Positions 1 to 41,129 of a DNA stretch of 41,129 bases are shown here, in pieces. The stretch covers positions 1-41,129 of the forward strand of contig NZ_QGHD01000022.1 of NCBI RefSeq assembly GCF_003148885.1, in the 5' to 3' direction. The DNA comes from Hallerella porci. Lineage in GTDB: Bacteria; Fibrobacterota; Fibrobacteria; Fibrobacterales; Fibrobacteraceae. The position numbers and the translations under genes are program-made. Position 1 is the stretch's first letter. Each line of letters starts with the position of its first letter. The notes below the pieces were generated by a model. That model ran no database searches and was not told the DNA's origin. It saw only the letters and a program-made list of their open reading frames with translations.

Positions 1-97
1 TTTTCGGGAAAAATGTTCCAAAAGTAAAGAAGATTTTACTTAAAATCGAAAAAAGTGGAATGCAAGATTTTAGAACTTCGATTTTAGAGCTTAGAAT

Positions 98-181
98 TTC
101 TAAGATCTAAGCTCTCAGCTCTAAGTTCTCCAAACCCTGCGCGGCGCAGCCGCGCGCTCTCACTTCTAATTTCTAATTTTA
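98..181. repeat. Heptameric intergenic repeat with GC-rich hairpin
   Basis: Bases 98-132 are imperfect 7-base units of the form NTCTAAG (TTCTAAG, ATCTAAG, CTCTCAG, CTCTAAG, TTCTCCA). A perfect GC hairpin follows: GCGCGGC at 139-145, loop GCA, GCCGCGC at 149-155. Two TTCTAAT heptads lie at 164-177. A partly similar stretch in the opposite orientation (GAAGTGAGGAGCGCGGCT) occurs near 23552, suggesting a dispersed family. The role is unknown. The rest of 1-185 holds no gene I can support. Confidence 0.5.
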
Positions 182-185
182 TTTC

Positions 186-977
186 ATGTTTTCCCCGATC
201 GGATATTTTTACAATTCGGCGCATTACAAATTCGAAGTGCCGCGGCAAGGCGTTTTCTTTCGCGGACATTTGGGGAAAATCGAATTGTTGCCGCAGAAAG
301 ATTTTGAAATTGCGCTGCGCGACCTCGAAGGTTTTGAACGCATTTGGGTGATTTTTCAATTTCATCAAAATGCAGAATGGCGTCCGACGACGCGACCGCC
401 CGTTCCCGCAGCAGGAAAAGAACGCGTTGGCACATTTGCATCGCGCAGCCCTTATCGTCCAAATCCGATTGGACTTTCTTGCGTGCGACTCATTTCGGTA
501 AACGGACTCACTCTCACTATTGATGAAGCGGATTTGCTGAGCGAAACGCCGATTCTCGACATCAAACCTTACATTCCCAAAGCCGACGCATTTCCCCAGG
601 CGAAAGCGGGCTGGGTCGATTTGCAAAATATCGATCCGTGGGAAATTTCTGCGACCGAAGAATTTCTTGTGCAAAGTCGTTGGATTGAATCCGTTTGCGG
701 TTGGGATTTGAAAAGTTTTGCAGAATGCCAACTGAATAATTCTCCGCTAGATTCTTCGCGTCGCCGCGTCAAAGTGCACGAAAATCAAATAGCAGAACTC
801 GCCTTTCGCACATTCCGAATCGATTTTTCTTTTGATGAAAAAAACAAAAAAATTTGTCTGCAAAAAATCCGCAGCGGTTACATTGCGGACGAATTAAATT
901 CTGCGGAAGATATTTACAGCGACAAAGCGCTTCACCGTGAATTTTTAGCGCATTTTGCGCAAACGCCGAACGCATAA
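186..977 (+). CDS. trmO: tRNA (adenine(37)-N6)-methyltransferase TrmO (TsaA/UPF0066 family)
   Basis: The 263-residue protein matches the TrmO/YaeB family, which uses S-adenosylmethionine to methylate N6 of t6A37 in certain tRNAs in the cytoplasm. The family signature lies at residues 82-98 (GTFASRSPYRPNPIGLS) and is followed by LDIKPYIP at 124-131, the cofactor and substrate region of the N-terminal beta-barrel domain. The C-terminal part is less conserved, as is usual. Length is close to the roughly 235 residues of the E. coli protein. No clear Shine-Dalgarno precedes the ATG, but it is the first start in the frame and the family motif PIGYFYN begins just after it. Its 3' end overlaps the convergent perR-like gene by 46 bases. 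Confidence 0.88.
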   Translation: MFSPIGYFYNSAHYKFEVPRQGVFFRGHLGKIELLPQKDFEIALRDLEGFERIWVIFQFHQNAEWRPTTRPPVPAAGKERVGTFASRSPYRPNPIGLSCVRLISVNGLTLTIDEADLLSETPILDIKPYIPKADAFPQAKAGWVDLQNIDPWEISATEEFLVQSRWIESVCGWDLKSFAECQLNNSPLDSSRRRVKVHENQIAELAFRTFRIDFSFDEKNKKICLQKIRSGYIADELNSAEDIYSDKALHREFLAHFAQTPNA

Positions 978-1339
978 AATTGCGATTCTTCGAGAATTGC
1001 GTCTTTTTCTAAATGCTTTTGAATGTCTGCGGGAGCGACAAAAACATCGTAAATGGCGTGGCAAATTCGACAACGAAAATGAATGTGCGGATGCGTTTCG
1101 GCATCGTAATGTAAACTGCCATCGCCGAAATCTAAAGTCGAAACGAGGTCATATTCTTTGAACATTTGCAGCGTATTGTAAACGGTCGTCCGCGAAAGAG
1201 TCGGAATCGCCGGGTGCAAATCTTCGTAAATCGTATCGACTGTCGGATGATTCTTTTTTTCGAGTAAATAATTTAAAATGCTCACCCGCTGAATCGACGG
1301 GCGAATATTTTTTTCGCGGAGAGATTCCGAGGGAGTCAT
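932..1339 (-). CDS. perR: Fur-family transcriptional regulator, PerR type
   Basis: This is a 135-residue winged-helix metalloregulator. Residues line up with Bacillus PerR: H31, D79, H85, H87 and D98 correspond to the regulatory metal site H37, D85, H91, H93 and D104. C90, C93, C127 and C130 correspond to the structural zinc cysteines. Aspartate at the D104 position is typical of peroxide-sensing PerR; Fur usually has glutamate there. The DNA-recognition helix is around LSRTTVYNTLQMF (48-60). The gene lies downstream of the rubrerythrin gene on the same strand, and a PerR-like box overlaps the rubrerythrin promoter, which supports a peroxide-response role. A terminator separates the two genes, so the regulator may have its own weak promoter or depend on readthrough. 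The PerR versus Fur assignment is inferred from residues only. Confidence 0.8.
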   Translation of the reverse strand: MTPSESLREKNIRPSIQRVSILNYLLEKKNHPTVDTIYEDLHPAIPTLSRTTVYNTLQMFKEYDLVSTLDFGDGSLHYDAETHPHIHFRCRICHAIYDVFVAPADIQKHLEKDAILEESQFYAFGVCAKCAKNSR

Positions 1340-1365
1340 AAAGCCTCAACGGGTGAAAGTGAAAC

Positions 1366-1389
1366 GAAAAAGGGAGCGAAACCGCTCCC
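1366..1389 (-). terminator. Rho-independent terminator after rubrerythrin
   Basis: GGGAGCG (1372-1378) and CGCTCCC (1383-1389) form a 7-base-pair stem with a 4-base loop. Read on the minus strand, the stem is followed by a short T run (forward A run just before 1372). It lies between the rubrerythrin stop and the perR-like start. Confidence 0.7.
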
Positions 1390-1403
1390 CCATTTTTTGT
1401 GGA

Positions 1404-1964
1404 TTACTTGTTGAAGTAACGGTTCAAGAGGCCTTCGAAAGCGCCGCCATGACGTGCTTCATCTTTGCACATTTCATGAACAGTGTCGTGGATGGCGTCG
1501 TAACCGAGTTCCTTCGCACGCTTTGCCAATTTGAGTTTGCCTTCGGTTGCGCCTGCTTCTGCTGCAACGCGGAGAGAAAGATTCTTCTTGGTGTCCGGAT
1601 AGACGACTTCGCCGAGAAGTTCTGCAAACTTTGCTGCGTGTTCTGCTTCTTCGAATGCGATGCGCTTGTAAGCTTCGGCAACTTCCGGGAAGCCTTCGCG
1701 GTCTGCTTGGCGACTCATTGCCAAATACATGCCGACTTCGGTGCATTCGCCGGTGAAGTTTTCGCGTAAGCCTTGAACAACTTCGGCATCCAAACCTTGA
1801 GCGACGCCGATTTTGTGTTCGTCAGCCCAAACCATTTTGCCGCTCGTCGCCGGTTCTTCTTTCAATTTGAACTTGGACTTCGGCGCTTTGCACTGCGGGC
1901 AGCATTCAGGCGGTTCTTCTCCAAACGAAACGTAGCCACAGACAGAACAAACCCATACTTTCAT
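1404..1964 (-). CDS. Rubrerythrin with N-terminal rubredoxin domain
   Basis: This 186-residue protein has the reverse rubrerythrin order. An N-terminal rubredoxin-like Fe(Cys)4 site has C6 and C9 (CSVCG) plus C22 and C25 (CCPQC). A ferritin-like diiron four-helix domain covers residues about 50-186, with E76, the EEAEH cluster at 105-109 and the KDEARH motif near 168-172 as ligand candidates. Such proteins reduce peroxide in anaerobes. I set the start at 1964 because AAGGAG lies just upstream of that ATG and the rubredoxin motif begins at once; longer in-frame starts run into the promoter. A PerR-like operator overlaps the promoter, and a PerR-type gene follows. Confidence 0.9.
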
Positions 1965-2010
1965 AGTTGTCTCCTTGTTAAAGATGTCGCTTCTCGTTGA
2001 AGCGTTTAAG

Positions 2011-2027
2011 TTTGTAACTATTACAAA
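2011..2027. promoter_or_regulatory. Inverted repeat, possible second operator
   Basis: TTTGTAA (2011-2017) and TTACAAA (2021-2027) form a perfect 7-3-7 inverted repeat directly downstream of the rubrerythrin promoter and beside the PerR-like box. It could be a second regulator site. The bound protein is unknown. Confidence 0.45.
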
Positions 2028-2054
2028 TTTATAATAATTGCAAATTAAAGTCAA
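2026..2054 (-). promoter_or_regulatory. Rubrerythrin promoter with overlapping PerR-like box
   Basis: On the minus strand a -35 TTGACT (2049-2054) and a -10 TAAATT (2026-2031) are separated by 17 bases. The 15-base element at 2029-2043 matches the PerR consensus TTATAATNATTATAA at 13 of 15 positions, with a perfect left half and GC replacing TA in the right half. It covers the -10 and the spacer, so a bound repressor would block RNA polymerase. The assignment comes from consensus matching by eye. Confidence 0.7.
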
Positions 2055-2172
2055 GGGGTTTTAGAATTTTTTTTGACTTTTTAGAAAATATTTTCCATCG
2101 GCGAGAATTTGGCGATTTTCTTTTTCGGTTTTATTCCATTTGAGAAGATGAGTTTTCATTTTTCGGGGTTTT

Positions 2173-2331
2173 AGGGGTGTCCCCTAGGAGAAGGGGTAGC
2201 GGGAAATGCTCGCGCAAGCGAGTAGTTCCCGCGAGGGGAAGGCTTTCCCCCTTGTATTCCGGCTTTCAATGATTTGATTTTTCAGCGAGATTTCAATTTT
2301 GTTAAATTTTGTCAAAACACGAATTTTCGTG
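2173..2331 (+). promoter_or_regulatory. Hairpin-rich leader upstream of gltX
   Basis: The gene-free stretch 1965-2354 holds the rubrerythrin promoter and then this structured region. In order: AGGGG/CCCCT (2173-2185); a long hairpin 2199-2232 with outer stem GCGGGAA/TTCCCGC, inner CTCGC/GCGAG, one mismatch and a GCAA tetraloop; GGGGAA/TTCCCC (2235-2250); and CACGA/TCGTG (2318-2331) followed by a T-rich run just before the gltX ribosome binding site. The last hairpin resembles a weak terminator, so the arrangement could be an attenuating leader. It could also be a dispersed repeat. Confidence 0.45.
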
Positions 2332-2354
2332 CTCTTTTCTTTTTGAGGTTTTCT

Positions 2355-3824
2355 ATGTCCGAATCTACGCGCAAAGTCCGCGTTCGTTTTGCTCCGAGTC
2401 CTACTGGTTTTCTCCATGTCGGCGGAGCGCGCACTGCGATTTACAATTATTTCTTCGCGAAAGCGATGGGCGGCACTTTCTATTTGAGAATTGAAGATAC
2501 CGACCGGAAACGCTATAACGAAGCGGCGCTGAAAGATTTGATGCGCGATTTGAAATGGCTCGGTTTGAATTGGGACGAAGGTCCGGGTTGCGAAGGCGAT
2601 TGCGGTCCGTATTTCCAAAGCGAACGTTTGGATATTTATCACCGCGAAATTCAAAAACTTTTGGATGCGGGTCTTGCGTATTATTGTTTCTGTTCCGAAG
2701 AACGTTTGAACGAAGTGCGTGCGGCGCAGAAAAAAGCCGGCGCGCCAGAAACCGGTTACGATAGACATTGCCGCAATATTCCGCGCGAAGAAGCGGAAGC
2801 GCGCATTGCCGCAGGCGAGAAAGCGGTGATTCGTTTTAAGATTCCTGAATCGGGTTCGACGGAATTTACGGATTTAATCCGCGGTCGCATTGAATACAAG
2901 AATGAAGTTTTGGACGATTTGGTTTTGATTAAACGCGACGGCTATCCGACTTATCATTTTGCAAGCGTCGTCGATGATCATTTGATGGGAACAACTCACG
3001 TTCTCCGCGGCGATGAATGGATTAGTTCAACGCCGAAGCACGTTTTGCTTTATAAGGCTTTCGGTTGGGAAGCGCCGATTTGGTGCCACTTGCCGGTGAT
3101 TCTCGATTCGAAAAACGGCGGAAAATTGTCGAAGAGAAATGGCGCCGTTTCTGTCAGCGAATTCCGCGAACTCGGTTATTTGCCCGAAACGATGGTCAAT
3201 TATTTGGCGCTTCTCGGCTGGAATCCGGGCGACGATCGCGAAGTGATGAGCTTGGACGAAATGATTCAAGCGTTTAAGCTCGAAAATATTCACCCGACTG
3301 CTGTGAAATTTGACGAGAAAAAATTGCAGTGGATGAATATGCAGCACATTCATACAACGCCGAATGATGTTCTCTTGAAGGAAATGGTCGCAGGTCTCGA
3401 AGCGAAAGGCATTTCGACTGCGAACGAGCCCGCAGAACGGCTGAATATGATTGTGGAAATGTTAAAGCCGCGCGCACATTTCTTGAAAGATCTCGCCGAT
3501 ATGTCGGTTTACTTTTTCAAAGCGCCGACCGAATATGACGAAAAAGGAAAACGGAAACAGTGGGGCGCAGGAAGCCGCGAAATTGCGCACGCTGTCCGCG
3601 AAATGCTCGCGACGGTGGAACCGTTTACAACTCCTGAAATCGAAAAAGGATTTGTGGAGCTTACCGAAAAGTGCGGCTGCAAATTGGGCGACCTCGTGGG
3701 CGCTGTCCGCTTGGCCGTTTCGGGAGTTACTGCGGGACCTGGACTTTGGGAACTTTTTGAAGTCGTCGGGAAAGCAGAAACCCTTCGCCGCATTGAAGTC
3801 GCAGAGCCTTTGATGCAAGAATAA
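2355..3824 (+). CDS. gltX: Glutamyl-tRNA synthetase
   Basis: This class I aminoacyl-tRNA synthetase of 489 residues attaches glutamate to tRNA-Glu in the cytoplasm. The HIGH-type motif is APSPTGFLHVGGA (13-25) and the KMSKS-type loop is KLSKR (257-261). IEDTDR near residue 47 is typical of GluRS. I chose the ATG at 2355 because GAGG lies about seven bases upstream and the conserved VRVRFAPSPTG begins nearby; a longer frame back to 2274 adds unconserved residues. It is the first gene of a six-gene + strand run with short gaps. Whether it also charges tRNA-Gln cannot be judged here. Confidence 0.95.
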   Translation: MSESTRKVRVRFAPSPTGFLHVGGARTAIYNYFFAKAMGGTFYLRIEDTDRKRYNEAALKDLMRDLKWLGLNWDEGPGCEGDCGPYFQSERLDIYHREIQKLLDAGLAYYCFCSEERLNEVRAAQKKAGAPETGYDRHCRNIPREEAEARIAAGEKAVIRFKIPESGSTEFTDLIRGRIEYKNEVLDDLVLIKRDGYPTYHFASVVDDHLMGTTHVLRGDEWISSTPKHVLLYKAFGWEAPIWCHLPVILDSKNGGKLSKRNGAVSVSEFRELGYLPETMVNYLALLGWNPGDDREVMSLDEMIQAFKLENIHPTAVKFDEKKLQWMNMQHIHTTPNDVLLKEMVAGLEAKGISTANEPAERLNMIVEMLKPRAHFLKDLADMSVYFFKAPTEYDEKGKRKQWGAGSREIAHAVREMLATVEPFTTPEIEKGFVELTEKCGCKLGDLVGAVRLAVSGVTAGPGLWELFEVVGKAETLRRIEVAEPLMQE

Positions 3825-3836
3825 TTCCGAGGGAAA

Positions 3837-5075
3837 ATGCTCCGGTATTGGATTCATCTGCTGCAAGAAAAACGGCTTTATTGCTCCACGTGCAATGCGA
3901 TTACTTCGCATCGTATTTTGGCGCGCGAGCCGTTTTCGATTCACGCAGAAATTCCGCCGGAGATTCCTCTCGTTTGTCAATGCAAAATTTGCGAATCTTT
4001 CGTCATCGCCTTTTCGCACGAAATTTTTTTCGGCACGAAAAATGCAAAAGCCGAATACGCAAAGCTTCTTTCGCAAAATCGGCTTGCTCCCGGTGATTGG
4101 GTTTATGTTGACGGAAAACAGCGCCCGAGTTTAGTGGATGCGGTTTATAAAACGCAGACCGAAGAAATTATCGATGTCGAATACGATGGGCAAAAAGAAA
4201 AATTAAAGCGCTCAATTTTGACGCAGTTTAATGAAAAAGCTCCGTTCGGATTTCGTTTGTTGCCGGCGCAAGTGGGCGAAACTCTTCTCGGCGATCCCAT
4301 TTATCATGTGCTGCGAAAAATGATAGGCGTCGCCATCGGAAGCGTTTTTGATAAAGATGTGAAGAAGCTCGTCGTGCAACTTGAAAATGGAAAAATCGTT
4401 TTCATTACTTTGCCCGATGAATTTCAGCCATTGCCCGATAGCATTCTTCTTCGACGACTTACCGAACGCGTGCAACAACGCTTTCCGAATTTAGGAAATA
4501 GCATTCGTTTGAATGTCGTGCACAATGTCGTTTATGTTTACGGCTCCGTTTCGAATTTGCCGGATAAAGAAGCGATTGCGCGCTTTGTAAAAATGCAGCC
4601 TAATTTTCGCGGCGTCGTCGATATGCTTTCGGTTTATTGCGTCGGCTCGCCCGTTTCTGACGAAGAAATTTCCCGCGAAGCTTTCCGCATTTTAGAAAAT
4701 GAAAAGTCTCCGTTTTTTTGCAACGAAGTTCACGTCAAAGAGAATGTTCTCTACATTAACGCCTACTATTTTGCAGATGCGCATTTAGAAAAAATCAAAT
4801 CGGATTTGCATCATATTTTAGGACTTCGCGATTTAAAACTCGAATTAGAAGAAGTGCCGTTACCTCCGCCGACAATGCGGAAACGCGCCGAAATTCTTTT
4901 GGCAACACTCAAAGCGAAATATACGGATTGCAATTTTCACGTCATTCCTCTTTCCGAAGGAATTCTTGTCGAAGGCTCCGTCAAAAATATTTGGCAAAAA
5001 GGTGCCGTCAACATTTTTATTCTTCAAAATTCAAAAGGACTTAAAATCAACACCCGTTTGCGTGTGGACGCATAA
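3837..5075 (+). CDS. BON-domain-like protein with N-terminal cysteine cluster
   Basis: I do not recognise a named family for the full 412 residues. The N-terminus carries two Cys pairs, CSTC (about 17-20) and CQCKIC (about 47-52), resembling a zinc ribbon. The C-terminal half shows three BON-like units: about 205-265 (RLNVVHNVVYVYGSVSN), 275-340 (VHVKENVLYINAYYF) and 350-410 (NFHVIPLSEGILVEGSVKN). Each has the pattern of a strand, a turn and then a VYVYGSV-like strand. There is no signal peptide or membrane segment, so it is probably cytosolic, which is unusual for BON proteins. A GAGGG ribosome site precedes the ATG, 12 bases after gltX. The function is unknown. Confidence 0.75.
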   Translation: MLRYWIHLLQEKRLYCSTCNAITSHRILAREPFSIHAEIPPEIPLVCQCKICESFVIAFSHEIFFGTKNAKAEYAKLLSQNRLAPGDWVYVDGKQRPSLVDAVYKTQTEEIIDVEYDGQKEKLKRSILTQFNEKAPFGFRLLPAQVGETLLGDPIYHVLRKMIGVAIGSVFDKDVKKLVVQLENGKIVFITLPDEFQPLPDSILLRRLTERVQQRFPNLGNSIRLNVVHNVVYVYGSVSNLPDKEAIARFVKMQPNFRGVVDMLSVYCVGSPVSDEEISREAFRILENEKSPFFCNEVHVKENVLYINAYYFADAHLEKIKSDLHHILGLRDLKLELEEVPLPPPTMRKRAEILLATLKAKYTDCNFHVIPLSEGILVEGSVKNIWQKGAVNIFILQNSKGLKINTRLRVDA

Positions 5076-5087
5076 GGAGAAATCAAA

Positions 5088-6083
5088 ATGGAAAAGAAAC
5101 CGAAATCCACTTACGACAAATTAAAACAGCTCAAGCTCCGATTGACAGCCCCGAATAAGCCCGCGTCCATTCCTGAACTTGCAGAATATATGTCCTGCGA
5201 TATGCGCACGATTTATCGCCATCTCAAAACTCTTGAAAAAGAAAATTGCGGTTTGCAAAAAGATAAAACGGCAAAGAAATTTTTCATTCAACCGACATCT
5301 GCGTGGCGGCCGCCCGAAAAAATTCTCAAGGGACTCAAATCGGCGCAAAAAATTTTGGATGATATGGGTTCGACTCCGCAAGGTCAAAATGTCAAACGCG
5401 CCATCGATTTTTTGCAAGGCGAAGAATTGCCCGAAGAAACTTCGTCACAAGCGATTAGCACCGACGAAAATTTCATTGTGGACTTGGGACCTTTTTCAGA
5501 ATTTAGCGAAAACGTAATCAATCGCACGACGCGAATCAATTCTGTTTTGAATGCGATTAAGCAACGCCAAAAACTTTTGATTAGTTATCAATCTGCGCAC
5601 GACGGCGCCGAAAAGAAACACAAAATTTTGCCGTTAAAATTGATTCTCCGCATCGACACGGTTTATCTCATCGCAAAGACCGAAGATGAAGAAGGTAAAA
5701 TCAGCGAAAAAGGATTTCAGTTTGCGTTCCGTCGCATTAAAACGATTCAACGTTTGAATGAATTTTTCCCCGAACAAAATTTCGATTACAAGAAATTTTT
5801 CGAAAGTTGCTACGGACGCTTTAACGGTTCGTCTTCTCCAAAAATTAAATTGCTTTTGGAAATCAAATCGGAATGGCTGCAAGCTTATTTGAAAGAATCG
5901 CATTTCAATCCGCCGATTAAAATCAAAAAGCAAAAACCGTTTACGGTGGAATTGAGCCTTTACGATACTCTTGATTTGGAATCTTGGCTTTTCAGCATTC
6001 TTCCGGATGTGAAAATTTTGGAACCGGCAAGCATCAAAGAAAAAATGAAAAATAAATTGAAGGCTGCAAACGAAGCATTATGA
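5088..6083 (+). CDS. HTH and WYL domain transcriptional regulator
   Basis: The protein has 331 residues. An N-terminal DeoR-like helix-turn-helix (about 10-60: IPELAEYMSCDMRTIYRHLKTLE) is followed by a linker and a WYL-type ligand-binding domain at about 150-230 (KQRQKLLISYQSAHD, then LPLKLILRIDTVYLIAKT). The C-terminal WCX-like extension ends near residue 325. WYL regulators sense small molecules or nucleic acids and often act as repressors; the ligand is unknown here. AAGGAG precedes the ATG, and the stop overlaps the queA start in ATGA, so the two are translationally coupled. Confidence 0.85.
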   Translation: MEKKPKSTYDKLKQLKLRLTAPNKPASIPELAEYMSCDMRTIYRHLKTLEKENCGLQKDKTAKKFFIQPTSAWRPPEKILKGLKSAQKILDDMGSTPQGQNVKRAIDFLQGEELPEETSSQAISTDENFIVDLGPFSEFSENVINRTTRINSVLNAIKQRQKLLISYQSAHDGAEKKHKILPLKLILRIDTVYLIAKTEDEEGKISEKGFQFAFRRIKTIQRLNEFFPEQNFDYKKFFESCYGRFNGSSSPKIKLLLEIKSEWLQAYLKESHFNPPIKIKKQKPFTVELSLYDTLDLESWLFSILPDVKILEPASIKEKMKNKLKAANEAL

Positions 6084-7126
6084 TTTCTACGAATTTGTCT
6101 GATTATTCTTTTGAATTTCCCAAGGAACTGATTGCAAACAGAACTCCGGGAAAAGGCAAAACAAAAATTTTGCATTGCCCGAAAAATGGCGGACCTTTGG
6201 AAATTGTGCCGGCACCAAAAATCGTGGACTTTTTTAATCCGGGCGATTGCATTGTCGTCAACAATACGAAAGTCATTCCGGCGCGTCTTTTTGGGCACAC
6301 GATGCACGGCGGGCAAGTGGAAATTCTTCTCGTGCAAACTCTCTTTCCCGATGCCAACGGACTCGCGCGATGGGAAGCTTGGGTGCATCCTGGGAAAGCG
6401 TTTCCCGTGGGACGCGAATTAGAAATTGCCGGCGTAAAAGTCACCGTCGAAGCAATCAATCCCGATGGTGCACGCATTCTTTGCTTTGATATTACTCCTG
6501 TCGAACTTGAAGAAGTGATGAATAAACAAGGACACGTTCCACTGCCTCCTTACATTCACCGCCCCGATGATGAAGAAGACAAAAAAGCGTATCAAACGAT
6601 TTTTGCAAAATACAACGGAGCCGTCGCTGCGCCAACTGCGAGTTTGCATTTTAGCGAACAGATGCTCTGCGATTTAAAAGCAAAAGGCGTTCACATCGCC
6701 GAAGTCACTCTCCACGTGGGCCCAGGCACTTTTCAAAATATTTCCGAAGAAGATTTTCGCAAACACAAAATGCACGGTGAACATTACGAACTGACGCAAG
6801 AAAACGCCGACATTATCAATCAAGCGAAAAAGAACGGCGGAAGAATTGTCCCCATCGGAACAACGAGCACGCGCGTCATCGAAACCATTGCCGATGAAAA
6901 CGGATTTCTTGTTCCGCAGACCGGTGTGACTCACGCATTTTTCTATCCGGGTTACCGCTACAAAATCGTCGACGGTCTTCTCACCAATTTTCATTGGCCA
7001 AAAAGTTCTCTCATTCTTTTGGTCGCAGCATTTTACGGACGCGAAAATACTCTCGCCGCTTACCGCTATGCCGTAGAACATCAGTTGCATTTGTTCAGTT
7101 ACGGCGACGGAATGCTCATCCTTTAA
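6080..7126 (+). CDS. queA: S-adenosylmethionine:tRNA ribosyltransferase-isomerase QueA
   Basis: This enzyme transfers and isomerises the ribose of S-adenosylmethionine onto preQ1 at position 34 of tRNAs with GUN anticodons, giving epoxyqueuosine. The 348-residue length is standard. Family signatures include the N-terminal LSDYSFEFPKELIA, the VNNTKVIPARLFG region, HVGPGTF and the C-terminal LLTNFHWPKSSL with LVAAFYGRE. The start overlaps the preceding WYL gene by four bases. With trmO nearby and two tRNA synthetases in the same run, tRNA biology is a theme of this region. Confidence 0.95.
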   Translation: MISTNLSDYSFEFPKELIANRTPGKGKTKILHCPKNGGPLEIVPAPKIVDFFNPGDCIVVNNTKVIPARLFGHTMHGGQVEILLVQTLFPDANGLARWEAWVHPGKAFPVGRELEIAGVKVTVEAINPDGARILCFDITPVELEEVMNKQGHVPLPPYIHRPDDEEDKKAYQTIFAKYNGAVAAPTASLHFSEQMLCDLKAKGVHIAEVTLHVGPGTFQNISEEDFRKHKMHGEHYELTQENADIINQAKKNGGRIVPIGTTSTRVIETIADENGFLVPQTGVTHAFFYPGYRYKIVDGLLTNFHWPKSSLILLVAAFYGRENTLAAYRYAVEHQLHLFSYGDGMLIL

Positions 7127-7158
7127 CCTCAAAATTTTAAACTCAAAACGGAATCATT

Positions 7159-9600
7159 ATGGCAAAGAATCCTCTCTACTTCGCAATTCACGGCCACTTT
7201 TATCAGCCGCCGCGTGAAAATCCGTGGACGGGTGAAATTGAAAATCAACCGAGTGCAGCGCCATTCCACGATTGGAACGATCGCATCGCTGCGCAGTGTT
7301 ACACGCCTAATGCCGCAAGCCGCATTCTTTCGGGCTCGGGACGCATTCAAAATATCGTCAACAATTACGAATACATGAGCTTCAACATGGGTCCGACTTT
7401 AATCGGTTGGATTCGCACGCACTTGCCCGATACTTACCGTCGCATTCAAGAAGCCGATGCAAAAACGGTGAAGCGTTTCGGACACGGCAACGCAATAGCT
7501 CAAGTTTACAATCACATCATTATGCCGCTCGCTTCTCACGAAGATCGCATCACGCAAATTCGTTGGGGCATTCAAGATTTCGAAACGCATTTTGGAAGAA
7601 AGCCCGAAGCGATGTGGCTCGCCGAAACCGCGATTAACATGGATGTCATCGTGGACTTAATCCGCGAAGGCATTCGCTTCACCATTCTTTCGCCGACGCA
7701 AGCAGAATGTTTCCGTCCGCTAGGTGGCAAAGATTCCGATTGGAAAGGTTGCGAAAATACAGACATCGACACAACTCGTCCGTATCGCATTTTCCCCGTG
7801 GACGAAAACGGCAAAAAAATTTGCGACGGCTACTTGGATGTTTTCTTTTACAATCCGTGGCTTTCTAGCGCTGTGGGATTTGAACATCTTTTGCGCGACG
7901 CCAATGTTTTTGGAAAACGCATTCAAGATGGATTTGACCCGAATCGCGAAGACGCTCAACTTGTAAGCATCGGAACTGACGGTGAATCTTACGGTCACCA
8001 CGAACCGTTCGGCGATATGTGCGCCGCTTGGCTTTTCAATCATTACGCGCCCGAACACGAAATGATTCCGGTGAATTTTGGTTGGTTCCTCGAAAAATTC
8101 CCGCCGAAGTTTGAAGTGAAAATTAAGAACGCTCACTCCGAAGGCTGTGCGTGGAGCTGCGCTCATGGCGTTGGCCGTTGGTACCGCGATTGCGGATGTT
8201 CAACCGGCGGAGGCCCCGATTGGAATCAGAAATGGCGCACACCTTTGCGCGATGCGATGAATTATCTGAAAAAATTTGCGGACGAAGTTTTTGTCCGCGA
8301 AATGGAAAAAATCGCCCGCGTAAATCCGTGGGATGCGCGAAATCTTTACGCACAAGTTCTCGTCAAGCCCGAAGAAAAAGACCGCAAAGAAAAATTCTTC
8401 GCTGAAATTTTAAAAGATCCGAACGACAAAAAAGCCCGAGCAACAGCGATTCGTTTAATGGAAATTGAAAAATTCTGCTTATTCAGTTTCACAAGTTGCG
8501 GTTGGTTCTTCAACGATATCGAAGGCTTGGAACCAGTGCAAAATATGCGTTACGCTGAACGTGCAATGGAACTTTTGCGTCCATTCCTTCCTATCAATCA
8601 TCCGCTGCGCGATCAATTCTTAAGCATTCTCGGACGCGCGACTTCCAATGAACATCATTGGAGCGGGACCGAAGTTTTTGTGCGCTACGCAATGCCCGAT
8701 ATGCCTGTCGCCTTAAAACTTTTAGCCGAACGCGCTATCGTTTTGCACATGGGACTTGACAAATACGAAGATAAAGCAGAACTCGATTCTCGCATTTCGG
8801 AAAAAGTCATCGCTTCGCAGAAATACGAAACAATTGTTCATGTCGTCTTTGACGATGCAGATATCGGCGAAAAAACAGATGCCACGATTCTCGTTTTGAA
8901 CGATAACATGGGCCGCGTAACCGCAGTCGTTTTCGGCGGAATCAATCCCGACGAAATTGAATTCATTCCGAATTCCAATGTTGCGATTAAAGATTTGCAC
9001 GAACAATTCCCCACCGCATACATTGTCCGCATGCGCAATTTGATGAGCGATTCTCTGCGCCACATCAATCAACTTCTCACCAAGTCTCGCTTGGTCGAAG
9101 TCACGCACGCCTTTGACGGTTTCGCCTTGGAACACGGACTTTCAATCGATTCGCTCGCCGATCAAGATCACACATTGACTGATACGATGCGCAAAGCGCT
9201 CTCGCTCGAAATCAACGCCAAAATTCACGAAATGGCTTTGCAATATTTAAAAGCGCACGACGAAAATTTGTTAAACAGCGTCCGCGATTTAGTCGAAGAA
9301 GCCCGAGAATTAAATACGCAATTCTCCTTCGGCGGAACAGGTCGAATGTTCCACAAAAAACTTTCGGAACTCATTGAAAGCGCATCGACTGACTACGATG
9401 AAAATGTGATTAAACACATCACCGGACTCATCTCGATGGCAAATTGGCTCAACCTTTACATCAACAAATCGTCTCTCGAAAACCAAGCATTTGAAAGTTA
9501 CAAACGTTACATTGCCGATTCGCAAAATCCGCAATACCGCGCGTTGCGTCCTATGTTTGATTGGCTCAATTTTGAGCGTCGTGCAGAACCGAGAAACTGA
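7159..9600 (+). CDS. Glycoside hydrolase family 57 protein with DUF3536
   Basis: The protein has 813 residues. The N-terminal GH57 barrel includes HGHFYQPPRE (11-20), AMWLAETAIN (151-160) with E156 as the probable nucleophile, and TDGESYGHH near 273-281, which carries the likely acid/base aspartate. The C-terminal half corresponds to DUF3536, usual in this subfamily. There is no signal peptide, so it acts in the cytosol. GH57 enzymes work on alpha-glucans (amylases, branching enzymes, glucanotransferases), so a role in glycogen turnover is plausible; the exact reaction is not determined. It sits 32 bases after queA and 20 bases before cysS. Confidence 0.88.
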   Translation: MAKNPLYFAIHGHFYQPPRENPWTGEIENQPSAAPFHDWNDRIAAQCYTPNAASRILSGSGRIQNIVNNYEYMSFNMGPTLIGWIRTHLPDTYRRIQEADAKTVKRFGHGNAIAQVYNHIIMPLASHEDRITQIRWGIQDFETHFGRKPEAMWLAETAINMDVIVDLIREGIRFTILSPTQAECFRPLGGKDSDWKGCENTDIDTTRPYRIFPVDENGKKICDGYLDVFFYNPWLSSAVGFEHLLRDANVFGKRIQDGFDPNREDAQLVSIGTDGESYGHHEPFGDMCAAWLFNHYAPEHEMIPVNFGWFLEKFPPKFEVKIKNAHSEGCAWSCAHGVGRWYRDCGCSTGGGPDWNQKWRTPLRDAMNYLKKFADEVFVREMEKIARVNPWDARNLYAQVLVKPEEKDRKEKFFAEILKDPNDKKARATAIRLMEIEKFCLFSFTSCGWFFNDIEGLEPVQNMRYAERAMELLRPFLPINHPLRDQFLSILGRATSNEHHWSGTEVFVRYAMPDMPVALKLLAERAIVLHMGLDKYEDKAELDSRISEKVIASQKYETIVHVVFDDADIGEKTDATILVLNDNMGRVTAVVFGGINPDEIEFIPNSNVAIKDLHEQFPTAYIVRMRNLMSDSLRHINQLLTKSRLVEVTHAFDGFALEHGLSIDSLADQDHTLTDTMRKALSLEINAKIHEMALQYLKAHDENLLNSVRDLVEEARELNTQFSFGGTGRMFHKKLSELIESASTDYDENVIKHITGLISMANWLNLYINKSSLENQAFESYKRYIADSQNPQYRALRPMFDWLNFERRAEPRN

Positions 9601-9620
9601 TTTTCTAAATTAAGGATACT

Positions 9621-11036
9621 ATGTCACTTTCATTCTACAATACAGCAACTCGAAAAAAAGAACCGTTCAGCCTTCTCCCCGGCGAAGATACCGTGAAGAT
9701 GTATTGCTGCGGTCCTACCGTTTACCATTTTGCGCACATCGGCAATTTGCGCACATACATTTTCGAAGACACGCTCTGTAGAACTTTAGAATATTACGGC
9801 TACAAATTAAATCACATCGTCAACATTACCGACGTGGGTCACTTGACAAGCGACGGTGACACCGGCGATGATAAAATGGAAAAGGGCGCCGCTCGCGAAG
9901 GAAAATCCGTTTGGGATATCGCCAAATATTATATGGATGCATTCTTCGCTGATTGGCACGCTTTAAACATTCAAGAGCCGACGCGTTGGGTGCGCGCAAC
10001 CGATCACATTCAAGAACAAATTGAACTCGTAAAAATTCTTGAAGAAAAAGGTTACACCTATCGCACTTCGGACGGCATTTATTTTGACAGCCTGAAATTC
10101 CCGCGTTACGCCGATTTTGCGCGTCTCGATGTTGAAAATTTGCGCAAAGGCAGCCGCATCGATATGGGCGAAAAACACAACGCCACCGATTTTGCTTTGT
10201 GGAAATTCAGCCCGAAAGACAAAAAGCGTTTGATGGAATGGGAAAGTCCGTGGGGCATTGGATTCCCCGGCTGGCACATTGAATGCTCTGCGATGGCGAT
10301 GAAATATAATGGTCCCACTTTGGACATTCACTGCGGCGGCACGGATCACATCCGCGTTCACCACACAAATGAAATCGCACAAAGCGAATGCGCAACCGGA
10401 AAACCGTTTAGCCGTTTCTGGATGCACGGGGAATTTCTCCGCTTAGACGGCAACAAAATGAGCAAAAGTTCTGGCGAATTTTTAACCGTTTCCGTCTTAA
10501 AAGACAAAGGTTATAATCCGCTGGATTATCGCTTGTTTGCGCTCACGAGCCATTACCGCAACTATTTGAACTTTAGCTTTGAATCTCTCGACAGCGCCCG
10601 CGAAGCCTTGAAAAGTCTGCACAAAAAGACAGACCCTTTAATCGGCAAAGCCACCGCAATCGAAAGCGATGCTGCGAAAAAATGGCAGCAAGAATTCCGC
10701 GATGCAATCGGCGACGATTTGAATATGCCGCGCGCACTCGGCATTTTGAATAGCGTTCTCAAAACCGATTTATCCGAAGGCGAAAAAGCAGCACTTGTCG
10801 CTGACTTTGATCGCGTTCTCGGACTCAAATTGGATGAACCGCGCAAAGAATTTGCGAAAAAAGCCGACCCGAATGCAGCCGACGATTCCGCAGAAATCGA
10901 AGCGCTCATCGCGCAGCGCACCGAAGCCCGCAAAACCAAAAATTGGGCAGAAAGCGACCGCATCCGCGATCTTCTCAAAGAAAAAGGCATCGAAATCAAG
11001 GACAGTCCGCAAGGAACAACTTGGACAAGAAAATAA
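9621..11036 (+). CDS. cysS: Cysteinyl-tRNA synthetase
   Basis: This is a class I synthetase of 471 residues that charges tRNA-Cys. The zinc and HIGH region reads MYCCGPTVYHFAHIGN (28-42), with C30 as the first zinc ligand. The other ligands lie in WHIECSAMA and HHTNEIAQSE. The KMSKS loop is KMSKS itself in DGNKMSKSSGEF. The C-terminal helical and anticodon region is complete. AAGGA lies just before the ATG. It is the last gene of the gltX run and is closed by a strong terminator. Confidence 0.96.
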   Translation: MSLSFYNTATRKKEPFSLLPGEDTVKMYCCGPTVYHFAHIGNLRTYIFEDTLCRTLEYYGYKLNHIVNITDVGHLTSDGDTGDDKMEKGAAREGKSVWDIAKYYMDAFFADWHALNIQEPTRWVRATDHIQEQIELVKILEEKGYTYRTSDGIYFDSLKFPRYADFARLDVENLRKGSRIDMGEKHNATDFALWKFSPKDKKRLMEWESPWGIGFPGWHIECSAMAMKYNGPTLDIHCGGTDHIRVHHTNEIAQSECATGKPFSRFWMHGEFLRLDGNKMSKSSGEFLTVSVLKDKGYNPLDYRLFALTSHYRNYLNFSFESLDSAREALKSLHKKTDPLIGKATAIESDAAKKWQQEFRDAIGDDLNMPRALGILNSVLKTDLSEGEKAALVADFDRVLGLKLDEPRKEFAKKADPNAADDSAEIEALIAQRTEARKTKNWAESDRIRDLLKEKGIEIKDSPQGTTWTRK

Positions 11037-11040
11037 ACGA

Positions 11041-11062
11041 AGCGGCGCAAGCCGCTTTTTTT
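11041..11062 (+). terminator. Rho-independent terminator of the gltX-cysS run
   Basis: AGCGGC (11041-11046), a GCAA loop and GCCGCT (11051-11056) are followed by T residues to 11062. It lies four bases after the cysS stop. Confidence 0.9.
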
Positions 11063-11138
11063 ATGCCTTTCAAAATCGCAAAACACTTTTTACACGAAAA
11101 TCAAATGGCAAAGAAATTTATCGGCTTTAGACTGTGTA

Positions 11139-11154
11139 AATTTTAATTAAAATT
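11139..11154. promoter_or_regulatory. 16-base perfect palindrome upstream of TIGR02147 gene
   Basis: AATTTTAA followed by its exact complement TTAAAATT sits about 70 bases before the TIGR02147 start, in an AT-rich 159-base gap. TGTGTAAA occurs both at 11133 and at 11210, flanking the region. This is a candidate operator or promoter element; no bound factor is known. AT-rich palindromes also arise by chance. Confidence 0.35.
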
Positions 11155-11221
11155 AGTCATCGAATGATCGATTTTAACCATTATTCTATCGGACTTCTTG
11201 CATTTTGGTGTGTAAAAATTT

Positions 11222-12082
11222 ATGTTTAAAATTGAAATGTCTGCAATCGACCACATTTTTGATTACGACGACTATCGCCGTTTTCTGCAAGATTATTTCG
11301 ACGAGCAAAAGAAATTGCGCGCCGTCTTTTCGCATCGATTTTTCGCAGCCAAAGCCGGATTCAGCTCTTCGTCTTATTGCTTAAACGTCATCCGCGGGCG
11401 TTTTAATTTAACGCCGAAATCCATTGAGAAAATGACGAAAGCGTTGAAGCTCGATAATCGACAGACAAAATATTTTGCCGCTCTCGTTGAATACAATCAA
11501 GCGAAGCGCGTCGAAGAACGCGAAAGTGCGTGGGACGAAATTACACAAATTCGTTCGCAAAATGAATTCAATCACATTTCGCACGATCAGAAAGAATATT
11601 TTTCAAAATGGTATTATCCGATTCTCCGCGAACTCGTCGTGCATCCCGATTTCGACGGAGATATGATGCATCTCGCTCGCGCTATCGATCCCGCCATTTC
11701 CACAGAAGAAGCGCGCGCCGCTGTTAAAAATTTAGAGAAGTGGAATCTCATCCAAAAAACTCCCGAAGGCAAATTTCAAAGCACTTCGCTGATGCTCGAC
11801 GCGAGAAATGTTTCGCCGATGGATTTGCGCGAAATTCGCCGCGAGTATGTGCAACAAGCAATCGGTGCCGTCGAAAGTAAAAAGCCGAGCGAAAGATTCG
11901 CCACATTTACAACTCTTGCGATGAGCGAAAGCTCCTACGATTATGCCGTAAAAATTTTAGAAGAAGCCCGCAAAAAAATTATTGCAAAAGCTTCGGACGA
12001 TCCGATTATGGATAAAGTTTACGAGATGATGATTGTCGCCTTTCCGATGAGCAAAAAATTTGAAAAGGAAAATGAAAAATGA
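11222..12082 (+). CDS. TIGR02147/DUF4423 family protein
   Basis: The protein has 286 residues. The N-terminal IFDYDDYRRFLQDYFDEQK and FSHRFFAAKAGFSSSSYCLNVIRGRFNLTP match the TIGR02147 family, many copies of which occur in Fibrobacter. This part resembles a lambda-repressor-like helix-turn-helix; the C-terminal DUF4423 region includes a second winged-helix-like segment (EEARAAVKNLEKWNLI) and the SPMDLREIRREYVQQAI helix. The precise role is unknown; a regulatory function is inferred. The start could instead be the ATG at 11237, since neither has a strong ribosome site. Its stop overlaps the next start (ATGA), coupling it to a surface lipoprotein. Confidence 0.8.
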   Translation: MFKIEMSAIDHIFDYDDYRRFLQDYFDEQKKLRAVFSHRFFAAKAGFSSSSYCLNVIRGRFNLTPKSIEKMTKALKLDNRQTKYFAALVEYNQAKRVEERESAWDEITQIRSQNEFNHISHDQKEYFSKWYYPILRELVVHPDFDGDMMHLARAIDPAISTEEARAAVKNLEKWNLIQKTPEGKFQSTSLMLDARNVSPMDLREIRREYVQQAIGAVESKKPSERFATFTTLAMSESSYDYAVKILEEARKKIIAKASDDPIMDKVYEMMIVAFPMSKKFEKENEK

Positions 12083-13629
12083 AACTGGGTAAATTTTACT
12101 TTGTGAATTTTCTTCTCCTCAGCGGAATTTTTTTCGGCTGTTCCGATGACCGCACAGCCGGCGGCGTCACAGACATTGGCAATTCCATCGCTGGCCGAAT
12201 TTATTTAGCCGATGGCGAAACTCCCGCTGCGCATGCGCGCATTGTCGCTTACGAAGACTCTTGGAAAAATTCAAACATCGCAGACTCCGTTGAAACATGG
12301 AGCGATAGCCTTGGCAATTTCGCTTTTGATAATTCTGCAGAAAAAATGCAACTTCTTTACGCATCGCAAAATGCAGAAAATTTCTTAGCCGCATCCATTC
12401 AAGATTCGATGAAAATTATTCTCGGAAATAGCAAATCCTTATTCGGAAAAATTGAATCCGAATTTTCGGGAAGCGTTCGCATCGTCGGCACAAATCTTTC
12501 GGCCGCATTAAATTCGGACGGAGAATTTTCTTTTGATTCTATTCCCGCGGGAAATATTTCTCTCGTCTTTGTGAAAAATTCTGCGCCACAATCGCATTTT
12601 GAATTTTCTGCAAATTCTGCAAAAGAAAAAATTTCTTTGCCCGCGCTCAAAGCATTTTCCGAAAGCGATTCCCTTTTGGTTTTTGCCGACGCTTCCGCTT
12701 ACGCCGATACTTCTCTTGGCATTTCACTTTCTGACGCAGCGACTGCAATTTCCGTTTCCTTAAAAAGTGTGCCAAGCGAAACTCTCCGCGGATTTGTTTT
12801 GCCCGTAAAATTCAATAATCAAATCGACTTTTCTCTTTTTGCAGAACCCGATTCTTTTAAAATTACCGATGAACGCGGAAACGATTTATCGTTCGAAGTG
12901 GATTATTGGACACCGCAAGCGTCGCAAGGCGTTTTATGGGTGCGCTTGGATTCTCTTCTCGCCGACTGCGAAAAAGTGAATTTATATGTAATCCATTCTA
13001 ACGATTCGAAAAAATCCCGCGCTTACTTGCCCGCGGATTCTATTCTCGCAGCGCTTCATTTATTCGGCGATGAAAAATTCAATTCTTCATCCGATACGAG
13101 CAAACCATTTGGATTTATCGGCTACGGCAAAAAAATTCACGCGGGCGAATTCATTTCTCTCGATTCATTAAATCCGTTTACGCACAACTTCACCCTTTCT
13201 CTTTGGGCTTATTGGAATGGCAAAAACGGACATCATCAAATTCTCTTTACAAAAAGAGCGTCGCCGGATTCCCTTCTTTTCCAATGGTATTACGACACAA
13301 TCAATTCTGCATTTTCCATTTATAATGTTGCGCATTGGGATTCCATTCCCGGAGCTGTTTCTGCAGTCGATACGAATTCTTGGAAAATGCTCAGTCTCGT
13401 TTCGAAAAATGATTCCATTGCGATGTTTGTAAATGGCGAACAAATCGGCGAAGCAATTTCATTCCCGCTTTACAAAATTCTCGATGACATTCCATTCCTC
13501 GTCGGCGGAAACGAAGTCGAAGAAGAATCGTGGAATGGCGCGTTCGACGAAATCCGCGTCGTTCAAAAAGCGCGAAGCGCCGAGTGGCTGCGCCTGGAAT
13601 ACGAGACGCAAAGCGCCGCAAAAAATTGA
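12079..13629 (+). CDS. Lipoprotein with DUF2341-like and LamG-like domains
   Basis: The protein has 516 residues with a lipoprotein signal ending at IFFGC (C21). Residues about 35-110 resemble a carboxypeptidase-regulatory (prealbumin-like) fold (GNSIAGRIYLADGETPAAHARIVAYEDS). About 235-315 resembles DUF2341 (FVLPVKFNNQIDFSLFAEPDSF). The C-terminal 180 residues look like a LamG/concanavalin fold (FTLSLWAYWNGKNGHHQILFTKR, then GAFDEIRVVQKARSAEWLRLEYETQ). Such folds often bind glycans, which fits a surface role in a fibre-degrading genus, but the ligand is not known. The ATGA overlap with the TIGR02147 gene suggests a coupled pair. Confidence 0.78.
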   Translation: MKLGKFYFVNFLLLSGIFFGCSDDRTAGGVTDIGNSIAGRIYLADGETPAAHARIVAYEDSWKNSNIADSVETWSDSLGNFAFDNSAEKMQLLYASQNAENFLAASIQDSMKIILGNSKSLFGKIESEFSGSVRIVGTNLSAALNSDGEFSFDSIPAGNISLVFVKNSAPQSHFEFSANSAKEKISLPALKAFSESDSLLVFADASAYADTSLGISLSDAATAISVSLKSVPSETLRGFVLPVKFNNQIDFSLFAEPDSFKITDERGNDLSFEVDYWTPQASQGVLWVRLDSLLADCEKVNLYVIHSNDSKKSRAYLPADSILAALHLFGDEKFNSSSDTSKPFGFIGYGKKIHAGEFISLDSLNPFTHNFTLSLWAYWNGKNGHHQILFTKRASPDSLLFQWYYDTINSAFSIYNVAHWDSIPGAVSAVDTNSWKMLSLVSKNDSIAMFVNGEQIGEAISFPLYKILDDIPFLVGGNEVEEESWNGAFDEIRVVQKARSAEWLRLEYETQSAAKN

Positions 13630-13641
13630 ACCATTTAAAAC

Positions 13642-13681
13642 AAAAAGACCGCCGAAAGAAATTCTTTGCAGCGGTCTTTTT
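13642..13681. terminator. Bidirectional terminator
   Basis: AAAAGACCGC (13643-13652) pairs with GCGGTCTTTT (13671-13680), and AAAGAA/TTCTTT pairs inside. A and T runs flank the stem, so it can serve both the lipoprotein gene (+) and the ferredoxin gene (-), which converge here. Confidence 0.85.
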
Positions 13682-13695
13682 CATCAAACGAAAAA

Positions 13696-13893
13696 TTATT
13701 CGTACTTGATGACTTGAGCCGGGCAGCCTTCTGCTGCAGCCTTGATGTCATCTTCATACTTAGAATAATCAACGCCTTCCTTGACCTGCATCTTTTCTGG
13801 AACAGAGAAGACTGCATCGCAAGTGCCTTCGCAAGCACCGCAAGAAACGCATTCGTCGTTCGATTCGTCGAGCCAAACTTTTTTGATTGCCAT
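13696..13893 (-). CDS. Small [4Fe-4S] ferredoxin
   Basis: The protein has 65 residues. Cysteines in ECVSCGACEGTCDAVF (C15, C18, C21, C25) plus the distal C57 in GCPAQ fit a single-cluster [4Fe-4S] ferredoxin of the Thermotoga/Desulfovibrio type, in which C15, C18, C21 and C57 bind the cluster. It is an electron carrier in the cytoplasm. I set the start at 13893 because it gives the standard ferredoxin N-terminus (MAIKKVWLDE) and AAAGG lies upstream; the longer frame adds an unconserved leader. It is divergent from argB. Confidence 0.9.
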   Translation of the reverse strand: MAIKKVWLDESNDECVSCGACEGTCDAVFSVPEKMQVKEGVDYSKYEDDIKAAAEGCPAQVIKYE

Positions 13894-14032
13894 AGAATTG
13901 CCTTTGGTTAAGGGTCTTTTGTTTTGAGAGAGTTCTCTTCTTGAATATAACAATTTCTTTTGTGAAAAGGAAAGCCAAAGCGGGGGAATATAAATAAATT
14001 TATAGCACAACCATTATGAGGTACAGACAAAA

Positions 14033-14809
14033 ATGAAAAAAGTCGTCGTAAAAATCGGTGGCAGCCTCGCTATTGACGAAGCTAAGCTCCTGGATTTTAC
14101 CCGCGCAATCGCTATGCTCACGGCTCAAGATTTTCAAGTAGCAGTCGTCCACGGCGGTGGCAAAGATATCAACGAAAACATTGCGCTTCTTTCCGAAGAA
14201 CCGCGATTTATCGAAGGTTTGCGAGTGACGACTCCGGGCATTATGAAAATGGTCGAAATGACTTTGTCCGGTCATGTGAACAAAAAATTAGTCCGTATGC
14301 TCGAAAATAACGGTGCGTCTGCCATCGGAATTTCTGGCGTGGACGGAAAACTTTTCGAAGCGAAAAAGCGCGAAGGAAAAGTGGATTTGGGTCAAGTCGG
14401 AAACATCGAAAAAGTGAATCCGAAAATTGTCACCGATTTGTGGAACGCTGGTTGGACGCCTGTCGTAAGCCCCATTTCCATCGGCGAAGGCGTTGCTTGG
14501 AATATCAACGCAGACACCGCAGCTTCCGAACTTGCAGTCGCTCTCAAAGCCGACAAATTCTTGCTCGTAAGCGATGTTCCCGGTGTTCTTGACAAAGAAA
14601 AAAATGTCATTTCTAATCTTTCCGAAGAAAAAGTCGAAGAGCTTATCGCCGACGGCACAATCAGCGGCGGCATGATTCCGAAAGTCAAAGAAAGTTTCCG
14701 CGCTATTCAACGCGGACTCGGAGAAATTCACATTCTCGGCTGGAAAGATGCCGAAACTTTTGCAAAGCAGATTCATGGAGAACTGAACTATGGCACAATC
14801 CTCGCTTAA
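14033..14809 (+). CDS. argB: Acetylglutamate kinase
   Basis: The protein has 258 residues and phosphorylates N-acetylglutamate in the second step of arginine synthesis. Signatures are VVKIGGS (5-11), the HGGGKDIN loop (40-47), NINADTAASELA for substrate and nucleotide binding, and SDVPGVL. It begins directly at the first beta strand and lacks the N-terminal helix found in arginine-inhibited, hexameric enzymes, so it resembles the E. coli (258-residue) arginine-insensitive type; that is an inference. It overlaps argD by 20 bases. A GAGG site lies rather far (about 11 bases) from the ATG. Confidence 0.93.
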   Translation: MKKVVVKIGGSLAIDEAKLLDFTRAIAMLTAQDFQVAVVHGGGKDINENIALLSEEPRFIEGLRVTTPGIMKMVEMTLSGHVNKKLVRMLENNGASAIGISGVDGKLFEAKKREGKVDLGQVGNIEKVNPKIVTDLWNAGWTPVVSPISIGEGVAWNINADTAASELAVALKADKFLLVSDVPGVLDKEKNVISNLSEEKVEELIADGTISGGMIPKVKESFRAIQRGLGEIHILGWKDAETFAKQIHGELNYGTILA

Positions 14810-15998
14810 GAATCTTTTAGCGGAAGATAAAAACGTCATCGCGCCGCTTTACGGAAAACCCGATGTTGATTTTGTCGAAGGAAAAGGCAGTTACTTGTTT
14901 GACGCCGACGGCAAAAAATATTTGGACTTTGTCGCAGGCATTGCGGTCAACAGTTTAGGTCACCAGAACGCGGGCATATTGAATGCGATTTCGGAACAAG
15001 CGAAAAAATTCATTCATCTTTCGAATTTGTATCCGAATTATCCGCAGATTCAATTAGGCAAAAAACTTTTAGAGATTACAAAATTTGACAAAGCATTTTT
15101 CTGCAATTCGGGAACCGAAGCAAACGAAGGCTGCATTAAATTTGCGCGGAAATATTTCGATCGCAAAGGCGAAAAGAATCGCCAAAAAATCGTCACCTTT
15201 GTGAATAGTTTCCACGGCAGAACTTTTGCGGCTCTTTCGGCAACGGGGCAGCCCGCTATCCGCGAAGGCTTTGGCAGTATGCCGGGCGATTTTGTGCACG
15301 TTCCTTGGAACGACTGCGAAGCGCTCAAAAAAGAAGTGAATAAAGACACTTGCGCCATTATGTTAGAATCTCTCGCGGCCGAAGGCGGCGTGATGACTCT
15401 TTCTCACGAAATGGTTGAAACTGTCAATGCTTTGCAAAAAGAATTCGGATGCCTCGTCATCGTCGATGAAGTGCAAGCGGGCATGGGACGCTTAGGCGTT
15501 TTCCTCGGCCACGAAAAATACGGTTTAAAACCCGACCTCGTTTCTCTTGCAAAAGCTCTCGGCGGCGGACTTCCGCTCGGCGCAGTTCTTCTGCGTCAAA
15601 AAATCGCAGACGAATTGAAACCGGGTGATCACGGTACGACATTCGGAGGAAACCCCGTCGCTTGTGCTGCCGGCCTTTCCGTCGTTTCGCAAATTGCAAC
15701 TCCTGCGCTTTTAGAAAATGTGAAAGCACGTTCGAAGCAATTAAAAGAAGGCATTGCAAAAATCGTCGCAAAGTTCAACTTCCTCGGCGAAGTTCGTGGC
15801 GAAGGTTTAATTCTCGGCATTCCTCTTGCTCAAGAAAAATCCGTCGGCGATGTGATTACCGCAGCACGTGCAGAAGGCCTTTTGATTTTAAGTGCGAAAG
15901 GAAATGTGATTCGTTTGCTTCCACCGCTGAATGTTTCCGCAGCCGAATGCGATGAAGCACTGCAAAAATTAGAAGCTGCTGTTTCCCGCATCGCGTAA
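14790..15998 (+). CDS. argD: Acetylornithine aminotransferase
   Basis: This 402-residue class III PLP aminotransferase acts in arginine synthesis. Landmarks are NSGTEANE (106-113), FHGRT (141-145), VDEVQAGMGRLG (225-236) and the PLP lysine K255 in LAKALGGGLPLGA. Where most ArgD proteins read EPxQGEGG, this one reads ESLAAEGG (193-200); both glutamates are kept. GGAG lies nine bases before the ATG inside argB. Related class III enzymes (succinylornithine or 4-aminobutyrate aminotransferases) are alternatives, but the coupling to argB supports ArgD. Confidence 0.92.
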   Translation: MAQSSLKNLLAEDKNVIAPLYGKPDVDFVEGKGSYLFDADGKKYLDFVAGIAVNSLGHQNAGILNAISEQAKKFIHLSNLYPNYPQIQLGKKLLEITKFDKAFFCNSGTEANEGCIKFARKYFDRKGEKNRQKIVTFVNSFHGRTFAALSATGQPAIREGFGSMPGDFVHVPWNDCEALKKEVNKDTCAIMLESLAAEGGVMTLSHEMVETVNALQKEFGCLVIVDEVQAGMGRLGVFLGHEKYGLKPDLVSLAKALGGGLPLGAVLLRQKIADELKPGDHGTTFGGNPVACAAGLSVVSQIATPALLENVKARSKQLKEGIAKIVAKFNFLGEVRGEGLILGIPLAQEKSVGDVITAARAEGLLILSAKGNVIRLLPPLNVSAAECDEALQKLEAAVSRIA

Positions 15999-16025
15999 CT
16001 GCAGAATTTTCAAACAGGTAAAATG

Positions 16026-16053
16026 AAAGCGCGCCCGTTCGGGCGCGCTTTTT
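16026..16053 (+). terminator. Rho-independent terminator after argD
   Basis: AAAGCGCGCCC (16026-16036), a GTTC loop and GGGCGCGCTTT (16041-16051) are followed by T residues. It may also terminate the convergent radical SAM gene, because an A run sits on the other side. Confidence 0.92.
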
Positions 16054-16069
16054 CGTTTCACTTTTTCGA

Positions 16070-17566
16070 TTAGCGTTTATTCGTCGGCGCTTGACGCACA
16101 GCGAGTTCTCCGTGTTTGCGGAACAAATGCTTCACGAGAGTTTTAAATCCGCGGAAAACGCGGTAACGTTCCTTCGGATTTTTAATCGCCATAATTCCTT
16201 GACGGAAAATGTAACTCGGGCGCAGATAAAATTCGCGGCGCGCTTGATCGCAGAAGTCCACGAGATCTTGACTCGAAAGAGTTCCGCGGTGAATCGTCGT
16301 CCGATGGAATCCATCTTTATCCAACCATTGACTGTAATCGCGACTTTCCAAAGCGCCGCTCGCGAGAGCTTCTTTGTACGCTTCCGTTCCCGGATACGCC
16401 ATAATCGGATAGAATTGCGCCGTATTCGGATTCAGCTTTTTCGCATAATCCAAAGTCATCCGCAACGTTTCTTTCGTATCGCCCGGATTCCCAACCATGA
16501 AGCATCCGTGCACCAAGAATCCCGCTTTCCGCGAATCCTTCATAAATTGAATGGCGCGATCGGTATTCTTAATTCCCTTGTGAATATTTTGCAACACTTC
16601 GGGGCTTGCGCTTTCAAAGCCCACGCACATTTCGCGGCCACCCGCTTTGTGCATCAATTTCAAAAGTTCAAGCGGAACATCGGCGCGAGCATTGCAGCTC
16701 CATGTAATCTTCAAATTGCGACGCAAAATTTCTTCGCAGATTTCTTGCACATGACGATGATTCGCTGTAAAAGTATCGTCTTCAAAAAAGACTTCGCCAA
16801 GTTCTTCAAAATGCGATTGGATAAATTCCAATTCATCGACGACATCTTTGGGCGAACGCATCCGAAAAACGTGGCCATTTAATGTCTGCGGAATCACGCA
16901 GTAACTGCAGCGGTTCGGACAGCCTCGCCCCGAAAGAATCACGATAATCGGATTCAAATTCGCGCCGTAAAAATAACGCTTATAGCACGAATGCAGATAC
17001 TTGTAATAAGTTTTGCTCACCCAAGGAAGTTCGTCCAAATTTGCAATCTTCGGACCTTCCGGTTGGAAGTCAATTCCGCCGTCCGGAGTGCGGTAAGCAA
17101 GACCGGCGATATCCGAAGGTTTTTGAATTTCGCCGCGGAGAAGGCGCACTAAATTGCGCGCAGTATAATCCGCTTCGCCGATAATCACGTAATCCAAATT
17201 CGGTTCCATCTGCAAACTTTCTAACGGTTCTGCAGTGGCGTGAGTTCCCATAATCGCCGTCGGAACATTGAACATCACCTTCAGCGTTTTAATCACCGAC
17301 AAATCGTTGATAATGCTCGGCGTACTCGTGCTCGCAATAATCAATTCCGGATTAAAAGTGCGAATCGCTGCAACCGTTTTTTCGAGATCGAGATCCATCG
17401 CTGGACTATCGAGCAGCTGAATTTCATTTCCGTCGGCTTCGACAGTTCCCGCGGCATAGCTCAAAAACATCGGCCAATACAGCGTACTGGATTTGGTAAC
17501 GCACGGGCTGCGGGATTCCCGGCTGAACATGGGGAAATAAGGGGGATTTAAAAACGTGACACGCAT
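16070..17566 (-). CDS. B12-binding-type radical SAM protein
   Basis: The protein has 498 residues. The N-terminal 145 residues match the cobalamin-binding-like fold (VTFLNPPYFPMFS, ELIIASTSTPSIINDL, AIMGTHATAEPLESL, DYVIIGEADYT). The radical SAM core follows with CPNRCSYC (C216, C220, C223) binding the [4Fe-4S] cluster, then FFEDDTFTANHRHV and GFESASPEVL. The DxHxxG cobalamin ligand motif is not visible, so B12 may bind base-off or not at all. The start at 17566 gives the canonical N-terminus; the frame continues upstream without homology. Substrate unknown; relatives act on lipids, tetrapyrroles or peptides. It is divergent from the MORN-like gene. Confidence 0.85.
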   Translation of the reverse strand: MRVTFLNPPYFPMFSRESRSPCVTKSSTLYWPMFLSYAAGTVEADGNEIQLLDSPAMDLDLEKTVAAIRTFNPELIIASTSTPSIINDLSVIKTLKVMFNVPTAIMGTHATAEPLESLQMEPNLDYVIIGEADYTARNLVRLLRGEIQKPSDIAGLAYRTPDGGIDFQPEGPKIANLDELPWVSKTYYKYLHSCYKRYFYGANLNPIIVILSGRGCPNRCSYCVIPQTLNGHVFRMRSPKDVVDELEFIQSHFEELGEVFFEDDTFTANHRHVQEICEEILRRNLKITWSCNARADVPLELLKLMHKAGGREMCVGFESASPEVLQNIHKGIKNTDRAIQFMKDSRKAGFLVHGCFMVGNPGDTKETLRMTLDYAKKLNPNTAQFYPIMAYPGTEAYKEALASGALESRDYSQWLDKDGFHRTTIHRGTLSSQDLVDFCDQARREFYLRPSYIFRQGIMAIKNPKERYRVFRGFKTLVKHLFRKHGELAVRQAPTNKR

Positions 17567-17615
17567 AAGCACCCACAAAATACATTCTAATTTTAAAAAA
17601 GATGAGGATGAGTTT

Positions 17616-18212
17616 ATGAAAATGCAAAAGATTTTTTTATTTGTGTTGCTTTTAACACTTTCGCTTTTCGCAGCGACCGATGAACTCGATACGGTGCGCG
17701 TGCAAGCCGCGAGCGGCACTTTACAAGAAATTTATACTGTTCAAAAAGGCACTAAAATTAAACAAGGAAAATTCACATCGTTCTATCCCGACGGAAAAGT
17801 TGGCGTGGAATCGCATTATGTCAACGGCAATCTCGATGGCGTCTTCAAAAGTTATTACGCCAACGGAAAATTGTGGCAAGAAATTCATTATGCCGCAGGA
17901 ATTGAACACGGCGAATCGAAGACTTATTTCGAAAACGGAAATCTTCGCAATTTAGAGGTTTATAAGCTCGGCATTCCCGATGGACTTTCCAAAGAATACA
18001 ATGAGAACGGAACTCTCCGCGCGGAATTTCCTTATGAAAAAGGTCACGTAAACGGTACCGCTCGCATGTATGACGCAAACGGAATGCTCACCGAAGATTT
18101 GGAAATCGTCAACGGAATCCGCGAAGGCGTTTATCACAAATACAACAAAGGCATCGTCGTTCACACGGCGAAATTTCATCGCAATCGCTGCATCGAAAAC
18201 TGCAATTTCTAA
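17616..18212 (+). CDS. Secreted MORN/YwqK-like repeat protein
   Basis: The protein has 198 residues. A signal peptide (MKMQKIFLFVLLLTLSLFAA) precedes about six 20-23-residue units of the type GxxxxYYxNGKLxxExxYxxG, as in MORN-variant (YwqK family) proteins. No lipobox cysteine is seen, so it is probably periplasmic or secreted. I chose 17616 since GAGGATGA lies just upstream; a second Met follows two codons later. Family members are often annotated as antitoxin components, but nothing near this gene looks like a toxin, so I do not assign that role. Confidence 0.78.
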   Translation: MKMQKIFLFVLLLTLSLFAATDELDTVRVQAASGTLQEIYTVQKGTKIKQGKFTSFYPDGKVGVESHYVNGNLDGVFKSYYANGKLWQEIHYAAGIEHGESKTYFENGNLRNLEVYKLGIPDGLSKEYNENGTLRAEFPYEKGHVNGTARMYDANGMLTEDLEIVNGIREGVYHKYNKGIVVHTAKFHRNRCIENCNF

Positions 18213-18232
18213 TTCGTAAAAGTCGTATTTTC

Positions 18233-18260
18233 CCTCACAGTTTTTCTTTTATCTGTGAGG
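18233..18260 (+). promoter_or_regulatory. Hairpin covering the recombinase ribosome binding site
   Basis: CCTCACAG (18233-18240) pairs perfectly with CTGTGAGG (18253-18260). The right arm contains the GAGG ribosome site, four bases before the recombinase ATG at 18265. No T run follows, so it is not a good terminator. It could limit translation; a DNA-level role as a recombination core is another possibility. Confidence 0.5.
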
Positions 18261-18264
18261 CTTT

Positions 18265-19101
18265 ATGCAATTTTTTCCCGCTGCGTATCAGGCGATTCAA
18301 AATAACAACAACGAACTTTCGGAAACAACTCTTCGCACTTACTTTTGGAATTTGAAAAAGCTGGAAAATTTCCAGCCCAATTTATGCTGCGAAGAAATTG
18401 ACGTCGCATTTATTCACGCGTATAAATCGCATTTGCAAGAATGCGGAAACAAGCCCGCAACCGTGAACAAAGCGCTCTCGGTTCTGCGCATTTTCTTAAA
18501 TCAATTTATCGACGACGGCGTCAAAATGAAAAATCCATTTGAAAAATTTCGCATCGGACGCGTCTATTCTCATCGCGGATTTTTAACGATTCCCGAGCTC
18601 AAAAAACTCTATTGGAATTATTTCAATCAAAAAGAAATTTTAACGGCAAACGAAAAAGAAGCGATGCGCATTTTTCTTTTTAGCTGTTTTACCGGGCTGC
18701 GTTACAGCGATTTGAAATCTCTTGATGCGACAGAAATTGCCGATTGGAAAATTCGAAAGCAAACGCAGAAAACGGGCGAAGCCGTTTACATTCCCATTCC
18801 CGTACAAGCGCGACTTTTACTCGATACACTTCCTTTGTGCGGAAATATTTTTCACGTCACCGAAAATTCTCAGTTCAATCGACAACTGCGTCGCGCGGCG
18901 AAAAAACTCGATTGCAATCGTTATTTGCATTGTCATTTAGCGCGACACACTTTCGCGACCACTTGCATTACCATCGGCATTTCTCTTCCTGCGACTGGAA
19001 AACTTCTCGGGCATCGGAATCTTTCGACGACGTTAATTTATGCGAAATATGTGGACGCATTTCTCGATAAAGAAATGAAAAAATTTAATCGGCTGCGATG
19101 A
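18265..19101 (+). CDS. Tyrosine recombinase (integrase family)
   Basis: The protein has 278 residues. A SAM-like core-binding domain (about 1-100) is followed by the catalytic domain. Active-site residues are R146 (TGLRYSDL), K169, H224 and R227 (HLARHTFAT), H250 (LGHRNLSTT) and Y259 (IYAKY), so it appears intact. It is the length of XerC/D, but the sequence style recalls solitary Bacteroidetes-type integrases. No phage, transposon, integron cassette or tRNA target lies beside it. Its ribosome site lies in a perfect hairpin. The role may be site inversion, dimer resolution or a relic of a mobile element. Confidence 0.88.
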   Translation: MQFFPAAYQAIQNNNNELSETTLRTYFWNLKKLENFQPNLCCEEIDVAFIHAYKSHLQECGNKPATVNKALSVLRIFLNQFIDDGVKMKNPFEKFRIGRVYSHRGFLTIPELKKLYWNYFNQKEILTANEKEAMRIFLFSCFTGLRYSDLKSLDATEIADWKIRKQTQKTGEAVYIPIPVQARLLLDTLPLCGNIFHVTENSQFNRQLRRAAKKLDCNRYLHCHLARHTFATTCITIGISLPATGKLLGHRNLSTTLIYAKYVDAFLDKEMKKFNRLR

Positions 19102-19119
19102 AAATTTTAAATTTTCCTT

Positions 19120-19809
19120 ATGCTCGCCATTGTTTTTGATTTAGATAATACGCTCTATCCATATGCGCCAAGCGACGCAGCAGGGCGCACTTCCGTTTAC
19201 AAATATCTGCAAAATTTCACGGCATTATCCGCCGAAGAATTTTCGAATTTGTATATCGAATGCGATCAATACACGAAGCAAATGCATCCGAAAACAGCGG
19301 CGGGGCATAACCGTTTGCTGTTTTATCATCGGATGTGTGAAGTCTTAAATTTACCGACCGATGTTCACGATTTGCCGATGTATAACGCTTACTGGGACGC
19401 TTATCTCAATGCGATGCGTCTTTTCCCCGGAGCCGTAGAATTTCTTCAAGAACTCAAAGCAAAGCAGATTCCTCTCGGCATTTGTTCCGATTTAACGCTG
19501 CACATTCAACTGCGCAAATTGCAGAAACTCGGACTCGTCGGCGTCTTCGATAAAATCGTTACCAGCGAAGAATGCGGCGAAGAAAAACCGTCCGCAAAAA
19601 TGTTCCGCGATATTTTACAGAAGCTCGGCGCTTCCGCAGAAAATTCTGTGATGATCGGCGACAATTATAAACGCGACATCGTCGGCGCGCTTCAAGTCGG
19701 CATGCAAGCGATTCTCTTTGGCGAAAGCCGTGAAGGCGTTTTATGCGCCCAAAATTTTCACGAGCTTCGCACAAAACTTTTTGCACTTTTGCAAAAAATG
19801 TCCGTTTAA
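19120..19809 (+). CDS. HAD-superfamily hydrolase
   Basis: The protein has 229 residues with all four HAD motifs: DxD with D7 and D9 (FDLDNTLYPY), S123 (ICSDL), K156 (EEKPSAKMF), and D181/D186 (GDNYKRDIVGA). The helical cap between motifs I and II places it in subfamily IA. Such enzymes are phosphatases acting on small phosphorylated metabolites, sometimes pyrimidine nucleotides; the substrate is not identifiable. It starts 18 bases after the recombinase with no strong ribosome site. Confidence 0.85.
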   Translation: MLAIVFDLDNTLYPYAPSDAAGRTSVYKYLQNFTALSAEEFSNLYIECDQYTKQMHPKTAAGHNRLLFYHRMCEVLNLPTDVHDLPMYNAYWDAYLNAMRLFPGAVEFLQELKAKQIPLGICSDLTLHIQLRKLQKLGLVGVFDKIVTSEECGEEKPSAKMFRDILQKLGASAENSVMIGDNYKRDIVGALQVGMQAILFGESREGVLCAQNFHELRTKLFALLQKMSV

Positions 19810-19813
19810 AAAC

Positions 19814-19838
19814 AAAAAAAGCGCAGAGGTCTGCGCTT
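19814..19838 (-). terminator. Rho-independent terminator
   Basis: AAGCGCAGA (19819-19827) pairs with TCTGCGCTT (19830-19838). On the minus strand a T run (forward A run 19814-19820) follows, so it ends the COG3014-like gene. Confidence 0.85.
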
Positions 19839-19858
19839 CAAAATTCAACTAAAAATTT

Positions 19859-21274
19859 CTAGAAAATCGCCGGCACAATGACGACAGTTTTTGAACCCGC
19901 TTTAACTTTGGCGGTAAATTCATAATGTCCGACTGCGCTGCCATTTCGATTCGTCGGGAGAACCGAAACTTTATGCATTCCCGGAGTCGCAGGAATTCGC
20001 GTTACGCGCACATATTGCGGAAGGAAAAGTCCCACACGCAAATCCGCTTGTTCTAACTGTGCCGCGGCAACATCGGTTCCGACACTCGTAAGCAAATTCA
20101 AAAACACATTATTCGTTTCCATTTGCTTCTTCGCTTGTTGCGCAGCAATCGTCCGCGTTAAAACGCGAACCGCTGTGCGCCCGAGAGTTGCCGTCCGTTC
20201 TTCACTTAAATTTTTCACCAAATGCTTTGTGTTGTCGAGGTAAATTTCTGGACGGACCGCAGGATTTTTTCCATCCATGCGGACTTCAAAATTTTCCGTC
20301 CGATATGGCACATCTTTGCGTTCTGGAATTGCAATCGTTACCGAAATCGTGGTGCCTCCGTGCGAGCCGACAGCTGTTGCGGGGAACGGAATCGTCAAAC
20401 TTTGCACATTTCCGGTCTGCGGATTTTTTCCCGTAAGATTCAAAATACCGCCGCGCACATAAGTTCCCGAAAGCATCCATTCTCCAAGAATTGCGCTGTG
20501 TCCTGCATAACCGATGACGATAATTTCGCCATTCGCATTATCCGCATATACGGGCAACATCGCAGGTGCATTCGGATGCGGGAATTTTAACGCTTTCACA
20601 TCATCGCTTCGTCCCGCTTTTTGTAAACGGCTTTCGATGAACGCTTGCGCTTCGGCAGGGAGAACAGTCGGTTCTTCTTCGTAAGCTTTTGCTGCTTTGT
20701 AATAAGCGATTGCCGCATCATCGTTTTCGCCTTCCATTTCATAAACGAGCCCGATTAAATAACGCAAATAGCCCGCGTCATTTGTCTTCTGATTATCTTT
20801 CTGATAAAGCGCTTGGAGCGCAATATCGGCTGCGCGACATTCCACAAGCGCTCCGTCCACATCGTTCATCGCCAAATAATTGACGATGTTCATTTCATAA
20901 AGCGCGAGCACTTCGAACGGACGCGCACGATATGGACGCACGTTATCATTCGTCATCAGCGACACCGCTTCATTCGTCACCGACTTCGTATATAAATCTT
21001 CGTAAACTTGTTTGGCTTTTTCAAATTCGTCAGCGCTCTTTTTATACTCGCCATTATAATGGTAAAGAGTTGCCAAATCAAAGTGATACAAGAACACCGA
21101 ATTTGAGCCGTAGAGTTTGTCCTGTTTGTCTTGGACTTTTTTAATGACCGCAGAAAAGCCTTCTTTTTCCAAAGGCTCCGAAAGTTCCTCGTAACGCGTC
21201 ATCGATTTATTGGCGCAGCTGCAAAGGAAAACCACACAAAAGAGAAGCGTAAAAAGAGAAAAAGATTTCTGCAT
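19859..21274 (-). CDS. TPR-containing lipoprotein (COG3014-like)
   Basis: The protein has 471 residues. A lipoprotein signal ends at LCSC (C20). Residues about 40-220 have TPR-like helix pairs (FDLATLYHYNGEYKKSADEFEKAKQVYED, YLIGLVYEMEGENDDAAIAYYKAAKAYEE). The C-terminal half is beta-rich (GEIIVIGYAGHSAI and following). It matches an uncharacterised family (COG3014) that tends to neighbour LpoB-type genes, as here. A role as an envelope partner of cell-wall synthesis is inferred from context. It probably sits on the inner face of the outer membrane. A terminator lies between it and lpoB. Confidence 0.75.
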   Translation of the reverse strand: MQKSFSLFTLLFCVVFLCSCANKSMTRYEELSEPLEKEGFSAVIKKVQDKQDKLYGSNSVFLYHFDLATLYHYNGEYKKSADEFEKAKQVYEDLYTKSVTNEAVSLMTNDNVRPYRARPFEVLALYEMNIVNYLAMNDVDGALVECRAADIALQALYQKDNQKTNDAGYLRYLIGLVYEMEGENDDAAIAYYKAAKAYEEEPTVLPAEAQAFIESRLQKAGRSDDVKALKFPHPNAPAMLPVYADNANGEIIVIGYAGHSAILGEWMLSGTYVRGGILNLTGKNPQTGNVQSLTIPFPATAVGSHGGTTISVTIAIPERKDVPYRTENFEVRMDGKNPAVRPEIYLDNTKHLVKNLSEERTATLGRTAVRVLTRTIAAQQAKKQMETNNVFLNLLTSVGTDVAAAQLEQADLRVGLFLPQYVRVTRIPATPGMHKVSVLPTNRNGSAVGHYEFTAKVKAGSKTVVIVPAIF

Positions 21275-21323
21275 TATGGGGAAAATGCCGCAACATCGCG
21301 GCGGAAAAAGGAAAAGTTTTTAC

Positions 21324-21355
21324 AAAAAAACGAAAGCGCCACAAAGACGCTTTCG
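21324..21355 (-). terminator. Rho-independent terminator after lpoB
   Basis: CGAAAGCG (21331-21338) pairs with CGCTTTCG (21348-21355), loop nine bases. On the minus strand seven T residues follow (forward A run 21324-21330). Confidence 0.8.
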
Positions 21356-21365
21356 CCATTTCAAA

Positions 21366-21974
21366 TTACATCTTCACCGAAGCTTTGTTCATGTACTTCT
21401 TAATCTTCTTGTCGCCAATCCAAACGGTTTTGTGTGTTTGAATGTCAACGAGTTGAAGGTCGATTTGATAGAAGACAACTTGTTCGCCGCCTTCTTGGTC
21501 CACGATAGAATTCAAGCTGCCGGTGAGCATCAAATCCGCACCGATTTCTTGACCCGCTTCCTTGCGAGTTTCTTCGGTAGCGTTACCCGATTGGCTAGCG
21601 AGTTCTGCGCGGAGTTCGCCGCGTTCTTCAGCGTTTGCCACGAAGTCCACTTTACCGCTATTGATGAGAGCGCGTTCCATATCCTTGATGAAAGTTTCCA
21701 CGTTAATGTGTTCGTGGCTCTTGTTGCGGACAGATCCAATCACAACCGTCGGAAGTTCACCGTTTTTACCCTGCAAAAGTTTATTGTACCAAGGACGAGC
21801 GATGCAATCCTGAATCATTTCTTCTGCAACCAAACGGGAGTCCGTATCATTCCACTTACCCGAAAGATCCACCACAGAATCCGATTCGATGCGGGTGACT
21901 TTTTTACCGCCCGAGCATGCAACCAAAGCAAATGCAGCAAAGCAGAGGATCGAAAGACGAAGCACTTTAGACAT
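21366..21974 (-). CDS. lpoB: Penicillin-binding protein activator LpoB-like lipoprotein
   Basis: The protein has 202 residues with lipobox LVAC (C20). The segment LSGKWNDTDSRLVAEEMIQDCI through VVIGSVRNKSHEHINVETFIKDMERALINSGKVDFV matches the LpoB family. These are outer-membrane lipoproteins that reach through the peptidoglycan to stimulate class A penicillin-binding proteins. The C-terminal part (GADLMLTGSLNSIVDQEGGEQVVFYQIDLQLVDIQTHKTVWIGDKKIKK) completes the fold. GAAGG precedes the ATG. The gene lies just upstream of a TPR lipoprotein, as in other phyla. Confidence 0.85.
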   Translation of the reverse strand: MSKVLRLSILCFAAFALVACSGGKKVTRIESDSVVDLSGKWNDTDSRLVAEEMIQDCIARPWYNKLLQGKNGELPTVVIGSVRNKSHEHINVETFIKDMERALINSGKVDFVANAEERGELRAELASQSGNATEETRKEAGQEIGADLMLTGSLNSIVDQEGGEQVVFYQIDLQLVDIQTHKTVWIGDKKIKKYMNKASVKM

Positions 21975-22144
21975 TTTGTACCTTCTTTTGAATTTTTGAA
22001 TGTTTGTTTTTAATATAGAAAACCTTTCCCCGCTCGTATTCCAATTTTAACATCTTATCGGATAAAGCGTAAAACCCTAGTTTCGCACTTTCGTTTTTAT
22101 TAGATTTGATAGACGCAGAATGTTCTGTAAGCTGGAGAAGCAGA

Positions 22145-22693
22145 ATGAAAAAGCTTTTAATTCTTATCGCAGCACTTGCCGTTTGGACTTTTGCAGGGGA
22201 AGGTCGCCCTGTTTACAATCCGTATGCCAGTTACGGTTTAGAAATCGGCGTCAATAGACCGATGAACGATCGTTGGAAAGATAACCGCAAAGCATTCGGC
22301 GACGTCGGATTTATCGCAAACTATCAACTTCTTCCTTATACAAGCGTAACGGGCGATGCGGGCTATTCATTCCCCGGCAACGGATTTGATGTTAAATTCG
22401 GTATCCAGCAAATGCTTCTTCCCGCGGGCATTACTCCGTTTATCGGCGGTATGGCAGGTATTCAAGCCATCCCCGAAGATGATGATGCCGATACATTCGG
22501 CGACCGTTTTGGTCCGACCGTCGAAGCAAACGCGGGTATTTTCTTCTTCACCGAATCTTGGATTTCGATGCGCTTAAAAGGCTCGTATCAATGGACATTT
22601 GCCGACGAAATCAATCATAGTTTCGGCGTATCGCTCGGCATTCTCTTCGCCAATTCACGTCCGGGTCTCAAAGCGATTGATGTAAGCCGATGA
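22145..22693 (+). CDS. Outer-membrane beta-barrel protein
   Basis: The protein has 182 residues. A signal peptide (MKKLLILIAALAVWTFAG) is followed by alternating hydrophobic/polar strands typical of a small eight-stranded barrel (YGLEIGVNRP, VGFIANYQLLP, TSVTGDAGYSF, GITPFIGGMAGIQAI, WISMRLKGSYQWTF, HSFGVSLGILFA). The start at 22145 follows GGAG; an upstream in-frame ATG (22106) would destroy the signal peptide. The stop overlaps the first Rrf2 gene in ATGA, so the barrel and two regulators form one coupled unit. The function is unknown. Confidence 0.75.
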   Translation: MKKLLILIAALAVWTFAGEGRPVYNPYASYGLEIGVNRPMNDRWKDNRKAFGDVGFIANYQLLPYTSVTGDAGYSFPGNGFDVKFGIQQMLLPAGITPFIGGMAGIQAIPEDDDADTFGDRFGPTVEANAGIFFFTESWISMRLKGSYQWTFADEINHSFGVSLGILFANSRPGLKAIDVSR

Positions 22694-23118
22694 AAATTTC
22701 TACTCGCGGACAATATTCGTTAGAAGCACTTTTGTGCATCGCTACCGAAGACCCCGAAAAGCCGTGTAGCATTCACACCATCTCGGAAAAAACGCACATT
22801 TCCGATGGCTATTTAGAGCAACTTTTCATTCCGCTCAAAAAAGCAAAACTCATCGTCGGTAGCCGCGGCATTCAAGGCGGTTACCGCTTGGCCAAAAGCC
22901 CGAAAGAAATTTCGGCTTACGAAGTTTTGACGCTAATGGAAAAATCGCTCAAATCCATTCCTTGCTTAAATGGCGATAAATGCGAACGCGAAAAAATCTG
23001 CGATAGTAAATTCGTTTGGGCATCGATTGATCATTCAATTGACAGCCTCATTTCACAAATTACCTTGGACGATTTAATTCAAGTTTACCGCGGCGTACAA
23101 GGAGAATTTTACGGATGA
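22690..23118 (+). CDS. Rrf2-family regulator with IscR-type cysteines
   Basis: The protein has 142 residues. A winged helix lies at about 1-70 (ISTRGQYSLEALLCIA, SDGYLEQLFIPLKKAKLIVGSRGIQGGYRLAK). C92, C98 and C104 occupy the same spacing and positions as the cluster-binding cysteines of IscR, so it probably binds an Fe-S cluster and senses iron-sulfur status, oxygen or redox. No isc or suf genes are beside it, so it may act elsewhere or on its own operon. ATGA overlaps join it to the barrel gene before and the second Rrf2 gene after. Confidence 0.87.
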   Translation: MKISTRGQYSLEALLCIATEDPEKPCSIHTISEKTHISDGYLEQLFIPLKKAKLIVGSRGIQGGYRLAKSPKEISAYEVLTLMEKSLKSIPCLNGDKCEREKICDSKFVWASIDHSIDSLISQITLDDLIQVYRGVQGEFYG

Positions 23119-23546
23119 AAATTTCTACCAAAGGCCGCTACGGCGTCCGTTTCCTGCTCGACATCGCAGAACAAGGCGAAAATAAACCGTCCACATTAGC
23201 CGCCATTTCCGAACGTCAAGGAATTTCTCTCGCCTACTTAGGACAAATTGCGATTATCTTAAAGCAATCGGGATATATTCGTTCTATCAAAGGTTCAAAC
23301 GGCGGATTTGTTTTAGCAAAACCTTCTCAAGAAATTCAATTGGATGAATTATTGAATACATTAGAAGGCTCAATGAAAGTCGTCGAATCGCCGCTTCCCT
23401 CCGAAGAAGAAACTCCTTACCGCACCGCCATCCGCATCGGTCTTTATCAAAAAATGGACGAAGCCGTTGAAATCGTCCTCAAAAAATTGACCCTCGACAA
23501 ACTCATCTCCGGCAAAAATAAGCCGGAATATATGTATTACATTTAA
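23115..23546 (+). CDS. Rrf2-family regulator without cluster cysteines
   Basis: The protein has 143 residues. Its winged helix (MKISTKGRYGVRFLLDIAEQ, SLAYLGQIAIILKQSGYIRSIKGSNGGFVLAK) is paralogous to the preceding regulator, but the protein contains no cysteine at all, so it cannot bind an Fe-S cluster through the usual residues. It may sense something else or form heterodimers with its neighbour. The start overlaps the previous stop (ATGA), arguing for fixed co-expression. Confidence 0.85.
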   Translation: MKISTKGRYGVRFLLDIAEQGENKPSTLAAISERQGISLAYLGQIAIILKQSGYIRSIKGSNGGFVLAKPSQEIQLDELLNTLEGSMKVVESPLPSEEETPYRTAIRIGLYQKMDEAVEIVLKKLTLDKLISGKNKPEYMYYI

Positions 23547-23626
23547 ATGAGAAGTGAGGAGCGCGGCTTCGCTTCGCGATAAACTTTATTCGGGTTACAA
23601 GAAAATTGATGAAAAGTTAGAAATAC

Positions 23627-23655
23627 AAAAAGAGGAATTACAAGTGTAACTCCTC
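23627..23655 (-). terminator. Rho-independent terminator after FISUMP genes
   Basis: GAGGAATTAC (23632-23641) and GTAACTCCTC (23646-23655) pair fully as minus-strand RNA with one G-U pair. A T run follows on the minus strand (forward A run 23627-23631). It closes the broken FISUMP operon. Confidence 0.75.
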
Positions 23656-23760
23656 TAATAAATCAAACACGCTGCGCTTTTATTCTACATAGACCGGGCG
23701 AACTGAGTAGCCATCGCTACTGTAGGCGAAGCCCACGCCCAAGTGGTCCGAACGGAAGCC

Positions 23761-24159
23761 CTAAGCGTCGGCGTACTTGCTGGGGCCGTCTTTAGCAGTA
23801 GAGCTCCAGTAATTCCCATCAAAGCCAATGTGCCACAAGTCAGAATCGTAACGATACCCTGCTGTTGGCATAAAAATAGAGTTTCCGTTCGTTCCTATTA
23901 CTTGGTAGCCTTTTTTTGTTTCATTCCAAGTCCATGTGCAGGAATTTTTCAATTCTTCCATTTCTTCTTCTGTCGGCATGCGCCACTTGCCACCCCAATT
24001 TGCGGTGGCCGCATCATATTCCGCATTTCCCGAAATATCCGTAAGCGATTTATTGTCGCAAAGTTTATAAGTTGCAGTGACATAACTTTCTTTCGGCTCA
24101 ATTTCGCCCCAAGCAAAGTAATCACCGTAAGCAGTTTCGCTTTCTGCACCGACATTCAT
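23761..24159 (-). pseudogene. Third FISUMP domain fragment
   Basis: This open stretch of 132 codons begins after the TAA at 24169 and ends at the TAG at 23761. It encodes most of a FISUMP domain (NVGAESETAYGDYFAWGEIEPKESY, GGKWRMPTEEEMEEL, SIFMPTAGYRYD, YWSSTAKD). The last 26 residues of the domain continue in the same frame past the stop. It has no ribosome site or signal of its own and is probably not translated separately. Confidence 0.6.
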
Positions 24160-24168
24160 ATTCGCCCA

Positions 24169-24735
24169 TTAGACACTTAAACCTAAATCAACGGCTTCTA
24201 TTTTTGCAGGCACATCACCGTAAACCGGGCGGATGGCAAGGCCTGCATATAAGAAGTAATAATCCAAGCCATGAGCACTTGAGGAAAGATACAGAACCGA
24301 TGCCGTTCCACCTTGATTGTCATAAAAATTTGCGCTCCAATAATAGCCGATATTTTCTTTTTGCGTATATTCATTCACAATGAAGTCTGTTTTCGGCAAA
24401 TAAATAAACACCTTCGATGGCCCGGTCACTTTATAGACTTCTTTACCCGATACGGTTTCAAGCGTCCAAGTACAGGATTCAATCAAGGCTTCAATTTCTT
24501 CTTTTGTCGGCATACGCCACTTGTCGCCTAACTTTGCTGTAGCCGCATCGTATTTTGCATTGCCGACAATCGACGTAATTGATGCATCATTGCAAATTTT
24601 GCAAGTGCTTTTGCTGTAAGATTCCTTCGGTTCAATTTCGCCCCACGCATAATAATTGCCAACGTCTGTAGGCGTTTCTGCGCCCAAATTGCGGTCGCCC
24701 CATTTGACGTTCAAGCCCAAATCCACCGCCTTCAT
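24169..24735 (-). pseudogene. Second FISUMP domain fragment
   Basis: Encodes a complete FISUMP domain (AVDLGLNVKWGDRNLGAETPTDVGNYYAWGEIEPKESY, DKWRMPTKEEIEAL, IGYYWSANFYDNQGG, GLAIRPVYGD) and the first residues of the next. The open frame continues upstream through a Ser/Lys linker to about 24900, where it joins the first domain after the one-base frameshift. No start signal of its own is apparent. Confidence 0.6.
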
Positions 24736-24884
24736 TTTTTCTTCGACACTGCTGCTTGACTTCGCCGAGGAACTGGAGGACTTTACAGAGGAACTAGAAG
24801 ATTTCGCAACGCTACTGCTTGACTTTACGGAGCTCGAAGACTTTACAGAACTCGAAGATTTCGGCTTGTAATTTTTATTGACCT

Positions 24885-25880
24885 TTACCGGGCGAACAGA
24901 GACCCTGCATACCCAACACCCATATCTTCCAAAGCAGGTTTTGAATCCTTCATCAAAACCATATCAATCCGCGATCCACCACGAAACATAGCTGCAATAC
25001 CTATGTAAATAGCCTGAAATTCATTAAAAGCTCCTGCAGCAGGCAAGAATATCGATTTTTCATTGCAAGTCACACGATAACCATTCACCGATTCCTTTTT
25101 CGTCCATTCCAATTTACACTTGGTGACAAGTTCCTTCATTTCTTTTACGGTCGGCATGCGCCACTTGCCGCCCCATTTGGCAGCAGCCGCATCGTACTTT
25201 TTATTACCCGAAATATTGCTTGGGAGCGCCGAAACATTGTAAATCAACGTATTTTCGCTGTATTCATCTTTCGTCTCGGTTTCGCCGTAGGCAAAGTAAT
25301 CGCCAAAGTCGGCTGCGTTTTCGGCGCCAATGTTGACTTCGGCCCAGTCAACGCTCAAGCCCAAGTCAACCGCCTTATATTTTTCTTCAACGCTAGAACT
25401 TGAATTCTTAGCAGAACTCGAAGATTTTGCATCCGAAGACGTTCCATCCGTTTTTTCGCTTGAACTAGACTTTTTCGTAGAGCTCGAAGATTTTGCGCTG
25501 CTCGAAGAAATTTCCTTGACATCAAGCCATTCCTTTCCGTCGCACACGTAAACGGTCGAATCGCTGTAAGTTAGCGCGTATTCGCCCTTACGCTTTTCGT
25601 CGCAGGTTTTGAGCGATTCCTTGTCTTCGACGACGTGTAAAGCCAATTTCCAGTCTTCGCTTTGGCATACATAATACGCTTCTTCGCTATTCACATAGAG
25701 CGTATCGCCATCGTTATCCTTGGTGCATTCGTCCAAGTCCTTTAAATTTTTGACTTCGTCGTAAATCGATTTGTAACTTGCCGAAGACGAACTCGAATCG
25801 TCGCCGCAAGCGGTGAATGTAAAGGCTAAGCCCAGAGCGGCGAAGCCGAGGAATGGGAGGTTGTAAAAGTTTTTCATCAT
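24885..25880 (-). CDS. Truncated FISUMP lipoprotein (5' part of broken gene)
   Basis: The open 331-codon front part could still be made as a lipoprotein. The signal ends at TFTAC. The following region holds two short repeats with paired cysteines (YYVCQSEDWKL and VYVCDGKEWLD) and Ser/Lys linkers. One FISUMP domain starts at KAVDLGLSVDWAEVNIGAEN. Its last residues (SLFAR) are out of frame; the original end VSVRPV is in the next frame. FISUMP domains are abundant Fibrobacter surface modules of unknown function. It begins 15 bases after the upstream broken gene, so both were one transcript. Confidence 0.6.
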   Translation of the reverse strand: MMKNFYNLPFLGFAALGLAFTFTACGDDSSSSSASYKSIYDEVKNLKDLDECTKDNDGDTLYVNSEEAYYVCQSEDWKLALHVVEDKESLKTCDEKRKGEYALTYSDSTVYVCDGKEWLDVKEISSSSAKSSSSTKKSSSSEKTDGTSSDAKSSSSAKNSSSSVEEKYKAVDLGLSVDWAEVNIGAENAADFGDYFAYGETETKDEYSENTLIYNVSALPSNISGNKKYDAAAAKWGGKWRMPTVKEMKELVTKCKLEWTKKESVNGYRVTCNEKSIFLPAAGAFNEFQAIYIGIAAMFRGGSRIDMVLMKDSKPALEDMGVGYAGSLFAR

Positions 25881-25895
25881 AGCTCTTCGTTTCCT

Positions 25896-26477
25896 TTAAA
25901 ATTCAAGGGTTCTAGCGATTCTAAATCCAATGGCACTTGCAGCGATTGCTGTTCCTAATGAATTTCTTCCATTTCTAGAAGTTAAAACGAGAGCATCATC
26001 AGCGCTCCTGTAAGAACCGCCACGAATGACATGCAATCCATCGTTCGAAGATTTTGGATAGGCTTCTGGATAGCTGCTTGCATATTCTTCATAATCGTTA
26101 TTCCCATATCCATTCCAAGTCCATTCAGTAACATTTCCGTTCATGTCGTAAATTCCAAGTGAATTTGACCTTAGCGAACCCACTTCGTGCGTTCTATCGG
26201 AATTTTCGCTATACCATGCAATTGCATCTAAGCTTTGAGCGCCGGCATAGCTGTAGTTCCATTCCTTTGCAAAGACATTTCCACCGCGGGCAGCGTATTC
26301 CCATTCGACTTCGGTGGGTAACCTGTAGCCCAATGCTTCAAATTTTGCGTAAACCGTCTTATTGCTTGCGGCATCATCGCTTGTGTAAGCCTGCGTCAAA
26401 GATTCGTCAGAAAAATACACAATGCTATCTGCACCCAAAGTTTTTTTTCGTAAGTTCGTTGCAGAACACAATCGCAT
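25896..26477 (-). pseudogene. SUMF1-like domain fragment (3' part)
   Basis: Contains the conserved core of a formylglycine-generating-enzyme-like fold (GYRLPTEVEWEYAARGG, LGIYDMNGNVTEWTW, VIRGGSYRS, AIGFRIARTLEF). The true frame entry is at the A run 26441-26448; the apparent start at 26477 is an out-of-frame artefact. Catalytic use is unlikely, since many such domains are structural. Confidence 0.6.
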
Positions 26478-27282
26478 TAAACCATTTTACCGATTCGACA
26501 GGGCGTAAATTTTGAGATTCACCATCGGCCACCTTTTTTGCGGCTTCTTCACCGACAAAGTAACTTGGATTTGTTCCCATCACGGCGGTGTAAAATTCCT
26601 GAGTCACTTCGTACTTACCGATTGCGTAAGGTTTCAACTTTGTATTGTGATATTTAAAAATGTCACTGGCTTCACTATTCGGTTTCACAAAGGCAGTCGT
26701 TTCAACAACTTTAACAAGCCCCGTATTTTGGTACATAACTCCATCGACAATCAACTTGCCGTAATTTTTAGGAGTCATCTTGTAATTTTCATTTGTCTGT
26801 ACCGGGCGAATCAAGGCGCCATATTTCCAATCATAGAAGCTCAAGTCAGCCCCATAGGATTCAGCAAAATCCAAAATTTTGCCCACCTGTGCTGAATTTT
26901 GCGCTGTTTGAGAAACCCAATAAGTGCCACCATCCTTACTCAAAGTGTCCTTTCCTTCCACATAGCCGCCCGCAGGCATAAAAATGGTTTTGGCGTTACA
27001 TGTCACCGCATAGCCGCCGACGCTTTCGCCTTTGGAATTTTTCTGGCTGCTGAATTTCCAAGTACACTTTTTAAGAAGTTCTTCGACTTCTTCGGGCGTT
27101 GGCATGCGCCAGTTTTTGCCCCAGTTTTTTGCAGCGGCATCGTAAGAAGCATTCCCTGCAATGTCAGAGGTTCCGACTTTATAATAGTCCGTAATTTGGG
27201 CATCGGAATCTTTGAATTTTTGAGATTCTTCGTCGTAGGATTCTTTAGGTTCGACTTCGCCAAATGCGTAATAGAAGCCCAC
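26425..27282 (-). pseudogene. FISUMP plus SUMF1 N-terminal fragment (middle part)
   Basis: Encodes a FISUMP domain lacking its first 20-25 residues (GFYYAFGEVEPKESY, NWGKNWRMPTPEEVEELLKK, TIFMPAGGYVEGKD, YWVSQTAQNSAQ, GALIRPV) and the first part of a SUMF1-like domain (PYAIGKYEVTQEFYTAVMGTNPSYF, SVKWFNAIVFCNELTKK). It is bounded upstream by the deletion junction at 27289 and downstream by the extra A in the run at 26441-26448. Confidence 0.6.
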
Positions 27283-27710
27283 ATCGGCTTGCTGCTCGAG
27301 CTTTCGGCAACGCTTGAACTTGAAACCTCGGTCGAACTTGACGACTTTGTGTCTTTGTTGGAACTTGAGGATTTCGTTGAACTGGAAGATTTGGAATTCG
27401 AGGATTTTCCGCTCGAACTAGAAACCTTGGTCGAACTCGAAGATTTGGAATCCGAGGATTTTGAATTTGAAGATTTAGCGTTAGAGCTAGAACTTACCTT
27501 CGTCGAACTCGATGACTTCGAAGACTTTGTGGAGCTCGAAGATTTTGATTTTGACTCCGAAGACGTGACGCTGCTCGAGCTCGAATCTTCTTCTATTGCG
27601 GGTTCATCGGGACCTGCCCCCGAACTGGAATCGTCGCAGGCAGTGAATGTAAAAGCTACGCCGAAAGCGACGAGACTTGTCAAAGTGGATTTAAGGATAA
27701 ATGATTTCAT
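27003..27710 (-). CDS. Truncated lipoprotein front with Ser-rich linker
   Basis: Starts with GGAG before the ATG and a lipoprotein signal ending at FTFTAC. It runs through about 110 residues of Ser/Lys/Asn/Thr linker to S140. After that the frame is wrong for the FISUMP domain, and the remaining 95 residues have no domain character. If expressed, the product would be a lipid-anchored Ser-rich stalk without its head domains. Confidence 0.5.
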   Translation of the reverse strand: MKSFILKSTLTSLVAFGVAFTFTACDDSSSGAGPDEPAIEEDSSSSSVTSSESKSKSSSSTKSSKSSSSTKVSSSSNAKSSNSKSSDSKSSSSTKVSSSSGKSSNSKSSSSTKSSSSNKDTKSSSSTEVSSSSVAESSSSKPMWASITHLAKSNLKNPTTKNLKNSKIPMPKLRTIIKSEPLTLQGMLLTMPLQKTGAKTGACQRPKKSKNFLKSVLGNSAARKIPKAKASAAMR

Positions 27711-27739
27711 ACCAATTCTCCAAAAGTGGATTTAATTTT

Positions 27740-27762
27740 AATCATAGTAAACAAGTATGATT
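27740..27762. promoter_or_regulatory. Inverted repeat in the FISUMP operon promoter region
   Basis: AATCATA (27740-27746) and TATGATT (27756-27762) form a perfect 7-9-7 inverted repeat about 30 bases upstream of the lipoprotein start. It is a possible operator. The rest of 27711-27893 is AT-rich with no gene. Confidence 0.35.
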
Positions 27763-27893
27763 TTTGGAAGACTTATCTGTTTTTTTCTTACTATACTTAT
27801 TTTATCCATTATTTTGCTGCGAAGCCGCCTTACTCTAAACGATCACGCTCCCTGGTGACTGCAGTTCAAAATTTCCCTCCCCATTTCTAATAC

Positions 27894-27920
27894 AAAAAAA
27901 GCCCCGCAGCACGCGGAGCT
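27894..27920 (-). terminator. Rho-independent terminator after rpsG
   Basis: On the minus strand AGCTCCGC and GCGGGGCT (forward 27900-27907 and 27913-27920) pair with one G-U, five-base loop, followed by seven T residues. It ends the rpsL-rpsG transcript. Confidence 0.88.
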
Positions 27921-27946
27921 TTTTCCAAAACAAAGGGTTAAAGATA

Positions 27947-28423
27947 TTAGAAGCGGAAGTGTGCGAATGCGCGGTTCGCTTCAGCCATCTTATGCACATC
28001 CTGTTTCTTACGGATGGCATTGCCTTCGTTATTCTTAGCAGCAACGAGTTCTGCTGCAAGACGTTCGGCCATATTTGCTTCAGTACGGCTACGTGCTGCA
28101 GCCAAAAGCCAACGAAGAGCGAGAGCCTTTGCACGATCCGGAGCGACTTCCATCGGAACCTGGTAGTTTGCACCACCGATACGACGGGACTTCACTTCGA
28201 GCTTCGGCTTGATGTTTTCAAGGCATTCTTCGAACTTAGCAAGCGGAGTGCCTTCGCCTTCCACTTTCTTGTTCAAAATGTCAAGAGCAGTGTAAACGAT
28301 TTGTTCTGCAATCGTCTTCTTACCTTGCTTGAGAACAACACCGATGAGTTCGGTGATCAAAACGGAATGATAACGCGGGTCAGCAATTGTGCGCTTGTGG
28401 ATTGTCTTTCTTCTTCTAGACAT
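27947..28423 (-). CDS. rpsG: 30S ribosomal protein S7
   Basis: The 158-residue S7 binds the 3' major domain of 16S rRNA and starts assembly of the small-subunit head. Signatures: MSRRRKTIHKRTIADPRY at the N-terminus, LDILNKKVEGEGTPLAKFEECLENIKPKLEVKSRRIGGANYQVP, and RWLLAAARSRTEANMAERLAAEL. AAGGAAGG precedes the ATG, 11 bases after rpsL. fusA, which usually follows, is absent; a terminator and FISUMP genes come next. Confidence 0.97.
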   Translation of the reverse strand: MSRRRKTIHKRTIADPRYHSVLITELIGVVLKQGKKTIAEQIVYTALDILNKKVEGEGTPLAKFEECLENIKPKLEVKSRRIGGANYQVPMEVAPDRAKALALRWLLAAARSRTEANMAERLAAELVAAKNNEGNAIRKKQDVHKMAEANRAFAHFRF

Positions 28424-28434
28424 GTGCCCTTCCT

Positions 28435-28818
28435 TTACTTCTTAGCCGGAGCTTTTCTCTTCACGCCGTATTTAGAACGTGCTTGGTTACGACCGTTCAC
28501 AGCCTGGGTATCGAGAGTACCGCGGATAATGTGGTAACGAACACCCGGAACGTCCTTGACACGACCGCCACGGATAAGAACAATGGAGTGTTCCTGAAGG
28601 TTGTGACCTTCACCCGGGATGTAAGCGGTGACTTCCATCTTGTTGGAAAGACGGACACGCGCAATTTTACGGAGTGCGGAGTTCGGCTTCTTCGGCGTGG
28701 TGGTGTACACACGGGTGCAGACACCGCGCTTTTGCGGACTTTGTTTCAGAGCCGGCGAAGCGGTTCTGTTGAGGATCTTTTCACGGCCCTTGCGGACGAG
28801 CTGTTGTATAGTAGGCAT
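28435..28818 (-). CDS. rpsL: 30S ribosomal protein S12
   Basis: The 127-residue S12 lies at the decoding site. It has [12 protein letters not shown], the conserved [19 protein letters not shown] loop and [30 protein letters not shown]. The lysines in PKKPNS and in GGRVKDVPG, where streptomycin-resistance changes occur in other bacteria, are unaltered. An AGGGAA site precedes the start, and a candidate promoter lies just upstream, so rpsL-rpsG can be expressed apart from rpoBC. Confidence 0.97.
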
Positions 28819-28848
28819 TTTATTTTATTCCCTAATTTTGGAAACCCA

Positions 28849-28876
28849 AATATAGTTCTTTTTCGAATATTTTCAA
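28849..28876 (-). promoter_or_regulatory. Candidate promoter for rpsL-rpsG
   Basis: On the minus strand TTGAAA (28871-28876) and TATATT (28849-28854) are separated by 16 bases, about 30 bases before the rpsL start. No strong terminator is seen between rpoC and rpsL, so readthrough is also possible. Confidence 0.55.
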
Positions 28877-28891
28877 GTTTTACCTATCAAA

Positions 28892-31800
28892 TTATTCGAG
28901 ATTTTCACCATTTTCTTCCGAGGCTTCGGAACCGGTGTCTGGCATCGAGAAAGAGACGCCTCCGGTTTGATAGTCCGATTCCACCTGAGCAGCACGGTTA
29001 GCGGCAGCCTCTGCTTCGGCATCGGAATCGATGACCACAACGTCACGCAGGTGACGGGCGCCTGTTCCGCAAGGAATCAGGTGTCCCATGATGACGTTTT
29101 CCTTCAGTCCCATCAACGGGTCCTCACTACCTTCAATAGCAGCACGAGTAAGGATCTTCGTTGTTTCCTGGAAGGACGCTGCAGAAATGAAGCTATCCGT
29201 AGCAAGCGAAGACTTGGTGATACCGAGAAGCATCGGAGTTCCCTTTGCTTCGGCACGACCTTCAGCTCTAAGCTTGTCGTTCTTCATGCGCAAACGTGCC
29301 TTGGAGATTTCTTCATCCGGAAGGAGCTCGGAATCACCAGGATCGGAAATTTTAATCTTACGCATCATCTGACGGACAATGCATTCGATATGCTTATCGG
29401 CGATGGCCACACCTTGCAAGCGGTAAACGGCCTGGATTTCGTTGACCAGGTGACGTTGCACAGCTTCGGGGCCTTGAACGCGGAGAATATCGTGCGGATC
29501 CACGGAACCGTCGCAGATTTTTTGACCTCTGCGAACACGGTCGCCTTCGAGAACCGCCAAGTGGCGTCCACGCGGAACGAGCACAGTTTGTTCTTCGTCG
29601 CCGTTTTTGATGATCACCTTTTGGTTGCCGCGTTCTTCGTTGCCGTATTCGACGATACCGTCGATCGGAGCGATCACTGCGACATTCTTCGGGACGCGAG
29701 CTTCGAAAAGTTCTGCAACACGAGGAAGACCACCAGTAATATCCTTTGTTTTACCCACTGCACGCGGAAGCTTTGCCAAGATTTCACCTTGCACAGCCTT
29801 ATCGCCATCGTGAACAGAGAGAATTGCGCCATCCGGTAAGTAGTAAACACCGAGACGAGCGCCATCGGCATCGACCACGTTAATCGCCGGACGATGCTTA
29901 CCGTGACGATCACTGATAACGGTCCAAGTTTCAACACCTGTCACGTCATCCTTATCCACACGATAAGTTGTATTTTCAATCAAATCCACAAATTGGATTT
30001 TACCGCTAGCGTTGCTGAGAATCGGGCTTGTGTACGGATCCCATTCAAAGAGCTTGGTATCCTTTGTCACCGTTGCGCCGTCTTCAACATAAAGGGTTGC
30101 GCCATACGGAATCTGCCAACGACCCTTGTTAATGCCGGTTGCATCATAAATCACAAGTTCGCCCATACGGCTGACCACGATTTTGCTTCCGTCATGATCC
30201 AAAGTGTTAACGTTATCCAATTCAATTTTACCATCGACCGGAGCGCTCTTCGAATTTTCAACCGTAAGACGGCTAGAAGCACCACCGATGTGGAATGTAC
30301 GAAGTGTTAACTGCGTACCCGGTTCACCAATGGACTGAGCTGCGATAACACCGACCGCTTCGCCGAGATCCACCGGACGACCAGAAGCAAGCATACGACC
30401 GTAGCACTTTGCGCAGACACCGTTACGAGCTTCGCAAGTGAGAACCGAGCGCATCTTCACATGTTCAAGACCGGTTGCAGAAATTTTCGGCAAGTCGCGT
30501 TCTGTAACGAGTTCACCAGCCTTGACAATAACTTCGCCTGTCACCGGGTGAACGATATCTTCGACCGGAGCGCGACCGAGCAAACGTTCTTCGAGAGTGA
30601 TAATGGTATCGTCGCCATCCTTGTAAGCCGAAATATCAATGCCATCTTTCGTATGGCAATCTTCTTCGACAATCACCAAGTCCTGAGCCACGTCAACCAA
30701 ACGACGAGTCAAGTAACCTGCGTCAGCAGTTTTCAAAGCGGTATCCGCCAAACCTTTACGAGCACCGTGAGCCGAAATGAAGTATTCCATTTCGTTCAAG
30801 CCTTCGCGGAAGCAAGACTTAATCGGGTTTTCGATAACTTCTTGACCGCCGAGTTGCTTTGTCGGTTTCTGCATCAAGCCGCGCATACCCGAGAGCTGCT
30901 TAATCTGTTCGCGGCTACCACGAGCGCCCGAATCCGCCATCATGTAAACCGGATTGAATCCATCGCGGTCATGAGAGAGGAGATCCCACTGCTTTGCAGC
31001 CACATCGCTAGTCGTCTTCGACCAAACGTCGATGATCTGGTTATAACGTTCACCGTCCGTAATCACACCGTCTTCGTAGAGTTCACGAATGCGGTTGACC
31101 TTTTCGGTTGCTTCTTCGAGGAGTTGTTGCTTTTCTGGCGGAATCACCATTTCAGCGATAGCCACAGAAGAGCCCGAAATTGCAGCCCACTTATAACCGA
31201 GAGCTTTCAAATCATCCAAATATTCCACGGTGACGCGATTGCCGGTACGACGATACAAATCGTCAATCGACTTTGCAATCACTTTCTTGCCGAAGGTTTC
31301 GTTTGCAAAACCCACTGCATTCGGGATGATTTCATTCAAAATAATTCGACCCATCGTCGTCTTGATGAGCGACGGTTCCTGCAAGGTGAGGAACTTAATC
31401 TTTTCGCCCTTCTTAGCGACAACTTCAGAAACACCGTTATCATCCGGTTGTTCCATCAAGCAACGAGTGTCTTTTTCCAAAGCACCCATGTAAATTTTTC
31501 TTCCGGCAGGAAGACGCAAATAGCATTCGGCGTTGAGGTCAATTTTTCCGTTGCCATAAGCGCGGAGAGCTTCTGCTGCATCGTAGAAATGCATACCTGC
31601 ACCCAAACGGTTCGGACGCGGCTTCGAGATGTAGTAAAGTCCAAGCACGATATCCTGACCCGGAACAGCAATCGGAAGACCCGAAGCCGGGTGAAGAATG
31701 TTATTCGACGAAAGCATAAGCACGCGGCATTCCAACTGCGTTTCGAAAGAAAGCGGAAGGTGCACTGCCATTTGGTCACCATCGAAGTCTGCGTTGAATG

Positions 31801-33373
31801 CAGTACAAACGAGCGGGTGCAAACGAATCGCATTTCCTTCGATCAATTTCGGATAGAACGCCTGAATACCCAAGCGGTGCAGTGTCGGAGCACGGTTAAG
31901 CATCACCGGATGGTCTTCGATAATTTCTTCGAGAATGTCCCAGACTTCGGGCTTTTCGGCGTCCACAAATTTCTTTGCAGCCTTCAAAGTATAAACCGTT
32001 CCCGATTCTTCCAAGCGTTGAATAATAAACGGCTTGTAAAGTTCCAAAGCCATACGCTTCGGAAGACCGCACTGGTGCATTTTCAATTCTGGTCCGACGA
32101 CAATCACCGAACGACCCGAATAGTCAACGCGCTTACCGAGAAGGTTCATACGGAAGCGGCCTTGCTTACCCTTCAAAAGTTCCGAGAGGGACTTGAGCGG
32201 GCGATTCGAACCGACGCGAGCCGTGCGACGACCGCTATCAAACAACTGGTCAACCGCTTCTTGCAACATACGCTTTTCGTTGCAAAGAATCACATCCGGA
32301 GCCTTGATGTCAATCAATTTCTTCAGACGATTATTGCGGTTAATGACGCGGCGATAAAGTTCGTTCAAGTCAGAAGTGGCGAAACGACCACCATCCAGCG
32401 GAACGAGCGGGCGCAAATCAGGTGGAATCACCGGCAGAACATCGAGGATCATCCATTCCGGCTGATTCGAAAGTTCCTTTGCCTGAGCCGGATACTTTTC
32501 GCGGAATTCGCAGAAAGCGTCGAGCAAATTGAATTCTTGGCCTTCAATTTTTGCTGCATAGCCGCCTTTGCGTTCACCATCAGCACCGACAACGCCATAC
32601 TTAAAGTCTTCGACTTTTTCAGCGAGATCTTTAATTTTCGGCGAAGCGTTATTCTTTTTCTTTTCCGGATTTTCGTAGTAAGAAAGGAAATCTTCCATCT
32701 GCGATTTTTTGAAGGCTTCAACAATCTTCAAACGCTTGATGGCTTCGTCGCGTTTCGTCTTCGACTTTGAATTTGCATCGACACGGAGTTCTTCCGAGAG
32801 CTTGACAAAGTCAACATTGGCGAGGAGCTGCTTCAAAGCAGAAGCGCCCATCTTTGCCGAGAAATGACGACCTTCTTTTTCCAAGTCTTGATACTTGAAT
32901 TCATCGATCAATTCATTCTGCTTCAAATCGGTATCGCCCGGATCCAGCACAATGTACTTTTCGTAGTAGATGATGTTATCCAAAGACTTGGTATCGAGAT
33001 CCAAGATGGCTCCGAGCACACACGGCTGATTTTTTACAAACCAAACGTGAGCAAGCGGAATAGCGAGTTCAATATGACCCATGCGTTCACGACGCACTTT
33101 GGAATGGGTAACTTCCACACCGCAGCGGTCGCAGATAACGCCTTTGAAACGAATACGCTTATACTTGCCGCAGTTGCATTCCCAGTTCTTCACCGGTCCA
33201 AAAATGCGTTCGCAGAACAAGCCGTCACGTTCCGGCTTAAAGGAACGGTAGTTGATCGTTTCAGGCTTGGTGACTTCACCATAAGACCACTGACGGATCA
33301 AATCTGGAGAAGCGAGGTGAATCGAAACTTCACCGCTATTGTTTTCAGAATAATCAAAAGTTTCTTCTGACAT
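28892..33373 (-). CDS. rpoC: RNA polymerase subunit beta'
   Basis: This 1493-residue subunit holds the catalytic centre. The zinc site uses C66, C68, C81 and C84 (CNCG, CDRC). The Mg-binding NADFDGD motif is at 527-533 with D529, D531 and D533. A second zinc site is seen in [13 protein letters not shown]. The rifampicin-adjacent and bridge-helix regions read normally. I chose the ATG at 33373 because GGAG lies nine bases upstream, and it follows the rpoB stop by one base (TAATATG). A GTG fifteen bases earlier would overlap rpoB and uses that ribosome site as coding sequence. Confidence 0.97.
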
Positions 33374-33374
33374 A

Positions 33375-36300
33375 TTACTTTTCTCCACTTGTCTTGATGT
33401 CGAGGCAGAGCGAACGAACTTCGCGAATCATCACGTTGAAGGATTCGGGGATTCCCGGTTCCGGCGTATTCTTGCCGTGAACGATAGCGTCATAAATCTT
33501 CGAACGACCCATCACGTCATCGGACTTCACCGTCAACAATTCCTGCAATGTGTAAGCAGCACCATAAGCTTCGAGAGCCCACACTTCCATTTCACCGAAG
33601 CGCTGACCACCGAATTGGCTCTTACCGCCGAGCGGCTGCTGCGTCACGAGTGCGTAAGAACCGATCGAACGAGCGTGAATCTTATCTTCAACAAGGTGAC
33701 CGAGCTTGAGGTAGTACATATAACCGATTGTCACCGGGTTCAAGAACGGTTCACCGGTACGGCCATCGTAAAGTTTTGCCTTACCGATAATCTGTCCGTG
33801 TTCCGGATCCATCTTGTAAGAAACAATCGGCATCTTCTGGTAGGCTTTTTCCAATTCGCCAACGATATCGTCGAAGGATGCACCATCAAATACCGGCGTT
33901 GCAATCTTCATGCCGAGAACTTTTGCAGCCCAGCCCAAGTGCACTTCCAAAACCTGACCCACGTTCATACGAGAAGGAACGCCCAGCGGGTTCAAAAGGA
34001 TTTGAATCGGACGACCATCTTCGGTAAACGGCATATCTTCAACCGGAACGATCTTCGATACGCAACCCTTGTTACCGTGACGACCAGCCATCTTGTCACC
34101 GACTTGGAGCTTTTTCTTCTTGGCAATGTAAACTTTCACCGTTTGGAGAACGCCCGGCTTGAGTTCATCACCTTTCGTCACCTTATCGATTTCCTTTTCC
34201 ATCGTACGGGTCAAGCGATCAATCGATTCGTTTGCAACGGTAAGAAGACCAGCAGCCTTTTCTTGAGTTTCTGCATCGTCACGAGCAAAGGTCGAAGACG
34301 GAGCAATCGTCAAGAAGTCAAGACTGTTGAGCATCTTTTCGTTCAAAGTTGTTCCTTCCGGAATGCGAACTTCGTGGGTATCAATATCCACAATGCTGCC
34401 CGAAACTTTGCCCGAGAGCATTTCAATCATCGCATTGGTGCAAGTCGTCTTGATCTTATCAATATCGGCTTGGAACTGTTCCTTGATTTCGTTAATCTTT
34501 TCTTGATCTTCTGCGCGGCTCTTCTTGTCGTTATGATCTTTACGGCTAAAGACACGCGTTTCAAGAACGATACCCTTCATGCCCGGAGGCGCAACGAGAG
34601 AAGTATCGCGCACATCGCCCGCTTTTTCACCGAAGATAGCGCGGAGAAGTCTTTCTTCCGGAGAAAGTTCCGTTTCACCCTTCGGAGTCACCTTACCGAC
34701 GAGAATATCGTCAGCGTGCACTTCGGCACCGACGCGGATAATGCCGCGTTCGTCAAGGTTCTTCAAAGCATCTTCGCCGACGTTCGGAATTTCACGAGTG
34801 AGTTCTTCCGGTCCACGCTTGGTTTCGCGAACTTCCACTTCGTATTCTTCTACGTGAATCGAAGTGAATGCGTCCTTAATCGCCAATTCTTCGGACACGA
34901 TCACAGCATCTTCGTAGTTGTAACCATTCCACGGAATGAAAGCGATGAGAATATTTTTACCGATTGCGAGTTCGCCGTGATCCGTCGAAGCGCCGTCCGC
35001 CAAGACGTCACCCTTCTTCACAAAGTCGCCTACATTGACAACCGGTTTTTGGTTAATGCAAGAATCTTGGTTCGAACGTTCAAACTTGCGGAGGAGATAA
35101 GTATCCACCGGTTCGTGATCCAAGAATTCAAAGTTTTCGCCAAGTCCTTCCAACGGTTGGAATTCGCCGTTTTCGTCCAAAGTTCCGCGTTCGATAACGA
35201 CAGTCATCGCATCGACGAACTTCACACGACCTTCATGCTTTGCACGCACAACGGTACCCGAATCCAATGCGGCACGACGTTCCAAACCAGTGCCCACCAC
35301 CGGAGCTTCGGTGCGGAGCAGAGGCACAGCTTGACGCTGCATGTTCGAACCCATCAATGCACGGTTAGCATCGTCATGTTCCAAGAACGGAATAAGACCA
35401 GCTGCGACCGAGATAATTTGCTGCGGAGAAACGTCCATCAACTGGATGCGTCCTTCGAGAGCTTCGCTATCGACGGTTTTCAAATCAAATGTCGGTACAA
35501 CGCCATTTTCAAATTTGCCCGATTCGTCCAGTTCGCCGCCGATTACGACGCGAGCTTTCAACGGATATTCATCCTTTTCACGAACCATCACAAAGTCTTC
35601 GGCGAAAGAAGTCAACTGATGACGTTCTTCCACATCCGTTTTTTCTGCATCCGAAGCTGCACTTGCAAGCATTCCTGCAAACAGCGGATCAAAACCCGCA
35701 TTCTTCAAAACGGTATTGGCCGGAGCAATGTTAAAGGCATCTTCTTCGTCAGCCGTCAAATAGACCACGAAAGACGAAACGACATCATAAACCTTAGACG
35801 ATTGCAAAACATAATCAGCTTTACCCTTAAAGGCTTCAAGCGGATTACCGTTGCGAACGAAATAGCTCGAACCATCATCGTTCTTAAATTCAAAGACTTT
35901 GTTCACAAAAGAATCAAAGAGAACGCGTTGGTTGTTGTCCAAATTCGAACGAACTTCAGCAATGTCCTTTGCGCCAAGTTCTAATTGCACAAAAAGACGC
36001 GGTTCGCGGACAAATCCTTTGTACAAACCAAAGTGCCACTTTTCTTCGGGGAAGTAAAGCGACTTGCCGTCTGCGCCCTTAAATTCTTGCAAACCGACAA
36101 TGCGATACGGCGTTTCGATAAAGCCGAAATGGTTCACCACCGCATAAGTTGCAAGAGAGTTAATAAGACCGATGTTCGGACCTTCCGGTGTTTCAATCGG
36201 GCAAAGGCGTCCATAGTGAGTATAGTGAACGTCACGAACTTCGAAGCCTGCGCGTTCACGAGAAAGACCGCCCGGGCCCAAAGCAGAAAGACGACGCTTG

Positions 36301-37751
36301 TGAGTCAATTCCGACAGCGGGTTCATCTGATCCATGAACTGCGAAAGCTGGCTAGAACTGAAGAACGATTGCACAACCGTATTCACCGTGCGAGTATTCA
36401 CCAAATCCCGCGGAGTCGGCGTTTCGTTATCGCCCGAGGTAAAGTTTTCACGGATGACGCGAGCCATACGAGAAAGACCGACAGAGAGTTGGTTCGCAAC
36501 CAATTCCCCAACAGAACGGGTACGACGGTTTCCAAGGTGGTCAATATCATCCAAGACATAACCATCAGCGTCGCAATAAAGACCGACCATGTATTCGAAG
36601 ATACCGAGGAAATCCGCTTCGGTCATCGTCATCGTGGTCAAAGACGGCTTTGAAAATCCTTTTTCAGCAAGAATTTTTTCAATCGCCGGAGTATAAACTT
36701 TTGCATTCAAACGATAACGGCCAACTTCGCCGAGATCGTATTTGCGCGGATCATCCAAGAAAGTGCTTTCGAATGCAATCTGAGCGGTCGCCATATTCGG
36801 CGCTTCTTCCTGCGATTGATGCATTACAAAGTAAATCAGCTTCAAAGCTTCTTCTTTGGTCTTGCACTTATCCGCCAAAAGCGTGTTGTGGACGAGCATA
36901 TTTTCTTCATCTACAGCGATGAAAGAAATTTCAAAAATGCCGCTTTCTGTTAAACGAGCTGCGCATTTGTCGTCAAAAACACGGTTAGCATCCAAGATGA
37001 CTTCGCCCGAAGATGTGTCAATCACATCGGCAGCCACAATACGGTTGTAGTAATCTTCCATATTGCCAGCAGAAAGAGTCACCTTTTCAATATTTTTATA
37101 GAAAAGCGAAATAATATCTGCAGTCGTTTCGAAACCGATGCAGCGGAGAAGAGCCGTCGCCGGAATCTTCTTTTTGCGGTCGATAATCAAATAGAGAATA
37201 TCGCCGTCCGTATTAAATTCTACCCATGCACCACGATGAGGAATGATGCGGCTCTTAAAATTCGAGCGTCCGTTCGGGAGAAGTTCTTCGTCAAAGCTTA
37301 CACCAGGAGAACGGTGCAACTGAGAAACGACAACGCGTTCTGCGCCGTTGATAATGAAAGTTCCATTCTCCGTCATGATCGGCAATTCGCAGATCAAAAC
37401 ATCGTTTTTGATTTCTTCCTTCAGTTTGCGATCTTCGCCATCTTCTTCAAAGACCTGAAGAGAAAGATTTGCATGCAGAGGAATGGAGTGAGTAAGCCCG
37501 CGTTCACGGCATTCACGAAGACTGTATTTGGGAATGCCAAAGAAGTAGCCTTCGTACTTGAGCGCGAAGAGCTTCTTCACGTCTGTGATGGGGAAAATGT
37601 CTTGGAAAACACGTTCCAAACCTACTTTGAGACGCTTCTCGGGAGGAACGCCATTTTGGAGGAAGTGGTCATAAGAAGCTTTCTGCACTTCGACCAGATA
37701 TGGAAGTTCCAGCTGGAACTTATTGGAGGAATAATTCTTTCGCTCCGTCAT
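33375..37751 (-). CDS. rpoB: RNA polymerase subunit beta
   Basis: The protein has 1458 residues, somewhat longer than the E. coli subunit. The rifampicin region reads SSSQLSQFMDQMNPLSELTHKRRLSALGPGGLSRERAGF. M476 stands where E. coli has N518; the other main resistance positions are wild type. HYGRLCPIETPEGPNIGLINSL and the C-terminal GGKSQFGGQRFGEMEVWALEAYGAAYTLQE are canonical. GATGAGG precedes the ATG. An attenuator-like hairpin separates it from rplL. Confidence 0.97.
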   Translation of the reverse strand: MTERKNYSSNKFQLELPYLVEVQKASYDHFLQNGVPPEKRLKVGLERVFQDIFPITDVKKLFALKYEGYFFGIPKYSLRECRERGLTHSIPLHANLSLQVFEEDGEDRKLKEEIKNDVLICELPIMTENGTFIINGAERVVVSQLHRSPGVSFDEELLPNGRSNFKSRIIPHRGAWVEFNTDGDILYLIIDRKKKIPATALLRCIGFETTADIISLFYKNIEKVTLSAGNMEDYYNRIVAADVIDTSSGEVILDANRVFDDKCAARLTESGIFEISFIAVDEENMLVHNTLLADKCKTKEEALKLIYFVMHQSQEEAPNMATAQIAFESTFLDDPRKYDLGEVGRYRLNAKVYTPAIEKILAEKGFSKPSLTTMTMTEADFLGIFEYMVGLYCDADGYVLDDIDHLGNRRTRSVGELVANQLSVGLSRMARVIRENFTSGDNETPTPRDLVNTRTVNTVVQSFFSSSQLSQFMDQMNPLSELTHKRRLSALGPGGLSRERAGFEVRDVHYTHYGRLCPIETPEGPNIGLINSLATYAVVNHFGFIETPYRIVGLQEFKGADGKSLYFPEEKWHFGLYKGFVREPRLFVQLELGAKDIAEVRSNLDNNQRVLFDSFVNKVFEFKNDDGSSYFVRNGNPLEAFKGKADYVLQSSKVYDVVSSFVVYLTADEEDAFNIAPANTVLKNAGFDPLFAGMLASAASDAEKTDVEERHQLTSFAEDFVMVREKDEYPLKARVVIGGELDESGKFENGVVPTFDLKTVDSEALEGRIQLMDVSPQQIISVAAGLIPFLEHDDANRALMGSNMQRQAVPLLRTEAPVVGTGLERRAALDSGTVVRAKHEGRVKFVDAMTVVIERGTLDENGEFQPLEGLGENFEFLDHEPVDTYLLRKFERSNQDSCINQKPVVNVGDFVKKGDVLADGASTDHGELAIGKNILIAFIPWNGYNYEDAVIVSEELAIKDAFTSIHVEEYEVEVRETKRGPEELTREIPNVGEDALKNLDERGIIRVGAEVHADDILVGKVTPKGETELSPEERLLRAIFGEKAGDVRDTSLVAPPGMKGIVLETRVFSRKDHNDKKSRAEDQEKINEIKEQFQADIDKIKTTCTNAMIEMLSGKVSGSIVDIDTHEVRIPEGTTLNEKMLNSLDFLTIAPSSTFARDDAETQEKAAGLLTVANESIDRLTRTMEKEIDKVTKGDELKPGVLQTVKVYIAKKKKLQVGDKMAGRHGNKGCVSKIVPVEDMPFTEDGRPIQILLNPLGVPSRMNVGQVLEVHLGWAAKVLGMKIATPVFDGASFDDIVGELEKAYQKMPIVSYKMDPEHGQIIGKAKLYDGRTGEPFLNPVTIGYMYYLKLGHLVEDKIHARSIGSYALVTQQPLGGKSQFGGQRFGEMEVWALEAYGAAYTLQELLTVKSDDVMGRSKIYDAIVHGKNTPEPGIPESFNVMIREVRSLCLDIKTSGEK

Positions 37752-37788
37752 TTTAAAACCTCATCCAGTGAAAAAACTAAAACACGGG

Positions 37789-37830
37789 AAAAACACCAAA
37801 AGCCCACACATGCGTGCAGGCATTTTGGCG
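37789..37830 (-). terminator. Attenuator-like hairpin between rplL and rpoB
   Basis: As minus-strand RNA CGCCAAAA pairs with TTTTGGTG (forward 37823-37830 and 37794-37801, G-U allowed). GCC/GGC and GCAC/GTGT extend the stem inward, and five T residues follow. A partial terminator in this gap is known in E. coli, where it lowers rpoBC expression relative to ribosomal proteins; the same role is inferred. Confidence 0.65.
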
Positions 37831-37855
37831 TATTCGAATTAACGAATCGAAGGCA

Positions 37856-38227
37856 TTACTTCAGAACGACCTTGGCACCAAGATCTTCGAGTTCCTTCTT
37901 CATCTTTTCAGCGTCAGCCTTCGGTGCGCCTTCCTTGACGACACTGTCAGCCTTTTCGACCATTTCCTTGGCTTCCTTCAAGCCGAGGCCGGTGATTGCA
38001 CGAACAGCCTTAAGAACAGCCATCTTGTTGGCGCCGCATTCAGCGAGAACGACGTCAAATTCAGACTTTTCTTCAGCAGGAGCTGCACCAGCAGCTGCAG
38101 CGACGACAACGCCACCCGCAGCAGCTTCAATGCCGTGTGCTTCCTTGAGGTAGTCAGCCAACTGCTTGGCTTCGAGGAGGGTAAGACCCGCGATTTGATC
38201 ACCAATAGCCTTGATATCTGTTGCCAT
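37856..38227 (-). CDS. rplL: 50S ribosomal protein L7/L12
   Basis: The 123-residue stalk protein has an N-terminal dimerisation helix ([25 protein letters not shown]), an Ala-rich hinge (about 39-55) and a C-terminal factor-binding domain ([36 protein letters not shown]). I chose ATG 38227 because GGAGAA lies upstream; a TTG at 38242 would put that site inside the gene. Confidence 0.96.
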
Positions 38228-38287
38228 GATGTTTTTCTCCAATTATTCCGTTTTGAAAAGTTATTTGTGAGTGGTTGTGTAGAGAAC

Positions 38288-38803
38288 TTAGGCGGATGCT
38301 CCAGCCTGTTCCTTCTCCAGTTTTTCCGTGAGAGATTTGAGTTGACCCGCAATGGTCGAACCCGGTCCAAGAATGATTGTGACCAACTGAGCAAGCATGC
38401 CTGCGCGGTCTGGAATCTTGGAAAGTTCAACGACATCGGAACCCGGGCGAACTGCACCATCCAGGTACAAGCTCTTAGCAACGAGGAAATCCGGATTTTC
38501 CTTATGGAATTTTTCGATTTCACGTGCCGGGCTAATCGGATCATCGGCCGGACCGACCATGACGGAAGTTGCACCCTTGAGTGCATCGTCAAGACCAGTA
38601 ACGCCCATCTTTTCAAGAACCTTCTTCAAGAGAGTGTTCTTGACAGCGACATACTTAACGCCCTTGGACTTGAGATTCTTACGGAGCTTGTTGTCCAGTT
38701 CAACAGGGATCTTCTCATAGTTGAGAAGGAAGATCGAAGTTGCACCTTCAAACTCTTTAACGATAGAATCAACTTTCTGTTGTTTTTTAACTACAGCTTT
38801 CAT
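38288..38803 (-). CDS. rplJ: 50S ribosomal protein L10
   Basis: The 171-residue L10 anchors L7/L12 dimers to 23S rRNA. The N-terminal domain (VDSIVKEFEGATSIFLLNYEKIPVELDNKLRKNLKSKGVKYVAVKNTLLKK) is followed by the C-terminal helix that binds the stalk dimers (QLKSLTEKLEKEQAG). AGGAGA precedes the ATG. It follows rplA by only 10 bases, so any L10 autoregulatory leader would have to lie in the rplA end. Confidence 0.96.
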   Translation of the reverse strand: MKAVVKKQQKVDSIVKEFEGATSIFLLNYEKIPVELDNKLRKNLKSKGVKYVAVKNTLLKKVLEKMGVTGLDDALKGATSVMVGPADDPISPAREIEKFHKENPDFLVAKSLYLDGAVRPGSDVVELSKIPDRAGMLAQLVTIILGPGSTIAGQLKSLTEKLEKEQAGASA

Positions 38804-38813
38804 TGTTTATCTC

Positions 38814-39500
38814 CTATCGTGTAAGGCTCATGTCGAGTTTGAGACTCGGCGTCATAGTTGCCGTAATAAAGAGGCTCTTGATGTAAGTGCCCTTAGCGGT
38901 CTGCGGCTTGTTCTTAATCACAGAATCAATCACAGCTTTTACGTTTTCAACGAGCTGCGGAACTGTGAAAGACATTTTGCCGACCGGAGCATGCACATTA
39001 GCGCCCTTGTCAACACGGTACTGAATTTTACCAGCCTTAAGTTCCTTCACGGTTTGAGCGACGTTAATCGTCACCGTGCCGGACTTCGGGCTCGGCATAA
39101 GTCCACGAGGACCGAGCACACGAGCAACCTTACTAATCACCGGCATCATGTCGGGAGTCGCAACGACTGCATCAAATTCGAGCCAGCCTTCCTGGATCTT
39201 CTGGACCAAGTCTGCACCACCAACGTAATCAGCACCTGCGTCCTTTGCTGCTTGGAAATTGTTGTCCTTGCAGAACACGAGAACGCGGACCTGACGACCG
39301 GTACCGTTCGGGAGCACAACCGTGCCACGGACAGCTTGATCGGAGTTTTTGGGATCTACACCGAGATTGAAATGAAGCTCGACAGTCTGGTCGAACTTAA
39401 CCTCGGATTTTTTAAGAATTTCGAGCGCCTGCTCGAGACCGTACGCTTGAGTACGGTCGAAAGCTTCAGCTACTTTCTTATACTTTTTTCCTCTGAACAT
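38814..39500 (-). CDS. rplA: 50S ribosomal protein L1
   Basis: The 228-residue L1 binds 23S rRNA at the mobile L1 stalk and can repress its own operon. Features: MFRGKKYKKVAEAFD, VELHFNLGVDPKNSDQAVRGTVVLPNGTG, RVLGPRGLMPSPKSGTV and GKMSFTVPQLVENVKAVID. The start at 39500 follows AGGAAA and matches the family N-terminus; upstream codons overlap rplK. Confidence 0.96.
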   Translation of the reverse strand: MFRGKKYKKVAEAFDRTQAYGLEQALEILKKSEVKFDQTVELHFNLGVDPKNSDQAVRGTVVLPNGTGRQVRVLVFCKDNNFQAAKDAGADYVGGADLVQKIQEGWLEFDAVVATPDMMPVISKVARVLGPRGLMPSPKSGTVTINVAQTVKELKAGKIQYRVDKGANVHAPVGKMSFTVPQLVENVKAVIDSVIKNKPQTAKGTYIKSLFITATMTPSLKLDMSLTR

Positions 39501-39537
39501 GGTTTTCCTGTCAGAAATAGGGTTAAGGTCTGCCTGA

Positions 39538-39963
39538 TTAGTCGACAACATCGACGCCCATAGAGCGTGCGGTGCCCGCAACCATGCGCATTGCGGCTTC
39601 AATGTCAATTGTATTCAAGTCAGGCATCTTCTTTTCAGCGATTTCCTTGACTTGAGCCTTGGTGATCTTACCGACTTTTTTACGGTTCGGTTCGCCCGAG
39701 GCGGTTTCAATGCCAGCTGCTTTCTTTACGAGAACAGGTACAGGAGGAACCTTCGTAATGAAGGTAAAGCTCTTGTCAGCATAAACCGTGATAACCACGG
39801 GGATGATCATTCCCTTTTCATTCTGGGTCTGAGCATTGAACGCTTTGCAGAACTGCATAATGTTCACGCCCTTCTGGCCCAGAGCAGGACCTACCGGAGG
39901 AGACGGGTTTGCAGCCCCGCCGGGGATCTGAAGCTTAATATAACCTGCAATTTTCTTTGCCAC
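39538..39963 (-). CDS. rplK: 50S ribosomal protein L11
   Basis: The 141-residue L11 binds the GTPase-associated region of 23S r[46 protein letters not shown] is canonical, and [19 protein letters not shown] with [13 protein letters not shown] closes the RNA-binding domain. It starts with GTG, preceded by GGAGAAAT. Confidence 0.97.
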
Positions 39964-39990
39964 TGTATTTCTCCGTTTCAGTATCCGCTG

Positions 39991-40527
39991 TTATAATGCA
40001 CGTTCCGCTTGGTTAAAGCCCAATTCCACCGGCGTGGGGCGGCCAAACACAGAAACCATCACACGAAGCTTTTTCTTCTCTGCGAGAATTTCTTCGACCA
40101 CTCCATCAAAGCCTTCGAACGGACCATCCTTAATGGAAACGGTATCACCAACAACATACGGATTCTGGATCACATCCTGTTCGACATCTTCTGTTTTGAT
40201 GCCGAGCAGTCTATCGACCTCGCTCTGACGAAGAGGAACCGGCATCTTATTCTGACGACTAGTTCCTCCGAAATGAGTAACTCCTTGAACAGAAGTCACT
40301 AGGTGCTGGGTGAGCTCGTCCAGCTCCATCTCTATAAGCAAATACGCCGGGAAAAGCTTGGAGACCACGGTCTTGCGCTTTCCTCGGACGTTCACTTGCG
40401 TCGCAGACTCGGGGATGAGAATACGACCAAACTTGTCTTGAACACCTTCGCGTTCAATCAGCATTTCAATGTTTTTCTTGATTTTGCTTTCCTGACCGGA
40501 AAACGTATGGACTGCATACCATAACAT
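39991..40527 (-). CDS. nusG: Transcription termination/antitermination factor NusG
   Basis: This 178-residue NusG has an NGN domain (WYAVHTFSGQESKIKKNIE, FPAYLLIEMELDE, GVTHFGG) that binds RNA polymerase and a C-terminal KOW domain (VVGDTVSIKDGPFEGFDGVVEEI) that contacts Rho or S10. I chose ATG 40527 because it gives the standard start and lies after the secE stop; a GTG at 40539 would overlap secE. Confidence 0.95.
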   Translation of the reverse strand: MLWYAVHTFSGQESKIKKNIEMLIEREGVQDKFGRILIPESATQVNVRGKRKTVVSKLFPAYLLIEMELDELTQHLVTSVQGVTHFGGTSRQNKMPVPLRQSEVDRLLGIKTEDVEQDVIQNPYVVGDTVSIKDGPFEGFDGVVEEILAEKKKLRVMVSVFGRPTPVELGFNQAERAL

Positions 40528-40531
40528 AATG

Positions 40532-40720
40532 TTACCCACGTCCTAACAGTTTATCGACGACAAAGGAAAGACCTAAATCAATCGCAGCAATATAGCAACC
40601 CATGATAACGCTGAAAAGCATTACAACCAAAGTAGAACCTTTCAGTTCGTCCCATGTGGGCCAAGAAACCTTTTTCATCTCTTGGATGACTTCTTTGATG
40701 TATTGCTGGATCTTTTGCAT
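40532..40720 (-). CDS. secE: Preprotein translocase subunit SecE
   Basis: The 62-residue protein has an amphipathic helix (QKIQQYIKEVIQEMKKVSWPTWDELKG) with the family VSWPT motif, then one membrane helix (STLVVMLFSVIMGCYIAAIDLGLSFVV). It clamps SecY in the inner membrane. The start 40720 follows CGGAG; the frame upstream runs into the tRNA. Confidence 0.95.
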   Translation of the reverse strand: MQKIQQYIKEVIQEMKKVSWPTWDELKGSTLVVMLFSVIMGCYIAAIDLGLSFVVDKLLGRG

Positions 40721-40744
40721 ATCATGACTCCGAAAGAAAGGAAG

Positions 40745-40817
40745 CAGGTCGGGAGGGACTCGAACCCCCAACCAACGGTTTTGGAGACCGTGACTCTACC
40801 AATTGAGCTACCGACCT
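40745..40817 (-). tRNA. trnW: tRNA-Trp (CCA anticodon)
   Basis: The minus-strand sequence folds as a cloverleaf: acceptor AGGTCGG/CCGACCT, D stem GCTC/GAGT, anticodon stem ACGGT/ACCGT around loop CTCCAAA with anticodon CCA, and T arm GGGGG TTCGAGT CCCTC. Discriminator base G is normal for tRNA-Trp. The 3' CCA is not encoded. It sits between rpmG and secE, as in many bacteria. Confidence 0.96.
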
Positions 40818-40826
40818 AAAACCGCC

Positions 40827-40979
40827 TTACTTGGTTTCCTTATGAACTGTATGCTTGCGGCAGAACGGGCAGTACTTCTTGTACTCCACACGAGAGGGGT
40901 GAAGACGCTTGTTCTTGTCGCAATCATAGTTACGCTGATGGCAAACAGTGCATTCGAGCGTAATGAGTTCTCTTGGCAT
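40827..40979 (-). CDS. rpmG: 50S ribosomal protein L33
   Basis: The 50-residue L33 has [24 protein letters not shown] and [15 protein letters not shown]; the CxxC pairs (C10/C13 and C39/C42) mark the zinc-binding form. AAGGA precedes the ATG. It lies nine bases after the tuf stop and nine bases before the tRNA-Trp. Confidence 0.95.
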
Positions 40980-40988
40980 TGTTATTCC

Positions 40989-41129
40989 TTACTTGATGAT
41001 TTCAGTTACAGAGCCAGCGCCGACCGTACGGCCTCCTTCGCGGATTGCGAAGCGGAGCTGCTGTTCCATAGCAACCGGAGCAATGAGTTCGACGTCGATA
41101 GTCACGGTGTCACCCGGAGTCACCATTTC
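40989..41129 (-). CDS. tuf: Elongation factor Tu, C-terminal part
   Basis: Only the last 46 codons and the stop are in the window; the gene continues past the right edge. The sequence [46 protein letters not shown] is the end of EF-Tu domain 3. EF-Tu delivers aminoacyl-tRNA to the ribosome. It is the first visible gene of the minus-strand cluster running to rpsG. Confidence 0.96.

Follow-up and report, generated by a model that had tools for sequence, protein, structure and literature searches.

Why should a small outer-membrane barrel gene be followed, in what looks like one operon, by two related Rrf2 regulators, only one of which carries the cysteines of an iron-sulphur (Fe-S) sensor? This arrangement was pointed out in an earlier note on the 41,129-nucleotide stretch of Hallerella porci DNA analyzed here (the window). 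The window corresponds to contig C22, and the genome measures 2.85 Mb. G and L numbers denote compared genomes and loci, G000 being the window's own genome. The coordinates and reading frames were as the note had described them (Table 1): in the ORF reading both junctions, barrel/Rrf2-A and Rrf2-A/Rrf2-B, are 4-base ATGA overlaps, and the three genes would presumably be read as one transcript. In the literature consulted, partly as excerpts, the known Rrf2 sensors either hold a cluster (IscR, NsrR, RsrR) or respond to cysteine together with CysK (CymR). Among open-licence PMC papers, no title or abstract dealt with such an Rrf2 pair, and no paper described an Rrf2 regulator of sulphur genes in Fibrobacter-like or Treponema-like gut bacteria. 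A co-inherited pair with one member of each type would offer a handle on how cysteine supply is coupled to iron-sulphur demand.

Table 1. Features of the barrel-Rrf2-Rrf2 locus (positions in the window)
Feature	Position	Strand	Evidence or remark
Intergenic region, lpoB (minus strand) to barrel	21975..22144	.	Presumed promoter; no operator found
Barrel gene	22145..22693	+	First gene of operon; no Pfam match; AlphaFold2 model and Foldseek
Rrf2-A, 142 aa	22690..23118	+	PF02082, E 4.4e-31
Glu12 codon of Rrf2-A	22723..22725	+	Position 12 survey
Cys92, Cys98 and Cys104 of Rrf2-A (CX5CX5C)	22963..23001	+	Translation
Rrf2-B, CymR-like, 143 aa	23115..23546	+	PF02082, E 2.1e-28
Arg12 codon of Rrf2-B	23148..23150	+	Relay role known for NsrR only (excerpt of PMC5411485)
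YMYYI C-terminal tail of Rrf2-B, proposed CysK-docking peptide	23529..23543	+	

Rrf2-A and Rrf2-B (hereafter A and B) are the two sole PF02082 matches in the whole genome and, as previously noted, are paralogues, the first with cysteines at 92, 98 and 104 and the second with no cysteine at all. All three genes are evidently under purifying selection: dN/dS was 0.05-0.25 for barrel, A and B in 30 of 35 gene comparisons (rough values, as many dS exceeded 1), the other five being dS-saturated. Such selection argues against B being an unused second regulator. The statement that isc and suf genes are not adjacent was also borne out. The two SufBD-family matches of the genome lie on contigs C1 and C7, which disposes of control of adjacent suf genes by the pair, and reading of the window ORFs revealed no adjacent isc gene. 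Promoter-like and terminator-like sites did not stand out from shuffled sequences.

The five cysteines of A are at positions 16, 26, 92, 98 and 104. The last three showed no variation across the eight rows of the A alignment, and the triad was present in 30 of 31 readable A proteins of pairs, the exception being the A of G453. A shares CX5CX5C at these positions with IscR, including Thermincola potens IscR (PDB 4cic), and shares a three-Cys cluster site and the Rrf2-fold helix-1 contact region with NsrR of Streptomyces coelicolor. It scored 118 bits against TIGR00738 and 96.6 bits against the IscR model TIGR02010, below the cut-off of 207.55, and further differs from IscR in having Glu12, in lacking an adjacent suf gene and in lying nearly always next to a B-type gene. 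Position 107 is Lys, where IscR has its fourth cluster ligand, His107. The Asp8 of NsrR, which is known as a homodimer, is found in neither protein, residue 8 being Gln in A and Arg in B. We read A as an Fe-S-type Rrf2 partner, which would bind a cluster through its Cys triad.

The best equivalog model for B is that of CymR (NF047409), to which it aligns over the full length with 109.2 bits; the cut-off of 195 was reached neither by B nor by the other B-type proteins tested. When the B model was searched with Foldseek, the top matches were chains of 2y75 (Bacillus subtilis CymR; E 2.5e-11). In a tree of 146 rows and few columns, whose bootstrap had not settled, B proteins and five single cluster-less Rrf2 proteins, including those of Clostridium thermopalmarium and Alkalibaculum, formed one group (100/99). 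By sequence and modelled fold, B is best classified as a CymR-like regulator. Like CymR of B. subtilis and Staphylococcus aureus (PDB 2y75, 3t8r), which acts with CysK, B has no cluster Cys and ends in Ile, and the pair has a kinship to cysK, metY and metC in other genomes. Unlike CymR, it has a co-inherited Fe-S-type partner gene, lies here behind a barrel gene rather than sulphur genes, and has a CysK interaction that is predicted. Clostridium perfringens cpe1786 is likewise a CymR-like Rrf2 whose gene is induced under cysteine limitation, but it is reported to adjoin iscS, iscU and trmU, and the excerpt of PMC2940859 that describes it mentions no second Rrf2.

It has been reported that CymR is stabilized on DNA by CysK (passages of PMC4961446), that it counts among the CysK partners with a C-terminal Ile motif (passages of PMC12895370), and that the signal for CymR/CysK is O-acetylserine (excerpt of PMC2940859). 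A C-terminal Ile was present in 29 of 33 distinct B proteins, near-copies having been removed here and in the position 12 counts by the first 120 residues. The four B proteins that have lost it are exactly those of G141-G144, the sister species in which a third Rrf2 is present. We propose that the YMYYI tail of B, which is flexible in the model (residues 136-143 at pLDDT <50), is a putative CysK-docking peptide. A C-terminal Ile also occurs in 51 of 83 single Rrf2 proteins, so it is not special to CymR, and T. potens IscR likewise ends in YMYYI. CysE ends in Lys in the five genus genomes with a match above the cut-off, so the canonical use of the CysK cleft is not open to CysE. In CysK, TSGNTG was kept in all four genomes looked at, and QQF is present in G000.

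Genomic context pointed to sulphur amino acids. Pairs were found in at least nine of 167 Fibrobacterota genomes, the window's own included (G000, G141-G144, G042, G043, G148 and G149). The pair is immediately upstream of cysK in G042, which belongs to another family, and in G148 and G149, with metY next in G042 and G148. In G148 a contig end falls inside A; in G043 the pair follows, with an ATGA overlap, a gene named by eye as prolyl-tRNA synthetase, and its B runs off the contig. Scanning named genomes with the alignment of A yielded at least 580 confirmed loci, of which the best 80, picked by likeness to A and thus non-random, were used; the pair, position 12 and linkage counts omit L175, which duplicates G143, leaving 79 examined loci. 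Tandem pairs occurred in 23 of the 79 loci (19 Spirochaetota, 4 Bacillota), and 19 of these 23 had a CysK-, MetY- or MetC-type gene on the same strand, several of these genes sharing 4 bases with the pair. Among 56 loci of the same scan that lack a pair, 17 had a gene of these types when both strands were counted. No Cys/Met-type gene was found within the stretch at hand in the remaining four pair loci, or near the pair in any of the five genomes of the window genus that carry it. In addition, when 296 genomes from the phylum of a Treponema record were sampled, hits to the A profile at E 1e-12 were obtained in 192, three of them with at least 150 bits among the matches listed, and the best 30 loci fetched from this set contained new pairs in G384 and G453. 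A 4-base overlap of A with B was seen in every Fibrobacterota and Spirochaetota pair found and in one of four clostridial pairs; the other three have gaps of 40-141 bases. Near-copies were kept in the linkage and overlap counts, as well as in the count of palindromes given below. The A-B couple of differing type, one with the Cys triad and one with none, is a conserved unit well beyond the genus.

The explanation that best accommodates these observations, to which we assign a probability of about 0.6, is that A and B form a conserved two-gene module controlling cysteine and methionine synthesis, with a CymR-like repressor (B) and a dedicated Fe-S-type partner (A), placed here behind a barrel gene. 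B would repress sulphur amino-acid genes while working with CysK; a build-up of O-acetylserine would free CysK and lift repression. A would sense iron, Fe-S or redox state via a cluster on Cys92, Cys98 and Cys104. In the window genus the couple would form the tail of the barrel transcript, depend on the barrel promoter and act in trans. For the window genome, CysK binding, repression and the regulon are what we infer from this scheme.

How the two proteins might assemble within such a module is addressed by position 12. Among readable proteins, the A of pairs has Glu in 29 of 31 and Ala in 2, B has Arg in 30 of 32 and Lys in 2, and the two pairs with Ala12 in A are the two with Lys12 in B. Single Cys-triad Rrf2 proteins mostly have Arg12 (67 of 75, with Lys in 3, Glu in 4 and Leu in 1), so Glu12 is not a general mark of cluster-type Rrf2. 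Of the four Glu12 singles, two sit where a contig ends, and L090, one of these two, is the truncated pair of G043; for the two exceptions, L159 and L217, tblastn at E 1 gave no B remnant beyond the self-match of A, a 26-residue piece at L159 being at chance level and on the opposite strand. All Glu12 proteins fall in a single clade (99/87), which indicates one evolutionary event rather than independent origins.

Two assemblies are compatible with the module. A and B could form separate homodimers on overlapping sites, A responding to iron or Fe-S and B to cysteine, with Glu12 serving as a cluster ligand or tuner within A:A. Homodimers are the rule among solved relatives (NsrR), and there is precedent for cluster ligation by a carboxylate from the partner subunit, namely Asp8 of NsrR (passages of PMC5411485). 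However, the single Cys-triad proteins, presumably homodimers, mostly have Arg12 instead of Glu12, and the A and B genes are nearly always kept together in the loci seen, which makes this arrangement somewhat improbable in our judgment.

The other assembly, a refinement of the preferred explanation, is an obligate A-B heterodimer with divided labour, in which A would hold the one cluster and B would contribute the tail that docks on CysK and an Arg12 relay acting across the subunits, allowing one dimer to read both Fe-S and cysteine. Such a module would be common to Clostridia, Spirochaetota and Fibrobacterota and could be captured by unrelated operons, here that of the barrel gene. In NsrR, according to the same passages of PMC5411485, Asp8 of one subunit ligates the cluster of the other, and Arg12 connects Asp8 to its own recognition-helix region and stands at the partner subunit's cluster. 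An A:B dimer would place Arg12 of B at the cluster of A and Glu12 of A at the cluster-less loop of B, which is the basis of the idea. The reciprocity of residue 12 and the 4-base overlap of the two genes agree with it. On the other hand, Glu12 arose once, it occurs without a B partner in L159 and L217, in G453 a B accompanies an A that has no Cys triad, and the Rrf2 proteins cited from the literature are described as homodimers. The earlier note's sensor/non-sensor pair stands in so far as one protein with the triad and one without it form a conserved couple. Judged from sequence, an A-B heterodimer is plausible; its obligate form with divided labour is a tentative proposal that we would not favour.

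A 25-base palindrome, ATATCCTA-N9-TAGGATAT, was found with at most three mismatches at 11 sites in 11 spirochaete loci, all upstream of A. These 11 sites came from 178,766 bases in 25 loci (L148-L168 and four clostridial), compared with 0.2 per set in shuffles of two-base blocks, and the seven looked at for distance precede the leading gene of their run by 9 to 180 bases. Positions ahead of metB/metC-Rrf2-Rrf2 runs in Treponema and relatives are L149 2788, L150 3941, L153 1582, L158 198, L160 1494 and L164 3965, with five more loci. We consider this palindrome a candidate sulphur operator of spirochaetes, and the analysis thereby supplies a testable operator.

A weight matrix was made from nine of the 11 sites, two repeats being dropped, and used for 27 tests against mono-nucleotide shuffles; all p values from it are uncorrected. 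Low values were obtained upstream of cysK (G148, 0.028; G149, 0.004; L165, 0.002), upstream of A (G149, 0.014; L157, 0.002), for metC of L152 (0.002), and for metY (0.002) and cysK (0.004) of L199. The matrix failed for cysK (0.118) and A (0.124) of G042, for G043 (0.709), and for L162, L184, L196, L214 and the A of L199 (0.13-0.89). In the window genome, the cysK value was 0.048, borderline at best as one of 27 uncorrected tests, and the cysK values of G140 (0.232), G141 (0.515) and G143 (0.066) were not significant. Matrix sites of at least 10 bits were not enriched in window-genus loci, with four in 92,185 bases of G000 versus 66 in 415,971 bases of other loci.

The palindrome itself, at no more than three mismatches, gave 39 matches in the six genus genomes versus 26 for a control pattern (matches/control: G000 7/6, G140 3/8, G141 6/2, G142 6/3, G143 8/1 and G144 9/6). 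The exact core TCCTA-N9-TAGGA occurred once in G140 (control 2), once in G144 (control 5) and never in G000 (control 2) or the other genus genomes, and was thus absent at the window-genome cysK. The single core site of G144 (L136 6981-7005) precedes by about 50 bases an ORF resembling an alcohol dehydrogenase, after which comes a cysK-type gene; given five control matches in this genome, only the place of the site is notable. A near-perfect palindrome, ATTACCTACCATTTGCATAGGTAAT, is present in the same genome (L092 7188-7212), in the gap that separates a LysR-like ORF from the third Rrf2, which faces metY/metB/cysK.

These searches also bear on the barrel gene. The earlier note had proposed that the regulators control an envelope protein, and a pair rewired in this way would make barrel-A-B an autoregulated envelope operon. 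The first gene is predicted to encode a small outer-membrane barrel with eight strands, a signal peptide and an OmpA/NspA-like fold: its AlphaFold2 model (pLDDT 81.5) has an N-terminal helix (residues 2-17) and eight strands, and Foldseek grouped it with OmpA/OprF/NspA (matches 9fzc, 4rlc and 1p4t; best E 1.2e-5), while no Pfam family matched at E 1. The barrel was also considered as a PagL lipid A deacylase; it gave no PF09411 match, and two relatives were below the cut-off (E 0.021 and 0.00098).

The three-gene order with both overlaps was kept in five of six same-genus genomes (G000, G141, G142, G143 and G144), and this conservation would favour an envelope operon, as would a CCTA upstream of the barrel, conserved at one place in the five genomes with the pair and absent from G140; the CCTA is too weak to be claimed as an operator. 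However, upstream of position 22145 we detected no operator-like site by palindrome, exact core or matrix, and neither the palindrome nor the matrix (p 0.33-0.84) gave one ahead of the barrel in any of the six genus genomes. In addition, the barrel is kept without the pair in three genomes. In the 99% complete G140 the barrel is present, with no B among the matches listed, and in G147 and G148 a barrel orthologue lies, as in the window, next to an lpoB-like ORF (named by eye) with no pair behind it. Conversely, the pair occurs without the barrel at cysK in G042 and G149, in the latter on a different contig behind another gene. We conclude that barrel and pair are independent units brought together in this genus. 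The evidence gives no support for regulation of the barrel by the pair, and we consider rewiring unlikely. What the earlier note had called unusual applies to the barrel junction, which was seen in no other genus, and not to the regulator pair, which is widespread. The locus also illustrates how a regulator operon can be captured behind a gene to which it is unrelated.

A takeover of the cysteine role by a third Rrf2 in this genus is a doubtful alternative, and one more apt for the sister species than for the window. A third Rrf2, with the Cys triad, is present in each of G141-G144, next to metY/metB/cysK in G143 and G144, and the B of these four has no tail; the window genome has the tail and no third Rrf2. 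The cysteine tie may have been lost in those four species. In the window species the pair would still be tied to cysteine, given that the B tail is kept, no other Rrf2 is present and the borderline cysK site fits.

Several further features of the surroundings were observed. Divergent from the barrel, on the minus strand (19859-21974), are genes for an LpoB-family lipoprotein (PF13036) and a TPR-like lipoprotein, which are also neighbours of the barrel in G147 and G148, and the barrel may be part of an LpoB/TPR-lipoprotein envelope cluster. Beyond the operon, the minus strand of 23761-27710 encodes a series of mutually similar proteins in which 'AVDLGLSV...WAWGE' segments recur alongside Ser-rich linkers. 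Several of the ORFs are apparently broken, and we take the proteins to resemble the Fibrobacter FISUMP family. A tyrosine-recombinase-like ORF (18265-19101, plus strand) adjoins a HAD-like gene, both named by eye, and has a counterpart at the same place in G140 (L091 3335-4171).
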